Virus record (IMG/VR): IMGVR_UViG_3300021371_000016
Span: 1 to 57,337 of that record
Strand: one strand, 5' to 3'
Length of the DNA: 57,337 nucleotides
Origin: a virus
Below, in pieces: positions 1-57,337 of this stretch (the stretch's first letter is position 1; each line of letters opens with the position of its first letter). Below the pieces are notes generated by a model. It saw only the letters and a list, made by a program, of their open reading frames with translations. It made no database searches and was not told where the DNA came from. The position numbers were made by a program, and so were the translations under genes.

Positions 1-17
1 AGTCTGTTAGTAATCCA

Positions 18-407
18 ATGAATCCTTTTGCTAAATCTTCAGTAAGTAAATCTAAAACAGTTACTAAAGGAAGTGGACCTACAAAAGAGGTTGTTAAGAC
101 TTCAGGATCAAATAAAATAGTATCTCAAAAGAGAGGAGAGAGAATGCAAAGTAGAATGCAAAACCGTAAAGGTGCAACTACTACAACAGGAGGAGGAAGA
201 AGAAAATACACTGAGAAACCAAGATTTACAAAACCAACAACACCAGAAGCAGGCCCGCCAAGACGAAAAATGGGAATGGGCGGAAAAGCTCCTATGGCTA
301 AAGACTATGTAGGCAATCCTATGAAATACTTTAATGATAAAGCTGCATTCGGTAAAGAGATGGCAAGGAAAAAAATGATGGATAAAGATACACAAACATA
401 TCCATAA
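18..407 (+). CDS. Basic, low-complexity late protein, possibly 5' partial
   Basis: A 129-residue protein very rich in Lys, Arg, Ser, Thr and Gly, with no hydrophobic core visible. The first ATG in the window is at 18, but the frame is open back to the window edge, so the gene may begin upstream. Its stop shares one base with the start of the holin gene, so the two are translationally linked. Such basic, disordered proteins occur among phage virion or DNA-associated proteins. I do not recognise the family and assign no function. Confidence 0.6.
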   Translation: MNPFAKSSVSKSKTVTKGSGPTKEVVKTSGSNKIVSQKRGERMQSRMQNRKGATTTTGGGRRKYTEKPRFTKPTTPEAGPPRRKMGMGGKAPMAKDYVGNPMKYFNDKAAFGKEMARKKMMDKDTQTYP

Positions 408-838
408 TGCCAGCAGCTTGGGTAACTAAACTATTTGGAGGCCTTCTTGGTAAAGCTGACAATATTATAGATGAAGTAGTCACTTCTAAAGAAGAACGAA
501 TGACTCTTAAAAATGCTATGCAGAAAATGCTTCTTGATAGTGAAGCTGTTATCCAAGAAAATGTTACGGAACGCTGGAAGTCTGATATGAATTCAGACTC
601 CTGGCTTTCTAAGAATGTTAGACCTATAGTTTTAATATTCTTAGTAGTTTGTACAATGATTCTTGTATTTATTGACGCAGGTGTCATTAAGTTTGCAGTT
701 TCAGAAAGATGGATTAACCTCTTAGAGATAACATTATTAACTGTTATAGGTGCATACTTTGGTGGTAGATCAATTGAAAAAGTAAGAAATACAAATGAAA
801 AGAAGCGGGACAGGCGTAATAGAAAAGAAGAAAATTAA
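407..838 (+). CDS. Holin, 3TM type (GTA-like)
   Basis: 143 residues. An amphipathic N-terminal region with a long charged helix is followed by the segment SWLSKNVRPIVLIF, two or three membrane spans (about residues 65-82, 85-100 and 105-120), the motif AYFGGRSIEK and a highly charged C-terminal tail. This arrangement matches the 3TM holin family first described from gene transfer agents and common in phages of Bacteroidota. Its expected role is to form lesions in the inner membrane and release the endolysin (candidate at 37901-38824). The charged tail after the last span fits a cytoplasmic C-terminus. The family call is confident; lysis timing is inferred. Confidence 0.82.
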   Translation: MPAAWVTKLFGGLLGKADNIIDEVVTSKEERMTLKNAMQKMLLDSEAVIQENVTERWKSDMNSDSWLSKNVRPIVLIFLVVCTMILVFIDAGVIKFAVSERWINLLEITLLTVIGAYFGGRSIEKVRNTNEKKRDRRNRKEEN

Positions 839-926
839 AAGAAAGGGTGTTCATGCTAAAAGTAAAACATCTTTTAGCAAGGGTAGCAAGAACTACGTTA
901 AAAAATATAACAAACAAGGACGATGA
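795..926 (+). CDS. Small basic phage microprotein
   Basis: A 43-residue frame starting at ATG 795, inside the end of the holin gene in another frame, and stopping at TGA 924-926, which overlaps the next start (ATG 923). It is almost entirely Lys, Arg, Ser and Gly, with a core KRKGVHAKSKTSFSKGSKNY and C-terminus NKQGR. I recall very similar short basic proteins beside the holin in crAss-like and other Bacteroidota phages, so I regard it as real despite its size. Function is unknown; nucleic acid binding is only a guess from charge. Confidence 0.6.
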   Translation: MKRSGTGVIEKKKIKRKGVHAKSKTSFSKGSKNYVKKYNKQGR

Positions 927-1072
927 ATGATGAACCTTTTTTAGAACTTTGCATTCATTGGCCTCATGATAGATTTGCTTTAGGATGGGAATTTATTTCA
1001 AGCGATGATGAACATAATTACTCAACTTTAAGATTATATCTTTTAGTTGTTACTTTAACATTTAATAAATAA
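923..1072 (+). CDS. Hypothetical microprotein, 49 aa
   Basis: ATG 923 overlaps the previous stop and TAA ends at 1072, four bases before the next gene. The protein begins MNDEPFLELCIHWPHDRFAL and ends in a hydrophobic stretch LYLLVVTLTFNK. The aromatic-rich start with the WPHDRFALGWEF signature looks selected rather than random. The back-to-back placement supports a real gene. No function is assigned. Confidence 0.5.
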   Translation: MNDEPFLELCIHWPHDRFALGWEFISSDDEHNYSTLRLYLLVVTLTFNK

Positions 1073-1075
1073 GAT

Positions 1076-1249
1076 ATGGCAAGAGTTAAAAAAACAAATG
1101 GAGGATCCCTGCTAACTAGATTAGAGGGTCGTCTTGATATGAGCATGCCTGGAGCATCAAAAAGTGTAAAAGGTGACTGTGGTTGCAATAAAAAAATGAA
1201 TTTAGGTGGTACGGTACCATCTGCAAATACTTATTCAGGTAAAAGATGA
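1076..1249 (+). CDS. Hypothetical small Cys-containing protein, 57 aa
   Basis: Starts at ATG 1076 and ends with TGA 1247-1249, overlapping the next gene's ATG (1246-1248) by four bases. It is basic and Gly/Ser-rich, with a single Cys pair in the context GDCGCNKK. There is no membrane segment. The position between the holin group and a head-fibre-like gene suggests a late, possibly virion, protein. Family not recognised. Confidence 0.5.
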   Translation: MARVKKTNGGSLLTRLEGRLDMSMPGASKSVKGDCGCNKKMNLGGTVPSANTYSGKR

Positions 1250-2163
1250 ATATCTTAACTGATATATTAAGTCTTTTTAAAAGGAAGAAATTTGTATCTA
1301 AAGCAGATCCACGAGATGTTGTAGTGCTTGGTATTAATGAAGAACCTGAGATAGAAGGCATAGCTTCTCCAGTTCCATATAAAAACGCTAAGCTTATTAA
1401 AGTTAAAGATCTTATTTCTGGATCCGATTCTACATTTGAAAATTTACCAATTGGTGATTTAAACGCAGGATGCTTTAAAGATAAAACCACGGATCCTATT
1501 ACAGGAAATCCTGTTGTAAATTTTAGAAGACTTAAAAGTCTTTCTTTAGATTTAACCATAGAAGAGAACGGTGATTTTATTGAATTTGATTTGCTTTCCA
1601 ATAAATCTACAATTTTACTTACTCAAAATTTTTCTTCTTTACTAAATAAGTTTTCTACAGGTACTGATATTTTTAGTATTGGTAGACAAGCCGGGATACC
1701 TGGTGCTGATGTATCATCTCCATTTATAGGATATAGTAGTAATGATCATGCAAAAGTTGACACATTTGTTATTGATACAAGAAAACTTGTGGGTATATCA
1801 TATGCATCACCTGTAGATGTATTAAGTGGTGAAGGCTTATCAATACAAATAGTAGCCCAATCAAACATAACAGGTGTTGTTTTAAACTGGAAACTATATA
1901 AACTGGATCCTGATGATCTTGGTAATGGTGGTATTTCAGGTACTACTTTAACTCAAATAACCGGAGCAAGTAATCTTAATTTAAATACTGATCTTACAAG
2001 TGGTGGAATAAGCACATATGGTAAAGAAATAATATATGATGTTACATTAGGAGGTTCCAGCATTATTAATAAAGGAGATCTTTTATTTTTAGGATGGAGC
2101 TATGACTCAATATCTATAGATCCTTCAGACTTTCTAAATATATCAGCAACAATTAGATCGTAA
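1246..2163 (+). CDS. Head-fibre-like structural protein
   Basis: 305 residues. The N-terminus (about 1-58) has the pattern ILSLFKRKKFVSKADPRDVV followed by a K-L-I-K-V-K-D-L-I segment, which resembles the N-terminus of the collagen-like head-fibre protein at 48650. I read it as a shared anchoring module. The rest is Ser/Thr/Gly-rich and beta-predicted, ending in a region (about 170-305) whose alternating strands suggest a jelly-roll tip domain. It is the last gene of the plus-strand late operon and is followed by a hairpin. It is probably a virion surface fibre; receptor or glycan binding is inferred. Confidence 0.5.
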   Translation: MNILTDILSLFKRKKFVSKADPRDVVVLGINEEPEIEGIASPVPYKNAKLIKVKDLISGSDSTFENLPIGDLNAGCFKDKTTDPITGNPVVNFRRLKSLSLDLTIEENGDFIEFDLLSNKSTILLTQNFSSLLNKFSTGTDIFSIGRQAGIPGADVSSPFIGYSSNDHAKVDTFVIDTRKLVGISYASPVDVLSGEGLSIQIVAQSNITGVVLNWKLYKLDPDDLGNGGISGTTLTQITGASNLNLNTDLTSGGISTYGKEIIYDVTLGGSSIINKGDLLFLGWSYDSISIDPSDFLNISATIRS

Positions 2164-2165
2164 GA

Positions 2166-2241
2166 ACCCATTAGAAAAATATACAAAAACTAATGGGTGT
2201 TGGTTTCTCACTTATTTCATAATTCGCGGGTACTCCTACCC
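2166..2241. terminator. Hairpins between convergent gene blocks
   Basis: This gap separates the plus-strand late genes from the minus-strand block. Nine-base arms at 2166-2174 and 2190-2198 form a perfect stem with a 15-base loop. A second stem (GGGTA/TACCC, 2228-2232 and 2237-2241) has a four-base loop and is followed by a T-rich stretch on the plus strand. Neither has a long U-tract, so a bidirectional terminator is likely but unproven. Confidence 0.4.
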
Positions 2242-2332
2242 TGTATATTTTATTAATATCTATCTTTCTTAGTAGCTACAAGATAAATTAATAATATGGC
2301 TATTAAAGCCTTTAATATGAGCCCTAGTACAA

Positions 2333-3280
2333 TCAAATTTCAAAATCAAAATCTTCATCAAGCTCTTCTTCAAAATGCTCTTCAATTGAATTATTAGGTC
2401 CATTTGCAGCTGCTTCTCTAGCATCTTGCTGATCTATTGCCATTTGACCTGCAATATATTCTTGAGCTTCTTCATATGTAACTTCTTGATCATGATTTAC
2501 ATCTTCCATTTCTACACTAGCTTGTGTATTTATAGTATCATAGCTAACTGATCCTGCTCCTTTTAAAACATTTGCCATCATAAAATCATGAAACTTCTTT
2601 GAGTCTGATAGCCATGATCTTGGATGCACGGATTTATATGAATGTGTTACATGATTATAAAAAGCCCATGCATTTTCCATGTCAGCATTATAATCAAAAG
2701 ATGGATTTTTCATTTCATCTTTAACTACAGACATTTGTCTTGGACTAATTAGATCTTCATTGAAATACATTATTCCCAATAGCTCTGCTTGCTTTTTTAC
2801 ATCTAAAGGAGTTCCTCTCAAAGAATCTTTATCATTTTTGATTGTATTAAATGCTTTCTGAGCATTCTTTATTTGATTAGATATTTGAGATCTTATTTCT
2901 TGATCTGCGGATCCTGTATGCTTTCTAGCATAGTTAAGTTCTCCGCATACCATTCCATTAGAACAAGCCATTACATATGCTCCAATAGCACATTGAAATC
3001 TTATTGATTTATCATATGAGTTTGTCCAAGCAAACATCATCCCTAAATCTGGATCTGTAGATTCAACATTCATTGGTCTTATATGATATATGCCTTGAGC
3101 TACTTGACCTTTATTATTTGCTCTATAGTATTCTTTTGTTACTATAAATCCGCTAGATGCTAGCATTTGTTTTGTTGTATCTATCACATATTTATGTGAT
3201 ATAACTGTATAAGAATCACCGTGATTTGGTAATTCTGCATTAAGTACATAACTTTTTTCTACGTTAATTTGACTTTTCAT
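2333..3280 (-). CDS. DUF932-family protein
   Basis: 315 residues. The central region, with IRFQCAIGAYVMACSNGMVC and the later YNHVTHSYKSVHPRSW, matches the layout of DUF932 phage/plasmid proteins (TIGR03299-like), whose biochemical role is not established. The C-terminus is strongly acidic, ending in a Glu/Asp run. It is the last gene of the long minus-strand block and is separated from the polymerase gene by about 130 bases. Usual DUF932 lengths are about 270-350 residues, so it appears complete. Family confidence is moderate to good. Confidence 0.6.
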   Translation of the reverse strand: MKSQINVEKSYVLNAELPNHGDSYTVISHKYVIDTTKQMLASSGFIVTKEYYRANNKGQVAQGIYHIRPMNVESTDPDLGMMFAWTNSYDKSIRFQCAIGAYVMACSNGMVCGELNYARKHTGSADQEIRSQISNQIKNAQKAFNTIKNDKDSLRGTPLDVKKQAELLGIMYFNEDLISPRQMSVVKDEMKNPSFDYNADMENAWAFYNHVTHSYKSVHPRSWLSDSKKFHDFMMANVLKGAGSVSYDTINTQASVEMEDVNHDQEVTYEEAQEYIAGQMAIDQQDAREAAANGPNNSIEEHFEEELDEDFDFEI

Positions 3281-3410
3281 GTTTAAACTTTATAAGTGTA
3301 AAGATAGTAAATTTAATTTAATTAAAACATAATTAACCATAATAATATGGAAAGGATTGTCAGTCCTACTAAAAATTTCGTTACTTGAAATCTTAATTTT
3401 TGCCAATTCA

Positions 3411-5411
3411 TCAAAATAGTTCTAATTGATTAATATTTGTTGATAGAATATCATTTATCTGAGATTCAATGGCTTTGCTATAATATCTTAAATCAAGATT
3501 ATAGTCTTCCCATTTTGGCTGCAGTTCTATCTTATTATAAATAGATTGCAACCATTGTCCGGATTCGCATTGTATTTCTCTACCGTCTTGTTTATTAATC
3601 TTTATTATCTTTGAACTATTCTTTCCGGGCTTAGATATATAATATCTATTGATCTTCTGCAGATCTTCTTCTTTATAAACACCATTTGGTGTAGACCTTG
3701 ATACCTGTTTCCAAGCTCCTTTGGACTTCATACCAATACAATAATCTAAGATATTCTTATTTTTTTGTAAGTAATCTTCAGGCAATATATCTTTAACAAA
3801 GTAATTGTATATTGCTTTTGGTACAACGAGCTTAGATTTATTCTTATGCAGTGCAAGCGAATGAAAATTAAATCTACCCTTGAGCTTAACAGGGGCATAC
3901 ATAAAATCAGGACCTTTCACTTTAAATAAATAGTGAGGATTTTCCTCTTTAACCTTTCTCCAGGTTGTTAAGTCAACAGATTTAAAATCATTTACAGCAA
4001 TGTAATTATTTACATCACCTAAAATGAGCTTTTGATATGTGTCATGTTCTAGATTTAGTTGAGTTATATTTTCCCATTCTTCACAGACTTTAAGATAAAG
4101 ATCTTTTTTGTCTCTTGGAATTCTAATCTCAACACCATCTGTATTCTGTAACAAACCAAATGCTTCAGGTATTGCATCAAGTATCATATCATACAACATC
4201 ATTAGGCTTAGTTGGCCATTAAGAGTTATACGCATACATAGCTCCGGATCATAAAAGAAACTATTCTCCTCATTGCTTAAACCAAACGTTGAATTAAGTA
4301 TAATTTTATACACGTAATTCATTGGATTAGACTTTGGGATTTTAACTCTTTCATCAAAGAACCATTCATACTGATCACAAAACTCTTCTTTTGGGAAGTG
4401 TGCCGGTGACCATTGATTACGGATACATAGATTAGGATAGAAAGATGTAACATCAGAAGACATAATAATATGTTGATCATCTGATTTATAAACACCACTC
4501 TTTCTAGCACCATGTATACCACCTAAAGCAAAAGTTGTATGCACACCATTGTGTTCAAGCTTATACTTAAACTGACCCTTAAGCTGCATAGCATCTAGCT
4601 CTAAAGTATTAAACTTATTTAGCGCCTGTTGAAACACGGGGGACTTAAACTTTATATAAGGAAGGACCAAGTCTTTAACCTTGATTATATTCCTATAAGT
4701 TTTCATACCTTTTATTTCTCTAGGAGTTAGGTTTAACTTTTTACCTAAGTAATAAGCAAACAACTCTTTGGCAATCCGCGGTTCAGATGCACTGTATAAG
4801 TTAATCTGATACTTATCTGTCAACTCTTTACGGAGCTTTATCTGAGATTTTGATTTATCAAATATAGCTTTAGTAGATGCAACATCATTAATGCAGTATC
4901 CAACTATAGTATCAAGTTGTTCTTGTGTCTCAATCTTTACGGTATGATCAATAGGCATGTCCTGCAAGTTTTCCCAATCCATACTGAATTGTATCCACTT
5001 AAGGCTAGAACGTTTTGCGGGATTGTCCCAGTGATGCATTTTAAACAAATCAATCTGACCTATCTGTATATGCCACGGTGCAAATATACCCCACTCTTTT
5101 CTATTTTGTCTTGCTATTGTTTCTTGAGCAAATGCATAAATAACTTCTGCTATTGCACATCCCGACATGTTAGACCACAACTCATAGTTGTTTAGTATAT
5201 ACTGAGTAACTTGAGCATCAAAGGCTAATCCATTATAAGATATATGCCATTGCTTCTCATCTCTATTTTCAATTAAAAATTCTATGAACTCATCAAAATC
5301 ATTTTGTAAGTCATGTACTATAAATATTTTCTCTTCGGAAGTTTTATAGTGTTGAAACACGGCTACAAAACAATTAGATAAAGTTTCATAATCCATTACC
5401 CAATGCTTCAT
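3411..5411 (-). CDS. DNA polymerase, family B, with 3'-5' exonuclease
   Basis: 666 residues, with the family B motifs in order. The proofreading exonuclease has DYETLSN (7-13), SYNGLAFDAQ (58-67) and YCINDVAST (172-180). The polymerase has motif A SSDVTSFYPN (318-327), motif B KIILNSTFG (369-377) and motif C QNTDGVEI (422-429). Motif C has Asn in place of the first Asp of DTD but keeps the second, which is the catalytic residue in RB69-type enzymes. It would be the replicative polymerase, working with the helicase, primase and SSB-like protein encoded further right. A terminator-like hairpin sits just upstream of its start, so it may have its own promoter or be attenuated. Confidence 0.93.
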   Translation of the reverse strand: MKHWVMDYETLSNCFVAVFQHYKTSEEKIFIVHDLQNDFDEFIEFLIENRDEKQWHISYNGLAFDAQVTQYILNNYELWSNMSGCAIAEVIYAFAQETIARQNRKEWGIFAPWHIQIGQIDLFKMHHWDNPAKRSSLKWIQFSMDWENLQDMPIDHTVKIETQEQLDTIVGYCINDVASTKAIFDKSKSQIKLRKELTDKYQINLYSASEPRIAKELFAYYLGKKLNLTPREIKGMKTYRNIIKVKDLVLPYIKFKSPVFQQALNKFNTLELDAMQLKGQFKYKLEHNGVHTTFALGGIHGARKSGVYKSDDQHIIMSSDVTSFYPNLCIRNQWSPAHFPKEEFCDQYEWFFDERVKIPKSNPMNYVYKIILNSTFGLSNEENSFFYDPELCMRITLNGQLSLMMLYDMILDAIPEAFGLLQNTDGVEIRIPRDKKDLYLKVCEEWENITQLNLEHDTYQKLILGDVNNYIAVNDFKSVDLTTWRKVKEENPHYLFKVKGPDFMYAPVKLKGRFNFHSLALHKNKSKLVVPKAIYNYFVKDILPEDYLQKNKNILDYCIGMKSKGAWKQVSRSTPNGVYKEEDLQKINRYYISKPGKNSSKIIKINKQDGREIQCESGQWLQSIYNKIELQPKWEDYNLDLRYYSKAIESQINDILSTNINQLELF

Positions 5412-5430
5412 ATTTTAAATTTTAGCTCAT

Positions 5431-5456
5431 AAAAAAAGCCCCAATTAAGAGGCTTT
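5431..5456 (-). terminator. Intrinsic terminator or attenuator before the polymerase gene
   Basis: Read on the minus strand, AAAGCC and GGCTTT arms (5451-5456 and 5435-5440) are followed directly by a run of Ts (5437 down to 5431). This is a classical intrinsic terminator shape. It ends transcripts from the right only 20 bases before the polymerase start, so it could act as an attenuator. Confidence 0.6.
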
Positions 5457-5460
5457 ATTA

Positions 5461-5491
5461 AATAGTGTGGTTGAGCTGAGGGCACACTATT
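5461..5491. other. Stable intergenic hairpin
   Basis: Perfect nine-base arms AATAGTGTG (5461-5469) and CACACTATT (5483-5491) enclose a 13-base loop. It lies between the stop of the 139-residue gene and the terminator at 5431-5456, making a tandem pair of hairpins in one short gap. No U-tract follows it on the minus strand, so I read it as an RNA-processing or stability element rather than a terminator. Confidence 0.45.
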
Positions 5492-5509
5492 TTAATTATA
5501 CTTAGTAGT

Positions 5510-5929
5510 TTAGCCAGGCATAATAATATTTGAAGTTTTAGTTTCAGCAACATCTACAAAGGATTCTTTATATGGGAATGTAGCAGCGTTTATAGCAAAC
5601 ATTCCTATAAAGTTTTCTATTTCACTTTTTTCTGTAATATAAACTTCAGAAAAAGTTTCAATAGTTGTTCTTTGTTCCTTATGAACTTTACCTGTTTCTT
5701 TATTAGGGACTTTTAACCTTTGAGGTTGGCCATTGTCATCTAATCTTGGCATCATATGAAAAGATTGTTTTCTGATTTTTGTTATAACAGCAAGTATTCC
5801 AGAACTTGGATCATACATTGCTTCAACATATGGGCAGTCATTATTGACTGGCATTAAACTAAATGATTTAACATTTCTAAAAGATGATGATATTAACATC
5901 ATATTTTGACCGATTAGGGTTTTGCTCAT
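5510..5929 (-). CDS. Hypothetical protein, 139 aa
   Basis: Soluble, mixed alpha/beta-looking protein with no Cys cluster, signal peptide or membrane span. Its start lies only three bases from the end of the 193-residue gene to its right, so they are cotranscribed. The sequence includes LDDNGQPQRLKVPNKETGK, a charged loop. Its place between the polymerase and recombination nuclease genes suggests a DNA metabolism accessory, but nothing in the sequence shows this directly. Not recognised. Confidence 0.6.
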   Translation of the reverse strand: MSKTLIGQNMMLISSSFRNVKSFSLMPVNNDCPYVEAMYDPSSGILAVITKIRKQSFHMMPRLDDNGQPQRLKVPNKETGKVHKEQRTTIETFSEVYITEKSEIENFIGMFAINAATFPYKESFVDVAETKTSNIIMPG

Positions 5930-5932
5930 ATT

Positions 5933-6514
5933 CTAATTTTGATCTAAAGGTAAAGAATTATTTTTGAAAACTGCAAACTCATGCGGGATTTTTTCCTTTA
6001 GAGTTTCTTTATCAATGTCCGGAATGCTACATACTTCATATACAGATCTTATATCTTGTATATCAACCATAAGCGCTTCCGCATATATTTCATGATATTC
6101 TTCTGGATTTAAAAAACTTTTAATGTAATCGCTAATTTTACCAACTTTACCAAAATATTTTAGAATTTTATTTTTAGTTGCTAATGAAAACTTTGAATAC
6201 TTTCCATTAATAAACATTTCAAAGTCATGTTTATAACTAGAATAATCAAATACATATAAGTGTTTTTTATTTGATAGGCTTACACTGCATTCTAAAAGTC
6301 TATGATTCTTTAAAACTCTATCTTCAAATAATTTATATTCCATAGTTTTTTCTGTCCTATAAATACATATATATTTGAATTTATTTTCATCATAAAGACC
6401 TTCCCATAAGATATAAGTTTCTACTGGGACAAAATCTTCACCTTTTTTTATTTGAAGTAAAGGATATAAAAATACTTTACTCTTTTGAAAATACTGCGTG
6501 TATGTGCCTATCAT
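5933..6514 (-). CDS. Hypothetical protein, 193 aa
   Basis: 193 residues rich in aromatic and Lys residues, with no recognisable motif. It abuts the RecB-like nuclease gene (one base apart), so it is in the same operon and probably translationally coupled. It has no signal peptide or transmembrane segment. I do not recognise the family. Confidence 0.6.
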   Translation of the reverse strand: MIGTYTQYFQKSKVFLYPLLQIKKGEDFVPVETYILWEGLYDENKFKYICIYRTEKTMEYKLFEDRVLKNHRLLECSVSLSNKKHLYVFDYSSYKHDFEMFINGKYSKFSLATKNKILKYFGKVGKISDYIKSFLNPEEYHEIYAEALMVDIQDIRSVYEVCSIPDIDKETLKEKIPHEFAVFKNNSLPLDQN

Positions 6515-7513
6515 TTATAATTTTGGTTTATTTATTACAAATTCATATGGTAGGCTGTAATCTCTTTCTGAATAATGATAGTTAGCTTGTTCTAATATAT
6601 GACTTAATCCTTGAGCCCATTTCCCCATTGTACCCTCAAGTACATCGAAAACATACACTTGATTATACTTATCTATCACAACAAATTTAAAAAAAATTTT
6701 GTAATTATCAGCATCTTCAGCATCAAGTTTCTTATACACCAGGTAATTATATATTGCAGCTTGAATCCAATAGTTATAAAAATCAACGGTTTCAGCAAAA
6801 TCAGATATAGTTTTACCGGTTGTTTTTAAGTCACATATTATAATCTCTTTTTTATCAGGATCAACTTTGTAATAATCTATATAACCGTGTAGACCAAATT
6901 TATAATTTTTAAGATCGCATTTAAGATATTTTTCTACATGTGTTTTAGTCCCATCTAACTCAAAATCTGTACCTGTATGTACTTTACCATCACCGAATAA
7001 GTTCATCACATCTTTATTAGATCTAATTATATCAACTTGTTTTTGACAACGGAGATAAGTATCTTGGTCAATTACATCCTTAGACTCATTGAATAAGAAC
7101 TTCCAATAAGGATCATAGTCATCAACCTTAACCTTTGCAATTCTAGACTCATCTGTTTTAAGAGATTGATATAGATTCATCTTCTTTAATGCATCTAGTA
7201 TAACATGATCACGAACATTCTTTAATTCTTGCTCATGTGTAAAATCAATCATACTCTTCATTACCTTTCTGATATTATCACTTGGTGTTTTACCGGGTAC
7301 CAGGGCAAACTTGTTTTCAAACTCTTCTTGCTCAAGTAGTAGACAGTGTATTAACTTACCTTCTACAAGATGCTTATCTGTTTTGATCTCCCTATCTTGG
7401 AGAATATAGTCCTTATAAAATAAGGATGGGGAAAATAATAGTTTATTTAGAGAAGAATAACTAAAGTTAAAATCTTTAGTATAAAACTCCTCTTCTTTTT
7501 GTTTATCAATCAT
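6515..7513 (-). CDS. PD-(D/E)XK nuclease, RecB/exonuclease VIII-like
   Basis: 332 residues. An N-terminal SYSSLNKLLFSPSLFYKDYI segment is typical of RecB-like phage exonucleases. The active site is visible as GYIDYYKVD followed by IIICDLKTTGK, giving the Asp...Asp-X-Lys core, and a downstream Tyr/Gln helix (YNYWIQAAIYNYL) is the usual QxxxY-type motif. The expected activity is 5'-3' degradation of double-stranded DNA ends, feeding recombination or degrading host DNA. The start overlaps the upstream small zinc-ribbon gene by four bases. A second, different PD-(D/E)XK protein lies at 39838. Confidence 0.82.
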   Translation of the reverse strand: MIDKQKEEEFYTKDFNFSYSSLNKLLFSPSLFYKDYILQDREIKTDKHLVEGKLIHCLLLEQEEFENKFALVPGKTPSDNIRKVMKSMIDFTHEQELKNVRDHVILDALKKMNLYQSLKTDESRIAKVKVDDYDPYWKFLFNESKDVIDQDTYLRCQKQVDIIRSNKDVMNLFGDGKVHTGTDFELDGTKTHVEKYLKCDLKNYKFGLHGYIDYYKVDPDKKEIIICDLKTTGKTISDFAETVDFYNYWIQAAIYNYLVYKKLDAEDADNYKIFFKFVVIDKYNQVYVFDVLEGTMGKWAQGLSHILEQANYHYSERDYSLPYEFVINKPKL

Positions 7514-7713
7514 CTCATCATTGCGTTAAAGCAGCTACGGCTGCATACATCATTCATATTATCTACTGGTGCTCCACATTCAGAGCATTCCCATCCGCCT
7601 TCAGGCATTTCAGGCTCATCCTCTTTTTCCTTCTCCTCAATAATCTCTTCAGTTTTCATTTCTTGCATCTCAGCATCAGCCTTGAAGTCATCTTTATTCA
7701 TCTCTTTTACCAT
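7510..7713 (-). CDS. Small acidic protein with C-terminal zinc ribbon
   Basis: 67 residues: a very acidic Glu/Asp/Met-rich N-terminal half, then ECSECGAPV and CSRSCFNAMMR, giving CxxC plus CxxxC zinc-binding pairs. It overlaps both neighbours by a few bases. Its function may be nucleic acid or protein binding through the ribbon; this is inferred from the Cys pattern only. It is one of several tiny zinc-ribbon proteins in the minus-strand block. Confidence 0.6.
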   Translation of the reverse strand: MVKEMNKDDFKADAEMQEMKTEEIIEEKEKEDEPEMPEGGWECSECGAPVDNMNDVCSRSCFNAMMR

Positions 7714-7981
7714 CTTTAATTGTTTCTATAAACTCTTTAAATGCCTCACCCATATCAACAACTTGTTGTGCAAAATCATTATTATCTACTTTAGGATTAT
7801 CACTTATTGTTTTGTATACTTTATCACCAAGCTTTTCTACCTCAGCGATAAACTCATTACCGGCTTTTTTAATCTGCCTTTTGTATAAAGAAGGATGCTC
7901 ATACTTAACATCCTCCATAAAATCCATAAGAATAGGTAGTATACCTAATAAACATGCTACTTTTTGATTACTTGTTGCCAT
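7694..7981 (-). CDS. Hypothetical helical protein, 95 aa
   Basis: Predominantly helical, Lys/Glu/Asp-rich, starting MATSNQKVACLLGILPILM. The moderately hydrophobic start is too short and broken for a clear signal peptide. It overlaps both neighbouring genes, so it is part of the same tightly coupled operon. Not recognised. Confidence 0.55.
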   Translation of the reverse strand: MATSNQKVACLLGILPILMDFMEDVKYEHPSLYKRQIKKAGNEFIAEVEKLGDKVYKTISDNPKVDNNDFAQQVVDMGEAFKEFIETIKDGKRDE

Positions 7982-8348
7982 AAGCTTTTACTTGTTTCAT
8001 TACTTCATTTTCTATATCTTCTTCTGATACATCTAGTTTAACTGTAATACCTACAGAATTTAGCTTATCTAATAGCTGATCTTTTTCCATAGTAGATTTA
8101 ACATAACTATAGTGAAGATCCAAAGACTTAGCAATGACATCATTGGTAAAATCTCTTATTACTACATATAACTTCTTTTTATATGCTTCAATCTTACGCT
8201 CATGTATGTAGGCCATATCTTCTTCTGTTATTCCTTCCAAAAATCCTTGGATCATCTGATCTATTATAGGCGCATATTTTTTGCCGTGATTTGCATCAGA
8301 CTTTTCAGGCTTCCAGGTTTCTTTATTGTATTTTTCTTTTTCACTCAT
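7968..8348 (-). CDS. Hypothetical helical protein, 126 aa
   Basis: A charged, helix-rich protein with a likely coiled coil in its centre (EDMAYIHERKIEAYKKKLYV). It starts three bases from the end of the radical-SAM gene to its right and overlaps the 95-residue gene to its left. It has no Cys cluster or membrane span. Not recognised; operon partner of the radical-SAM protein by position only. Confidence 0.55.
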   Translation of the reverse strand: MSEKEKYNKETWKPEKSDANHGKKYAPIIDQMIQGFLEGITEEDMAYIHERKIEAYKKKLYVVIRDFTNDVIAKSLDLHYSYVKSTMEKDQLLDKLNSVGITVKLDVSEEDIENEVMKQVKAYGNK

Positions 8349-8351
8349 AAT

Positions 8352-9185
8352 TTAAAATATATATCTAATTGTATTAATATCAAAATAAGCAGAATATAAA
8401 AACTTCCAATGCTCTAAATATACATGCTTATCTTTAATTGGGTATCTCATTACGCCAGATTTATTTTTAACTTCAGATGAAGCAGCCATTATGTTTTGAG
8501 CCTCTTCAGATGCCTTGGCCATTTGATTAGGATGATTCGTTAATGCAATAACTTCACATTTATTTTCACCTGCTATTGCTCTAACATTCTTAAATAATTC
8601 ATCATAATGTTCTGACCATTTATAACTAAATATAACAGGACTATAATTGATATGAACTTCCCACCCAAGATTTTTTAGTCTATTGATTTCATGTATTCTA
8701 TCAATAGTTTTTTGCATCTTAGGTTCTAGTATATCCGCATATACTTGCGGCATTAAACTTACTCTTACTCTAGGTTTCTTGTCAAAATGACTAACATCTA
8801 GATTTAATAGACTAGGATACTTAGTTGCCATAGTTGTATTTAATCTTGGATGATTATCATATCTTTTAAGATAATCTATCAGCGGTTCTGGTAAATGTTT
8901 CTGCATTAGAACTAAATCAGTATTACAAGCTATATCTACCATAGTATACACGGGATCCTGTTGATCAGGGACCTTGGTAAAACCTTCTTCCCACTTAACA
9001 ACAGATTCAAATATGTCATCTACGTTTTTATTTACAAATACTCTCTTACCATTGTACCGTGACATGTAACAATAAGTGTCTACACAGCCACCAAAACAAC
9101 CATATACTAGGTTTGGTGCTATACAGTTTGCACTATTGTTGTTATCCTTTGTTACTAGAGTCTTGGTCTTCTGCTCTTTGATCAT
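8352..9185 (-). CDS. Radical-SAM protein, spore photoproduct lyase-like, unusual Cys spacing
   Basis: 277 residues. The N-terminal motif YGCFGGCVDTYCYMSR resembles the iron-sulfur site of spore photoproduct lyase-like radical-SAM enzymes. The canonical site is CX3CX2C, whereas here the spacing reads CX3CX4C, as if two residues (DT) were inserted. Downstream segments (VRVSLMPQVYADILEP, then WEVHINYSPVIF) fit the strands of a partial TIM barrel. If active it would bind a [4Fe-4S] cluster and SAM, possibly repairing or modifying a nucleobase. It overlaps a zinc-ribbon gene by 44 bases. The family call is moderate; the reaction is unknown. Confidence 0.6.
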   Translation of the reverse strand: MIKEQKTKTLVTKDNNNSANCIAPNLVYGCFGGCVDTYCYMSRYNGKRVFVNKNVDDIFESVVKWEEGFTKVPDQQDPVYTMVDIACNTDLVLMQKHLPEPLIDYLKRYDNHPRLNTTMATKYPSLLNLDVSHFDKKPRVRVSLMPQVYADILEPKMQKTIDRIHEINRLKNLGWEVHINYSPVIFSYKWSEHYDELFKNVRAIAGENKCEVIALTNHPNQMAKASEEAQNIMAASSEVKNKSGVMRYPIKDKHVYLEHWKFLYSAYFDINTIRYIF

Positions 9186-9324
9186 ATATTCTTTTTAATC
9201 TTTCTGGTAGTACAACTTCATAGTTACACTTAGTGCAACATCTACCATTATTTATAGGTTGAGCATTATGCCCAATAGGTTCAAATTCTTTATTGCAAAT
9301 ACTGCAAATATATTCTTTACTCAT
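9142..9324 (-). CDS. Small zinc-ribbon protein
   Basis: 60 residues with YICSICNKEF and, after a short loop, RCCTKCNYEVV: two CxxC knuckles of a treble-clef or ribbon fold. The C-terminus is hydrophilic and overlaps the start of the radical-SAM gene, so the two are cotranslated. Its role may be to assist that enzyme or bind nucleic acid; neither is shown. It is preceded on the minus strand by two intergenic hairpins. Confidence 0.6.
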   Translation of the reverse strand: MSKEYICSICNKEFEPIGHNAQPINNGRCCTKCNYEVVLPERLKRIYDQRAEDQDSSNKG

Positions 9325-9337
9325 ATTAAAACAATTG

Positions 9338-9394
9338 TGTGCAAAACGATTGCACAGTAATTAAAAGGGGTGGGTGTGCTTTTACACACACCCA
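9338..9394 (-). terminator. Tandem hairpins, second with terminator features
   Basis: On the minus strand, the stem TGGGTGTG/CACACCCA (9387-9394 with 9371-9378, eight-base loop) is followed by CCCCTTTTAATT, a short U-tract, and fits a terminator after the 379-residue gene. A second perfect stem, TGTGCAA/TTGCACA (9338-9344 and 9350-9356, five-base loop), lies just beyond it. The pairing of hairpins in a gap recurs at 5431-5491. Confidence 0.5.
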
Positions 9395-9418
9395 ATAACA
9401 ATCAATTATGGCTTACCC

Positions 9419-10558
9419 CTAAAACTCAACTTCTTCTAATTTTTTTATTTTTAAATCCTCTAACTTAAAATCAAATATAGAAGCCTCTCGCGTTAACCCT
9501 ATTCTGGTTAATGTTGTATCATATATTTTTTTTAATATGACCCTTTGCGCAAAACTTGTTAAAGCATTATTTTTATATAAATTTTTCAGAAGTTTCTCAA
9601 AACCATATGTATAATGAAAGGAAATCTCATCAACACCACTAAATCTTTTACGCATTGATTTTACATTAACACTATTCCAATTACTACATTCTTTCATATA
9701 ATTAGGATAAAATGCAAACATTAAAGCTATTTTGTCATAAGACTTTTCAATATTGCAGTTAGCCATTATTTCTAATGCCATTGTTCCACTTTCTTTATCT
9801 CCTGACTTTAACATTTGAGATATATTTTTTAAATCTAAAGCACTTAGAATTACAGAATCTTCATTGCATTTTGCTAACATATAATCATCTGATGCAAGTT
9901 TAGTATGAGAATTAAGAATATCAATCATACCTTCATCTTTCATATAGCAAATTTCTTTAAGTTGGAGACCATCTCCATTAGCCATAGATTTTAAAGATGG
10001 ATCCAGATTTTGTCTAATATCCCAAATACATTTAAGCTTTATAGATATATATACATTATTAAGATCTTCATTATCTTCTTCTATATTGTCAAAGAAATCT
10101 TCCATAACTTTATAATCCTTAAAGAATTGCTTATTTTTATCAAAGTGTTCTTTAACATTATGATATACTGAATAACTATCCCATTGCTGATGAAATAAAG
10201 ATTTAAAATAAATATCAGAAGTGATTATATAATTTGCTTTATCCATATCTCTTTTAACTGATATCTTATATTTATCTTTTAACAAAGCCATTTTATTTTG
10301 AGGCAATGTTATATTAGGCGTTCTATAAAAAGACTCCTTTTCTAAATTAAAATCCTTTTGAAAATTAAGTTTTGGAACTTCATCATACACTACACCTCTA
10401 ATATAAGGATAATCATCTTCAGGATTATGTAGTTTTACGGTTTTATCATTCCAGTTAAGTTCAGGATCAAAATATATATGTTCATCTCTAAGTACCTTGG
10501 GTGCATTATTTTTATCTGGTATCCTAAATACTATATTGTATGCTTTTATTTTTCTCAT
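9419..10558 (-). CDS. MoxR/VWA-associated protein B, paralogous partner
   Basis: 379 residues, not matching any family I can name. Two regions recur in the neighbours. Around residues 100-115, SVKRDMDKANYIITSD parallels TITNDYDKADFLITHD in the adjacent 341-residue protein. Around 240-286, LDLKNISQMLKSGDKESG and the following helix parallel the start of the 112-residue protein at 14014. The gene overlaps its partner by four bases and closes the operon before a terminator. It is probably a substrate-binding or adaptor component of the MoxR/VWA module; this is inference from linkage and shared segments. Confidence 0.6.
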   Translation of the reverse strand: MRKIKAYNIVFRIPDKNNAPKVLRDEHIYFDPELNWNDKTVKLHNPEDDYPYIRGVVYDEVPKLNFQKDFNLEKESFYRTPNITLPQNKMALLKDKYKISVKRDMDKANYIITSDIYFKSLFHQQWDSYSVYHNVKEHFDKNKQFFKDYKVMEDFFDNIEEDNEDLNNVYISIKLKCIWDIRQNLDPSLKSMANGDGLQLKEICYMKDEGMIDILNSHTKLASDDYMLAKCNEDSVILSALDLKNISQMLKSGDKESGTMALEIMANCNIEKSYDKIALMFAFYPNYMKECSNWNSVNVKSMRKRFSGVDEISFHYTYGFEKLLKNLYKNNALTSFAQRVILKKIYDTTLTRIGLTREASIFDFKLEDLKIKKLEEVEF

Positions 10559-11580
10559 TTTAAATATTTTTTATATTCTGATTTTACACTAACTTTAAAT
10601 ACATAAAGATCTCTATTGTGTATAGATATTTCTTTGCGTACTATTTTTTCAAGATATTTGAATGCCTCAGAATTTAGTTTATCTTTCGCTTGTAAATGCA
10701 AAATCATATCTTGAGCACTAAGATGATAATATTCATTTAGCCCTGAAGCTTCTAACCAATATTGCACATCTTTATCTCTATTATAGTTATATGTATAAGC
10801 ACCTATTTCTTGAGCTAATTTCCAAACTAAATGATGCTTTTTAGTATAATCTACAGTTGGTAATATTTTTGCTGCTATTGATTTATTATCATCATCATAA
10901 GATCGAACCCAGTTTGATAACTCTTCAACCATTGTTTCACATAAAGGTGTTATATTAGCTGATGCATGCAATAGGTTATCTACTGATAAAACTTTGATTT
11001 CTCCTATATCAATTAAGTAAGCTAAATTTAAAGCCATTGGCGTTATGACCCACTCTTCCATTAAAGAATCTCCATTACAGGCCTGATAAGTTTGAAACAT
11101 TGGTAATAATTTATTATCATATATTACCTTTTTACCATAATTTTCAACAAAGTTACATCTTCCATTAGTATCATCAAAAGCTTCATAATTCCATAACTTA
11201 TACATAAGTTGTGTATTATTTATTTTTTCAGAATTATCAAACCCACAATAAATATTGTCATGAGTTATCAAAAAATCAGCTTTATCATAATCATTTGTTA
11301 TTGTTACCTTATGTTCTTTAGCTGAAGATTTAATTCTATCTAATGTTACTGGACATTTTGATAAAACAAATCCTCTTTTATAATCCTTAATTTTATTATC
11401 AGCTATTGTATTATCAGATAACAAATCACGAATTTTATCAAATACTGATGTATTTTGTGTTATAAGCACATCTGCTATTTCTGTACCTGAAGTGACGAGA
11501 CCATAATAGGTCTCGTCCTCTAGGCCAAAATGCTTCAATGCCTCATTATTATAATTTTCATATAAATTTTTTGATGCCAT
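10555..11580 (-). CDS. MoxR/VWA-associated protein C, paralogous partner
   Basis: 341 residues. Residues about 75-110 (VTLDRIKSSAKEHKVTI then NDYDKADFLITHD) look like one alpha/beta unit, shared with the 379-residue neighbour. A later segment (ELSNWVRSYDDDNKSIAAKI) weakly matches the helical unit seen in the neighbour and in the protein at 14014. The stop overlaps the 379-residue start by four bases, and its ATG shares one base with the MoxR stop. It is likely cotranslated with MoxR. No enzymatic motif is visible. Confidence 0.6.
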   Translation of the reverse strand: MASKNLYENYNNEALKHFGLEDETYYGLVTSGTEIADVLITQNTSVFDKIRDLLSDNTIADNKIKDYKRGFVLSKCPVTLDRIKSSAKEHKVTITNDYDKADFLITHDNIYCGFDNSEKINNTQLMYKLWNYEAFDDTNGRCNFVENYGKKVIYDNKLLPMFQTYQACNGDSLMEEWVITPMALNLAYLIDIGEIKVLSVDNLLHASANITPLCETMVEELSNWVRSYDDDNKSIAAKILPTVDYTKKHHLVWKLAQEIGAYTYNYNRDKDVQYWLEASGLNEYYHLSAQDMILHLQAKDKLNSEAFKYLEKIVRKEISIHNRDLYVFKVSVKSEYKKYLK

Positions 11581-12854
11581 TATTTTACAGTCATTTTAAT
11601 TATTTCAGGCTTCATCATAAGTTTATTAAACTTTTGCTTATTCCCGTTAAAAATAGTTCTTACAATTAGATACTTTAAATCATTGGTAAAATGCTCCTTT
11701 GTACAAAGAGATTCTAATCTATCTGTGATTTTTTGATTAATTGTATTTTCTTTTGAATATACTACAGCGTAATTAGCAAGTCTTGTTGCTAGAGTTGATG
11801 CAATATCTGCACGATAGCTATCATCTTTTCCAACACAACCGGTTAACTCACCAAGAATATATTGCTCATTATCATGGGTCAATAAATCTTTTGGTGTAAC
11901 TAGTTTATCTAACTTGTTATTAATAAAAGTTGTAAACATAGATGCAAATTCATCTCCAACACTACCTTCTCCAATCATTTGAATATAACTAAGGCTATCA
12001 TCAAAGTTTTCAAAACTTGATATTGCATTAAAGAATGTAGTAATTGCACGGGCATTTGTTTCCTGCGTTACTAATTCAGGATGTAACAGCAAGAAGTTAA
12101 TACATCTTGTGTCAATACCAGCTTCTTCTGCCCAACGAGCCCAACAGTTTACATCAAACTGTAAGTTTGCAGTTATATAACGTGTTTTTTGTGCTGCATC
12201 AACAGAGTTTACCATATAATCTCCGTTATCAGGATTTGCTGTTAAGACAATATGCCAATCTTCTGGTAATGACCAAGAGATATATGTCTGACGATCTATC
12301 AATTCCATAACAGCTTGAATAAATCTTTGGTCAGCACGGTTCCAGTCATCAAGTAGTAAAATACCACCTTTCTTTTTTCCTGAGATCCACTCTGGTGCAC
12401 AATAAGACATGCGATTTTTACCTGTCATTTTGTAACCATTATTTAGATAGTCACTAACCGCCATTTCACTAACCCATTGACCAACTTTCTTAGTCACTGT
12501 ATTACTAGACATTTTTACCATATCTTCTGTAGCAGCTTGTTTACCTGCTCCATATTGTAAATTTTTATCTTGAGCTGGTATTGTTACAACTTTCTCTTTA
12601 TACATTTGAAACTCTCTTACTGGGAAACCAACAAGATCACCCAACTCCTCAATTTGAGCTAAATTCAATTTAACAAAATCAAGACTGTGATCTTCAGCAA
12701 TCTGTTTTACTGTAGATGTTTTACCAATACCAGATTCACCTAGAACTTCTATTGCTACAGGTAGTTTACCTTGCTTTTGTAAAAACCTGTTATTATTAAT
12801 AATGTGATCCATAAAACCATTTAGATCATCAATGTTTAAATTTACTTGTGCCAT
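11580..12854 (-). CDS. MoxR-like AAA+ ATPase
   Basis: 424 residues. Walker A is GESGIGKT (39-46), Walker B ILLLDDWNRA (165-174), and a sensor-1-type segment HIVLTANPDNGDYMV follows. The DDWNRA context and early substrate-loop region resemble MoxR and related AAA+ ATPases that act with VWA-domain proteins. It would hydrolyse ATP to remodel or load a partner. It lies five bases from the VWA/metallopeptidase gene, its expected partner, and is followed by two paralogous proteins of unknown function. Confidence 0.85.
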   Translation of the reverse strand: MAQVNLNIDDLNGFMDHIINNNRFLQKQGKLPVAIEVLGESGIGKTSTVKQIAEDHSLDFVKLNLAQIEELGDLVGFPVREFQMYKEKVVTIPAQDKNLQYGAGKQAATEDMVKMSSNTVTKKVGQWVSEMAVSDYLNNGYKMTGKNRMSYCAPEWISGKKKGGILLLDDWNRADQRFIQAVMELIDRQTYISWSLPEDWHIVLTANPDNGDYMVNSVDAAQKTRYITANLQFDVNCWARWAEEAGIDTRCINFLLLHPELVTQETNARAITTFFNAISSFENFDDSLSYIQMIGEGSVGDEFASMFTTFINNKLDKLVTPKDLLTHDNEQYILGELTGCVGKDDSYRADIASTLATRLANYAVVYSKENTINQKITDRLESLCTKEHFTNDLKYLIVRTIFNGNKQKFNKLMMKPEIIKMTVK

Positions 12855-12859
12855 AATTT

Positions 12860-14017
12860 TTAATTTAATTTAATTTTTAATCCTGGTAACGCTTCATTTA
12901 TATCAGATATACTACTATGAACCCATAAAGTGTTCTTAGGACAGTTATCTGGAGAATATGCTTCACCATCTGTTAGATATATAAGCGCTGTATAACGCCC
13001 GTTTTCATTATAATGATTTATTACAGGTTGAAATGATGTACCACCTCTACCATGAACTTCTAAATCCTTTTTAGGATTAAATTCTTCTATAGTTCTTATT
13101 CTTGTATCACATTGTACAATTGTAATCTTATGACCAGTTTTATGCATATGGCATAATTCATTGGCAAACTCTTTAAGTTCATCATTGTTTACTGAACCTG
13201 ATGTATCTATTCCAACACATACATGATTCTTAAATTTAATCTTAAGACCCGGATTACCAGAATATCTTTTATTATACTTTCTTCTTAACTTTTTTGTATA
13301 AGCAACTGAAGAATTACCAATAAATCTTCTAAGATATCCTTTCCAATCAAACTTAGTCGGTTCAATATAGCGTAACCGTTTAATAAGATCAGCTAATTCA
13401 CCAGGTATATTTCCAGATCTTTTTTCTGTAACATCCGCATTCTCTTTAACCTGATGTTCAATCTGTTTTTGAATTAACTTTCTTTCTGCTTCAGGTATAT
13501 CTTCAAACTCTTCCCATGTAGAATGAGACCATGGAGTATTTTCATCCATTTGATTAAGCAAATTATCCAATGATGGAGATGTTCCATCTTTTTTTGCTTG
13601 TTGTAATAGATCATAGTACTCTTTAGTTCCCGCTCTCCTTGGAAGATTAAGTTCTGGAAAAGTATCTAAAGTCAATCCACCGTCAGGTAAACATAATGGA
13701 TCAATATATTGATTAATCTCAATATCTGCAGCTATATTAAATAGCTTTTTATCATTATATCTATCTCGTACTGTAAGATGACCAAATGATATATGGAGCA
13801 ACTCATGTTTTAACAATCCTTTTCTATGATCTTCTGATAAATCTGTAAAAAAATCACTGTTAATTGTAAGTTGAACTCCAATTCCATTTTTACTTACACC
13901 TGCCGTAGGTATATCATCCCTATAAACCTTATTAAGGCCAACTAAAAAAAGCCCATAAAAGGGCTCATCAAATATTAAATTTTTGCTAGTCTTTGATACT
14001 AGATCTGCTATTTTCAT
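12860..14017 (-). CDS. VWA-domain metallopeptidase-like protein (DUF2201 type)
   Basis: 385 residues. The N-terminal domain has the zinc peptidase motif HELLHISFGH (71-80). A basic linker follows, then a VWA-like domain with the MIDAS motif GIDTSGSVNN (269-278) and LIYLTDGEAY. This two-domain plan matches DUF2201/VWA-like proteins, which are regularly paired with MoxR ATPases. It overlaps the 112-residue gene by four bases. Proteolysis or complex assembly driven by MoxR is expected from the family, but the phage substrate is unknown. Confidence 0.85.
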   Translation of the reverse strand: MKIADLVSKTSKNLIFDEPFYGLFLVGLNKVYRDDIPTAGVSKNGIGVQLTINSDFFTDLSEDHRKGLLKHELLHISFGHLTVRDRYNDKKLFNIAADIEINQYIDPLCLPDGGLTLDTFPELNLPRRAGTKEYYDLLQQAKKDGTSPSLDNLLNQMDENTPWSHSTWEEFEDIPEAERKLIQKQIEHQVKENADVTEKRSGNIPGELADLIKRLRYIEPTKFDWKGYLRRFIGNSSVAYTKKLRRKYNKRYSGNPGLKIKFKNHVCVGIDTSGSVNNDELKEFANELCHMHKTGHKITIVQCDTRIRTIEEFNPKKDLEVHGRGGTSFQPVINHYNENGRYTALIYLTDGEAYSPDNCPKNTLWVHSSISDINEALPGLKIKLN

Positions 14018-14352
14018 AAATTTTTATTTTTCAAATATTTATCTTTTAAATAATAAAATATATCCTTTTCAGCTTGAACTGAGGATTTATATACATTTTT
14101 TTCTATCTCATCTAATGTAAGATCTGTCCAATTATAGATTGTAAACTTACCTTTTACGGTACTACGGCTATAAAGTATTTTAGCTCTAGAATTTATATTT
14201 ACAGGTTTACATAATAGTTTTATCATTAAACTTGATAACTCTATATTTTCTATACATTTTATAGCTAACTCCCTATCATCACTTCCTGATGTTAACATGG
14301 TAATTATATTCTTGTATGTTTCTAAGTCTATTTTTACAATTTCATCATTCAT
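14014..14352 (-). CDS. Small helical MoxR/VWA-associated protein
   Basis: 112 residues. Its first half, DLETYKNIITMLTSGSDDRE followed by a helix with AIKCIENIELSS, closely resembles a segment of the 379-residue protein at 9419 (KNI, then ML, then SG, then a conserved helix). The second half is Lys-rich. It overlaps RusA and the VWA gene at its two ends. It could be a stand-alone copy of the domain used by the larger module partners. Function unknown. Confidence 0.55.
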   Translation of the reverse strand: MNDEIVKIDLETYKNIITMLTSGSDDRELAIKCIENIELSSLMIKLLCKPVNINSRAKILYSRSTVKGKFTIYNWTDLTLDEIEKNVYKSSVQAEKDIFYYLKDKYLKNKNL

Positions 14353-14713
14353 TAATTATTTCAATTATTACTCCTGGTTTTTCTTTATCATATTCATACT
14401 TATTAAATGAAGGGATTATAAAATTCATATTATCATCCTCAATCCATCCATTTTTAACCATATCATCTTGCACAGTTTGCGCAGGGTTTATATAATCAAA
14501 CTTATGTCTAGTGCCTCTTATAAAAGTAAAAGCTATTTTGACCGGTAGTTTATGCTTCTTTAATTCCTTTTGAAATTGAGATGCATACTTCTTATAGTAG
14601 GATAAGGTATCCTTTCTATATTTCATAACTGTTTTACTAGATATGAAGTACTTGCCTGTCCAACGTCTTCCATTTTTACTTGATGGTACATTACCTGGTA
14701 TAAACCATTTCAT
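14345..14713 (-). CDS. rusA: RusA-like Holliday junction resolvase
   Basis: 122 residues, the usual RusA length. It has PSSKNGRRW near the N-terminus, then RHKFDYINPAQTVQDDMVKN and GWIEDDN, which supply the conserved Asp residues that bind metal in the RusA active site. It would cleave four-way junctions formed during replication and recombination before packaging. It is separated by one base from the primase gene and overlaps the 112-residue gene. Confidence 0.82.
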   Translation of the reverse strand: MKWFIPGNVPSSKNGRRWTGKYFISSKTVMKYRKDTLSYYKKYASQFQKELKKHKLPVKIAFTFIRGTRHKFDYINPAQTVQDDMVKNGWIEDDNMNFIIPSFNKYEYDKEKPGVIIEIINE

Positions 14714-14714
14714 A

Positions 14715-15680
14715 TTATTTATGTATAATCTTTTTTAATAGAGGTGAAAGAATAGAACGAATATATTCAATACCGTGATTCTTAACAGAGTCAGATATAT
14801 CTTTGTCTTTGTCTAAACATAAGCCATCTAAATCATACATTGACTTATACGTGGCTATTGCTTTCTTTCCTGCCTCATCATTATCAAAGAGGGTTATTAC
14901 TTTTTTGTATTTAACTTTTAAGTTTTCAATTATGTGTGGTTTTATTAATGTATTTTCACTATCTGGAGCTATTACTTCTATATTATAACCAAATGATTTT
15001 AGACACATTGCATCTTTTAATGATGAACATATAACTAAATACGGTTGGTCATACTTTAACTGATCAAGTCCTTGTACATGTGGCATTACTTTATGAAACT
15101 TATGTTTTTTATTATAAGGTTGATATACCTTATATACTTCGTTATTATTATTATAATAACCATACATATACTTAGAATCAATTTTTATTTTTTCAGACCC
15201 TCTGGTCATAGTATAATAATCAATAGGCTTTACATTATATTTCTCTAACATACTGCTACCTATATTATATTGCAACCAATATTCTGCATCTGTTTTATAC
15301 CAATCTCTTGGAACAACTAGTCCCATTTTCCATTTTGTTACTGGTTTAATAGATTTTCTATTAATTGGATTTTCTTTAACATATGCATTATAGTCCTTTA
15401 TCATTCTTTCTAAAGCATGCGAATAACTAACATTAAATAATTCTTGAATAAGGTTAATTTTATTACCACCTTTTCCTGTAGAAAAATCCTTAAACATATA
15501 ACACATTTTTGTTTTATCTACATATATACACAGACTAGGTGTACGTTCTCCTGGATTCCAAGCAGATTTTATTTTAAGATCTTGCCCAGTCAACTCCTCA
15601 TTTATATTGAGATAATATCTAAATACCCAGTAACTAGGTATGTCTTTCTCACTTGTAACTAAGTTTTTTGTATTGAGCAT
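14715..15680 (-). CDS. DNA primase, toprim type, altered first acidic motif
   Basis: 321 residues. The N-terminal part has NPGERTPSLCIYVD and FKDFSTGKGGNKINLIQELF, as in primase-like proteins that have lost the zinc-binding Cys. The C-terminal toprim region has ITLFDNDEAGKKA (the DxD motif), a run KDKDISDSVKNHG, and VICSSLKDAMCL. The last is where toprim enzymes usually have a Glu, and here it is Ser. It would make RNA primers for the family B polymerase with the DnaB-like helicase. The altered motif is also familiar to me from other Bacteroidota phages, so activity may be retained. Confidence 0.72.
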   Translation of the reverse strand: MLNTKNLVTSEKDIPSYWVFRYYLNINEELTGQDLKIKSAWNPGERTPSLCIYVDKTKMCYMFKDFSTGKGGNKINLIQELFNVSYSHALERMIKDYNAYVKENPINRKSIKPVTKWKMGLVVPRDWYKTDAEYWLQYNIGSSMLEKYNVKPIDYYTMTRGSEKIKIDSKYMYGYYNNNNEVYKVYQPYNKKHKFHKVMPHVQGLDQLKYDQPYLVICSSLKDAMCLKSFGYNIEVIAPDSENTLIKPHIIENLKVKYKKVITLFDNDEAGKKAIATYKSMYDLDGLCLDKDKDISDSVKNHGIEYIRSILSPLLKKIIHK

Positions 15681-15693
15681 ATTGTAAATTTAT

Positions 15694-15781
15694 AAAAAAA
15701 AGGCAGAGGTGTGCTCCTTTGCTTTCGGTTGATGCCGGTCTTAACCATACTCACGTCCACATTTTCACATGCCTTATTTTT
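15694..15781 (-). ncRNA. Long-stemmed structured intergenic RNA or terminator
   Basis: Between the SSB-like and primase genes the plus-strand arms AAGGCA (15700-15705) and TGTG (15710-15713), separated by a four-base bulge, pair with the contiguous CACATGCCTT (15766-15775). An inner GGTT/AACC stem lies at 15727-15730 and 15743-15746. On the minus strand the outer stem runs directly into seven Ts. It could be an unusually large terminator, an attenuator or a small RNA. The pairing is visible; function is inferred. Confidence 0.4.
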
Positions 15782-15793
15782 TATATTTTATTT

Positions 15794-16471
15794 TTACAGA
15801 TCAAAATCTGATCCTGCATTATTAGCAGGTTCAAAACTTTTAGTTTCAGAAGAAGTCTTTTTCGCAACTTCTCTTACATGGTCAGCTTTAGAAAACTTAT
15901 ACAGCCTAGAGTTTTCTACATCTAATGCTTCCAATGGAACACCGTCTTTTGACATACGTGGCAAATAAAGATCATTATTTATATAACCTTCTTTATTTTC
16001 CCACTCTCTTGCGCCAATGCAAGCATTAATATATGTATCACCTGATAATACTTGATTAGCTGAATCCATAAATTCAGTAATTGTATTAGCTTCAATTGAA
16101 TCAAGATCATCTCTTTTATCTAGAACTTCAGCTAAATATATCATGGCTCTCATAACATCGCTTTCAAGCTTAACTTCTCTACCACTTGGTAAAGTAGCAT
16201 CTTTATATGCGTATGGGCTCATTCTTACTCTCCCTACTTGACCTTTATAACGCGGTCCATCTTGATCATTAGGATCAACTAAGAATCCATCAAATTCACC
16301 TTTAACAGGCTCAGATTCTACATGTAATACAACATTATATGCATCCTTATCATAAGGAGTTTGGTCAAATGTAATCTTATTAATCTTGATTACTTGATTG
16401 CCTGGACTAATCACAGGTCTTGCTTTGCCGCTACCGGCACTCATGTCTTTTGTACTTAACATACTTTTCAA
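15794..16471 (-). CDS. Single-stranded DNA-binding-like protein
   Basis: 225 residues ending in the acidic tail NNAGSDFDL, the hallmark of SSB proteins that recruit partners through their C-terminus. The core has SPGNQVIKINKITFDQTPY and KGQVGRVRMSPYAY, which I recognise from a conserved crAss-like phage protein usually taken to be the replication SSB. It lies between the ATPase and primase genes in the replication cluster. It would coat single-stranded DNA. The family link is from memory and the tail, so confidence is moderate. Confidence 0.55.
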   Translation of the reverse strand: MKSMLSTKDMSAGSGKARPVISPGNQVIKINKITFDQTPYDKDAYNVVLHVESEPVKGEFDGFLVDPNDQDGPRYKGQVGRVRMSPYAYKDATLPSGREVKLESDVMRAMIYLAEVLDKRDDLDSIEANTITEFMDSANQVLSGDTYINACIGAREWENKEGYINNDLYLPRMSKDGVPLEALDVENSRLYKFSKADHVREVAKKTSSETKSFEPANNAGSDFDL

Positions 16472-16479
16472 TTAATTAA

Positions 16480-17163
16480 TTATTGTTCATACTTGATAAT
16501 ACAGTCTTTAACAAACTGTAGATCGTTTTCTATAAAGGTTTCTTCAAACATATCCATAGGAGACTTGGCTGTAGTCTCACCATTAGTTTGTGTTTCAAAA
16601 CCATACTGCATTTTACCATCTTCTTCTCTAACAACTTTGCCAAAGAGGACGATTGAAAAAAGACCTTCCAAAGTTAATGCATTATCTATCATTTTACCAA
16701 CAGTTTTTGCTTTAACTTTATTACGGCCATTGATGTCTGTTGTAGACTCCGAATGAGTAAGAAAGAAACAATACAAATCATCTCTCAAATCTTTGGGCAT
16801 TTTTGCAACCTGAGCTAGGTTAGAAGCGATTGAGGTGAATTTATCATAGCCTTTCTCATTTGCTCTATCAAAGTATTCAAATGCAGACATATACTGCCAA
16901 TCATCAATAACTAGGTTAGTGATGTGCGGCATCTTATCATTGACATGTTGTATAGCTTTTATAATCCCTGCGGCAGATGATGCATTAGTCATATTACCTT
17001 TAGGATTATCCTTGCTTATCAATGTATAATTCTTTTTCCAACCTTTAAAAGGTAATGGTTTGTTTGCTATATTAATCCAAAAAGTTGTCTTTGGATCTAA
17101 ATTTCTGCCAGACGTTGATTTACCGGAGCCTGAGTCCGCGATTACTAATACACTTTGTGCCAT
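16480..17163 (-). CDS. Phage P-loop ATPase
   Basis: 227 residues. Walker A is ADSGSGKST (9-17) at the very N-terminus, and a Walker B-like strand ITNLVIDDWQYM follows. The compact size and early P-loop match phage nucleotide-binding proteins of the RecA-like/AAA_24 sort found in replication clusters. It lies between SSB-like and helicase-operon genes and is likely a replication or recombination accessory ATPase (loader or annealing factor). The exact role is unknown. Confidence 0.7.
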   Translation of the reverse strand: MAQSVLVIADSGSGKSTSGRNLDPKTTFWINIANKPLPFKGWKKNYTLISKDNPKGNMTNASSAAGIIKAIQHVNDKMPHITNLVIDDWQYMSAFEYFDRANEKGYDKFTSIASNLAQVAKMPKDLRDDLYCFFLTHSESTTDINGRNKVKAKTVGKMIDNALTLEGLFSIVLFGKVVREEDGKMQYGFETQTNGETTAKSPMDMFEETFIENDLQFVKDCIIKYEQ

Positions 17164-17166
17164 TTA

Positions 17167-17676
17167 TTATTTATTTATTGATTTTGCTATTGATTCTAAC
17201 GCTGTTGCTATTCTTTGTAGCACCTTAGTTATATCATCTGTATCATCCGGATTAGGAAGAAAGAAAGGATTCTCTTTCTCAGTTTCTTTTGATGATTTTG
17301 TATTAAGATCTTTAACTATTGTTAACTCACTTACAGGTATAAGATGTCTTTCAAAACCTGAGTTGCTTGTAACTAATTCATACTCTTCCTTCCAATGAGG
17401 ATTATGTTTATGAAAATATAAAGTTCTTAGTGGATCCTCAGAATCATATTCTATACTGACGAACTCTGTATAGATATCACCATTCTTTTGTAACTCACTT
17501 GGAAAAAAACTAACATATAATTCATCTTTTCCACTTGGCCTATATGCCATCTTAGGTATATATACTGCATCAGAATCTCCAATTTTTTGGAAATAAGACT
17601 CATGCTCTTCTCTTAATTTTGCAATCTTTGCTTTTCTCTCTGTTGGGGTCATTACTTTTTTTTTTGTACTTATCAT
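17167..17676 (-). CDS. Hypothetical replication-cluster protein, 169 aa
   Basis: A Lys/Glu-rich N-terminal helix (TPTERKAKIAKLREEHESYF) is followed by a compact beta-like region and a Ser/Asp-rich linker to a C-terminal helix. The start overlaps the helicase stop by four bases. It has no known motif. The location suggests a replisome accessory role. Confidence 0.6.
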   Translation of the reverse strand: MISTKKKVMTPTERKAKIAKLREEHESYFQKIGDSDAVYIPKMAYRPSGKDELYVSFFPSELQKNGDIYTEFVSIEYDSEDPLRTLYFHKHNPHWKEEYELVTSNSGFERHLIPVSELTIVKDLNTKSSKETEKENPFFLPNPDDTDDITKVLQRIATALESIAKSINK

Positions 17677-18629
17677 CTTCTTTCTTGTTGTGGCGGAGTT
17701 GCCATTTCTGATACTTGCATCCTTTCAAACTCAGCTTTGAAAAAACTCATGCGAGCATCTCCATTTCTTGCTTTCAAAAAATGTAACACAAGAGTTCTAT
17801 CATCTTGTATTATATATCTATCTGGACCGTAAAATCTAATCTTTTGTTTAGCAGGTCTATTAATACCAAGTAGCGTATCAGCATGTTGCAACATAGCATC
17901 TGAACCAAATATATCTGATTCAAGAATATAGTTACCATATTTACCATCTACTGCACGATCCGGATTATCAATATTTCTATTAAGCTGAGACAGTGCAATA
18001 AATAAACAAGGATAATCTCTCTTACATTGGGTAAAGAACTCACCTAATTCAAATAACATATCTAATCTATTATTTTGATATGGTGCTCTTTTTACAAGTA
18101 TTGTATGATCCAGAGTTATAATGGTCTTCTGACCTTTATGCTCATTCATATACATATCAACCTGCTCTCTCATTTGATTAACAGTCATTGGAGTACTTAT
18201 AATATCAACAGGATTTGTAACTCTAGTCTTAGCATACTCATAGCATTGATTAATTACATCTGTAGTTAAAGTACTACCAGCTGAACATAACTCCTTATAA
18301 GTTTTACCCGTTAATGAACTAAATTCTCTAATTGCTGACGTTCTACCAACCATTTCAAATTGAAACTCTAATACTCTAAAGTTATCATTAGGATTTAAAT
18401 CAAAAGATTCTCTTATTATTTGATCTTTAATTAATGTTTTACCCGATCCCGGTCTACCACCTATTACAGTTAATGTATTCCATTCTAATCCATCTGTAGT
18501 AGCGTCATTGAACTTTGGCCAAGGTGTATATATAGACTTCTCCTCACCGGATTGTCTTTTGCTCATATAGTTTAGAGCTTCTTTAAATGCTTTATACTGC
18601 CCTCCCCAGGCCGATATTGGTTTACTCAT
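17673..18629 (-). CDS. DnaB-like replicative helicase
   Basis: 318 residues, corresponding to the RecA-like motor domain of DnaB without its long N-terminal domain. Walker A is GGRPGSGKT (57-65), then QFEMVGRTSAIREFSSL, a Walker B-type strand TIITLDHTILVKR, and CLFIALSQLNRN, typical of DnaB motif 3. It would unwind DNA 5'-3' ahead of the polymerase. The overlap with both neighbours places it in one operon with replication accessory genes. Confidence 0.83.
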   Translation of the reverse strand: MSKPISAWGGQYKAFKEALNYMSKRQSGEEKSIYTPWPKFNDATTDGLEWNTLTVIGGRPGSGKTLIKDQIIRESFDLNPNDNFRVLEFQFEMVGRTSAIREFSSLTGKTYKELCSAGSTLTTDVINQCYEYAKTRVTNPVDIISTPMTVNQMREQVDMYMNEHKGQKTIITLDHTILVKRAPYQNNRLDMLFELGEFFTQCKRDYPCLFIALSQLNRNIDNPDRAVDGKYGNYILESDIFGSDAMLQHADTLLGINRPAKQKIRFYGPDRYIIQDDRTLVLHFLKARNGDARMSFFKAEFERMQVSEMATPPQQERR

Positions 18630-18852
18630 TCAATTCCATTAAATATTGTGTTACTTCATAATAAAACTTTTTTGCTGTTTCTTTAGCTAATCTTTTTGAC
18701 GCTATTGATGCAGCATGTATAGCTTGTTTTCTATTCATTACAGTACCAATAGTTGTTTCTTTATAGTCTTTCATTTCTTTGATTAGATTTTCAGAGTATT
18801 CTCTGACTAAATCTTGATCATTTTCTTCTTGGTGTTGTTCATCGTATATCAT
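18622..18852 (-). CDS. Hypothetical acidic helical protein, 76 aa
   Basis: Glu/Asp/Lys-rich, helical throughout (AIHAASIASKRLAKETAKKF), overlapping the helicase start and the end of the next gene to the right. Size and position would fit a helicase partner, but there is no motif to prove it. Confidence 0.55.
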   Translation of the reverse strand: MIYDEQHQEENDQDLVREYSENLIKEMKDYKETTIGTVMNRKQAIHAASIASKRLAKETAKKFYYEVTQYLMELNE

Positions 18853-19430
18853 ACTACTTTTTCTTTGAAGTGATCATCCTCAGTGCTTATACCATCACGA
18901 ATCATATCACAATAGTCAGCAAGCTTTGAGGTTTTTACTTTATGTTTATCTTGTTTTGATATAAAATACTGACTATTCTGCATGTAAAGGTAATTATTCT
19001 TTTGATACTCATTTACATACATCTTAGCAGCTTTTATGACTTCTTCCCAAGTATAATCATACTCTGCAAAAAACCATCTAAAATTTTCAGTAAGTATTTT
19101 AGCATTATTTCTTGCAGGTACACCCGAAGGTAATTTACCTTTAGGAAATATATTCCTATATTGATCTATATTTAATGCACCAGATTTACCTAGTAACTGC
19201 TTAGTTGTTTTCTTTTTATTTACAGTAAAATAGTTATTTAATGTTACAATAACTTTTCTCCCTTCCGGAGTTATTTCATTTTTATTATTTATATATCCTT
19301 CATTATATAGAGCTACTGTATCTGTAAGATCACAATCTGAAGGTGTAACTCCTTCATCAAATGCAAATAATATCATGCATTGATTAGGTGTTATACTATA
19401 TTTTTGAATTTTTCGGAATAATTCCCACAT
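18849..19430 (-). CDS. Possible helicase loader/replisome organiser
   Basis: 193 residues. The N-terminal 65 look like a winged helix (SITPNQCMILFAFDEGV, then ITPEGRKVIVTLNNYF). The C-terminal half is helical, with AKILTENFRWFFAEYDYTWE and a Tyr/Asn-rich segment. The order 'winged helix plus helical partner domain, next to DnaB and a DnaA-C-like protein' is that of phage replisome organisers and loaders. This is inference; no specific family was recognised. Confidence 0.45.
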   Translation of the reverse strand: MWELFRKIQKYSITPNQCMILFAFDEGVTPSDCDLTDTVALYNEGYINNKNEITPEGRKVIVTLNNYFTVNKKKTTKQLLGKSGALNIDQYRNIFPKGKLPSGVPARNNAKILTENFRWFFAEYDYTWEEVIKAAKMYVNEYQKNNYLYMQNSQYFISKQDKHKVKTSKLADYCDMIRDGISTEDDHFKEKVV

Positions 19431-19845
19431 ATTGTGCTATTCTTTTAGAGACCTTTACATATGTTTCCATAAATACCGGGTCCGCTGTTATTAATCTATG
19501 CTTTGCAGTTTGATATTGATGCATTACACTACAATGTTTTCTATTTATATAGTTGCCAATCTTATCAAATGTATAACCAGCTCCTCTAGCAAAGAATGAA
19601 AAGATTGTACAATAAGTTACAAAGTCCGGAACCCTAGTTCTTAAAGTTGTAGATCTCCAGTAAGACAACCATTCAGGATGTTCTTCTTCCATTACCGCTA
19701 TAATACATTCTTCTAGTGTTTTTAAATCTAAAGTCTTATCTTTAGCATCTGATATTACATATGCTCTTATTCCATATTTATCTAATACTTTTTGCTTAAA
19801 TTCATCTACTTCGGAATGAAATGCAGACAGTTCATTTTGTTTCAT
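19396..19845 (-). CDS. DnaA domain IV-like DNA-binding protein
   Basis: 149 residues. The C-terminal half, GYTFDKIGNYINRKHCSVMH followed by QTAKHRLITADPVF, has the helix-turn-helix layout of the DnaA C-terminal (domain IV) DNA-binding module, including the R-[KD]-H-[CS]-S/T-V signature. There is no AAA+ domain. It could recognise the phage origin and recruit the loader and helicase encoded just downstream. The gene overlaps the loader-like gene by 35 bases. Confidence 0.65.
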   Translation of the reverse strand: MKQNELSAFHSEVDEFKQKVLDKYGIRAYVISDAKDKTLDLKTLEECIIAVMEEEHPEWLSYWRSTTLRTRVPDFVTYCTIFSFFARGAGYTFDKIGNYINRKHCSVMHQYQTAKHRLITADPVFMETYVKVSKRIAQYVGIIPKNSKI

Positions 19846-19890
19846 AAAATGTTGGTTTATAGTTAATAAAGATACGAAAATTACAAGGTT

Positions 19891-20604
19891 TTACCAAATA
19901 ATTCTATCTTGATGATCAAGAGAATCATTGATTTTTCTAAATACATCTTGAGAGTCCCATTTACCTCCTTTGTAAGCTGCACTAGCCGGATGAGCAACCT
20001 TATGAATAATTTGTTTATCTAATCTCAATTGCCATTCCTCAGCTTTTTTACCAAGTAATACAACCTGTAAATCTTTAAACTCACGGTTTATAGATTGAAG
20101 TATATGATGTGTAAATGGTTTCCACAAATCATAATGACTACCTATCTTACCAATCTGTACAGTAAATGCTGTATTTAACATTAGTACACCTTGATTACTC
20201 CATCTTTTTAAATCTAATGGATCATATAATAAATCATTAGTTCTAAATGCCGGGTATTGTCTTTCTAATTCACTGAATATATATCTTAAAGAAGGTTGAG
20301 GCTTGTCGTTATTAGAACAACTAAATGAAATACCATCGGCTACACCTAATTGAGGATATGGATCCTGTCCTATAAATATAACCTTAAGTTTATCATAAGG
20401 ACACTCTTCAAAAGCTCTAAACAAGTCTTTAAGCTTTGGTGTGAATCTGCGATCTTCTTCAGCTTCAGTTTTTAGTTTATATATTAGTTCATGAAAGCCT
20501 TTTGAGTTTATCATTGATGAAAATACATCACCCCAGCCTGCTTCAATTAGTTTTACAAGCATTTTTTCTTGTATATCCGTTATGTTAATATTTATTTTAT
20601 TCAT
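19891..20604 (-). CDS. ung: Uracil-DNA glycosylase
   Basis: 237 residues, typical for family 1 UDG. The water-activating motif is IGQDPYP (78-84), followed by GVADGISFS. NQGVLMLNTAFTV (138-149) is the uracil-binding region, and the DNA-insertion loop is HPASAAYKGG (205-214), a variant of the usual HPSPLS. It removes uracil from DNA, protecting phage genomes from deamination. The gene begins 24 bases from the divergent plus-strand gene at 20629. Confidence 0.92.
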   Translation of the reverse strand: MNKININITDIQEKMLVKLIEAGWGDVFSSMINSKGFHELIYKLKTEAEEDRRFTPKLKDLFRAFEECPYDKLKVIFIGQDPYPQLGVADGISFSCSNNDKPQPSLRYIFSELERQYPAFRTNDLLYDPLDLKRWSNQGVLMLNTAFTVQIGKIGSHYDLWKPFTHHILQSINREFKDLQVVLLGKKAEEWQLRLDKQIIHKVAHPASAAYKGGKWDSQDVFRKINDSLDHQDRIIW

Positions 20605-20611
20605 ATATTTG
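20604..20611 (+). promoter_or_regulatory. Bacteroidota-type -7 box for the lone plus-strand gene
   Basis: TATATTTG matches the Bacteroidota -7 consensus TAnnTTTG and lies 17 bases before ATG 20629. The gap between the divergent UDG start (20604) and this gene is only 24 bases, so the two promoters would overlap coding sequence. A clear -33 TTTG box was not seen. Confidence 0.4.
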
Positions 20612-20628
20612 TTATTAAAATTAATATT

Positions 20629-21039
20629 ATGTCAGAAGATAAAATTGATATTAGTGATGGAATTGACTTCACAAAAACAATCACCGACATTTCAATAAGT
20701 ACATCTTACATTTTTGGTTTGGAACAATTAATGGTTCACTATATTACTAATATGGATAATCCTGGTATTATAAAACCAATGTTTGAAAAATTTGATTCCA
20801 TAATAAAAGGAGAATTTGATGTAGAATCTAATCCTCTTAATGAACAAGAACTTCATCTATATACTTTATTTTCTTTACAGCAACTTTTTAGAGCTAAAGC
20901 CTATGAACAAGGTCACGATATAAAGATTAATAAAACAGTAAGTAAAAATCTTGTTGATAAATTACTAAAAGCTACTTTAGAAGGTGATCTTGAGGAGATA
21001 AAAAAACTCAATGAAGAAATACAGAAAGATCTATCTTAA
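20629..21039 (+). CDS. Hypothetical protein, lone plus-strand gene in the early block
   Basis: 136 residues from ATG 20629 (MSEDKIDISDGIDFTKTI). A longer start at 20569 would add an untypical hydrophobic leader lying inside the UDG gene, so I prefer 20629. The protein is acidic and helical, without motifs. It is the only plus-strand gene between 2333 and 36180: divergent from UDG on its left and tail-to-tail with the 127-residue gene on its right, whose stop overlaps it by nine bases. Separate regulation from the neighbouring replication genes is likely. Not recognised. Confidence 0.6.
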   Translation: MSEDKIDISDGIDFTKTITDISISTSYIFGLEQLMVHYITNMDNPGIIKPMFEKFDSIIKGEFDVESNPLNEQELHLYTLFSLQQLFRAKAYEQGHDIKINKTVSKNLVDKLLKATLEGDLEEIKKLNEEIQKDLS

Positions 21040-21414
21040 CTGTATTCCTTGTTCATCACCAATTCTTAAACATTCTTGAATACAAAGATTTAATTCATCT
21101 TTATCACAATCTGCAAAAGATTTACAATACTCTTTTTTATCTCTCATAAAACAAAGGCCGGTTTGTCTTTTTATAAGGAGCTTCATCTCCATAAAAGTAT
21201 AGCCTATGTCATTTGCTAGTTCTCTAATCATAGCATGCAATCTTGCAAGCTGGGCATTGCTGCCTTTCTTAGTACTAACGCTTATAAACACTTCCATTTG
21301 AGTACCATCAGGTACATCTTTGAGAAATGCATTTAATCTTGTCTTTTGAACTTTTGAAGGAAAATCAAGCTCTCCATCTTTGACAGAGAGCTTTCCAAAA
21401 AAATTATTTTTCAT
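21031..21414 (-). CDS. Possible NinB-like recombination protein
   Basis: 127 residues. The centre (SNAQLARLHAMIRELANDIG, then EMKLLIKRQTGLC) resembles the pattern of NinB/Orf-like phage recombination mediators, with a C-terminal Cys-containing helix. The likeness is by shape rather than signature. It lies near UDG, RusA-operon and nuclease genes, consistent with recombination. It ends tail-to-tail with the plus-strand gene at 20629. Confidence 0.4.
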   Translation of the reverse strand: MKNNFFGKLSVKDGELDFPSKVQKTRLNAFLKDVPDGTQMEVFISVSTKKGSNAQLARLHAMIRELANDIGYTFMEMKLLIKRQTGLCFMRDKKEYCKSFADCDKDELNLCIQECLRIGDEQGIQLR

Positions 21415-21985
21415 ATAAATCTGTTATAGCATCACTGGTTAATGTATATACAACACATTTCAGCTTTGCTGATTTTAAAACTCTATTTGCCCAAGTATTA
21501 CATGTATTAGTTCCACTATAATTTCCATGTGCTAAATAAAATTTAGTATTAGGATAATTAAACTTACACTTATACTCATGCATTCCTGATTTAAACGTTC
21601 TTTTTATGTATCCTCTTACTGCATTATATTGCTCTTCTGAACATTTAACTTTATACCATTTAGAGTTTATTGAATTGTATTTAACAACTCTAATTAAACT
21701 TTCAGGCTCTGTAAATAATGCTTTAAAGGCAATACCATATGTCAAATCATCCCAAGTCCCAACTTCTGTAAAAAATATTTTAGAACCCCATCCGTATGCT
21801 TTATAGCATTGATCTTCATAAAAGACAAAATCAATATGATCACCGTTATTTGATAAATAAAAAGTTTTATCATTTGATGTACTATGTTCATTCATAGGCA
21901 TATAATGTAGTGTAATTACTGAAATTGTATATACACTACAGACAATAAAAAAACATATTAAGAATTTTATAATCTTTTTTATCAT
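21404..21985 (-). CDS. DUF2459-like exported protein
   Basis: 193 residues. An N-terminal hydrophobic segment (about 4-28) is a signal anchor. Then NGDHIDFVF, YGWGSKIFFTEVGTWDDL, YKVKCSEEQYNAVRGYI and TNTCNTWANRVLKSAKL follow in the order seen in DUF2459 (TIGR02117-like) membrane proteins. The TCNTW Cys and the early His could form a papain-like active site, but this is not established for the family. It sits in the early block, away from the lysis genes, so modification or protection of the host envelope is more likely than lysis. It overlaps both neighbours. Confidence 0.65.
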   Translation of the reverse strand: MIKKIIKFLICFFIVCSVYTISVITLHYMPMNEHSTSNDKTFYLSNNGDHIDFVFYEDQCYKAYGWGSKIFFTEVGTWDDLTYGIAFKALFTEPESLIRVVKYNSINSKWYKVKCSEEQYNAVRGYIKRTFKSGMHEYKCKFNYPNTKFYLAHGNYSGTNTCNTWANRVLKSAKLKCVVYTLTSDAITDLYEK

Positions 21986-22209
21986 TTAAATCTCAATGCT
22001 TTACCAACGCGTATAAAATCATAACCACATTCAACACATACTAGCTCATTATTTTCTTCAGATACTAAATTATCTGTAAAACAATTTGGACATAGTTCCT
22101 CTCTCTCCTGGAGCTCTAGTTGCCTAGCTCTCATTTTAAGATATTCATTTGGTTCACCGTCCCAACCGGCATTCATCATGTCAATGTGTAACTCACTCAT
22201 CTTACCCAT
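21982..22209 (-). CDS. Small zinc-ribbon protein
   Basis: 75 residues. CPNCFTDNL and, later, LVCVECGYDF form a typical CxxC/CxxC zinc ribbon. Two starts are possible: ATG ending at 22209, which overlaps the upstream gene's stop, or ATG ending at 22200, two bases after that stop (giving MSELHIDMMNAG). The ribbon suggests nucleic acid or RNA polymerase binding. Nothing more specific is visible. Confidence 0.6.
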   Translation of the reverse strand: MGKMSELHIDMMNAGWDGEPNEYLKMRARQLELQEREELCPNCFTDNLVSEENNELVCVECGYDFIRVGKALRFK

Positions 22210-22342
22210 TGTTAGGTACGTGCTTAGTCTGTGAAATAATACGCGTTTGGCCTTTACGGTTTTTACCGTTACCTTCAGTGTGAATTATAACCTGCTTCAT
22301 CTTTCCATTCTTTGATACTGATACTGTTTTTTCTTTACTCAT
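22202..22342 (-). CDS. Hypothetical basic microprotein, 46 aa
   Basis: Starts at ATG 22340-22342 (overlapping the end of the 82-residue gene) and stops at 22202-22204. The sequence runs MSKEKTVSVSKNGKMKQVII, then a Gly/Asn/Lys-rich middle and a C-terminus with ISQTKHVPNNG. It fills an otherwise non-coding gap and has flanking overlaps like the other genes. Function unknown. Confidence 0.5.
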   Translation of the reverse strand: MSKEKTVSVSKNGKMKQVIIHTEGNGKNRKGQTRIISQTKHVPNNG

Positions 22343-22583
22343 TTTCTTTAATTTTATTAAAAACGTCTATTAATTCTTTTACAAGATTTATATCTCTTAT
22401 TACCAATCCAAGATCATCTATGTTAACACGTAGCTCTTTTTCTTTATTAAGGTTATCACCAGCTAAATACAGGCTACTACCAACTTGTTTACGAAAGTAA
22501 TAATAATCATAACCATTATCACTTTCTTCATCATATACCATAACTTTCTCAAAGTTTAGATTCATTAGTTCTTCTTCAGTCAT
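22335..22583 (-). CDS. Hypothetical protein, 82 aa
   Basis: An acidic protein with a Tyr-rich centre (NGYDYYYFRKQVGSSLYLAG) and C-terminal amphipathic helix. It overlaps both neighbours by eight bases. No membrane span, no Cys. Not recognised. Confidence 0.55.
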   Translation of the reverse strand: MTEEELMNLNFEKVMVYDEESDNGYDYYYFRKQVGSSLYLAGDNLNKEKELRVNIDDLGLVIRDINLVKELIDVFNKIKENE

Positions 22584-22905
22584 TTTTTTCTAAATTTTTC
22601 CATGATAATATTGCTTCTCTAACATGCTTACCAAACTCAGCATCATTTGGATACTTTTTCATCAAATGTATTACTAAAGCAGTAATATTTGGCATAGCAA
22701 TTAGTTCATTGTCTACACTGTATATATCTGTATTAGTATTACTATCTACGCTTTTTACCTGTCTGTATTCATTTAAATCTTTACTCATAAGTTTATATTT
22801 TTTTAGTTTTGATTGTAAAGACTTGCATCCTTTATAATCTCCATATGATCCTCCGCAAGCAACTCTTGCAAATTCAAGCATGTTTTTATCGGTCCATTGC
22901 TTCAT
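22576..22905 (-). CDS. Hypothetical protein, 109 aa
   Basis: Begins MKQWTDKNMLEFARVACGGS with a Gly/Tyr/Cys-containing loop, then a polar central part and a C-terminal amphipathic region. The start follows an A-rich leader with no Shine-Dalgarno sequence. It shares an eight-base overlap with the gene downstream. Not recognised. Confidence 0.55.
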   Translation of the reverse strand: MKQWTDKNMLEFARVACGGSYGDYKGCKSLQSKLKKYKLMSKDLNEYRQVKSVDSNTNTDIYSVDNELIAMPNITALVIHLMKKYPNDAEFGKHVREAILSWKNLEKND

Positions 22906-22917
22906 CTTCTTTGTTTT

Positions 22918-23070
22918 TTAAGCGTATAATAGTATCATTTTCAATACTGCTGAAATAGCCCATAGTATTAATGTAATAAACTTTAGTATACATAGACCTA
23001 TAAAAAGCCAAGCCCATATACCACGGAGACTTACTTTATTTCTACTTATATAAATTTCGTGTCTACTCAT
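22918..23070 (-). CDS. Small membrane protein, 50 aa
   Basis: Start ATG 23068-23070, stop TAA 22918-22920. The first 16 residues are polar. The remainder (from GIWAWLFIGLCILKFITLIL) is hydrophobic, enough for one long or two short membrane spans. It overlaps the 107-residue gene by eight bases. It is one of a group of small membrane proteins in this block; perhaps host-membrane modification. Confidence 0.5.
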   Translation of the reverse strand: MSRHEIYISRNKVSLRGIWAWLFIGLCILKFITLILWAISAVLKMILLYA

Positions 23071-23386
23071 AAGCTGCTTCTATTTCTTCGTTTTCTTTCA
23101 TATCTTCAATGAAGCTTGCTAGTTCACCCCATACCATAAATCTATTAACTCCGTATTCAAATATCATCCAATCATATGTACCTTCCTCTATTTGCTCTTC
23201 ATATTGTTCATACAACTTTTCAGCAATTGGCATTAAATATTCCCAACCTGGGATATCTTCCATGTCATCTAATTCTTCTCCACTGTAGTCAACTAATCTC
23301 TGATTCTTTTTAACTATAGCATGCATTCCATCATGTTTTCTAGTTGCTTTTAATAACTCTTTTATATGCTCATCTGATCTACTCAT
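23063..23386 (-). CDS. Hypothetical acidic protein, 107 aa
   Basis: Strongly acidic, helix-rich, with Trp/Tyr-containing centre (YDWMIFEYGVNRFMVWGELA). Its ATG overlaps the stop of the 43-residue zinc protein (ATGA). No membrane span. Not recognised; such acidic early proteins are sometimes inhibitors of host DNA-binding proteins, but that is speculation. Confidence 0.55.
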   Translation of the reverse strand: MSRSDEHIKELLKATRKHDGMHAIVKKNQRLVDYSGEELDDMEDIPGWEYLMPIAEKLYEQYEEQIEEGTYDWMIFEYGVNRFMVWGELASFIEDMKENEEIEAAYE

Positions 23387-23514
23387 AATTTACTTTTTTT
23401 CTTTTTACTTTTGCTATCTAATGTCTCTAGACATTCTTTACATACCCACACTCCAAGATCCTCCATTTCAGATCTTTCTTTTTCTTCTCTACATTTATAA
23501 CAAGGTATAGCCAT
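23383..23514 (-). CDS. Zinc-knuckle microprotein, 43 aa
   Basis: Start ATG 23512-23514; the TGA stop overlaps the next ATG. The protein begins MAIPCYKCREEKERSEMEDL and later has WVCKECLETL, giving two CxxC pairs, and ends in a poly-Lys tail. Clearly a small zinc ribbon, the third in this operon. It may bind nucleic acid. Confidence 0.55.
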   Translation of the reverse strand: MAIPCYKCREEKERSEMEDLGVWVCKECLETLDSKSKKKKSKL

Positions 23515-23515
23515 A

Positions 23516-23836
23516 TTATTTATTATTTAAAGGTACTGCTACCATAGCACTACCACGGTGATTAAAAAATATTACAAACTTATATCCATCCATTTCAAAA
23601 GTTTTTAAAAATCTAGGATCACCTGGATGCTTATAATATTTAACATCAATCATCTCAGCTTTACTCCATTCTTCATCTGCAACCTCCGTTCTTGTTTTTT
23701 CTTGTTCTATAGCATTACACCCTACTAAATGGTATAGTAAGCCAAGAGTACATATTGTTAATAAAACAATAAATCTAACTCTTGCGCCTTTATTAGTTCC
23801 TAACCATTTATCAAATTTTTCAAATTTATTCATCAT
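23516..23836 (-). CDS. Membrane-anchored protein, 106 aa
   Basis: A short basic start, a hydrophobic segment (about 22-42) ending in LVGCNAIEQE, then a soluble extracytoplasmic domain. The hydrophobic stretch with Cys could be a signal anchor or a lipoprotein signal (LVGC). The start is preceded by the AACCAAAACAAAG leader seen at several genes here. Function unknown; envelope location expected. Confidence 0.55.
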   Translation of the reverse strand: MMNKFEKFDKWLGTNKGARVRFIVLLTICTLGLLYHLVGCNAIEQEKTRTEVADEEWSKAEMIDVKYYKHPGDPRFLKTFEMDGYKFVIFFNHRGSAMVAVPLNNK

Positions 23837-23848
23837 CTTTGTTTTGGT

Positions 23849-24040
23849 TTAATCATTAAGATATTCTGTTGGAACTTCAGAAAACACTAGATGTTTCTCA
23901 TCTTCTGTTAAATCTTCAATGTCCCCACAAACTAGAGTATAAACACCTTGTTGTGCGATATATGACTTTTCCATTTCTCTAGCTAAAATTTTAGCGTCCA
24001 CTTCTGTTTTAACTACTATGCTAATTGTTACTTTTTTCAT
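23849..24040 (-). CDS. Hypothetical protein, 63 aa
   Basis: Begins MKKVTISIVVKTEVDAKILA and continues with mixed charged and beta-like stretches, so a small alpha/beta protein. It is preceded by the A/C-rich leader AACCAAAACAAAG, the likely translation signal here in place of a Shine-Dalgarno. Not recognised. Confidence 0.5.
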   Translation of the reverse strand: MKKVTISIVVKTEVDAKILAREMEKSYIAQQGVYTLVCGDIEDLTEDEKHLVFSEVPTEYLND

Positions 24041-24052
24041 CTTTGTTTTGGT

Positions 24053-24202
24053 TTAGTTTCCTATAATTTTAAAGGCTTCTTCTAAAGCCTTTTCAAATTT
24101 TTTATAATTTTTGAAACCTATTCTTTTAGATAGTTTCACCACATTAATGTTTTCATCTGCTAACATTAGCATTAATCCTTTAATAATTTCTTCTTCACTC
24201 AT
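24053..24202 (-). CDS. Hypothetical microprotein, 49 aa
   Basis: Start ATG 24200-24202, stop TAA 24053-24055. Sequence MSEEEIIKGLMLMLADENIN then a Lys-rich helix ending FKIIGN. It resembles a small helix-turn-helix (two or three helices, VVKLSKRIGFKNY), but too short to be certain. The leader is AAAACAAAG as for its neighbours. Confidence 0.5.
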   Translation of the reverse strand: MSEEEIIKGLMLMLADENINVVKLSKRIGFKNYKKFEKALEEAFKIIGN

Positions 24203-24209
24203 CTTTGTT

Positions 24210-24482
24210 TTATTCTATTTCTACTGTTAATTCATGTTGAGTTAAAGCATCATATATAGGTTTTAGATCGTCAAAGGTTCCGCATTTAATTTTACATTTA
24301 CCTTTATTATGCACAATCAAACTACATTGCTCAGCCTGATTCAATTCATGCTCACAATATTTCATTAAGCAAAATATTACTAATTCAAATGTGTTTACAT
24401 TATCATTATATAGAACTAAGTTCCTTGAGTTAACTTCTTTAATCAACTCATCTATCTCTTTTTCTGTTATCGTTTCACTCAT
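24210..24482 (-). CDS. clpS: ClpS-like N-end-rule adaptor
   Basis: 90 residues covering the whole ClpS core fold. The binding-site loop is VLYNDNVNTFELV (YNDx-NTF, typical of ClpS), followed by a helix and LNQAEQCSLIVHNKGKCKIK with the conserved VH...GK segment and the final strand LTVEIE. Known ClpS binds proteins with destabilising N-terminal residues and delivers them to ClpAP/ClpC. The first Asp pair reads ND-N rather than ND-D, so specificity may differ. The sequence resembles Bacteroidota ClpS, suggesting capture from the host. It follows a structured intergenic element and is independent of the operon to its right. Confidence 0.85.
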   Translation of the reverse strand: MSETITEKEIDELIKEVNSRNLVLYNDNVNTFELVIFCLMKYCEHELNQAEQCSLIVHNKGKCKIKCGTFDDLKPIYDALTQHELTVEIE

Positions 24483-24492
24483 AATAATTTAG

Positions 24493-24566
24493 AATACGCG
24501 GGGGAAAACTCGCCTTACAGTCTTCCCTATTCATTCAGTGATTTGGCCTACTGAAACCCGCTTATT
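24493..24566 (-). ncRNA. Predicted three-way-junction RNA
   Basis: The gap between the SF2 helicase and ClpS genes folds well by eye. An outer stem (24493-24502 with 24557-24566, nine pairs, one mismatch) encloses hairpin 1 (GGAA/TTCC, 24503-24506 with 24523-24526, plus ACT/AGT) and hairpin 2 (TTCAGT/ACTGAA, 24534-24539 with 24550-24555). There is no U-tract. It could be a leader regulating clpS or a processed RNA. Pairings are seen; role is inferred. Confidence 0.4.
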
Positions 24567-24570
24567 CAAC

Positions 24571-25716
24571 TTAAGTATTTAAAGGATTATAATATTCTAT
24601 TTTATTTTGATCAAAATCTTTTAGGGCATTACTTACCCACTTTTCATCTTGTGTATCTTTATAACACAATATATGACATGTTGCTGTTTGATCTGGAGAA
24701 AGTCTTAATAATCTACCTATTCTTTGTGCCGATTTCCTATTATTACCATAAGCATGCATAATAATACCTTGACGCAAATTAGGAATAGATATACCCTCAC
24801 TGAGCTGTAATACAGAAGATAATTTATCAATTCTTCCATCACTAAATAATTCTAAATTTTCTTCAGATTTTGGATTACCTGAATGATAACTATGCTTACA
24901 AACTCTATCTGCTTGTTTATGCGTATTAGCAAATATAATACACTTAGATGAAATATTCTTAAGAATGCCTTTTAGATATTCTTCTTTTGTAGTATATTCC
25001 ATCAATCCTCGCATTCTCATAATTGCAGCCATTTGTTGTTGTTTTCCACTCATAGCTTCTTGGCAACGCCTGTTTAAATAACCATAGTCTTTAAATTCTG
25101 ATGTATACCATACTCCACCACTCTTATTTTTCTTTTGAAGAGTTGGTAACTTAGATAATTCTAATTGATGTATAACTATTTTATAATCATTTAGTATTTT
25201 ACTATCTGTTGCATCATCTACTGAAAACTTATATACTATTGGACAGTATTTATGGACCATACTATACTTTTCTGATCCTTTATTAACAGGTGGTGTACCA
25301 GTTAGCCCCAAAATCTTCCCATTATAGTTTTTAAGAAATTCTTCATGTGAAAATAATAAGTTATGACACTCATCTAAATAAATTAGATTATAATGACTTG
25401 GATCAAGTTTGTTTATAGATCTATAATTAACAAATACAATTTGTTGTTTGATAACTTCTAAATCTATCTCATAATACTCATCTGATAAATCTTTAAACTG
25501 ATCTGCCATCTTCTCCATTTCATCATTCCATGAATCTATTACAGCATTCTTTGGTACTACAACCAAATATTTGCATACAGGATGATAATTCTTTATAAGA
25601 TGTTGTAATGCTATTCTAGTCTTACCTACACCCATAGAAATCCCTAAGCCACAACGTTTGTGACCTAGGGTTATTTCTAAAGCTATTTCTTGTATACCTT
25701 CCCTACTAATTTCCAT
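24571..25716 (-). CDS. SF2-family DNA helicase
   Basis: I place the start at ATG 25714-25716 (MEISREGIQEIALEI). An upstream ATG at 25749 would add 11 residues and overlap the next gene by 44 bases. Walker A is GISMGVGKTR, the DEAD-type motif is YLDECHN, motif III is LGLTGTPP, and the motif VI region is SAQRIGRLLRLS. The order of motifs is that of SNF2/DEAD-like helicases of about 380 residues. Likely role: DNA unwinding or translocation in recombination or replication restart. It overlaps the DUF1287 gene by 11 bases. Confidence 0.82.
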   Translation of the reverse strand: MEISREGIQEIALEITLGHKRCGLGISMGVGKTRIALQHLIKNYHPVCKYLVVVPKNAVIDSWNDEMEKMADQFKDLSDEYYEIDLEVIKQQIVFVNYRSINKLDPSHYNLIYLDECHNLLFSHEEFLKNYNGKILGLTGTPPVNKGSEKYSMVHKYCPIVYKFSVDDATDSKILNDYKIVIHQLELSKLPTLQKKNKSGGVWYTSEFKDYGYLNRRCQEAMSGKQQQMAAIMRMRGLMEYTTKEEYLKGILKNISSKCIIFANTHKQADRVCKHSYHSGNPKSEENLELFSDGRIDKLSSVLQLSEGISIPNLRQGIIMHAYGNNRKSAQRIGRLLRLSPDQTATCHILCYKDTQDEKWVSNALKDFDQNKIEYYNPLNT

Positions 25717-26452
25717 AGTACATAAAATCTTTATCAATATCATATTCAAAAGTGCAATCTAGTTGCATCTTCTTAATCATTGCAGGGGTTAATCTATAAA
25801 CTTCATCAGGTGGCCAAGAATTTAGCATATCCTCATACTGAGCACCGCCTCCTATATTATGCACAACTAAATGTGAATCACCCTCCCAATTAACTTTGTC
25901 AACTACAATTCCTGTGTGACCAGCGGCAATATCCCAAAATAAAATATCACCAACATCATATTGATAACCATATTGAGGAACCTTTATATTAGCGCCTATT
26001 CTAGTCAAGTATGTTTGTATATTTTGAGTTCTTCTATGATCAATATTTTTATCAACAACTGTAGTTCTATAACGTTTGTTATATATATCTAAGTTTGCTT
26101 TCATATCATTATGAATTAATTCTTGCAAATCAATATTTATAGATCTCAAAGCTCTAATCACAACATCTGTACAAACACCTATGCGATAACCAACATCTCC
26201 ACCTGGATATCCTATTGCTTTATAACTTCCATCATATGTTGTATTCATCTCAGTTTGATATTCAGCATGCAGTGCAGCTTTTTCCAAGCAACAAGAATTA
26301 TCTATTTTTTCTTTGCTTACTTTTTCAGGTAAAGGTTCTTTTACATAGAGAATATCCATTATTGCATCTGACGTTATACATTTATTTAGGGACATGCAAA
26401 TTCCTCCAATTAAAATAAATGATATCATTAATATTATTCTTGATTTTTTCAT
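25706..26452 (-). CDS. DUF1287-like secreted hydrolase
   Basis: 248 residues with a signal-anchor-like start (IILMISFILIGGICM, 6-20). Later motifs match DUF1287: YDGSYKAIGYPGGDVGYRI, GVCTDVVIRALR (candidate catalytic Cys), NIDHRR, GDILFWDIAAGHTGIVV (candidate His) and VVHNIGGG. DUF1287 is related to NlpC/P60-type peptidoglycan amidases. The phage endolysin is elsewhere (37901), so this early enzyme may modify the cell wall during takeover or act in superinfection exclusion; neither is shown. It overlaps the helicase gene. Confidence 0.75.
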   Translation of the reverse strand: MKKSRIILMISFILIGGICMSLNKCITSDAIMDILYVKEPLPEKVSKEKIDNSCCLEKAALHAEYQTEMNTTYDGSYKAIGYPGGDVGYRIGVCTDVVIRALRSINIDLQELIHNDMKANLDIYNKRYRTTVVDKNIDHRRTQNIQTYLTRIGANIKVPQYGYQYDVGDILFWDIAAGHTGIVVDKVNWEGDSHLVVHNIGGGAQYEDMLNSWPPDEVYRLTPAMIKKMQLDCTFEYDIDKDFMYYGN

Positions 26453-26456
26453 AAGT

Positions 26457-26732
26457 TTATTTTATAGTTTCTAAAATTAAGTTTGCTCTTTCAACTATGA
26501 TATTTATATCAGCTGAATCTAAAGGTCTGTGTGTTTCTATAACATCAATTATTTCTTGAGCATCAGACTCAATATAATACATGTCTTCTAATGTTAAATC
26601 ACATGGACTTTTTTCTTTTATTTTTTGTTTTGTATTTTGTATCATTGCACCACATGAAATTATAAATAAAGCAAATATTGCTATTAATTTTGGTGGCCCC
26701 AGGTACTTTCTAATTATATTCATCTTTTTCAT
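26457..26732 (-). CDS. Putative lipoprotein, 91 aa
   Basis: N-terminal basic region, hydrophobic stretch LIAIFALFIIS and a Cys at the end of it (ISCG), consistent with a lipobox. The C-terminal part is acidic and helical, facing the periplasm. It lies directly next to the DUF1287 gene and overlaps the HNH gene by 23 bases. Together with the amidase-like gene it may act in the envelope. A start at the fourth residue (MNIIRK) is also possible. Confidence 0.55.
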   Translation of the reverse strand: MKKMNIIRKYLGPPKLIAIFALFIISCGAMIQNTKQKIKEKSPCDLTLEDMYYIESDAQEIIDVIETHRPLDSADINIIVERANLILETIK

Positions 26733-26991
26733 TTTTTGATATACTAAACCCTAATTCTTTTGCATCTTCAGGGTGAGTTTCTATCCAATTATGACAACTT
26801 CTACATACTGATAGCCAGGTATTTATATCTAATAAATACTTTCCTCTACCTTTTTTATGATGTACATCTGTAGATTTTAATGAACATCTATGAATTTTAG
26901 CTTGGCACATTGGGCGATCAGCAAGCCATTCTTTACGAAGCTTGCTGTATTCCCTCTGTAAACCCGCAAGTTTTTTACTAACTTTTTTCAT
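26710..26991 (-). CDS. HNH endonuclease
   Basis: 93 residues. The ββα-metal core is visible: MCQAKIHRCSLK, then VHHKKGRGKYLLDINTWL and CRSCHNWIETHP, with Cys pairs and the catalytic His region. It is a small, typical phage HNH nuclease. Free-standing enzymes of this type cut DNA or help packaging. The location among early genes argues against a terminase-linked role. It overlaps both neighbours. Confidence 0.83.
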   Translation of the reverse strand: MKKVSKKLAGLQREYSKLRKEWLADRPMCQAKIHRCSLKSTDVHHKKGRGKYLLDINTWLSVCRSCHNWIETHPEDAKELGFSISKNEKDEYN

Positions 26992-27503
26992 TTTACAGTT
27001 AAAAAGTTTTTAGGTAGTAGACCTACACTTATAAACCTAAGTATTAAATCTTCATAAGTTAAACCTAAATCTTTTAACCTAGTTCTATTAATATATTTAG
27101 TATCTACCTCTGTAACAGGTACATCTAAAATATTATTGATGAGAGGACTTTTATTTCCAAAAGTTAGCCTTAAAATATCATTAGATCTCTGGTTTACAAT
27201 CACTTGCTTCCATTCATTAATAGTATTTTGACCTCTTTTCCAAACCTTTCTAATTCTACGTTTTTTATCCCAGTGCATTTTAGACACTTCTTCTTTGGAA
27301 TAAACATTTAATCCGTGAAGAACACGTTTAAACATAAAATGTTGTTTTGGATTTAACTTTGTATATTCTAAACTTTGAATATTTAACTTGTTAGCACAAT
27401 ACGCTTCATATATACCATAGTACATATATCTTTCTTCTCTTTTTTTTAGGTCTTCAATTGCGTTCTGCTGATTTAAAATTTTTTTTTGTTCTGGTGATAA
27501 CAT
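26988..27503 (-). CDS. Hypothetical basic protein, 171 aa
   Basis: Lys/Arg-rich. Starts MLSPEQKKILNQQNAIEDLK with an N-terminal helix; the middle has KMHWDKKRRIRKVWKRGQ, a dense basic cluster suited to nucleic acid binding. No catalytic motif. The start overlaps nothing to the right; a short AT-rich gap precedes it. Not recognised. Confidence 0.55.
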   Translation of the reverse strand: MLSPEQKKILNQQNAIEDLKKREERYMYYGIYEAYCANKLNIQSLEYTKLNPKQHFMFKRVLHGLNVYSKEEVSKMHWDKKRRIRKVWKRGQNTINEWKQVIVNQRSNDILRLTFGNKSPLINNILDVPVTEVDTKYINRTRLKDLGLTYEDLILRFISVGLLPKNFLTVK

Positions 27504-27568
27504 AATATATAAGTTTTAGTTAAAAAATATGTGCCTTATGGTTATTTCAGCACTAGCCCACCTTTTTT

Positions 27569-27790
27569 TTAGGATTTTGTCAAGATGTCTTGTCTTTTTT
27601 TCCATTCGGCTTTAGCAATCTTTAACTTGGCCTTCTCTTCTGGAGTTTTAACAAAAACTTTTCTATTAATAGATACTTTATACCTATTAATCTGTTTTTG
27701 CAACTCTTTTCTAAGATGCTCTGCTAAAGTATTACTTGCGCCTCTTGGAGTTCTTTTGACAAAGACTCTAGTTGCGAAGGAATTCTTCAT
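27569..27790 (-). CDS. Hypothetical basic protein, 73 aa
   Basis: Strongly basic and helical (MKNSFATRVFVKRTPRGASN, then alternating Arg/Lys and hydrophobic residues). Its charge suggests nucleic acid binding. It is flanked on its right by a structured gap (27843-27976). Not recognised. Confidence 0.5.
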   Translation of the reverse strand: MKNSFATRVFVKRTPRGASNTLAEHLRKELQKQINRYKVSINRKVFVKTPEEKAKLKIAKAEWKKRQDILTKS

Positions 27791-27842
27791 AATTGTGTGT
27801 TCAATGTTAACTTTCTTGACTATCTCATAATTAAAAATTTAA

Positions 27843-27976
27843 GGTGGTGAATAAAATAAACAAGGTGCGCTAGGTGTCTTAGTAGGAATTTTTACGTACT
27901 GCCGCATCTTATGTGCGTTGACTTACATACCACCATACCTTGTTAGTTTGCTTAATATCACTGACTTTACAGTGCC
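27843..27976. other. Structured gap with crossing complementary arms
   Basis: AACAAGGT (27859-27866) pairs with ACCTTGTT (27937-27944), and the short arms GGTGGT (27843-27848) and ACCACC (27929-27934) interleave with it, a pseudoknot-like topology. Smaller hairpins lie inside and nearby, including CACTG/CAGTG close to 27970. The remaining bases carry no gene. Whether it is RNA structure or chance needs covariation. Confidence 0.3.
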
Positions 27977-28030
27977 CAATTCGTGGATACAATGCCATAA
28001 AGGACTTATATAATCACCGGAAATTGGATT

Positions 28031-28573
28031 TTATAATTCAAATGTTTCTTCTTCAGTTTCAACATCATTTGTTACTTCATCATTTTCCTCTATCTCAGCT
28101 TCTTCAGCTTTAGGTTCTGATTTAACTGGCTCAGCTTTTGGAGCATTTCCATTTGCTTCTCTTATAGCATCACCATTTGCGTGAGGAATTAGAGAATCTT
28201 GCTGAAGACCAGATGCATCATAGAAAGATGTTCTATAAATAGGTTCTCCATCTGCAGTACAACAAATAATACCTGTTGAACCTGCAATTTTAAGATCTCT
28301 ATCTGGATCTGTTGCACTAAAAGGTTCTGTAGACTCTTTAACTACAATTTTACCAGGAAGAGTAGCCATTTTATCTAGACCGATATCAACTAAATCTTCC
28401 ATCTTACCAAGAATTAATGCACTTCTTGATTTTTTATTTACCCATCCATTTGGACCGAATGTTACGGCATCTTGGGTTACTCTTACAAATCCATAATCTG
28501 GATTGTTTTTTGACTGACGTATAACATTACCGTTATCATCAGCAACAATTGTTACTTGATTTTCTTGTGACAT
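28031..28573 (-). CDS. Conserved phage protein with acidic tail
   Basis: 180 residues. The folded part includes NNPDYGFVRVTQ, SRSALILGKMEDL and KIAGSTGIICC, a pattern I recall from conserved proteins of crAss-like and other Bacteroidota phages. A Pro/Ala/Glu-rich linker leads to an acidic end (EEETFEL), much like an SSB tail. It may act in replication or transcription with the SSB-like protein at 15794, but this is not demonstrated. Confidence 0.5.
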   Translation of the reverse strand: MSQENQVTIVADDNGNVIRQSKNNPDYGFVRVTQDAVTFGPNGWVNKKSRSALILGKMEDLVDIGLDKMATLPGKIVVKESTEPFSATDPDRDLKIAGSTGIICCTADGEPIYRTSFYDASGLQQDSLIPHANGDAIREANGNAPKAEPVKSEPKAEEAEIEENDEVTNDVETEEETFEL

Positions 28574-28606
28574 TTTAAAAAAATTAATAATTAATAAAAG
28601 ATGTAT

Positions 28607-28873
28607 TTAAACATCATCTGATTTAAAGTCAGGATCAATAAGTTTATCAAAATCATCTATTTCATCTAGACCAGGTTCATAATCTTGGTCTTCTTCTGCT
28701 GCTTTTCTAGCTTCAGATGATTTTTCATTAAATGGTTGATAAAACGGATTGATGCACTCTTTTGTATAGTGTATTCCTAAGCCATTTAGCTCATTAATTT
28801 CCTCATCAGTCAAATCTAAATATAGTTCAACTGATAATTCAACAACTCGGCCATTTGGTAACTGTACAATCAT
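28607..28873 (-). CDS. Hypothetical acidic protein, 88 aa
   Basis: Starts MIVQLPNGRVVELSVELYLD, followed by acidic, helix-rich sequence ending in DFDKLIDPDFKSDD. Very acidic overall, possibly a mimic or adaptor, but no family is recognised. It follows the previous gene by a short gap. Confidence 0.5.
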   Translation of the reverse strand: MIVQLPNGRVVELSVELYLDLTDEEINELNGLGIHYTKECINPFYQPFNEKSSEARKAAEEDQDYEPGLDEIDDFDKLIDPDFKSDDV

Positions 28874-28985
28874 GCTTAAATTTAATCAAGTGTTATTCAA
28901 AAATAACAATTAAACGAGTTAATCCAAGCTTATATGTACTAATAAAGGAATCTTATTTAAAAATAATTTGTAATAATATAGCTAA

Positions 28986-29225
28986 CTACATTAAAATAAT
29001 AAAACGGCCATTTCTTTTAATGTACTTTTTATCTTTTAATTCTCTAATATATGTTGATATTTGAGTTGTACTTTTATTTGATATATCAGCTAAAGTATTT
29101 ATTGATGGGTAGCAGGATCTAGATTTATTAGCATAACAACAGAGTATTCCATATAAACCTTTTGATTGAATTGAAATATCTGGATCTGTCATTATATCAT
29201 AATTAACTATACCGAATCTTTTCAT
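28986..29225 (-). CDS. Winged-helix DNA-binding protein
   Basis: 79 residues. GLYGILCCYANKSRSCYPSI then LADISNKSTTQISTYI and KYIKRNGRFI form the three helices and wing of an HTH_36/replication-initiator-like winged helix. The PS-INTLAD-S--S signature is typical. It may repress or activate early promoters or bind a replication origin. Overlaps the next gene by four bases. Confidence 0.6.
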   Translation of the reverse strand: MKRFGIVNYDIMTDPDISIQSKGLYGILCCYANKSRSCYPSINTLADISNKSTTQISTYIRELKDKKYIKRNGRFIILM

Positions 29226-29437
29226 GTTTTTTTAATATCATCTATCCTTCTTGTATATTTTCCTTTTATTAACTTATATGCATCCCAATCATCCATGCTT
29301 TTAAGTGATTCATCTTTAAATCTATATTTTGAGTTCATTTCTTCTCCAAAGGATAACTTTTTATCTTTTAAGAAATTTTTTAAACCATTATAAGTTATCC
29401 ATTCATTTTCTAATAATTCATTTGATATTTCAGCCAT
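29222..29437 (-). CDS. Hypothetical protein, 71 aa
   Basis: Helical and charged, starting MAEISNELLENEWITYNGLK. It overlaps the winged-helix gene by four bases at its end and the 149-residue gene by eight bases at its start, so it is one operon. No motif. Confidence 0.5.
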   Translation of the reverse strand: MAEISNELLENEWITYNGLKNFLKDKKLSFGEEMNSKYRFKDESLKSMDDWDAYKLIKGKYTRRIDDIKKT

Positions 29438-29879
29438 TTTTAAGAAATTTAATTTTGGATTTATCTACTTTAATCAATTTATATGTATCTAAGTCATAAT
29501 CTAACTCAACAAATTCAGAATCATGACAAAAATAAATTCTAGTTTTCATTTTCCAGTAATAAGGTTTATGAACACTTCTACTATATGAGTCAGACATAAC
29601 TATTTTACCATAAACATAGCCATCATCAATTAAACCAAGATCTATTAGGTTATCATATTCTACCTCATCTATGTTTTTACTAAGTTCATCAAAACTTACT
29701 TTAAAATAATCACCTGGATACATTTCTTCCCAAGAAGGATTATCAATTATTTCAGCCAACATATTTAATGTTTGGCTAGTTATAACTTCTTCTCTAAAAT
29801 ATTTTTTAATTCGTTGTATACCAGGATGATTTTCATTAAAAACTTCTTTTAAAAGAATATCTACTATTTTTTTATTCAT
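29430..29879 (-). CDS. Hypothetical protein, 149 aa
   Basis: Asp/Tyr/Lys-rich, with mixed helix and strand pattern and a C-terminal Lys-rich end (LIKVDKSKIKFLKNG). It lies left of a stable intergenic hairpin (29901-29945). No signal peptide or membrane span. Not recognised. Confidence 0.5.
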   Translation of the reverse strand: MNKKIVDILLKEVFNENHPGIQRIKKYFREEVITSQTLNMLAEIIDNPSWEEMYPGDYFKVSFDELSKNIDEVEYDNLIDLGLIDDGYVYGKIVMSDSYSRSVHKPYYWKMKTRIYFCHDSEFVELDYDLDTYKLIKVDKSKIKFLKNG

Positions 29880-29900
29880 TCTAATTATCTTTTTATTTAG

Positions 29901-29945
29901 TAGATAGGGGCAGTGGTTTTACCACAAACTCCAATGCCCCATCTA
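29901..29945. other. Intergenic branched hairpin
   Basis: Outer arms TAGAT (29901-29905) and ATCTA (29941-29945) continue, after a one-base bulge on the left, into GGGGCA (29907-29912) and TGCCCC (29935-29940), with an inner GTGGT/ACCAC hairpin (29913-29917, 29921-29925). No U-tract on the minus strand. Probably an RNA processing or stability site. Confidence 0.45.
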
Positions 29946-29994
29946 CAGGTTACCACTCATCAACCTAAAGTTATATAATACTGGTACTGTTTGT

Positions 29995-30540
29995 TTACGA
30001 TATACCGGAATATTTTACCATAAAATCATTATTCATCTCATAAGTTTCAAAATTAAGCGGGTTAACTTTGTGTTTAAGAGTAATATTGTTCTTAATATCA
30101 TTTATAGTAGTATTCTTTAAAGTTTTTATAAATAATGATAGATCTTTTTTACATTTTTTTAATTCTCTAATGTTATCATAATGATTACTAAATGATATTC
30201 CTTCATCTACATAACGGCTTTGTAACTCAATATAATCCAAACTTATGTGAATAAAATAGTATCCAGAATCATAAGTAATACCATTATATAAAGCTAATTG
30301 TAAAGATTTAAGTTTATCACAAAGCCATTTTGGATTATTATGTCTAATATTAGCACACGACTCAGTAACTCCTTTTTCTACAGTATATTTATTTGTTACA
30401 TTTCCTGAATAATAGTTATTTGAAAGAATTATCTCTTTATTGCCATAAGAATATAGTTCTCCGCAATGTCCTTTAAACAATTTATTTCTATCAAACTTTA
30501 TAATTCTATCACTTAATTTGCGTTTTGGGAAGTTTTCCAT
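29995..30540 (-). CDS. Hypothetical protein, 181 aa
   Basis: Lys/Asn/Tyr-rich, mainly soluble. Starts MENFPKRKLSDRIIKFDRNK and has several Ile/Tyr strands. It is flanked on both sides by hairpins (29901-29945 and 30556-30583), so its transcript segment may be cut out as a unit. Function unknown. Confidence 0.5.
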   Translation of the reverse strand: MENFPKRKLSDRIIKFDRNKLFKGHCGELYSYGNKEIILSNNYYSGNVTNKYTVEKGVTESCANIRHNNPKWLCDKLKSLQLALYNGITYDSGYYFIHISLDYIELQSRYVDEGISFSNHYDNIRELKKCKKDLSLFIKTLKNTTINDIKNNITLKHKVNPLNFETYEMNNDFMVKYSGIS

Positions 30541-30555
30541 ATCACGGCTTTATAT

Positions 30556-30583
30556 AATGAGCTTAGCATATACCAAGCTCATT
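30556..30583. other. Intergenic hairpin
   Basis: Perfect nine-base arms AATGAGCTT (30556-30564) and AAGCTCATT (30575-30583) enclose a ten-base loop between the 72-residue lipoprotein gene and the 181-residue gene. No terminal U-tract. Similar hairpins lie in other gaps of this block. Confidence 0.45.
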
Positions 30584-30597
30584 AAAAATTAATAATT

Positions 30598-30816
30598 TTA
30601 CTTGTTGTTAGCTAAAAATTCTTCTTTAGCGTCCTTAGTAATTTTAAATTTATATTTAGACTTCAAATCTAAATGCTGTTTCTTGTTATTTGAACCATAT
30701 GCATCACATTGCACATAGTGTACTCCACAAGAAGATAATAATGCTGCTATAATAGTAATTGCAGCAAACCAGCTCATAACTATTAATGCTGGATTTTTTG
30801 ATAATATTTTTTTCAT
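30598..30816 (-). CDS. Small lipoprotein
   Basis: 72 residues. The N-terminus has basic residues, a hydrophobic segment (about 9-27) and the lipobox LLSSCG, so it is likely a processed lipoprotein with a polar, Lys-rich outer domain. In phages such proteins can be spanin-like or exclusion factors. There is no second membrane partner beside it to support a spanin pair. Confidence 0.55.
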   Translation of the reverse strand: MKKILSKNPALIVMSWFAAITIIAALLSSCGVHYVQCDAYGSNNKKQHLDLKSKYKFKITKDAKEEFLANNK

Positions 30817-30828
30817 AATTATTGTTTA

Positions 30829-30993
30829 TTAATATTTAACCATGGTTTTTTCACCATTACTTATTTGATATATAGGATCCCCATCTATTGATGATCCCAA
30901 ATTTGCTATTTCCCAACTAGGAGTTATATACTCTATTCCAAATTTTGTGTATATGTAGTCAACCTGTGGTTCATTTGAATTATAACTAGCCAT
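30829..30993 (-). CDS. Hypothetical microprotein, 54 aa
   Basis: Start ATG 30991-30993, stop TAA 30829-30831. Begins MASYNSNEPQVDYIYTKFGI and has a Trp/Ile/Asn-containing centre. It overlaps the 78-residue gene stop by eight bases. Soluble, no motif. Confidence 0.45.
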   Translation of the reverse strand: MASYNSNEPQVDYIYTKFGIEYITPSWEIANLGSSIDGDPIYQISNGEKTMVKY

Positions 30994-31222
30994 AACTTTT
31001 GCAATATTTTAAATAATCTAAATCTGATTTATATTTATCTCTTATAAATATATAATTATACTCTATAGCTAATTCTCTTAACTTATTGCTGCGTGTTAAT
31101 GCATCTATGATTACATCATCAGATAATAACTCAATTGGCTTACTTCTATCTATAGGAGGCAAGACTTCAATCTTACCTCCTTTTTTTACAAAACGATCTG
31201 AATCTAATATTTGTATATTCAT
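30986..31222 (-). CDS. Hypothetical protein, 78 aa
   Basis: Starts MNIQILDSDRFVKKGGKIEV and ends in a charged Lys/Asp/Tyr helix. The start codon is TAATG-linked to the 44-residue gene. No motif was recognised. Confidence 0.5.
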   Translation of the reverse strand: MNIQILDSDRFVKKGGKIEVLPPIDRSKPIELLSDDVIIDALTRSNKLRELAIEYNYIFIRDKYKSDLDYLKYCKSYG

Positions 31223-31356
31223 TAGTTCTTGTATATTTCTAATACCATAAATGGTAAAATTATTATCCCATGAAGTTTTTTTCTTGAACCTCTTCTTTCA
31301 ATTCCGATTCCTAATCCTATTATCCATCCAAATTCTACGTCTATTCTAATACCCAT
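31222..31356 (-). CDS. Small Gly/Ile-rich protein, 44 aa
   Basis: Start ATG 31354-31356, stop TAA 31222-31224. It begins MGIRIDVEFGWIIGLGIGIE, then has a basic patch and a hydrophobic C-terminus. It may be membrane-associated. Its leader is AAAAAACAAAGAA. Start overlaps the end of the 62-residue gene. Confidence 0.45.
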   Translation of the reverse strand: MGIRIDVEFGWIIGLGIGIERRGSRKKLHGIIILPFMVLEIYKN

Positions 31357-31534
31357 TTCTTTGTTTTTTATTTTCTTGATGTAATATTATACCCATTGAT
31401 ACACAAGCAATAACAAACATTGCTTGATATGTGGCTAATACACCAAATACGTTAATACTTAATTCATATAATCCTGCTCCGGCTACTGATATAACTATAA
31501 GCATTAGCCAGAAATTTTTCATACTTCTTTTCAT
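31346..31534 (-). CDS. Small two-span membrane protein
   Basis: 62 residues. The segments FWLMLIVISVAGAGLYEL and VLATYQAMFVIACVSMGIIL are both hydrophobic and long enough to span the membrane, with a short polar loop between. The ends are charged. Function unknown. Four-base overlap with the 81-residue membrane protein suggests a paired function. Confidence 0.55.
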   Translation of the reverse strand: MKRSMKNFWLMLIVISVAGAGLYELSINVFGVLATYQAMFVIACVSMGIILHQENKKQRNGY

Positions 31535-31776
31535 TTTTTACTTTTTACTTTAACTTCTTCAAATTGTATTCTATCAGTATACTTATGCATAACCATACAT
31601 GTTAATGCTATAAATCCACAACCAATAAATGGCCATGGCATTGTGTTGATGAGTTCTGGTCCTCCAAATATTTGAATGTAAAATGGACTTACAAATGCAC
31701 ATGTAAATAATAGCGCTCCATATAATAAAACTCTTGAAGCATCAAAGCTTTTTAAATAATTAGTTCTCTTTTTCAT
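31531..31776 (-). CDS. Membrane protein, 81 aa
   Basis: Two membrane spans, VLLYGALLFTCAFVSPFYI and PWPFIGCGFIALTCMVM, with a basic N-terminus (MKKRTNYLKS) and charged tail. It overlaps the smaller membrane protein by four bases. Possibly an early modifier of the host inner membrane; no family match. Confidence 0.55.
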   Translation of the reverse strand: MKKRTNYLKSFDASRVLLYGALLFTCAFVSPFYIQIFGGPELINTMPWPFIGCGFIALTCMVMHKYTDRIQFEEVKVKSKK

Positions 31777-31876
31777 TTTTGTGTTTTTTTTTACGATAAT
31801 ACTTCTTTTTATTCCTATAGACTTGTTTTTTACAAGCCTCTTGAATTTCCTGCTGTGTTACTACAATTTTTTTCAT
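31760..31876 (-). CDS. Basic microprotein, 38 aa
   Basis: Start ATG 31874-31876, stop TAA 31760-31762. Half of it is Lys/Arg (RNKKKYYRKKKHKN). It begins MKKIVVTQQEIQEACKKQ. The stop overlaps the 81-residue gene start. Nucleic acid binding is likely from charge alone. Confidence 0.45.
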   Translation of the reverse strand: MKKIVVTQQEIQEACKKQVYRNKKKYYRKKKHKNEKEN

Positions 31877-31906
31877 AATTAAAGGTTCTATTTGTATAGA
31901 AATTAA

Positions 31907-31941
31907 AATGGTGATATCAATGGATTCCTTTTGATACCATT
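31907..31941. other. Bulged intergenic hairpin
   Basis: AATGGT (31907-31912), a three-base bulge, and ATCAA (31916-31920) pair with the contiguous TTGATACCATT (31931-31941), giving 11 base pairs and a ten-base loop. The same architecture (one-sided bulge on the left arm) occurs at 35480-35514, 15700-15775 and elsewhere. The rest of 31880-32020 shows no gene. Confidence 0.45.
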
Positions 31942-32022
31942 ATCCATCCCAGTTCATGTTGTGTGATTGCCCCTATACGAGCTTCGAATTTACCATGTTT
32001 TCTAAGTTTTAATTAAATTTAA

Positions 32023-32154
32023 TTAGTGGTTAATAAAATAAATTATGTTCTTTATGCATATCACAATACATGCTATAAAATATGAACCCAATACTACTTT
32101 ATGTATTAATTTAAGTTCCAATTCTTCAATTAGTTCTTTTATAATTTTTAGCAT
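32023..32154 (-). CDS. Small membrane protein, 43 aa
   Basis: Start ATG 32152-32154, stop TAA 32023-32025. It begins MLKIIKELIEELELKLIHKV and then has one hydrophobic span (VVLGSYFIACIVICIKN). The leader is AAAACCACAAAATC, repeated before the 66-residue gene. Function unknown. Confidence 0.45.
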   Translation of the reverse strand: MLKIIKELIEELELKLIHKVVLGSYFIACIVICIKNIIYFINH

Positions 32155-32177
32155 GATTTTGTGGTTTTGATTTATAA

Positions 32178-32378
32178 TTAATTTAATGTGGTTATTCTAT
32201 GATGTACGATATATATATCATTACCATATTTATCTTTAGCTTCTTTAAGACATTCTTCTTTAATATCTTTAGCATTATCAAAATAAGAACAGTTTCCTTT
32301 AAGATGTACTCCATTACTAAATTCAAAGTAATAAGATCCATTAGGAACATCAAATATTAAGTCATTAGGATTTGGCAT
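32178..32378 (-). CDS. Hypothetical protein, 66 aa
   Basis: Starts MPNPNDLIFDVPNGSYYFEF; the middle has an EFSNGVHLKGNC motif of small beta domains. It has the same ATG leader (AAAACCACAAAATC) as its left neighbour. No known family. Confidence 0.5.
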   Translation of the reverse strand: MPNPNDLIFDVPNGSYYFEFSNGVHLKGNCSYFDNAKDIKEECLKEAKDKYGNDIYIVHHRITTLN

Positions 32379-32408
32379 GATTTTGTGGTTTTAGTTTATA
32401 AATAAAAT

Positions 32409-32431
32409 GGAGTGCCAATAGCTGACACTCC
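32409..32431 (-). terminator. Hairpin with T-rich tail
   Basis: GGAGTG (32409-32414) pairs with CACTCC (32426-32431). On the minus strand the stem is followed by ATTTTATTT, a weak U-tract, which fits termination after the 109-residue gene. Confidence 0.45.
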
Positions 32432-32453
32432 TGTGTACATTTTTGTCAAAGTA

Positions 32454-32783
32454 TTATACTGATTTGACAGTCAGTTCTTGATTGTATACTATGTCTATGT
32501 AATTCTTTGGATTTTCATTAAACCACTTTAGAGTTTCAAAGAAATAATTGCTATCCATATGGTTACCACTCATTTCATCTCTCTCTAATAAGTCTCCATC
32601 TTTAATGATATACGTCAACAATCTAATTCCACAAGGATGCTTTATAAAAAGCTCATCATACGGATATTCTAATGTTGGTAAAACATGTAACTCATAGCTT
32701 GGATCAGCTATACTCTTAAAAATAGTTGGTTGATCTAATTTCATATCAAACAAATACATTGCATCTTCAAATAAATTTCTCAT
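32454..32783 (-). CDS. Hypothetical protein, 109 aa
   Basis: I choose the internal start at 32783 (MRNLFEDAMYLFDMKLDQPT). A longer frame would run into the tRNA-like element at 32807-32881. The leader is AAAACCAAACATC. The protein has an Asp/Glu-rich C-terminus and several Pro/Tyr strands, no transmembrane span. Not recognised. It lies directly 3' of the tRNA-like element, 23 bases away. Confidence 0.55.
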   Translation of the reverse strand: MRNLFEDAMYLFDMKLDQPTIFKSIADPSYELHVLPTLEYPYDELFIKHPCGIRLLTYIIKDGDLLERDEMSGNHMDSNYFFETLKWFNENPKNYIDIVYNQELTVKSV

Positions 32784-32806
32784 GATGTTTGGTTTTGGAG
32801 TGAATA

Positions 32807-32881
32807 TGGTGGCAGTAATAGGATTCGAACCTATACATTCCAGGGCCATCATAAGAGCTATCATTCCTATGTGGTACTGCC
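32807..32881 (-). tRNA. tRNA-like element with no readable anticodon arm
   Basis: On the minus strand the 75 bases have a perfect seven-pair acceptor stem (GGCAGTA with TACTGCC), a discriminator A followed by an encoded CCA, and a perfect T arm (ATAGG, TTCGAAT loop, CCTAT). The 40 bases between are the right number for a D arm, anticodon arm and variable loop, but I could not form a standard D stem or a five-pair anticodon stem with U33. It may be a decayed tRNA or a tRNA mimic that attracts RNase P or CCA processing. The amino acid is not assigned. Confidence 0.5.
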
Positions 32882-32919
32882 ATATAAATTAAAAGGCTGA
32901 GTGATTGACCTTTTATATG
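32881..32919. other. Bulged hairpin at the tRNA-like 5' end
   Basis: CATAT (32881-32885) and AAAAGG (32891-32896), split by a five-base bulge, pair with the contiguous CCTTTTATATG (32909-32919). On the minus strand it precedes the tRNA-like acceptor stem directly. It shares the one-sided bulge design of other hairpins in this block. Confidence 0.45.
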
Positions 32920-32959
32920 CAGATTGATAAGTGTTTCCACTATTATCACACACAACTAT

Positions 32960-34324
32960 TTCTAATTGTACTACACATGTTCACGGTTTGATATGTCCGC
33001 GCATAACTACTGTTGTGGATATAAATTCACGTTCATACCAACTTCCCTGCGACAGGATTAACAGGCTGCGACCTGCTAGTTAGATATTAATAGCTTCATT
33101 CACGATCTAGCTTGCGGCTATCACATGTCCCCATATTACAGAGGAATAAGAACATTGTTATACCAATGGGATCGTTAGGTCACCCACCAATAATACACAA
33201 CAGTCTCCAAACTAATTTTGCTTATAAATCTTTCTTGTTTAAGTTATATATAGCACAGGTAATAACGGAAGACGCTCGGAGTTATCATAACCATGGTTCC
33301 TTTTGAGAACTTTAGATTACAACTCCCGTCTGCTTTTGCTTGTCAAGGCTACTCGCTAACATCATACTTACACACAGGATTTCTCCTAGCACATAGTGTA
33401 TTCAGTCTAATAACAGCTTCAAGTGCGACAACACTATACTACCATTATCCAATACAATTCTTATTGACTTTTCAGTCTCAAGAGCAATGCCTGTCATGCT
33501 CTCTGTATTACTCACAAACCCGTGGGATTTATTGCTGCCGTAATACAGATATTATATTGCCATTCTATAAAATGCATAGCGAACTATACATCACAGGAAG
33601 GTTAACTACAAGCCCTTCCCATTTTATCCCATTACTGGTTTATCTTAACGTCATGATGGCTGACGAACATTTCTTTAGACACTAATGCTACCTCAAGGAT
33701 AGACATAAGTCACGGTAATGTTAAACGTTCCAAGGATTCTCACCTTAGTTCTAGTATGCTTTTCAGGTCTCACTTAACTAGAATAAAGACACGGGAAGGC
33801 AGTTAGCCTTCTTCTGTTTTGCTACGTATGTAGTGTGGTGGGTCACGATCCCACAAAAAGTTTGGTTTTCATATACTGCATGTTAAAATATCTAACTTAC
33901 TATTAAGGTTTATATTTTCTATAGGTAAGCAGTTGCCCCATTAATTATAATTCATCCAGACTACACTCCTACCCCCATAAATGAGACAACCTCCTATTTC
34001 TAGTGATTGCTTGTAGTTCGAACGTGTTTTTGGCCTGTCCAGATATACGTTGATGGGTTTACCATTCCCTTTCCTTCATCCTCATTGCAGGACTAGCCTT
34101 GGCAAGGCACTTCGTTGTTAATTAATAACAATTGCATTAAGACACGAATGTCAACGATGCTACCTGGCAGTCATTTGATAAATCAAATAGTTGTACCTGC
34201 GTTACAGAGAGGCGTTTTAAAGCAGATTTTCCAGTCATGCTGGCTCCTCGTTGCAATTGTTAATTGGATAAGCACAGAAGGGATGAGGTGATCAAATCTC
34301 AAGGCTTCTGCGCCCGTTCTTTTG
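32960..34324 (-). ncRNA. Candidate large structured RNA, block B
   Basis: About 1.36 kb without a convincing gene on either strand, with noticeably higher GC than the flanking genes (29 of 60 bases at 33481-33540, against 11 of 60 at 29401-29460). Many short perfect stems occur: 33502-33511 with 33540-33549 (10 pairs), 33393-33399 with 33431-33437, 33749-33755 with 33777-33783, 33795-33800 with 33806-33811, 34115-34120 with 34126-34131 and 34173-34179 with 34182-34188. It lies next to a tRNA-like element, the usual setting of GOLLD/ROOL giant phage RNAs. The strand is inferred from the neighbours. Group I intron or gene remnants are alternatives. Confidence 0.4.
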
Positions 34325-34618
34325 TTAATCATATGGATGCATATCACTGTCATCAAACATATCATTAATCATATCTTCTTGGAAGTTATTTCCAATGTCA
34401 TATTTAACTAACTCAGGTTTAAATTCTGAGTTGTTAGGAGCATAAAATTTCTGTGACCATATTCTAAATTCCAATTTGATATCAGGGAAAGGATAGTTAT
34501 GGTTAGACTCTTCTATACACCGAGTTCTGATATGATCAGCAAATGCTAACATATCTTTTAACGAATATTCTTTATTCATAAGCGTTAGTTTAGTGTGGTT
34601 AAAAAAGTGAGCATCCAT
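34325..34618 (-). CDS. Hypothetical protein, 97 aa
   Basis: The internal start (MNKEYSLKDMLAFADHIRTR) at 34579 may be the true one, since the first 13 residues are less protein-like. The rest is charged and helical, ending in an acidic DMFDDSDMHPYD. I have seen similar EYS/EDMxAFAxH proteins in Bacteroidota phages, without known function. It sits alone between hairpin-dense blocks. Confidence 0.5.
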   Translation of the reverse strand: MDAHFFNHTKLTLMNKEYSLKDMLAFADHIRTRCIEESNHNYPFPDIKLEFRIWSQKFYAPNNSEFKPELVKYDIGNNFQEDMINDMFDDSDMHPYD

Positions 34619-34624
34619 CTCTGA

Positions 34625-34654
34625 GGAAGCTTGTGCTAATTGGCACTTGCTTCC
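34625..34654. other. Symmetric hairpin between two genes
   Basis: GGAAGC (34625-34630) and GTGC (34633-34636), separated by TT, pair with GCAC (34643-34646) and GCTTCC (34649-34654), also separated by TT, with a six-base loop. This near-perfect palindrome is unlikely by chance in an AT-rich gap. Confidence 0.5.
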
Positions 34655-34698
34655 CCATTACGGTCAACTCACTCATTGGAATATGGTTATTCCCTTGG

Positions 34699-35043
34699 TT
34701 AGATACAATCATGCCAAGGGCTGTGGTGCGTTATCTGCCCTGTACCAGGACGATGTCTTTCAATAGAACAATCACTATTGAAATTGTAAGTGTTCAGGTT
34801 GAACCTTTTGTGAAGAAAGTTAGAAACCTTACGAGAAGGGTAGAACATATCTTTTAATGCAGAGTAACCTCTACGGTGCAACTGAATTCTCAAAAACAAC
34901 TTACAGAAAGCTTTTTGAGTAGTAATCCACTCATGTGAATTATAAGTAGAGACAATATAACTTCTCTTGAATCTTCTAAGAAGATCTTTCTTTGGCTTTA
35001 GGTCTCCTCCAAAGAGAGCTTTTATTTCATCATAATCTTCCAT
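34699..35043 (-). CDS. Hypothetical basic protein, 114 aa
   Basis: Starts MEDYDEIKALFGGDLKPKKD and becomes strongly basic (RRFKRSYIVSTYNSHEW, then FLRIQLHRRGYSALKDMF). Likely nucleic acid binding. The N-terminal two thirds look well formed; the His/Pro-rich end is less convincing. It lies between blocks A and B of hairpin-dense DNA. Not recognised. Confidence 0.5.
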   Translation of the reverse strand: MEDYDEIKALFGGDLKPKKDLLRRFKRSYIVSTYNSHEWITTQKAFCKLFLRIQLHRRGYSALKDMFYPSRKVSNFLHKRFNLNTYNFNSDCSIERHRPGTGQITHHSPWHDCI

Positions 35044-35073
35044 AGTAAGTGGTTTAAGGTTAATTAATGGTGT

Positions 35074-35128
35074 CCAAGAGTCAGTTTAGCTAGATTCTCC
35101 CAGCATAGGACTGTCCCCTAACTCTTGG
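35074..35128. other. Stem-closed small structured element
   Basis: CCAAGAGT (35074-35081) pairs perfectly with ACTCTTGG (35121-35128), enclosing 39 bases with further weak hairpins (for example a GCTGG/CTAGC-like stem with wobble pairs). On the plus strand a T-rich stretch follows. It may be part of the structured region or a small RNA. Confidence 0.35.
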
Positions 35129-35196
35129 CAATTTTGTCTTTAGATTTTTTCTATTCCCAGGTACTAAGACATTTAACCTATAGGTAAGTACTCTTC

Positions 35197-35319
35197 TTAG
35201 ATAGATAATACTACATGTAAGCCATAAGCAAACATAGTAGAGACTCCCATCATAAGAATTGCAATTGATAAGTGTGCAATGTTCTTCATTGTTGTGGTAT
35301 TAGAGTGGATTGTAGCCAT
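35197..35319 (-). CDS. Small membrane protein, 40 aa
   Basis: Start ATG 35317-35319, stop 35197-35199. The sequence starts MATIHSNTTTMKNIAHLSIA and continues as a single hydrophobic span (ILMMGVSTMFAYGLHVV). Too short for certainty, but the span is clear. It may be an independent early gene. Confidence 0.4.
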   Translation of the reverse strand: MATIHSNTTTMKNIAHLSIAILMMGVSTMFAYGLHVVLSI

Positions 35320-35379
35320 ATATATAATTAGACAGCAACAATTGATTATGATTCATACTACCCATGAATCTAGGGTTTA

Positions 35380-35890
35380 TTTGGGTCACCCATAAAACAA
35401 TAAACGCACGTACAAATAGTTAGTAGCGGTCTAGTATTTTAAAAGTTTAAGGGCTTAAGTGCTAAAGTAAGCACCAATATGGGTATTTATCCGCTCTTAT
35501 GAACGGATAACCCAATAGTTGAGAACTTTAGGCGTTCTCATTGCGAACCCATTCCAATGGAGTTACACAGCCGTTAGATCCTATATACATAGTTCTTGTG
35601 GTATTAAGTTAGAAACTATAATCCGTACTGCAACGTATAAGCGCTATCACCTGCTTATAGGTTGCAATGAGTGGATTTAATGATTAGCATGTGTTGACGG
35701 TATCTTTCTCTACCAGATGTTTAACGTCACTCTCTGAACCCTGTCAATATAGTTTACAACTACATGCTATTAGTCAGTAATGTGGTGCACTACACCGCTA
35801 TTTTACGTGGGCTCCTCGTCCCCGTAACTATAGTCAGTGTAGTGTAGCAAAGTCCAATACTTCCGCCTACTTCCTTCAGCGCAGTATTGG
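35380..35890 (-). ncRNA. Candidate large structured RNA, block A
   Basis: About 0.5 kb without a gene, packed with strong stems: TGGGT plus TATCCG (35480-35493, three-base bulge) with 35504-35514; TGAGAAC/GTTCTCA (35520-35526, 35534-35540); GCAAC and TATAAGC (35630-35642) with 35653-35665, 12 pairs and one mismatch; CACTACAC/GTGTAGTG (35788-35795, 35837-35844) enclosing TTACG-GGG/CCC-CGTAA (35803-35827); CCAATACT/AGTATTGG (35854-35861, 35883-35890). The line 35821-35880 has 28 G/C of 60. The density of long perfect stems is strong evidence of RNA structure. The strand is inferred from the neighbours; GOLLD/ROOL-type RNA is a hypothesis. Confidence 0.5.
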
Positions 35891-35907
35891 TTGGCCTCTA
35901 AGCCTGA

Positions 35908-36180
35908 TTACAACACTAGCTCACCGAGCACGTTGTTATCAGATGGCTTAGAAACAAGTAAAAACGTTTCACCGTTTTCGCTTGTGACCTCTGAGACTGT
36001 AAGCTCCAGAGATAAGGCCTCAACCTTATCACTGATAGCGCCAGTCACGGACGTGCCTGGGACAGCAAAGAAGCGTTTACCGGTCTTTGGGGAACGGATG
36101 ATTTGCATCTTTGATGCGCCCTGATCACGTAAGAAGTCGGCAATTGGCATTGTGGTTCCCCACGTCAATTTCCTTTCCAT
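35908..36180 (-). CDS. First early gene, GC-rich, conserved phage protein
   Basis: 90 residues. MERKLTWGTTMPIADFLRDQ is followed by MQIIRSPKTGKRFFAVPGTS and a beta-like remainder, ending KPSDNNVLGELVL. Its codon use is much more GC-rich than other early genes, as in highly expressed or recently acquired genes. It is the first gene of the minus-strand block and starts near the divergent control region, so it is probably the first early transcript. I recall similar short proteins in Bacteroidota phages but know no function. Confidence 0.6.
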   Translation of the reverse strand: MERKLTWGTTMPIADFLRDQGASKMQIIRSPKTGKRFFAVPGTSVTGAISDKVEALSLELTVSEVTSENGETFLLVSKPSDNNVLGELVL

Positions 36181-36376
36181 ATGAGTCTTGCGAATTAGTT
36201 ATTGAGTTATTTAACGGGGATCCCCCCAACTCAAAAATTAGGCGGGGAGCAGAATGCTAGGACCCTATGCACATGCAACACACACATTTTTTAAATTAGG
36301 GAGGGGGTATATTTTTGAAAGGAAACGTTGGGGGGCTGGACAGAAATACGTATATTACTATATAAAGAAGATACTC
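36181..36376. promoter_or_regulatory. Divergent control region with G-tracts; possible origin
   Basis: This 196-base gap separates the two divergent transcription blocks. It contains TTGAGTT (36202-36208) and AACTCAA (36228-36234) enclosing GGGGATCCCC (36216-36225), and G-runs on the plus strand (36244-36247, 36299-36301, 36303-36307, 36330-36335) in otherwise AT-rich DNA. Early and late promoters are expected here. An origin or packaging site is possible from the strand asymmetry but not shown. Confidence 0.45.
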
Positions 36377-36694
36377 ATGGAAGAAAGAGAAGAACCAGAA
36401 GATTACATTGAAGGTCTATCTGATGCGGAGAGAATGGCTTTAGAACGTAGACTGCTTAAGACTGCATATGATAATTCATTTGAGGTTTTGATGAAGAACA
36501 TAACATTTGAGGAACTATTGGAAGATGGGGGTGGTTCTGCATTTAGTACTCTACTTGCATATGACCCGCAAAGAGGAATTAGGAAAGATGAATTAAAATC
36601 AATTATTGATTATTACGTGAGCCTGGATGAGTCTGAGTATTATCTAAGGTGTGCAAGATTACAAAAGTTAATGGAAGAAAAATATCCAGAATAA
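36377..36694 (+). CDS. Hypothetical protein, 105 aa
   Basis: I set the start at ATG 36377 (MEEREEPEDYIEGLSDAERM). An upstream in-frame ATG at 36254 would add an untypical basic/Tyr-rich leader from the control region. The protein is acidic and helical. The stop codon TAA overlaps the next ATG (TAATG). Function unknown; it opens the late strand. Confidence 0.6.
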   Translation: MEEREEPEDYIEGLSDAERMALERRLLKTAYDNSFEVLMKNITFEELLEDGGGSAFSTLLAYDPQRGIRKDELKSIIDYYVSLDESEYYLRCARLQKLMEEKYPE

Positions 36695-37554
36695 TGAGAT
36701 GGTTAATTGTATTATTTTTAATTTCGTTTTTAAGTTATGGACAAGTTGATGACTCCTTTGATAGTTTTGATGGTATTGGTGAGTGGACTAGTCCCGGAGG
36801 TAATACTGGTTCCCATGCTGGTGATCTTTGCTTTAATATTACAGGAAACTATTTGGCGGGTGAGTTCTATGTATTCCAAAGTCCAATGTATGATTTCAGC
36901 ACATGGTCTACAGTTGAGTTACTCTGGAGCCAAGAGAGTGATGTCCGTAATGGTGATGTTTTTGGATTGTATTTTTATGACAACGGTTGGTTTTTCTATG
37001 ACATATCTAATCTTAATGGGTTTTATGGAGTTACTTTACCCACTACAACGATTGCTCTTGCGTTTGTTTTAAATACAACCGGGGGATCTGGTAATATAAA
37101 CGGTAAGTACTCCCATGTAGAATTCCTAAGCATATATGATCCCACACCTTTACCAGTAGAACAGTTAGACTTTACAGCAAAGTTATTAGATGACGGTGTT
37201 CAGTTAGATTGGTCTACAGCATCTGAGTATAATAGTAACTACTTTAGTTTATTTAGATCTATTGATGGAGAAAGCTGGGATTTAATTGATGAGATACCTG
37301 CAGCAGGATTTTCTACAAGCTTGCAAGAGTATCAATACATAGATTATTCTGTAATATATAATCATGTGTATTATAGGTTGAAACAAACTGACATAGATGG
37401 GTACATGCAATCGTGGTATCCTATATCTATTTATCGCAAAAGAGGAATAGATTCAAAATCGTACAACATACTGGGACAGGAAGTAGATAAATACTACAAG
37501 GGTTTAATTATAAACAAATCCGAAAATGGTACTACAAAAATAATTAGACCTTAA
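36694..37554 (+). CDS. Secreted protein with FN3-like and T9SS-tail-like regions
   Basis: 286 residues from ATG 36694; the preferred start gives MRWLIVLFLISFLSYGQ, a clear signal peptide. The N-terminal half is beta-rich. Residues about 180-255 (WSTASEYNSNYFSLFRS, then YYRLKQTDIDGY) match a common Flavobacteriia extracellular beta domain. The C-terminus (YNILGQEVDKYYKGLIINKS, then a short Lys-containing end) resembles type IX secretion sorting tails. The phage could place this protein on the host surface, for example for exclusion or receptor masking. The role is inferred; the host-like domain order is visible. Confidence 0.62.
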   Translation: MRWLIVLFLISFLSYGQVDDSFDSFDGIGEWTSPGGNTGSHAGDLCFNITGNYLAGEFYVFQSPMYDFSTWSTVELLWSQESDVRNGDVFGLYFYDNGWFFYDISNLNGFYGVTLPTTTIALAFVLNTTGGSGNINGKYSHVEFLSIYDPTPLPVEQLDFTAKLLDDGVQLDWSTASEYNSNYFSLFRSIDGESWDLIDEIPAAGFSTSLQEYQYIDYSVIYNHVYYRLKQTDIDGYMQSWYPISIYRKRGIDSKSYNILGQEVDKYYKGLIINKSENGTTKIIRP

Positions 37555-37579
37555 ACTTCTATTAGTTAAACTTTTTTTA

Positions 37580-37587
37580 TATATTTG
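37580..37587 (+). promoter_or_regulatory. Bacteroidota-type -7 box
   Basis: TATATTTG, matching TAnnTTTG, sits 23 bases before ATG 37611. It is the same octamer as at 20604-20611. A clear -33 TTTG is not visible. It probably starts transcription of the late gene group beginning with the 96-residue protein. Confidence 0.4.
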
Positions 37588-37610
37588 GTTTAAATTTAAA
37601 AACCAATATT

Positions 37611-37901
37611 ATGGCGGAAGATGCGCAAAAAACACTAACTACAGAAGAAGCTGCTAAACGAAGAGCGGATATTACAAAGTTCTACAAAGCTCAAATACCT
37701 CATTTAAAGGTTCAAGCACAATATGAGGAACTAATGACTCAGATTGAAGAATCTAGAGCTAAAAGATTACAAGCTCAGGCATTTTTAGCAAATGCTTATG
37801 AGACCATGGAATCAGAAGAACCGGAGCCAGAAAAAGAGGAAACCATTGAAAAAGATTTTAATAAAAGTGCAGAATCTGCCAAAAAATTAAAAAGAATGTA
37901 A
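37611..37901 (+). CDS. Helical conserved phage protein, 96 aa
   Basis: Starts MAEDAQKTLTTEEAAKRRAD and is helical throughout, with an acidic Glu/Pro-rich centre and a C-terminal Lys cluster. Segments KFYKAQIPHLKVQAQYEELM match a short protein I associate with crAss-like phages, usually just before the endolysin. Structural or assembly role is possible. Overlaps the endolysin start by one base. Confidence 0.55.
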   Translation: MAEDAQKTLTTEEAAKRRADITKFYKAQIPHLKVQAQYEELMTQIEESRAKRLQAQAFLANAYETMESEEPEPEKEETIEKDFNKSAESAKKLKRM

Positions 37902-38824
37902 TGAATAAACTTTTAAAAAAAGGTGATTCTGGATTTGATGTTATAAAGTTGCAAAATAAATTAAACATTGTTCCTGATGGTAAGTTTGGACCCCAGACAG
38001 AAAAGGCTGTCATGAAACTTCAGCTTTCAAAAAATTTACACGTTGATGGAATTGTTGGATCTAAAACATGGGCTGCATTATTATTGACTAAATATGTTAA
38101 AGAAGATATTGATGAAGATACAGATGTAGAGGGTCAGTATTTTAAGACTAATTATAATCAAACTATACACAAATATTATTTAAGTTCTAAAGAGTATCTT
38201 AATAAATTTGGAAAGAATGAGTATATGTTTTTACATCATACAGCGGGAGGGTGTAATCCTTATGCATGTATAGATCATTGGGGTAGAGATAATCGGGGAC
38301 GCGTAGCTACTGAATTTGTTCTAGGGGGTCAAAACTATAGAACAGGTGATGATGAGTATGATGGGATTATGGTACAAGCTTTTCCAGAAGATGGATATGG
38401 TTGGCATTTAGGTAAAACCGGATCTGGATATATGAATAGGCACTCTATTGGGCTAGAGATATGTTCTATAGGTTATTTAGATGATGAGCATAAAAGTTAC
38501 GTTAATAAAAAAGCGCATCCTGATCAAGTTATTGAATTGGGAAAAGCTTTTAGACGTAGAAAATTTTGGCACAAGTACTCGTCTAGTCAAGTTGAAGAAA
38601 CTGAAATGCTTCTTAAATACATACAGGAAAGAGATGGGATAGACATGAGAATAGGACTACAACAACTTATAAAGAAGCATGGTCCAGTAAAAGCATTTGA
38701 ATTTCAAGAGGATGCTTATTATGGAAAAATAAAAGGTTTACTATCTCATACGAATGTTAGAAAAGGTAAGATGGATATTTATCCAGATCCTGATATGATT
38801 GATATGATATTAAGTTTAAAGTAA
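37901..38824 (+). CDS. Endolysin: peptidoglycan-binding domain plus amidase_2
   Basis: 307 residues. The N-terminal domain (1-62) has the PG_binding_1 pattern LKKGDSGFDVIKLQNKL, then DGKFGPQTEKAVMKLQ and VDGIVGSKTWAAL. The catalytic domain has YMFLHHTAGG (108-117, first zinc ligand region), YGWHLGKTGSGYMNRHSIGL, typical of N-acetylmuramoyl-L-alanine amidase_2. It cleaves the bond between muramic acid and the peptide stem. The C-terminal tail is charged. It is the main lysis enzyme, working with the holin at 407-838. Confidence 0.88.
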   Translation: MNKLLKKGDSGFDVIKLQNKLNIVPDGKFGPQTEKAVMKLQLSKNLHVDGIVGSKTWAALLLTKYVKEDIDEDTDVEGQYFKTNYNQTIHKYYLSSKEYLNKFGKNEYMFLHHTAGGCNPYACIDHWGRDNRGRVATEFVLGGQNYRTGDDEYDGIMVQAFPEDGYGWHLGKTGSGYMNRHSIGLEICSIGYLDDEHKSYVNKKAHPDQVIELGKAFRRRKFWHKYSSSQVEETEMLLKYIQERDGIDMRIGLQQLIKKHGPVKAFEFQEDAYYGKIKGLLSHTNVRKGKMDIYPDPDMIDMILSLK

Positions 38825-39180
38825 TGATTGTAAATAAAGTTGAAAAAAAAGTAAGGACTACTACTAAAGAAGTTATAAGATATCAAATATTAACGCACTG
38901 TTTTTTTAGTAATATACAAATAAGCAATGCAGATTTAAATTGTTTATCAGAACTTGCTTTATTAGGTGAACATGAGCTTACGGATTTTTGTAAAATTGCT
39001 GTAACAAATAATATATTTAAAAGTCCACAATCAGCTAGAAATGCTATAACAAAAGCTGAAAAGAAAGGTCTTGTAAATAAAAATGGTACAAATAAAAAAA
39101 CTGTAAGTATATCTAAAGATATCAAACTTCAAACTGAAGGGGCGGTATATTTAGACTATAAGGTATTAGGTGTAGAATGA
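38824..39180 (+). CDS. Conserved phage HTH-like protein, 118 aa
   Basis: Starts MIVNKVEKKVRTTTKEVIRY and contains SNADLNCLSELALLGEHEL, AVTNNIFKSPQSARNAITKA and EKKGLVNKNG, a winged-helix-like order of helices. I associate this family with crAss-like phages, where it lies directly upstream of the HU/IHF-like gene as here. A DNA-binding role is inferred. It overlaps the next gene by four bases. Confidence 0.5.
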   Translation: MIVNKVEKKVRTTTKEVIRYQILTHCFFSNIQISNADLNCLSELALLGEHELTDFCKIAVTNNIFKSPQSARNAITKAEKKGLVNKNGTNKKTVSISKDIKLQTEGAVYLDYKVLGVE

Positions 39181-39536
39181 ATCCAAAACAACATAAAAAT
39201 TTTAGAAAGGGGATTGCAGAAAAAGTTGAAGTTCATGAATCTGTTGTTGATGATTTTATAGACTTCTATTATGATAAAGTTAGACAGGCGCTATCATCAC
39301 TAGAAAGTAATAGAATATTTATTGATGGTCTTGGGACATTTGCACTACGTAAAGTCAGAGTGGAGAAAGCAATAAAAAAGAATAAAAGTTATCTAGGTAA
39401 TCTAGAAAAGACTACATATAAAGGGTATGATAAAACAATAATTACGCAAAATAAAATCAAAGAACTAGAAAGCGCATTATCTAAAATAGAGAAATCAATC
39501 ATAGATAGAAAAAATTTTAAAAATGAAAAAAAGTAA
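39177..39536 (+). CDS. HU/IHF-like DNA-binding protein
   Basis: 119 residues. The N-terminal part (RKGIAEKVEVHESVVDDFID, then YYDKVRQALSSLESNRIFID) fits the helical start of HU/IHF, and GLGTFALRKVRVEKAIKK is the GxF/beta-arm signature. A C-terminal helical extension is longer than in bacterial HU (about 90 residues). It probably bends phage DNA during replication or packaging. It is a typical member of the crAss-like late gene set. Confidence 0.65.
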   Translation: MNPKQHKNFRKGIAEKVEVHESVVDDFIDFYYDKVRQALSSLESNRIFIDGLGTFALRKVRVEKAIKKNKSYLGNLEKTTYKGYDKTIITQNKIKELESALSKIEKSIIDRKNFKNEKK

Positions 39537-39837
39537 AAGCATATTTAGGACGGGTCTAGAAATACTTGAAGGCATAAAGAACAATATATTTAAAAAAGAA
39601 CATATAGAAGAAGAAGCCGCATTAAGATGGAAGGAATGTTCTAAATGTGAATACTTAGATGTAGAAGGAAATGACTGTGCTATTCCAGGTACTCAACCTT
39701 GTTGTGGTAATTGCGGGTGTTCTTTAGGATTAAAATTAAGATCATTATCTACTGAATGTCCTATTGGAAAATGGGATGCGGTTATGAGTGAAAAAGAAGA
39801 AGATGCTTTAAATAATAAACTAGAAAAAGAAAATTAA
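39523..39837 (+). CDS. Cys-rich zinc-binding phage protein
   Basis: 104 residues with CSKCEYLDVEGNDC and CCGNCGCSL, giving four Cys pairs around a metal-binding core, and a charged helical start and end. Similar Cys-rich proteins occur beside the HU/IHF gene of Bacteroidota phages, function unknown. It overlaps the HU/IHF gene by 14 bases. Confidence 0.55.
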   Translation: MKKSKSIFRTGLEILEGIKNNIFKKEHIEEEAALRWKECSKCEYLDVEGNDCAIPGTQPCCGNCGCSLGLKLRSLSTECPIGKWDAVMSEKEEDALNNKLEKEN

Positions 39838-40650
39838 ATGGCAATAATATTTAAAGAAGAAGGTCATATATATGAAAGTAACGATAATGATCAAATAGAT
39901 TGGATTAGCGTTACATCATTAGTTAATATGTTTAAAGAACCTTTTGATGGTGAAACACAAGCAAAAAAATCATCTAGAAATAAAAGATCTAAATGGTACG
40001 GTATGACACCAAAAGAAATTTTAGATGCTTGGGAAGGGGAAAAGAATAGAGCAATTAAACTTGGTAATTGGTATCATAATCAGAGAGAAGCTGATATGCT
40101 AGATTTTAAGACTATTCAAAGAGACGGTGTAGAAGTACCAATAGTAAAGCCAATTGTAGATGCTGAAGGTATTAAGACAGCACCTAATCAGAAACTTCCA
40201 GATGGTGTATATCCAGAACATTTAGTTTATTTAAAGTCTGCAAAACTATGCGGACAAGCAGACTTAGTTGAAATTGTAAACGGCACAATTAATATTACAG
40301 ATTATAAGACAAATAAAGAAATAAAAGAAAAAGGATTTACAAACTGGGAGGGTATAACTAAAAAGTTATATAACCCAGTATCTCACTTAGATGACTGTAA
40401 TTTGAGCCATTATAACTTACAACTCAGCATTTATGCGTATATTATTAAAAAGCATAACCCCAAACTTAAAATAGGTAAACTTATAATTCAACATGTAAAA
40501 TTTAAACAAGTAGGAGAAGATAAAAACGGATACCCTATTAATGAGCATGTAAATGGAGAACCTGTATTAGAGGAAATAAAAATGTATGAATTACCATATC
40601 TTAAATCTGAGGTTATTGCATTAATAAACTTTATAAAAAATAAACAATAA
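39838..40650 (+). CDS. PD-(D/E)XK nuclease, RecB-like
   Basis: 270 residues. The early EEGHIYESNDNDQIDWISVT is typical of the N-terminal part of phage RecB-type nucleases. The active site reads KLCGQADLVEI followed by NITDYKTNKEI, the Asp...Asp-X-Lys core. A second exonuclease of this superfamily is at 6515, of different subgroup. The location in the late block between structural genes suggests a role in packaging or DNA end processing. It shares a single base with the tail spike start. Confidence 0.78.
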   Translation: MAIIFKEEGHIYESNDNDQIDWISVTSLVNMFKEPFDGETQAKKSSRNKRSKWYGMTPKEILDAWEGEKNRAIKLGNWYHNQREADMLDFKTIQRDGVEVPIVKPIVDAEGIKTAPNQKLPDGVYPEHLVYLKSAKLCGQADLVEIVNGTINITDYKTNKEIKEKGFTNWEGITKKLYNPVSHLDDCNLSHYNLQLSIYAYIIKKHNPKLKIGKLIIQHVKFKQVGEDKNGYPINEHVNGEPVLEEIKMYELPYLKSEVIALINFIKNKQ

Positions 40651-42428
40651 TGATAGTAGAGTTAGATGGATTTCAATTAATTGCTTTAGTACCACAGCCT
40701 CAAAAAAGCACAGCATCTACAATGCCTCTTGTACCAACAAGCGCAATAACACAACTTAAAAGAAAAAAGTTATATATAGATTTAGATTTAGTATCATCCT
40801 ATTCAGAATTTTTTTTACACAATGTTAGTACAACAGATATAGTATTATCAAATGTTATAACTCAAGTATGGCTTGGAAGTCAAGAAGAATTTGTTTTAGT
40901 AGATTTAACACCAGCTGATTTTGGAGCACTATTACCTATAGGTCCGGGAGTTGATCCCTCAAAAGTAAAAGTATCTTCTGCAGATACTACAGCAGATTTT
41001 TTAGAGAACAAACTTGTTGCTGGTACGGGTATTTCAATTGCAAAATTAAATCCTGGAGCAGATGAGGATTTAGAAATAAGAAGTTCATTTGAAAATATTT
41101 ATCTTAATGATGGTACTGTAGCAGATGGTAGAGTTGCAACATTAGGTGGTGCACTTACTTGGGATGGAGGTAAAGAAATTAGGACTGTAAATAGTAGAAT
41201 AATTAAAGAGGTTACAGAATCTTCTGATTTACCCTCAACGCTAGTAGCAAATACTACATATATAATCAGAGGTGAGATAAACATATCTTCTGCTATAACT
41301 TGCAATGTAGAAGGTGTTGAGATTATAGGTCTAGATAGAAACTTAGATCATTTAATATGGGAAGCTCCGGGACCTATGATTACTATAACTGATGTTAACT
41401 TTGGTATGTCTGGTATAAGAGTTTCCGGTACTAGAGGAACAGGATCAATTATATCAGCAACTAATATTAATGCTGGAGCATACAATGCGGGTAGATTAAA
41501 GGTTCTTACATTTTTAAACTGTCAATTTAGAGGTACATATGATGTTATGGATATCAAAGGCTTTGATCTTGTAGATATAAATAACTGTTTGTTCTTTTAT
41601 ATCAAAGCTTTAAACTTTGGTTTAAGGTTTGAAGATACATCTAAAATAGAAATAACATCTTGTGAGTTAATCAGATGGTTTGATGAATCTACTATACCAA
41701 CACCATCAGGATGGGCTACTTGTTCTATGATAGAGTTATTACCCAATAACATAGCATCATTTGGAGCAGTAAATATTAATGGTTGTGTAGTACATCCTCA
41801 ACAAACTCAAAATGGTATTGAAATAGCGGCAGGATCTACTACAGGATTTGGAACAATTTCTTCTAACGCTTTTGTAAATGTAGGATTGACCACAGGAAAA
41901 GTATTCTTACCAGAAGTACCTGTAGTTCTTTTACCTGATTATTCTCAACCACAAACTACTGGATATGATATATTTGCTAATCAGGGACTATTAAATTCTA
42001 CTTCAGGTACAGTAACTACTGTAAATAATAATACTACAAATACTGCTTTAAGTGCAGGTACACCTACAATAGTTTTGATAACAAGCACAAGTGCTGTTCA
42101 ACAAGCAGGAGTTAGATTTACTGTAGATAGTGCTACAGGAAGATCAACATACACTGGAACTAAACAAGTTTATGTATCAATACACATTTCAGCATCATTC
42201 TTAAAGCAAGATAAAGGAACAGATGATTATACTTTTTATGTTGCTCAAAATGGATCAGTTATTACAGCAAGTGGTTTAGAGCTACCTGATGTAGATGATA
42301 TTGGTGGTGCTGTTACTTTAGTATATGGTACATTAGTAAATCAAAATGATTATTTTGAACTGTGGGTGGAGTCTGCTGGTGGAGATGATATATTAGTTAC
42401 TAATTATACAATACTTATAAGAGAATAA
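40650..42428 (+). CDS. Tail spike or fibre with beta-helix
   Basis: 592 residues. The N-terminal domain (about 1-130) leads to a motif FLENKLVAGTGISI that recurs before fibre shafts. The centre (about 190-450) has the repeated short strands and Asn/Gly turns of a right-handed parallel beta-helix (ITITDVNFGMSGIRV, then FLNCQFRGTYDVMDI). The end is a jelly-roll-like domain with YVSIHISASFLKQDKG. It is likely a receptor-binding or polysaccharide-binding tail spike. It lies immediately before the methyltransferase and packaging genes. Confidence 0.62.
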   Translation: MIVELDGFQLIALVPQPQKSTASTMPLVPTSAITQLKRKKLYIDLDLVSSYSEFFLHNVSTTDIVLSNVITQVWLGSQEEFVLVDLTPADFGALLPIGPGVDPSKVKVSSADTTADFLENKLVAGTGISIAKLNPGADEDLEIRSSFENIYLNDGTVADGRVATLGGALTWDGGKEIRTVNSRIIKEVTESSDLPSTLVANTTYIIRGEINISSAITCNVEGVEIIGLDRNLDHLIWEAPGPMITITDVNFGMSGIRVSGTRGTGSIISATNINAGAYNAGRLKVLTFLNCQFRGTYDVMDIKGFDLVDINNCLFFYIKALNFGLRFEDTSKIEITSCELIRWFDESTIPTPSGWATCSMIELLPNNIASFGAVNINGCVVHPQQTQNGIEIAAGSTTGFGTISSNAFVNVGLTTGKVFLPEVPVVLLPDYSQPQTTGYDIFANQGLLNSTSGTVTTVNNNTTNTALSAGTPTIVLITSTSAVQQAGVRFTVDSATGRSTYTGTKQVYVSIHISASFLKQDKGTDDYTFYVAQNGSVITASGLELPDVDDIGGAVTLVYGTLVNQNDYFELWVESAGGDDILVTNYTILIRE

Positions 42429-42429
42429 A

Positions 42430-42921
42430 ATGAGCGAAGATTTTCCAGGCAGTGTTTATGGTGAAATAACTAATAAGGGTACAGATAAACTTATTGATAT
42501 ATTTAAATCTAATTTAACAGAATCAGATATATTTTATGACTTAGGATCTGGAAAAGGAAAATTAGCTATTGACATAGCTAGTAAAACCAGTGTAAAAAAG
42601 GTTTTTGGTATTGAATTGCATAAAGAAAGATTTAATGAATCTATAAATAGTTTAAAAGATTTAAATATAGATAATGTATCTTTTATAAATAAAGACTTTC
42701 TTGATGTTGATTTATCTAAAGCTACTATAGTTTATTATGCTAATGAAGGTATACCAAAACCTACAAATGATAAAGTTTGGGATAAACTTCCAAAAGGTTG
42801 TTTATTAATATGTGGTAGAAGAGTCAAAGCACTAGAAAACCAAAAAAAATATAACTTAACAGAACCAATAGAAAAAACTTATACTTCTAAAAGAGGTAAT
42901 TGGTATATAATAAAAGAATAA
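42430..42921 (+). CDS. DOT1-like class I SAM methyltransferase
   Basis: 163 residues. YGEITNKGTDKLIDIF, IFYDLGSGKGKLAIDI (SAM-binding motif I, 34-49), and VFGIELHKERF (motif II) have the arrangement of DOT1/class I methyltransferases; the DLGSGKG loop is clear. FINKDFLDVDLSKATIVYYA is the motif IV region. The substrate is not known: protein, DNA or a small molecule are all possible. It starts one base after the tail-spike stop. Confidence 0.65.
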   Translation: MSEDFPGSVYGEITNKGTDKLIDIFKSNLTESDIFYDLGSGKGKLAIDIASKTSVKKVFGIELHKERFNESINSLKDLNIDNVSFINKDFLDVDLSKATIVYYANEGIPKPTNDKVWDKLPKGCLLICGRRVKALENQKKYNLTEPIEKTYTSKRGNWYIIKE

Positions 42922-42922
42922 T

Positions 42923-43441
42923 ATGTTAATAAAACTTTTTGAAATAGATAATGGAGCACTTGTTTTAACAGATCACTGTTACACATTGAACTTTTTAAAG
43001 GATATAATGGATGAGTATCCAGATAGTCATTTAAGTATATTCAAATACTTGTTCTATATGAGCTGCCCTAATCCGGATATGAATCCTTTCTTTCATTTGC
43101 CAGAGCATGAAAAAGAGGATATTATTATAGAAGAAGTAAAGCTTGAAGAATCCCCGGAAGATAGTAAGATAAGATTAGCTTTAGACATGTGCTATAAGTT
43201 ATATGAAACACCTACAATGCGTGCATATATGGGTATTAAGAAAGCTTTAGACAACATGGCAACATATATGGCCAATACGCAAATAACAGATGGTAGAGAC
43301 GGCAATATTAGCCAAATAAGAGCTGTTGCTAAAGACTTTGATAGCATTAGGCAATCATTTAAAGGAGCATATAAAGATTTAAAAGATGAACAACAATCAT
43401 CAGTAAGGGGAGGTCAAGGGTTGGCCTACGATCAAATCTAA
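42923..43441 (+). CDS. Conserved protein preceding terminase region
   Basis: 172 residues, starting MLIKLFEIDNGALVLTDHCY. The sequence contains YLFYMSCPNPDMNPFFHLPE and a helical C-terminal part. I associate this protein with the terminase neighbourhood of crAss-like phages. A small terminase analogue is possible since no terS is otherwise visible, but no HTH motif is evident. Confidence 0.5.
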   Translation: MLIKLFEIDNGALVLTDHCYTLNFLKDIMDEYPDSHLSIFKYLFYMSCPNPDMNPFFHLPEHEKEDIIIEEVKLEESPEDSKIRLALDMCYKLYETPTMRAYMGIKKALDNMATYMANTQITDGRDGNISQIRAVAKDFDSIRQSFKGAYKDLKDEQQSSVRGGQGLAYDQI

Positions 43442-43451
43442 AATAAAACCA

Positions 43452-43715
43452 ATGAAAGTAACACCAATAGGTAGAAGAGTATTAATTAAAGATAGACAAC
43501 CGCAGCAGTTTTTTCCAGGAACTGACATTATAAATCCAAATACAGCTAAGGATTATATGGCGGATGTAATTGCTGTAGGTCAAGATGTAACATCGGTAAA
43601 AGCTGGAGATATTATTAAGTATGCTGAATATGCAGAAGGAGTAAGCATGAAGCATGAAGGTAAAAACCACCAGCTTATTAATGTTGATACTATACTGGCA
43701 ATAGTAGAAATGTGA
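43452..43715 (+). CDS. GroES-like co-chaperonin (Cpn10)
   Basis: 87 residues. PIGRRVLIKDRQPQQFFPGT and TDIINPNTAKDYMADVIAVG match the Cpn10 core; then VKAGDIIKYAEYAEG and INVDTILAIV. The mobile loop region (about residues 12-30) is short. Like T4 gp31, it may cap the host GroEL and help fold the capsid protein. It directly precedes the terminase gene and overlaps its start codon by four bases. Confidence 0.72.
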   Translation: MKVTPIGRRVLIKDRQPQQFFPGTDIINPNTAKDYMADVIAVGQDVTSVKAGDIIKYAEYAEGVSMKHEGKNHQLINVDTILAIVEM

Positions 43716-45886
43716 GAGTAGTTCCAACATATTTAAATGGAGATTGGACAACAACCACTTTTGAGACTGATCAAGAGTGGTTAGGTTTTTTATTGCCTTT
43801 ATTTAAGGAACCTGGTAAATATGAATTTGATGAAACATCTAAAATATTTAATCAGGAAGCTAGAAAATTTAATAAGGAGGGTATATACCTAAATGCTCCC
43901 AATGGAGGCAAAGATTTTAGAAAATATTGGGATTCTGAAAAAGCAAAGTGCAGACTTGGTGTAATATATCAGAATAATGATAAGACTTGGTATTTAACTA
44001 GAGATTATTATATGTGGTTAAACTTTTTACCTATATATGATAAAGAAGAAAAGGCATATGGATTTGCCAAAGTGAGGGATGCTCAATATCATATGGCTTT
44101 ATATGAGCTAATAGCAGAATTAAGTAATAAACATGCTGCCATATTTAAGAAACGTCAGATAGCATCTTCTTATTTTCATATGGGTAAGCTTATAAATACA
44201 TATTGGTTTGAAGAAGGATCTGTTTGTAAGATTGGCGCAAGTTTAAAAGATTATATAAATGATAAAGGATCCTGGAAGTTTTTAGAAGAATATAAAGACT
44301 TTCTTAATGAGCATACGGCTTGGTATAGACCAAGTAACCCGGAAAAAGTTTTACTTTGGCAACAGCAAATAGAAGTTAGAGTCGGAAATAGAAAAACAAG
44401 TAAAGGGTTAAAATCTAAGATACAAGGTGCATCATTTGAAAAGAATGCAACAACTGGAGTAGGGGGACCTACAACTTACTTCTTTCATGAGGAGGCTGGT
44501 ATTGCTCCAAAAATGGGAGATACATATGAGTACCTGCGTCCTGCAATGTCTTCTGGTATGATAACTACAGGTCAGTTTATTGCTGCTGGATCTGTAGGTG
44601 ATTTAGATCAATGTAACCCACTTAAGGATATGATCCTTAATCCTACAAATAATGATATATATGCGGTTGAAACAAACCTTTTAGACAAGGATGGTGCTAT
44701 AGGTTTATCCGGACTATTTATTCCCGAACAATGGTCAATGCCACCATACATAGATCAGTTTGGTAATTCTAAAGTAAAGGAAGCTTTAGAAGCTATAATG
44801 ATAGAAAGAGAAGATTGGAAAAATAAACTAAATCCTGAACAATACCAATTAAGAATATCTCAGAAACCAACTAATATTGCAGAAGGATTTGCTTATAGAA
44901 AAGAATCAATATTTCCTCAAGGTATTATATCTAAGCAACTTAAAAAAATTGAAGATAAAGATTATTTTTATGAGCATATAGAACTTAGTAGAGATCAAAG
45001 TGGAATTGTTGCAAAAAGATCTACAAAAATACCTATATCAACATTTCCGGTAGATAAAAAGATGTCAGACAAAAGGGGTGTTCCGGTAGTATACGAAAGA
45101 CCAATAAAAAATCCTCCTTTTGGTGCATATTATGCTTCTATTGACCCTGTATCAGAAGGTAAAACTACAACATCTGATTCCTTGTGTTCTATATTTGTAA
45201 TGAAAAATGCAATTGAAGTTACAAGAGAAACTCCAGATGGACCTGAAACATTTACAGAAAGAGATAAGATTGTATGTGCTTGGTCTGGAAGATATGATGA
45301 TATAAACAAAACGCATGAGCAACTTCTTTTAATAATCGAATGGTATAATGCATGGACGGTGGTTGAAAATAATATTAGTCACTTTATAAATTATATGGTT
45401 TCTAAAAAGAAACAGAAATACCTAGTTCCCAAAAGTCAAATGGTTTTTTTAAAAGACTTAGGATCTAATAAGAATGTGTATCAGGAATATGGTTGGAAAA
45501 ATACAGGTACATTATTTAAATCACATCTTATATCTTATGCTATTGAATATTTAAGAGAGGAAATAAATAATGAAACTGATGATGATGGTAATATAATAAG
45601 TTCAACTTTAGGGATTGAAAGAATACCTGATCCCATGCTTTTAACGGAGATGAAGCAATATCAGCCTGGATTAAATGTTGATAGGCTTGTAGCTTTTTCC
45701 GCTTTAGTTGCATTTGCTAAAGTGCAAGAGGCAAACAGAGGATACTTAAAGGTAAAAGAAGAATCTTCTTCTTTGGATAAGTCAAAAAAAATGTATAAAT
45801 TAAAGTACAGTCCCTTTAGAAATATGGGGAGTAAAAAATCTATGTCTGGTAGAAAACGAAGATCTGGATTTAAAAATTTAAAATAA
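43712..45886 (+). CDS. terL: Terminase large subunit
   Basis: 724 residues, starting with GTG at 43712, which overlaps the previous stop. The ATPase half has FKKRQIASSYFHMG (146-159) and the Walker B-like YFFHEEAG (256-263), the form typical of crAss-like TerL. The nuclease half has YYASIDPVSEG (473-483, first acidic residue) and TVVENNISHF (549-558). It packages DNA into the procapsid with the portal. It is followed by a two-base gap to the portal gene. Confidence 0.86.
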   Translation: MRVVPTYLNGDWTTTTFETDQEWLGFLLPLFKEPGKYEFDETSKIFNQEARKFNKEGIYLNAPNGGKDFRKYWDSEKAKCRLGVIYQNNDKTWYLTRDYYMWLNFLPIYDKEEKAYGFAKVRDAQYHMALYELIAELSNKHAAIFKKRQIASSYFHMGKLINTYWFEEGSVCKIGASLKDYINDKGSWKFLEEYKDFLNEHTAWYRPSNPEKVLLWQQQIEVRVGNRKTSKGLKSKIQGASFEKNATTGVGGPTTYFFHEEAGIAPKMGDTYEYLRPAMSSGMITTGQFIAAGSVGDLDQCNPLKDMILNPTNNDIYAVETNLLDKDGAIGLSGLFIPEQWSMPPYIDQFGNSKVKEALEAIMIEREDWKNKLNPEQYQLRISQKPTNIAEGFAYRKESIFPQGIISKQLKKIEDKDYFYEHIELSRDQSGIVAKRSTKIPISTFPVDKKMSDKRGVPVVYERPIKNPPFGAYYASIDPVSEGKTTTSDSLCSIFVMKNAIEVTRETPDGPETFTERDKIVCAWSGRYDDINKTHEQLLLIIEWYNAWTVVENNISHFINYMVSKKKQKYLVPKSQMVFLKDLGSNKNVYQEYGWKNTGTLFKSHLISYAIEYLREEINNETDDDGNIISSTLGIERIPDPMLLTEMKQYQPGLNVDRLVAFSALVAFAKVQEANRGYLKVKEESSSLDKSKKMYKLKYSPFRNMGSKKSMSGRKRRSGFKNLK

Positions 45887-45887
45887 C

Positions 45888-48647
45888 ATGAAGGTATTTA
45901 ATGCATTACAACTAAAAAATGGAGCTAAAGGAGAGGGCTATCCAACTTCATCTAGTCTTACTCAACCCATACAATTTCTACCTGCGAAAAAGAAAAATGA
46001 TGACTGGTATGCTTGGAATATTGATTGGCTTGAGTTACAAGGTATTGAATTCTTAAGGCACAATGCTAGAAAATTACTAAAGAATTATAAACTAGCAAAA
46101 GGTATTATTGATAAAACAGACTACATTATTGAAGAAGATAATGATTATAAGGATCTAATGGATGTATTAACTAAAGAAGATAATTCGGCATTAGAACTAA
46201 AGTTTTACCCAATAATTCCTAATGTAGTTAATGTATTAACAGGAGAGTTTTCAAAAAGATATTCCAAAGTTCAATATAGAGCAGTAGACAACACATCTTA
46301 TAATGAGATGCTTGAGCAGAAAAGGGCTATGGTTGAAGAAAATCTTCTTGCTGATGCTGAGGCTAAGCTATTAGCTAAAATGATTGAAATGGGTATGGAT
46401 CCTCAATCAGAAGAAGCGCAGCAACAAATGTCTCCTGAAAATCTTAAAACTCTTCCTGAGATAGAAGACTTCTTTTCTATGGATTATAGAAGTATGATTG
46501 AAGAGTGGGCAACCCACCAGGGAAATGTTGATGAAGAAAGATTCAAAATGCAAGAGCTTGAAGAAAGAGCTTTTCGTGATTCACTTGTTTGTGATAGAGA
46601 ATTCTGGCATTTTAAAATGATGGAAGATGATTATGATATTGAGGTTTGGAATCCAGTACTTACATTTTATCAGAAGTCTCCAGATGTAAGATATATTTCA
46701 GATGCAAACTATGGCGGAAAAATTGATCTTATGACTGTTTCAGATGTTATTGATAAATATGGTTATTTAATGACTGAAAAGCAACTTCATTCACTTCAGG
46801 AAATTTATCCTGCAAGATCTGCGTTATATCAGGTAAATGGTATGCAGAATGATGGATCTTACTATGATCCTTCTAGATCTCATGAATGGAATACTCAAAT
46901 GCCAGGTTTAGCATACAGACAGTATGTGAGTAACTGGTCAGATGATCCGGCTAAAGGCGGAGATATCATAAGTCAAATATTAAATGAAGGTGATGATGTT
47001 TCGATATGGGGTGAAGCTGAATTAATGAGAGTTACCACAACATATTGGAAGACACAGCGTAAACTTGGACACCTGACTAGAATTAAAAAAGATGGTGAAA
47101 TAATTCAAGAAATTATAGATGAAAACTATAAGGTTACTGAAAACCCTATTTATGATACTACAATCTTTAAACAAAAAAGTAAAGAAAATCTATTAGAGGG
47201 TGAGCATATAGATTGGATTTGGATTAACGAGGTATGTGGTGGTGTAAAAATTGGACCTAATTTACCAGCATTTTGGAGATCTAATATGGGAGACAATATT
47301 AATCCTATATATCTTGGAATAAATAGACCTAAGCCTGGAAGAATACCATTTCAATTTAAAGGTGACAATAATTTATATGGATGCAAATTGCCTATGGAAG
47401 GTAGGGTATTTTCAGATAGAAATACAAAATCTACATCATTAGTAGATTTAATGAAAGCATATCAAGTTGGCTATAACATGGTAAATAACCAGATAGCTGA
47501 TATACTTGTAGATGAGCTAGGTACTGTAATTATGTTTGATCAAAATGCACTGCCTAGACATTCAATGGGAGAAGATTGGGGTAAACATAATTATGCAAAA
47601 GCATATACGGCAATGAAGGATTTTAGCATGCTTCCTTTAGATACTTCTATTACAAATACTGAGAATGCTACTAATTTTAATCATTATCAAACTCTTAATC
47701 TAGAACAGACAAATAGATTAATGTCTAGAATACAATTAGCAAATTACTTTAAGCAACAAGCATTTGATGCTATTGGTGTAAATCCTCAAAGAATGGGTTC
47801 ACCTATGGGCAATGAAACAGCAACAGGGGTTGTTAATGCAATGAATCAGTCATATGCTCAAACAGAGATATATTTTAATCAGCATTCTGATCAGTTAATG
47901 CCAAGAGTTCATCAAATGAGAACTGACTTAGCTCAATTCTATCATAGTACTAATCCTAGTGTTAGACTTAGTTATATTACAACAGAATCTGAAAAGGTGA
48001 ATTTTGTAATAAATGGTACAGATTTATTACTTAGAGAATTTAATGTATTTGCAACAACCAAAACAAATCATAGGCAAATATTAGAACAACTGAAGCAAAT
48101 GGCTATTCAAAATAATACTACTGGTGCTAGTATTTATGATTTAGGTAACATACTTAAAGCAGAATCAATAGCTGAAGTTTCAGATATACTTAAGGATACT
48201 GAAGCAAAGTCACAACAGCAAAGACAGCAAGAAATGCAACAACAGCAGCAAATGCAAGAGCAACAGATTCAAGCTCAACAACAACAAGAACAAATGAGAT
48301 TGCAGGCTCAGGCTGAAGAAGCAGAAAAGAATAGACAAAAAGATATCACCGTTGCAGAAATAAGATCTGCTGGATACGGGGCTGGTCAAGATATTAATCA
48401 AAATGAAGTATCTGATTTTAAAGATGCTATGGATGATATAAAAGAAACTAGCAGATATAGAGAGCAAATGGATATGAAAAGAGAAGAGAACGTGATGAAG
48501 CAGGAAACAGGTAGACAGAAATTAAATTTAGATAGAGATAAACTAGCTACACAGAGACAAGTTGCTCAAACTAATTTGGAAATAGCAAGGGAGAATAAAA
48601 ATAAATATGACGTTGAATCCAAAAAAGAAAAAAAGAAAAATAAATAA
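45888..48647 (+). CDS. Portal protein
   Basis: 919 residues, long as in crAss-like portals. The central region has WATHQGNVDEERFKMQEL and DYDIEVWNPVLTFYQKSP, and after about 600 the segment TENATNFNHYQTLNLEQTNR is typical of the crown or stem. The C-terminus (about 760-919) is a Gln/Lys-rich helical tail with many Gln repeats. It forms the dodecameric ring through which DNA enters. Strong context: follows TerL and precedes the head fibre genes. Confidence 0.83.
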   Translation: MKVFNALQLKNGAKGEGYPTSSSLTQPIQFLPAKKKNDDWYAWNIDWLELQGIEFLRHNARKLLKNYKLAKGIIDKTDYIIEEDNDYKDLMDVLTKEDNSALELKFYPIIPNVVNVLTGEFSKRYSKVQYRAVDNTSYNEMLEQKRAMVEENLLADAEAKLLAKMIEMGMDPQSEEAQQQMSPENLKTLPEIEDFFSMDYRSMIEEWATHQGNVDEERFKMQELEERAFRDSLVCDREFWHFKMMEDDYDIEVWNPVLTFYQKSPDVRYISDANYGGKIDLMTVSDVIDKYGYLMTEKQLHSLQEIYPARSALYQVNGMQNDGSYYDPSRSHEWNTQMPGLAYRQYVSNWSDDPAKGGDIISQILNEGDDVSIWGEAELMRVTTTYWKTQRKLGHLTRIKKDGEIIQEIIDENYKVTENPIYDTTIFKQKSKENLLEGEHIDWIWINEVCGGVKIGPNLPAFWRSNMGDNINPIYLGINRPKPGRIPFQFKGDNNLYGCKLPMEGRVFSDRNTKSTSLVDLMKAYQVGYNMVNNQIADILVDELGTVIMFDQNALPRHSMGEDWGKHNYAKAYTAMKDFSMLPLDTSITNTENATNFNHYQTLNLEQTNRLMSRIQLANYFKQQAFDAIGVNPQRMGSPMGNETATGVVNAMNQSYAQTEIYFNQHSDQLMPRVHQMRTDLAQFYHSTNPSVRLSYITTESEKVNFVINGTDLLLREFNVFATTKTNHRQILEQLKQMAIQNNTTGASIYDLGNILKAESIAEVSDILKDTEAKSQQQRQQEMQQQQQMQEQQIQAQQQQEQMRLQAQAEEAEKNRQKDITVAEIRSAGYGAGQDINQNEVSDFKDAMDDIKETSRYREQMDMKREENVMKQETGRQKLNLDRDKLATQRQVAQTNLEIARENKNKYDVESKKEKKKNK

Positions 48648-48649
48648 TA

Positions 48650-49471
48650 ATGCAGATATTACAAGAAATACTAGGTTTAGTACAGAGACGTTTATTTTTA
48701 AAGAAAACGGCTATAAAAGAGGATGATGTTATCTACATAGCAAAAGATATAAGTAAAAATAATGTTCCAGATCTTGAGTCAAAAGCAGTTAGAATAAAAG
48801 AACTTTCTGAATATATTGGTTCTAATGGTGGACAGGTAGGTCCGCAAGGTCCCGTTGGACCTCCAGGAGCAGATGGTGCTCCAGGAGCAACAGGTCCAAC
48901 AGGCCCTATAGGACCAGCAGGTCCAGTAGGTGCAGCAAGTTTAAACTTTGTTGGCACATTTGATAATACAATAGGTTACTCAGAAGGAGATGTTGTATTT
49001 TTTGATGGTTCTAGTTATGTAGCAAAATTTGCTATACCAATTCCTACACCTCCAGCAGTTTTACCAGATCCTCCTAATACAGATTGGGATTTTTTATCAG
49101 TAGAAGGAGATGTTGGCCCACAAGGTCCTATTGGTCCAATTGGTCCAGCAGGAGCTAGTTTATGGACAAATACCGTATCTCAAAATATACCGTCAACTTC
49201 AACAATCTTAGACTTATCTGCAGGTAATACATTTATTATAACAATAGATGGCCCTGCTACAATATCAATGATCAACTTAGGTGTAGGTGATTATATCTTT
49301 ATTATAGATAATACAGCTCAAGAAATTGTAACATTACAAGCTGGTAGCAACATGTACACTAACAATTCATTGCAACCTGTAATAAACAATATAACATTAA
49401 TGAAAGGTACTTCAGATGGTACTAAAATTTATATTACTTCATTGGAGAATATGGAAAATGTTACAGTATGA
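48650..49471 (+). CDS. Collagen-like head fibre protein
   Basis: 273 residues. The N-terminus (EILGLVQRRLFLKKTAIKED, then DLESKAVRIKELSEYI) looks like a head-anchor module, and is followed by Gly-X-Y repeats (GPQGPVGPPGADGAPGATGP) and a second short GPQGPIGPIGPAG run, with a small beta domain between and after. Collagen-like repeats give trimeric shafts. Position after the portal matches head fibre genes of crAss-like phages. The overlap with the next gene is four bases. Confidence 0.65.
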   Translation: MQILQEILGLVQRRLFLKKTAIKEDDVIYIAKDISKNNVPDLESKAVRIKELSEYIGSNGGQVGPQGPVGPPGADGAPGATGPTGPIGPAGPVGAASLNFVGTFDNTIGYSEGDVVFFDGSSYVAKFAIPIPTPPAVLPDPPNTDWDFLSVEGDVGPQGPIGPIGPAGASLWTNTVSQNIPSTSTILDLSAGNTFIITIDGPATISMINLGVGDYIFIIDNTAQEIVTLQAGSNMYTNNSLQPVINNITLMKGTSDGTKIYITSLENMENVTV

Positions 49472-50937
49472 TTCCTGTTAGAAGAAATATAGATACAGAT
49501 AAGTTAGTTTTCTGGATAGATCCTGATGCTCCTATAACTAGATCTCCTGGATTAAATGCATATTCTACTGCACAGGGTGGTAAAAATTTACTTGCAGGAA
49601 CAAGAACTTTTTCAAATGTTTGTCCTCCAGTAACTGATTTTTCATATGGCCCTAGTTCACAAACACCTACTAATTTAACTTTAGCAGCTTCGGGTACTCC
49701 TGCACCTGATGGTAGTGGAAATCCAACAACTCTTATAACAGAATCTTTAGATACTTTTGATAGAACTCATAAGATGAGATTTGACTTTCCAATAACACCA
49801 ATTATTGAAGGGGGTCCATATGAAATGTATACTCATTCTATACATGTAAAAGTTTCTTCTGGATCTAGAACTTTATTAATTAATAATGCTAATAATCCAA
49901 GTAGTGGTTCTATAACGGTTGACCCCGCTACGGGAACAATTATTGCTAGTGATGCTGATAATTATGATCAAGGTGTAGAATCATTAGGTGGTGGTTGGTA
50001 TAGGTTTTGGTATACTATTATTTTTGATGAGAGTACTCAAACTACTGAAGTAAGAACTGAGCTGGGTATTTTTATGGCTGATGTAACAGGAGATACAACA
50101 TATCAAGGTGATGGAACTTCAGGTTTAATTATATACGGCCATCAGTGGGAAAGAGGAGTTCTATCAAATTATGTTGAAACCGCTGAAGGAGTTGATTTTG
50201 ATGTTTATAAAAACAGAAAATGCAGTGATGCTAACTATAATGAAAATCCTCAATATTATACAAATACTAATGATGGTGTAAATCTTAGATTTAATGGCAT
50301 TGATTCTGGATTAACAAGCGGATTTGTTACACCAATTAGAAGACCACCTAGACCAGGTGTTCATCCAGATGGTGATGAGCCTAAATTTTCTCTTCTATCT
50401 CATAGTCTTTTTGCTTGGATAAATTTAGATACAGATGTTGATCCTGATCAAGGAAACGGTAATTGGGGATTATGTGCAACTGCTATAGGAAATGTTGGTG
50501 GAAGAAACAATAATGGAGTATTTGGTATAACACCAGACGGTACTCAAATTATATATAAAACTAGACTTCAGAGAATTTCTGGGGGAAGTGGAGTTTCAGC
50601 CACAAATAGATCTAGCAATTTTTCAAGTGTCGGTAATAAATGGGCTTTGATATCTTGTTCTTTTAATATGGCTTATAATACAGCTCCAGCTACTGTAGAT
50701 TTTTATTTAAATGGTCAATTTGTAAGTACTGCAAACGCTAATCCTAGTGGTCAAGATTTAATTGGAATAGGAGGAAGTGATGGATCTCTTAGTATTGGAT
50801 ACTTTAATACTCAAGGTTTGGGTCCAGCTGGACAATTTAGAGGATTGTTAAACATTTGCGGTATTTATCACAAGGCTTTAAATGCAGCAGGACACGAATC
50901 ATTATATAATGCTACTAAATATAAATTTCATAATTAG
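49468..50937 (+). CDS. LamG/concanavalin-like virion protein
   Basis: 489 residues. An N-terminal region (MIPVRRNIDTDKLVFWIDPD) leads to several beta-rich repeats. The C-terminal part (about 300-489) has SLFAWINLDTDVDPDQ, ALISCSFNMAY, YLNGQFVSTAN and LNICGIYHKALNAA, a lectin/LamG fold. It probably sits on a head fibre or decoration and binds glycans at the cell surface. It is cotranslated with the collagen-like gene. Confidence 0.6.
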   Translation: MIPVRRNIDTDKLVFWIDPDAPITRSPGLNAYSTAQGGKNLLAGTRTFSNVCPPVTDFSYGPSSQTPTNLTLAASGTPAPDGSGNPTTLITESLDTFDRTHKMRFDFPITPIIEGGPYEMYTHSIHVKVSSGSRTLLINNANNPSSGSITVDPATGTIIASDADNYDQGVESLGGGWYRFWYTIIFDESTQTTEVRTELGIFMADVTGDTTYQGDGTSGLIIYGHQWERGVLSNYVETAEGVDFDVYKNRKCSDANYNENPQYYTNTNDGVNLRFNGIDSGLTSGFVTPIRRPPRPGVHPDGDEPKFSLLSHSLFAWINLDTDVDPDQGNGNWGLCATAIGNVGGRNNNGVFGITPDGTQIIYKTRLQRISGGSGVSATNRSSNFSSVGNKWALISCSFNMAYNTAPATVDFYLNGQFVSTANANPSGQDLIGIGGSDGSLSIGYFNTQGLGPAGQFRGLLNICGIYHKALNAAGHESLYNATKYKFHN

Positions 50938-51024
50938 CAAATAAAAATTATTGCGTTAGCTATATAACTGATAAAAACTTTTTATAAACCTCAAATAATT
51001 TAAGTTTATCTAAAAAGAATATCT

Positions 51025-51049
51025 TATATTATATATGATAGTATACTAT
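51025..51049 (+). promoter_or_regulatory. Candidate late promoter of the scaffold/MCP group
   Basis: TATATTATATATG (51025-51037) recurs exactly at 57271-57283, the other long plus-strand gap. A palindrome ATAGTATACTAT (51038-51049) follows, then an A/C-rich leader before ATG 51069. No TTTG -33 box is clear. The repetition before major gene groups argues for a phage-specific late promoter. Confidence 0.45.
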
Positions 51050-51068
51050 TAACACTAAAACCAACAAA

Positions 51069-52358
51069 ATGAGTGAAGAAAATAAAACAGTGGAAACTAA
51101 AGTAACAACAGAAAATATCAATATAGAGGATGTATTTCCAATGGGTCCTGATGCGGATAGTGTAACTCTTCCTGAAGAGGCTAAACCTAACATCATGGAT
51201 CCTATTAATCCTAAACCTGATATGAGCTTTACTGAACCAGTTGAAAAAGAAGACTGGATGGATGAAGAGGATGTTGTTGCACCAGAAGAAGTTACCAAAA
51301 AAACTGAAGAAGGAGTTAAAGCAGAAGGTGCTGAAATCCTTTCTGATATAGCCGATGATACAGATGATGATTCTGAAGGAGTTGACGAAGACAGAGTAGA
51401 AACTAGAGGTAGAAAGCCTATAAACGGAGTTCAAGATGTTTTTGATAAACTTATAAAAGATGAAAAGTTTTTTGCATTTGAAGATGATAAACCAATATCA
51501 GAATACTCACCAAAAGATCTTCAAGATCTAATTGAGGCTAATCTAGAAGAAAGAGCAAATCAAGTTAGGAGAGAAACACCTAAGCAATTTTTTGAGGCTT
51601 TGCCAAATGAATTAAAAGTTGCTGCACAGTATGTAGCAGATGGTGGGACTGATTTAAAAAGTTTATTTAAAACTTTAGCTCAAGCTGAAGAAACTTTTGA
51701 CTTAGATTCTTCAACTGAATCTGGGCAAGAAAATATTATAATGCAATATTTATCTACTACTGGATATGGAACCCAAGAAGAGATAAATGAAGAAATTGAA
51801 ATTTGGAAAGACTTAGGTAAACTTGAACAACAAGCTATGAAGTTTAAGCCAAAACTAGATAAGATGCAAGAAAAAGTTGTTGCTCAAAAATTGCAAGAAC
51901 AGCAATTAAAACAAAAGCAGCAAGAACAAGCATCAAAACAATATATGCATAATGTTTATGAAACATTAAAAGAAGGTAAAGTAAATGATTTAAAGATTGA
52001 TAAAAGAACTCAATCTTTATTATATAACGGTCTAGTCCAGCCAGCATATCCTTCTGTAAATGGAAAAAATACAAACTTATTAGGTCACTTGTTAGAGAAA
52101 TACCAATTCCAGGAGCCAAACTATGGTTTAATTACAGAGGCTCTTTGGTTATTAGCTGATCCAGATGGATATAAGTCTAAGATCATGGAAAAGGGAGCTC
52201 AAAAAAGTGTAGAAAAAACTGTTAGAAAACTTAAAACAGAACAAGCTAATAGAAATGCTAATTCAATGGGAGTTCAGCAAACAGCCGAAGACTCTAAGAA
52301 AACAAAACCAAATAGAAAGAAAATTAGCAGACCTAATAACTTTTTTAAACGGATGTAA
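51069..52358 (+). CDS. Capsid scaffolding-like protein
   Basis: 429 residues. The first 120 are acidic and disordered (MSEENKTVETKVTTENINIE, then Glu/Asp runs). The middle and C-terminal parts are helical and Gln/Lys-rich (KPKLDKMQEKVVAQKLQEQQ), with a basic end NRKKISRPNNFFKRM. This acidic-helical-basic order is typical of scaffold proteins, and the gene lies 45 bases before the MCP. The basic end may interact with the capsid. Confidence 0.65.
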   Translation: MSEENKTVETKVTTENINIEDVFPMGPDADSVTLPEEAKPNIMDPINPKPDMSFTEPVEKEDWMDEEDVVAPEEVTKKTEEGVKAEGAEILSDIADDTDDDSEGVDEDRVETRGRKPINGVQDVFDKLIKDEKFFAFEDDKPISEYSPKDLQDLIEANLEERANQVRRETPKQFFEALPNELKVAAQYVADGGTDLKSLFKTLAQAEETFDLDSSTESGQENIIMQYLSTTGYGTQEEINEEIEIWKDLGKLEQQAMKFKPKLDKMQEKVVAQKLQEQQLKQKQQEQASKQYMHNVYETLKEGKVNDLKIDKRTQSLLYNGLVQPAYPSVNGKNTNLLGHLLEKYQFQEPNYGLITEALWLLADPDGYKSKIMEKGAQKSVEKTVRKLKTEQANRNANSMGVQQTAEDSKKTKPNRKKISRPNNFFKRM

Positions 52359-52403
52359 CAATCAAATATATAATTAATAACAAATAACAAAAAACAATCA
52401 ATT

Positions 52404-54023
52404 ATGGCAACTCCAGTATTAAACAATGGAATTTTCCTTAGAGACACAAGCTACAAGGCTAGCTCTCATATTGATTCTTATCACTTATCTAATATGCTTG
52501 GTTCTTCTGAGCCTATGGATATGGGACCTGTTGATCTTTGGGCTATGACCCAAAAGGTAGAAATGCCTTTATATCAAATGGCTTCCTTTGGTGGAAAGAA
52601 TACAATTATGGTAGACAATGCGCGTGGTGAGTACAAATGGCAAACACCAATTGCCCAAGATTTACCTTTTATCGTTCAAAACATTGAAGCAGATACCGAG
52701 CTTGGTGCAGATGGTACAACTTTTAGAATTAAACTTTCTAAAAGATCTTTTGGACATGGTGACATTATTACTTATGATAAGTATAATGGACTTGAAATGT
52801 ACATTACAGCAGAAGATATTATACCTGCAGGTGATGGTTTTATTTACACTGTTCAATTAGTAAACAATAACAATGCAGCATCGTTAAATGCTGATCTTTA
52901 CTTAGAAGCTGGAACTAAATACTTTAGAAAAGGTTCTGCTAGAGGTGAGTATGGTGAAAGATTCTCTGATATGGAGATGGGTTCTGGTTTCCGTGAATTC
53001 TACAACTTTGTAGGAGGAGCAGAAGCACATGTTCACTATTCTATTTCTTCTAGAGCTGATCTTATGATCAAAGGAGGAATGAATGCAGATGGTACAGTTC
53101 CTGTAACTGAGATCTGGAGAAACTTTAACCAAGATCCTAATAATCCTTCTGTTTCTTCTATTGAAGAATTAGTAAGCAGCATGGGTAAAGCAGGTGCTAG
53201 AGATGCATTTGAAAGTGGTCAACTATCTAGAACTTTCGTAACTAATATGGAAGCAGCGCATCTTTCTAAGATTGCAAATGATATTGAAACTTACCTTATG
53301 TGGGGTAAAGGTGGTAGAATCAGACAAGACGGTCCAGATGATATTAGATTATCAGTTGGTCTTTGGTCACAGTTGGATAACTCATTTAAGAGAGTATACA
53401 ATAAGTCTGCATTTACACTTGACATGTTTAAATCTGAACTTTACAACTTCTATCAAGGAAAAGTTGAGTTCAAAGGGCCAGACCCACAGCGTCAGCTTAT
53501 TGTACAAACAGGTATTGGAGGAATGCAATTAATCAACAAAGCTATTGCTGATGAAGTATATGGTTCTGGATTAGTTCAAAATGCTTCTGATATTGGTGCA
53601 GTAACTGGATCAGGAATGGACTTAGACTTTGGTTTTGCTTACACAAGCTTTACTATTCCTTTCCTTGCTAATGTTAAGTTTGTACTTAACCCAGCATTTG
53701 ATAACTTACACACTAATGATATTGAGAACCCATTAATTGATGGTCGTCCTCTTAGCTCATTTAGCTTTATCATTTTTGATGTAACAGACAATGGAAATGA
53801 CAACATTCACTTGTTGAAATTATCATGGGATAATCAACTTAAGTGGTTCTACCAAAATGGTACAATGGACTACATGGGACGAACTCAAGGGTTTGCTTCT
53901 ACTGGACAGTTCAATGGATATAGAGTTTATATGACTCAATGTATGCCAGCTATTTGGGTTAAAGATCCAACTAAAGTGTTAAAGATTGTAATGAGAAACC
54001 CAGTAACGGGAGGTTCATTCTAA
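52404..54023 (+). CDS. Major capsid protein, crAss-like
   Basis: 539 residues. The sequence runs MATPVLNNGIFLRDTSYKAS, later DMGPVDLWAMTQKVEMPLYQ and RGEYGERFSDMEMGSGFREF, and ends FNGYRVYMTQCMPAIW and KVLKIVMRNPVTGGSF. I recognise this end and the length from crAss-like MCPs of the HK97 fold. The codon use is relatively GC/T-rich and the gene is followed by a very strong terminator, both signs of high expression. Confidence in function is high; the order-level assignment is moderate to good. Confidence 0.85.
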   Translation: MATPVLNNGIFLRDTSYKASSHIDSYHLSNMLGSSEPMDMGPVDLWAMTQKVEMPLYQMASFGGKNTIMVDNARGEYKWQTPIAQDLPFIVQNIEADTELGADGTTFRIKLSKRSFGHGDIITYDKYNGLEMYITAEDIIPAGDGFIYTVQLVNNNNAASLNADLYLEAGTKYFRKGSARGEYGERFSDMEMGSGFREFYNFVGGAEAHVHYSISSRADLMIKGGMNADGTVPVTEIWRNFNQDPNNPSVSSIEELVSSMGKAGARDAFESGQLSRTFVTNMEAAHLSKIANDIETYLMWGKGGRIRQDGPDDIRLSVGLWSQLDNSFKRVYNKSAFTLDMFKSELYNFYQGKVEFKGPDPQRQLIVQTGIGGMQLINKAIADEVYGSGLVQNASDIGAVTGSGMDLDFGFAYTSFTIPFLANVKFVLNPAFDNLHTNDIENPLIDGRPLSSFSFIIFDVTDNGNDNIHLLKLSWDNQLKWFYQNGTMDYMGRTQGFASTGQFNGYRVYMTQCMPAIWVKDPTKVLKIVMRNPVTGGSF

Positions 54024-54039
54024 GAATGGCAATTATTAA

Positions 54040-54063
54040 GGGGAGTTCATTCTCCCCTTTTTT
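54040..54063 (+). terminator. Strong intrinsic terminator after MCP
   Basis: GGGGAG (54040-54045) and CTCCCC (54052-54057) form a perfect GC-rich stem with a six-base loop, followed by six Ts. It separates the MCP transcript from the downstream head genes, presumably to keep capsid mRNA levels high. Confidence 0.85.
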
Positions 54064-54088
54064 GTTTAATATTTAAAACTTTAAAAAA

Positions 54089-54733
54089 ATGGCATCATTT
54101 ATAGAAAGAATAAGAGCCCTCTTCCCGGATAAATATATCCAAAAAGATATACGAGCTGGAAAGAAAGGAGATAGCACAATTCAATTGGCTAAGCTATCTC
54201 ATGTTAACGCTTTAGGAAAAGCTGCAGAAAAAGGATTACAATTAGTTTCTGATAGATTTGAATCATCTTCAGCAGGGCTTCCATCTAGTGTTTTGCAAAA
54301 AACAGCAACTAGAATTGAATTTAGTAATGGAACTGTACAGGAAGGTTGGAAATTAACTATTATAGGAGCACTTGAGGGAACCTCAAATGAACTTACTGAA
54401 TTAGTTAGTGTTAGTATTCCAAGTGCAGGAGGAAGCGCTGAAGGTTATTACTTACCTTGGGAATTAAAAGGAATAGTAACATGTACTGATAATAGTTTAA
54501 GCTCTCAAGTAATTAATGTATTGCAAAATGGAGCTGAACTTCAAGATAGTCTTACTAATAATGGACAACCAACTGATTCAATAGCAATACTCGAAAGTTC
54601 ATCAGGTTCTACTGTAGACTTTACTTTATCGGTAGTTGCAAATCCAAGTGGACCTGGGGCACTTGCTACAGGAACAGTAATAGCAAATTTTGAATTCCTT
54701 TGTTATGAAGGAGTAGTACCAACAATTATTTAA
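54089..54733 (+). CDS. Auxiliary head protein, beta-rich
   Basis: 214 residues. Starts MASFIERIRALFPDKYIQKD, a basic N-terminal module (about 1-40) with QLAKLSHVNALGK, then a Ser/Thr/Gly-rich beta domain. Its N-terminus is reminiscent of the fibre-anchor pattern at 48650, and the Ser-rich body fits a decoration protein. Location right after MCP supports a capsid-associated role. Confidence 0.5.
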   Translation: MASFIERIRALFPDKYIQKDIRAGKKGDSTIQLAKLSHVNALGKAAEKGLQLVSDRFESSSAGLPSSVLQKTATRIEFSNGTVQEGWKLTIIGALEGTSNELTELVSVSIPSAGGSAEGYYLPWELKGIVTCTDNSLSSQVINVLQNGAELQDSLTNNGQPTDSIAILESSSGSTVDFTLSVVANPSGPGALATGTVIANFEFLCYEGVVPTII

Positions 54734-54744
54734 AAATAGAAATC

Positions 54745-55401
54745 ATGGCAGAAGTATATGCAAAAGAAGCAGCCCTCAGAGATGATAGAGTCCAAGAAAT
54801 GTCTTTTAATAAAACAGCTGGAGTAACGTTTGATAAAGCAGCTTATGTAGAGTCACCTTATAAAGCTCCGCAAGAAGCTGGTGTTACAATAGCTGGTCAA
54901 AGAGTTGACTTAGAGTTAGCAAGAGATCTTAAATATGTAGCGGATGTTACAGCACAAAGTTCCTTAGCTAACTTAAAAGAGTTTGATTGCACTGACTATA
55001 AAGTTAGAGAAGAAGAAGCAAAGTCTGTAAAAGAAGATGTATCTAAATCAGACGATATAAGAGCGGCAGCTGAAATTAATGAAGATGTAGCAAAGAAAAG
55101 ATGTGAAGATAAAAAAGAAGATAAGGAAATTAAAACACCTAAATTTTTCTCCAATTATGTAGAATTATTTGTATTTTCTTTTAGTATCAGATTTTTTAAG
55201 GTTGACGAGACAGCAGATAAAAAAGTTCAAGCAGAGTTAGATAGAAGAATAATTAAAGAAAAAGGGCTTAAAACAGCTCTTCAAACTAAATTCTCTAAAA
55301 TTTTCTCATATGGAGATACTCTTTTAAAGGCTAGAGCGGGGGCACTTAAAGAAATGGCAGCACCTGTTCAAAACACAGATAAGAAGTACGCAGATTTATA
55401 A
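54745..55401 (+). CDS. Virion-associated protein, 218 aa
   Basis: Starts MAEVYAKEAALRDDRVQEMS. Helical and very charged, with a central Phe-rich strip (NYVELFVFSFSIRFFKVDE) between a Glu/Lys-rich linker and a basic end. It may be an ejected or internal head protein. It shows no signal peptide. The hydrophobic strip is notable. Confidence 0.5.
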   Translation: MAEVYAKEAALRDDRVQEMSFNKTAGVTFDKAAYVESPYKAPQEAGVTIAGQRVDLELARDLKYVADVTAQSSLANLKEFDCTDYKVREEEAKSVKEDVSKSDDIRAAAEINEDVAKKRCEDKKEDKEIKTPKFFSNYVELFVFSFSIRFFKVDETADKKVQAELDRRIIKEKGLKTALQTKFSKIFSYGDTLLKARAGALKEMAAPVQNTDKKYADL

Positions 55402-55417
55402 TTGCTCAAATAACTAT

Positions 55418-55472
55418 TGCCGGTGAAAGCCGGCATTAGAAATATTAATTTATAACGTACATAATTATGTAC
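55418..55472. other. Hairpin plus perfect palindrome
   Basis: TGCCGG (55418-55423) and CCGGCA (55430-55435) form a six-pair stem with a six-base loop, without a U-tract. Then a 16-base perfect palindrome GTACATAATTATGTAC (55457-55472) follows. It may be a weak terminator plus an operator-like site before the gene at 55513. Confidence 0.45.
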
Positions 55473-55512
55473 ATTTGAGTGATGATTAATAATTTATAAA
55501 AACCAAACAAAA

Positions 55513-56529
55513 ATGGAAAATTACACAATTGTAGAAAAGTATCAGCAACGGAAAAATCAAACTGTAGCTGTACGCCCTTATTTTAATCCTGATAAAGAAA
55601 ATATGGGATTAGAATCATATGGAATGTCACTCCATGATGGGGTATGGCATGAAGAGTCTTTAGCTTGTTTAGAAATGAATGGAGTTAAAAGATATGTTAC
55701 AGGACTTAATGAATTTGCACCAGAAGTTAAAATGCTACCTCCGGGGGAAAAGGAAATTAAAATTAAAGAAATTAGAAAAGCTGTTTCTCAACTTGAAGCA
55801 GAATTAGCAGCAAATGTTATAGATCCAGAAGATAAAGATTTTTGGAATAAATTAACTTTACTAAAACCAGATAATGATTCATTTTGGTCTAGAATAAGCA
55901 TGAGATGTGGTAATGAACCTGTATTTTTAGATCCTGTAAAAGATCCTTATGATTTAATAAAGTTGCATGCGATTAATGCAGGAGGATTTTCAATGATAGC
56001 AAAATCATTAAAAGACGCAAAGAAAAAAGCAAATCCTACTAAATTTTATTTAGATCAATTAGAAGAAACAGTATCAACTAGGACTGAGTATAAAAAGCTG
56101 AAGAATAGAGCACTATCTAAATTAGAAGATTTATATGATAAAAATAAATCAAAATTAATGTATGTGGCTAAAGTAGTTGATTCAGACAGTGTTCAATATA
56201 CCAAATCTACATCTATTGATATCATGTATGAAAATATGGATGGATTTATTTCAGGAGATGGAAGTGAGTCAAATAAAAAACGCGCTGCTGAAAGTTTCAT
56301 TGATGCTGCAAAAAGCAATATGAAAGATCTTAAAATTAGAGCTTTAGTAAAAGATGCTATGTTTTATAGATTTATTCTTGTAAAATCCACAGGATGGATT
56401 GAAACTTTAGATAGTGGGATAAGATTAGGAAAAGTCCCTAGCGAAGTTCTGACATTTCTAAAGAATCCTGAAAATGAAGAAGTTTTAAAATCACTGTTAG
56501 ATAAGGTTGAGCCTTATTGGCAAGCTTAA
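55513..56529 (+). CDS. Conserved virion protein, 338 aa
   Basis: Starts MENYTIVEKYQQRKNQTVAV. Sequence features include NAGGFSMIAKSLKDAKKKAN and YLDQLEETVSTRTEYKKLKN, which I remember from a conserved crAss-like structural protein found between MCP and the ring proteins. It is alpha-helical in its second half. Its exact role (cargo, stopper or connector) is not evident. A/C-rich leader AAAACCAAACAAAA precedes the ATG. Confidence 0.55.
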   Translation: MENYTIVEKYQQRKNQTVAVRPYFNPDKENMGLESYGMSLHDGVWHEESLACLEMNGVKRYVTGLNEFAPEVKMLPPGEKEIKIKEIRKAVSQLEAELAANVIDPEDKDFWNKLTLLKPDNDSFWSRISMRCGNEPVFLDPVKDPYDLIKLHAINAGGFSMIAKSLKDAKKKANPTKFYLDQLEETVSTRTEYKKLKNRALSKLEDLYDKNKSKLMYVAKVVDSDSVQYTKSTSIDIMYENMDGFISGDGSESNKKRAAESFIDAAKSNMKDLKIRALVKDAMFYRFILVKSTGWIETLDSGIRLGKVPSEVLTFLKNPENEEVLKSLLDKVEPYWQA

Positions 56530-56538
56530 ATATAAATC

Positions 56539-57246
56539 ATGGATAATATAACTGTACAAATAAAGTTAAAGCAAAGACTTAATAAATTATCAAGCAATGA
56601 TTATGATAATATAGAATTATGGCAAATGTCGGAGGCTTTTAATAAAGCTGCAGTTGAATGGTCTAGAAGACAACTCCACGGTGGTAATATGTATAAAGAA
56701 GGAGATGAGTTCTCTAAACGTAGGATTGATGACATGCAAGTCTTACTTAGAGAACTTCCTCTAACTGGAATAACCACAGATGATTATTTTGAAACTACAA
56801 ATTTTCCAATTGATGATTATTTAGAATACAAAAGAGTAACAGCTTCTGCCAAAGATGAATGTTGTCCAGATCTTAGAGTAATGCAAGTTTATTTAGCTGA
56901 AGAAGCAAATGTAAATTTAATACAAAGAGATCCATTAAAAAGACCAGATTTTAATTGGGCAGAAACATTTTGTACAATACTAGACAATAAAATTAGAATT
57001 TATAAAAATAAGGATTTTGATATTGTTCAGCCAATATTGACTTATTATAAAAGACCTACATACATACAATTTATAGGTGCTGTAGATCCTTATACTGGCG
57101 ATACATCCACGGTTGATGTAGAGTCAGATTTTAAAGATGATATTGTTGAATTGATATTAGATGAAGCTGCTGCAATTATAGCAGGAGATATTGATAACTT
57201 CAATCAGGCAAATAGAGAGCAACAAGCTGCAGAAAGATCTAATTAA
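56539..57246 (+). CDS. Ring/connector protein
   Basis: 235 residues. AVEWSRRQLHGGNMYKEGDE followed by FSKRRIDDMQVLLRELPL, and near the end ILDEAAAIIAGDIDNFNQ, match the crAss-like ring (head-tail connector) protein, analogous to T7-type tail tubular/adaptor proteins. It would join the portal to the tail. The gene is the last on the plus strand before the window ends. Confidence 0.65.
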   Translation: MDNITVQIKLKQRLNKLSSNDYDNIELWQMSEAFNKAAVEWSRRQLHGGNMYKEGDEFSKRRIDDMQVLLRELPLTGITTDDYFETTNFPIDDYLEYKRVTASAKDECCPDLRVMQVYLAEEANVNLIQRDPLKRPDFNWAETFCTILDNKIRIYKNKDFDIVQPILTYYKRPTYIQFIGAVDPYTGDTSTVDVESDFKDDIVELILDEAAAIIAGDIDNFNQANREQQAAERSN

Positions 57247-57270
57247 TTTTGATTTAATTAAATCTTTTTG

Positions 57271-57294
57271 TATATTATATATGTCCATAAGGAC
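57271..57294 (+). promoter_or_regulatory. Candidate late promoter before the window end
   Basis: TATATTATATATG (57271-57283) is identical to the element at 51025-51037. A palindrome GTCCATAAGGAC (57283-57294) follows, then an A-rich leader with A8 and A9 runs, the typical context of start codons in this phage. The next gene lies outside the window. Circular joining of the ends cannot be decided from the sequence. Confidence 0.4.
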
Positions 57295-57337
57295 AATTAT
57301 TTATTTATAACAAAAAAAACAAAAAAAAATAGCTTAT

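Follow-up and report, generated by a model that had tools for sequence, protein, structure and literature searches.

On balance, the block flagged at positions 35,380 to 35,890 is probably an intercistronic spacer of a crAss-like phage, on a transcript that runs leftward and is probably early; in this spacer a 20-codon micro-ORF lies among stable, clade-specific hairpins that would stop, process or protect the transcript. The giant RNA that a first-pass annotation had looked for there, a divergent GOLLD, is encoded by the same strand, 1.6 kb farther downstream. The window, by which we mean the whole stretch of DNA analysed, comprises the 57,337 bases of one IMG/VR virus record, and its portal and head proteins match those of crAss-like phages, including Cellulophaga phi17:2, csAssE-Sib and a Leptolyngbya phage; judged from sequence, the phage is itself crAss-like. 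Genes run leftward to the left of about 36.2 kb and rightward to the right of it, GC skew tracks this direction and switches sign around 35 kb, and from 36180 to 32454 every recognisable gene is on the minus strand.

The block is on the leftward side, directly 3' of a 90-aa gene (35908-36180, minus strand) that is the first in the leftward operon, and its bounds on the minus strand are this gene and the motif TATATATATGGCTA (35313-35326). Homologues of the 90-aa protein were identified in a near-identical phage, L002 (87%), and in the more distant L003 (44%) and G017 (42%, where the protein has 85 aa), and neither Pfam nor PHROGs gave a family match; the predicted model, with a mean pLDDT of 79, has no significant fold match in the PDB. 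Just before this gene, on the same strand, is the divergent intergenic region with a conserved leader (36181-36376; GGGTCCTASCATTCTGCTCCCC ... GAGTT-GGGG..CCCC-AACTC stem), which differs from L002 by 0.5% substitutions, matches L007 at 75% over about 200 nt, also matches L018-L021 and is present in G017 (locus L111, about 13350-13520). This leader is highly conserved and forms a GC-rich hairpin, and its outer stem, read by eye as AAGTTTT/AAAACTT in L011, appears to covary there. At the other end of the block, a 40-aa ORF starts at the motif TATATATATGGCTA, which, in about 1 Mb of loci scanned, was found only in this island (window and L002, L003, L016 and G017). In the form TATATA[CT]ATGGCTA it occurs once per island in four lineages, and since the ORFs starting there have unrelated lengths (40, 9, 13 and 9 codons), the motif may act as a signal, promoter-like or in the RNA, and not as the start of a conserved peptide.

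The block had been described as free of genes, a description that fails at 35590-35528 on the minus strand, where an ORF of 20 codons, MYIGSNGCVTPLEWVRNENA*, is found, its stop codon overlapped by a 7-bp perfect hairpin, TGAGAAC/GTTCTCA (35520-35540, minus strand). Orthologues of this micro-ORF occupy the same position in L002, L003 (MLVESNGCVTPIDWTTNPNS), G017 (MYVEYNGCVTDPSWVRNENA; a record of 114,909 bases) and L011 (MKNLVIVNGCVTPQSWLINDNS), following the first leftward gene in the last three. Across four lineages the ORF has 20, 20, 20 and 22 codons, with start, stop, length and residues conserved in the signature NGCVT..W..N.N[AS]-stop. Synonymous codon changes were found in six of the eight invariant columns, the exceptions being Cys, whose codon is TGT throughout, and Trp, with its one codon. 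Of six pairwise comparisons, five had fewer nonsynonymous than synonymous changes per site, and in the sixth the two were equal. The exact pattern occurs once in each record that carries it and is absent from the reversed control. On 20 codons such numbers are suggestive, and because position, length and stop are also fixed, the case for coding is a convincing one; we propose that the micro-ORF defines a new family of small proteins of 20 aa. Like other small phage proteins to which no function is assigned, it is short, conserved and fixed in place with a coding signature, but it differs from them in having just 20-22 codons, in the signature itself and in the absence of any tblastn match in INPHARED. 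The micro-ORF was also absent from the endolysin relatives scanned (L016-L030). With TAG and TGA recoded, the block yielded no convincing ORF.

The stems reported by the first-pass annotation were indeed present. The 12-pair stem with one mismatch (35630-35665) is our hairpin 3 (35627-35668), the eight-pair stem 35788-35795/35837-35844 closes a bulged inner stem to form hairpin 2 (35788-35844; about 23 pairs with bulges, loop ACGAGGAG), and the count of 28 G+C among the 60 bases at 35821-35880 was borne out, the GC of the block being 0.40 against 0.316 for the whole window. Hairpin 1, CCAATACT...AGTATTGG (35854-35890), lies 17 nt past the stop codon of the 90-aa gene, and the fold also includes a domain closed by TAGCATGTAGTTG/CAACACATGCTA (35685-35769) and a hairpin TGGGTTATCCGTTC/GAGCGGATA..ACCCA (35480-35514), all of these on the minus strand. 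Against dinucleotide shuffles, the 588-nt region has the better fold on either strand (z of -4.54 for the minus and -5.19 for the plus strand; 0 of 100 shuffles as good), thus the strand is not set by folding alone and the minus strand is taken from gene context. Windows of 200 nt at 34501-34800 are at least equally structured for their GC, and the block is not exceptional locally. The equal folding of both strands is also what would be expected if the hairpins acted as DNA, such as in a replication origin or a cruciform where gene direction and GC skew switch, a reading with which the sign change of the skew around 35 kb and the high conservation of the divergent intergenic region are consistent. 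We consider it improbable, as the change of skew goes with that of gene direction, conservation falls in the intergenic leader and not in the block, the micro-ORF is under coding constraint, and no repeats or initiator sites were identified.

Comparison with L002 showed that hairpins 1 and 2 (35788-35890, about 100 nt) have zero changes: the stem and loop of hairpin 1 are identical, followed by TTTTTT in L002, as are 23 of 23 pairs and the loop of hairpin 2, against differences of 11% in the adjacent 90-aa gene and 18% in a nearby spacer. Few changes separate the two phages in other neighbours too (114-aa gene 2.9%, 40-aa ORF 0.8%), and since rates are uneven along the region, this invariance, which comes from one genome pair, is moderate evidence of constraint. 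Two indels between window and L002 are of whole helices: L002 is without the entire 35685-35769 domain (an alignment gap of 84 columns) and carries, inside the loop of the 35480-35514 stem, an additional domain of 40 nt, the stem itself being kept with two one-sided pair-keeping changes and none broken. A hairpin-like motif, CCTARCTTGGCAACAGAAATAGGT, is common to L003 (5558-5665) and L111 (12750-12820, minus strand) 3' of the micro-ORF, and the inserted loop of L002 has the similar GGCGACAGCAAACC. In hairpin 3, 12 of the 15 predicted pairs are kept in L002 and three are broken. The first-pass annotation had looked to covariation among homologues for support of its RNA; L002 proved to be the only close relative, and against it no double-sided compensatory change was found in the hairpins of the block.

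Apart from the micro-ORF, the block has no sequence relative beyond this one near-identical phage. The covariance search that had been suggested for GOLLD, ROOL and other families returned no Rfam match in the block at gathering or at E<=1, in scans that also took in its relatives, and blastn against INPHARED found no match. A set of candidate loci (L004, L005, L008, L009, L031-L036, L097 and L100-L102) was rejected as chance matches, and a single scan of the genome_contigs database gave chance matches only. Since the sequences of the spacer hairpins differ among lineages and the segment z at the position of the block ranges from -4.2 to +1.6 (L003 -3.8, G017 -1.5, L011 +1.6), the position is shared and the structure clade-specific. 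The main rival explanation is that the block is a separate clade-specific structured non-coding RNA of medium size, composed of hairpins 1-3 and the stems after the ORF and possibly dual-function with the micro-ORF. Such an RNA would agree with the strong fold on both strands, the identity of hairpins 1 and 2 in L002 down to their loops, the whole-helix indels, the two one-sided pair-keeping changes in the 35480-35514 stem and a GC above the genome level of an AT-rich phage, but the absence of relatives beyond L002, of an Rfam match at E<=1 and of double-sided compensation, together with the three broken pairs of hairpin 3, leaves it a real though minor chance.

We favour the spacer, which draws on the minus-strand genes throughout, the recurring gene order, the conservation of the micro-ORF, the unchanged hairpins 1 and 2, the whole-helix indels and the stems with T-rich tails found 3' of the small gene in L002, L003 and L016. 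In L003 a 10-bp stem is followed by TTTCTTTT, and in L016 GCAGGG/CCCTGC is followed by TTTCT, both just after the small gene. As in intrinsic terminators and the intercistronic hairpins of phage operons, these stems lie just past a stop codon and carry a T-tract in L002, L003 and L016, whereas the window copy has lost it, and in L002 the loops are as unchanged as the stems. Hairpin 1 of the window does not qualify as an intrinsic terminator, its T-tract being broken with ACTTTG next, and a terminator scan gave no match on the minus strand. These two points count against the spacer, as do G017, where no clear terminator follows the small gene, the weak or absent z in G017 and L011, and the conservation of loops besides stems in L002, which in this one genome pair exceeds what a simple terminator would need. 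Under the spacer reading, the block would be transcribed after the 90-aa gene in a leftward, probably early, unit, which we infer to be a single transcription unit. For the hairpins we infer a function at the RNA level: hairpin 1, as a stop that resembles a terminator or serves processing, would mark where the 90-aa message has its 3' end, and the remaining hairpins would be spacers or protective stems that set the amount of transcript reaching the micro-ORF and the downstream RNA island with GOLLD about 1.6 kb on.

The proposal of a GOLLD or ROOL type giant RNA was right about the phage and wrong about the place: a divergent GOLLD is found at about 33756-32886 on the minus strand, directly beside a tRNA-like element, but the flagged block has no Rfam match and ROOL is missing. 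GOLLD RNAs are often over 800 nt, consist of a conserved 3' and a less conserved 5' region, and are phage-encoded near tRNAs (PMC12286853). Initial detection came from comparing the gene-free remainder of the region with fetched loci, in which window 33744-33006 aligned with L079 at 69% over 757 columns; against L079 and L092 together the values are 69-72% over 757-901 columns, and about 870 nt are aligned in relatives, with the 5' half more divergent. A pattern drawn from the window/L079 alignment hit 13 viral-contig stretches, where about 0.3 would be expected by chance on our estimate, and 12 of the 13 are homologues. RF02032 matches at 32894-33327 (minus strand, model positions 1-416) with 45.7 bits and an E of 1.7e-12, the sole GOLLD match in the record, and the ordinary Rfam scan missed it because this score is below the gathering score of 150 bits. 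Several homologues, with 64-72% pairwise identity, match RF02032 over the full 416 positions at 84-118 bits (E down to 1e-33), and in an alignment of nine sequences 102 of 154 predicted pairs have changes on both sides. We assign this RNA on comparative grounds to the known GOLLD family as a divergent member, neither a new giant RNA class nor ROOL. It resembles the described GOLLDs (PMC12286853) in exceeding 800 nt, in its conserved 3' region, in lying by a tRNA-like element and in its covarying structure, but differs from them in scoring far below gathering and in its crAss-like host phage. Our literature search found no report of GOLLD in crAss-like or Bacteroidetes phages, and blastn of the giant RNA against INPHARED gave no match. 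With ROOL it has in common the notion of a large phage RNA near tRNAs; ROOL itself had no match anywhere in the window at gathering, nor at E<=1 over 32780-36400. For the flagged block a giant RNA is very improbable in spite of a phage GOLLD nearby beside a tRNA-like element, as GOLLD sits outside the block and, micro-ORF similarity apart, BLAST matched the block to none of the GOLLD-bearing loci; a giant RNA at these coordinates was rejected, unless GOLLD has a long 5' extension.

The tRNA-like element (32807-32881, minus strand), called tRNA-His by ARAGORN and scoring only 23 bits in Rfam, lies 5 nt from the aligned GOLLD end. It is 97% identical in G017 over 71 nt (L111:11832-11902(-)), where the neighbouring GOLLD is 72%, and 80% in L037 (1142-1212(+)), where an A-T to G-C change has occurred on both sides of the T-arm; acceptor and T arm are present and a normal anticodon arm is absent. 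G017 carries a second such element (L111, about 12380-12290, minus strand) in which the acceptor ATCAGTG/CACTGAT and the T-arm ATGGG-TTCGAAT-CTCAT surround an unusual centre. In L099 a Pistol ribozyme (2050-2111; 56.5 bits, above gathering) lies directly 3' of GOLLD, and it is possible that it provides a self-cleaved 3' end for it.

Taken as a whole, this is a variable island, made up of small RNAs and tiny genes, that heads the leftward operon and has the flagged block as its first part. The order of small gene, micro-ORF, 38-aa basic protein (31760-31876, minus strand; homologues in L011 and G017) and RNA island is common to the window, G017 and L011, and in G017 the full order is leader, 85-aa homologue of the 90-aa protein, micro-ORF, 38-aa basic protein, 79-aa protein, tRNA-like element, 59-aa protein and GOLLD. 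When L037 (1-1455) is set against window 32810-34260, the gene-free region is entirely different beside a next gene that is 97% identical, which points to replacement of the RNA island between phages. A 19-mer, AAGGATTGCAACCTTGTGA, occurs exactly in 53 IMG/VR viral stretches with varied neighbours on both sides, and forms the 3' portion of an RNA whose ends are constant (TACTCTCATCCAA-GCAGG ... CAAGGATTGCAACCTTG-TGAGAGTA) and whose middle varies. The middle, up to the 3' end CAAGGATTGCAACCTTGTGAGAGTA, has roughly 25-150 nt, and some loci hold two or three copies. A covariance model identified this RNA at L011:6301-6430, at three places in L079 (785-889, 1123-1242 and 1493-1585), in about 50 more loci and in the related phage L016 (1571-1728(-)), there at the matching place. 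In its outer helix six of eight pairs have double-sided changes and 0 of 500 shuffles were as good, a score that is biased upward, as the alignment was made to fit the structure and takes in a few weak matches on the reverse strand. No Rfam family matches this RNA; apparently an undescribed covarying RNA of crAss-like and other aquatic phage contigs, it may be the most novel item of this analysis. We tentatively suggest, as a rather unlikely possibility, that these crAss-like phages begin their leftward operon with a cassette site, where different structured RNAs would be placed by different phages (GOLLD, tRNA-like elements, Pistol, the undescribed RNA and, in the window, the hairpin block), and that the 20-aa peptide would work with them.

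These results correct the location of the giant RNA and show that divergent GOLLDs occur in crAss-like phages at scores below Rfam's own threshold, and that a putative 20-aa protein family has been missed by gene finders owing to its size. Because the 115-kb relative G017 has kept the genes around GOLLD, the tRNA-like element and the micro-ORF along with GOLLD itself, the RNA island lends itself to asking what role GOLLD plays.
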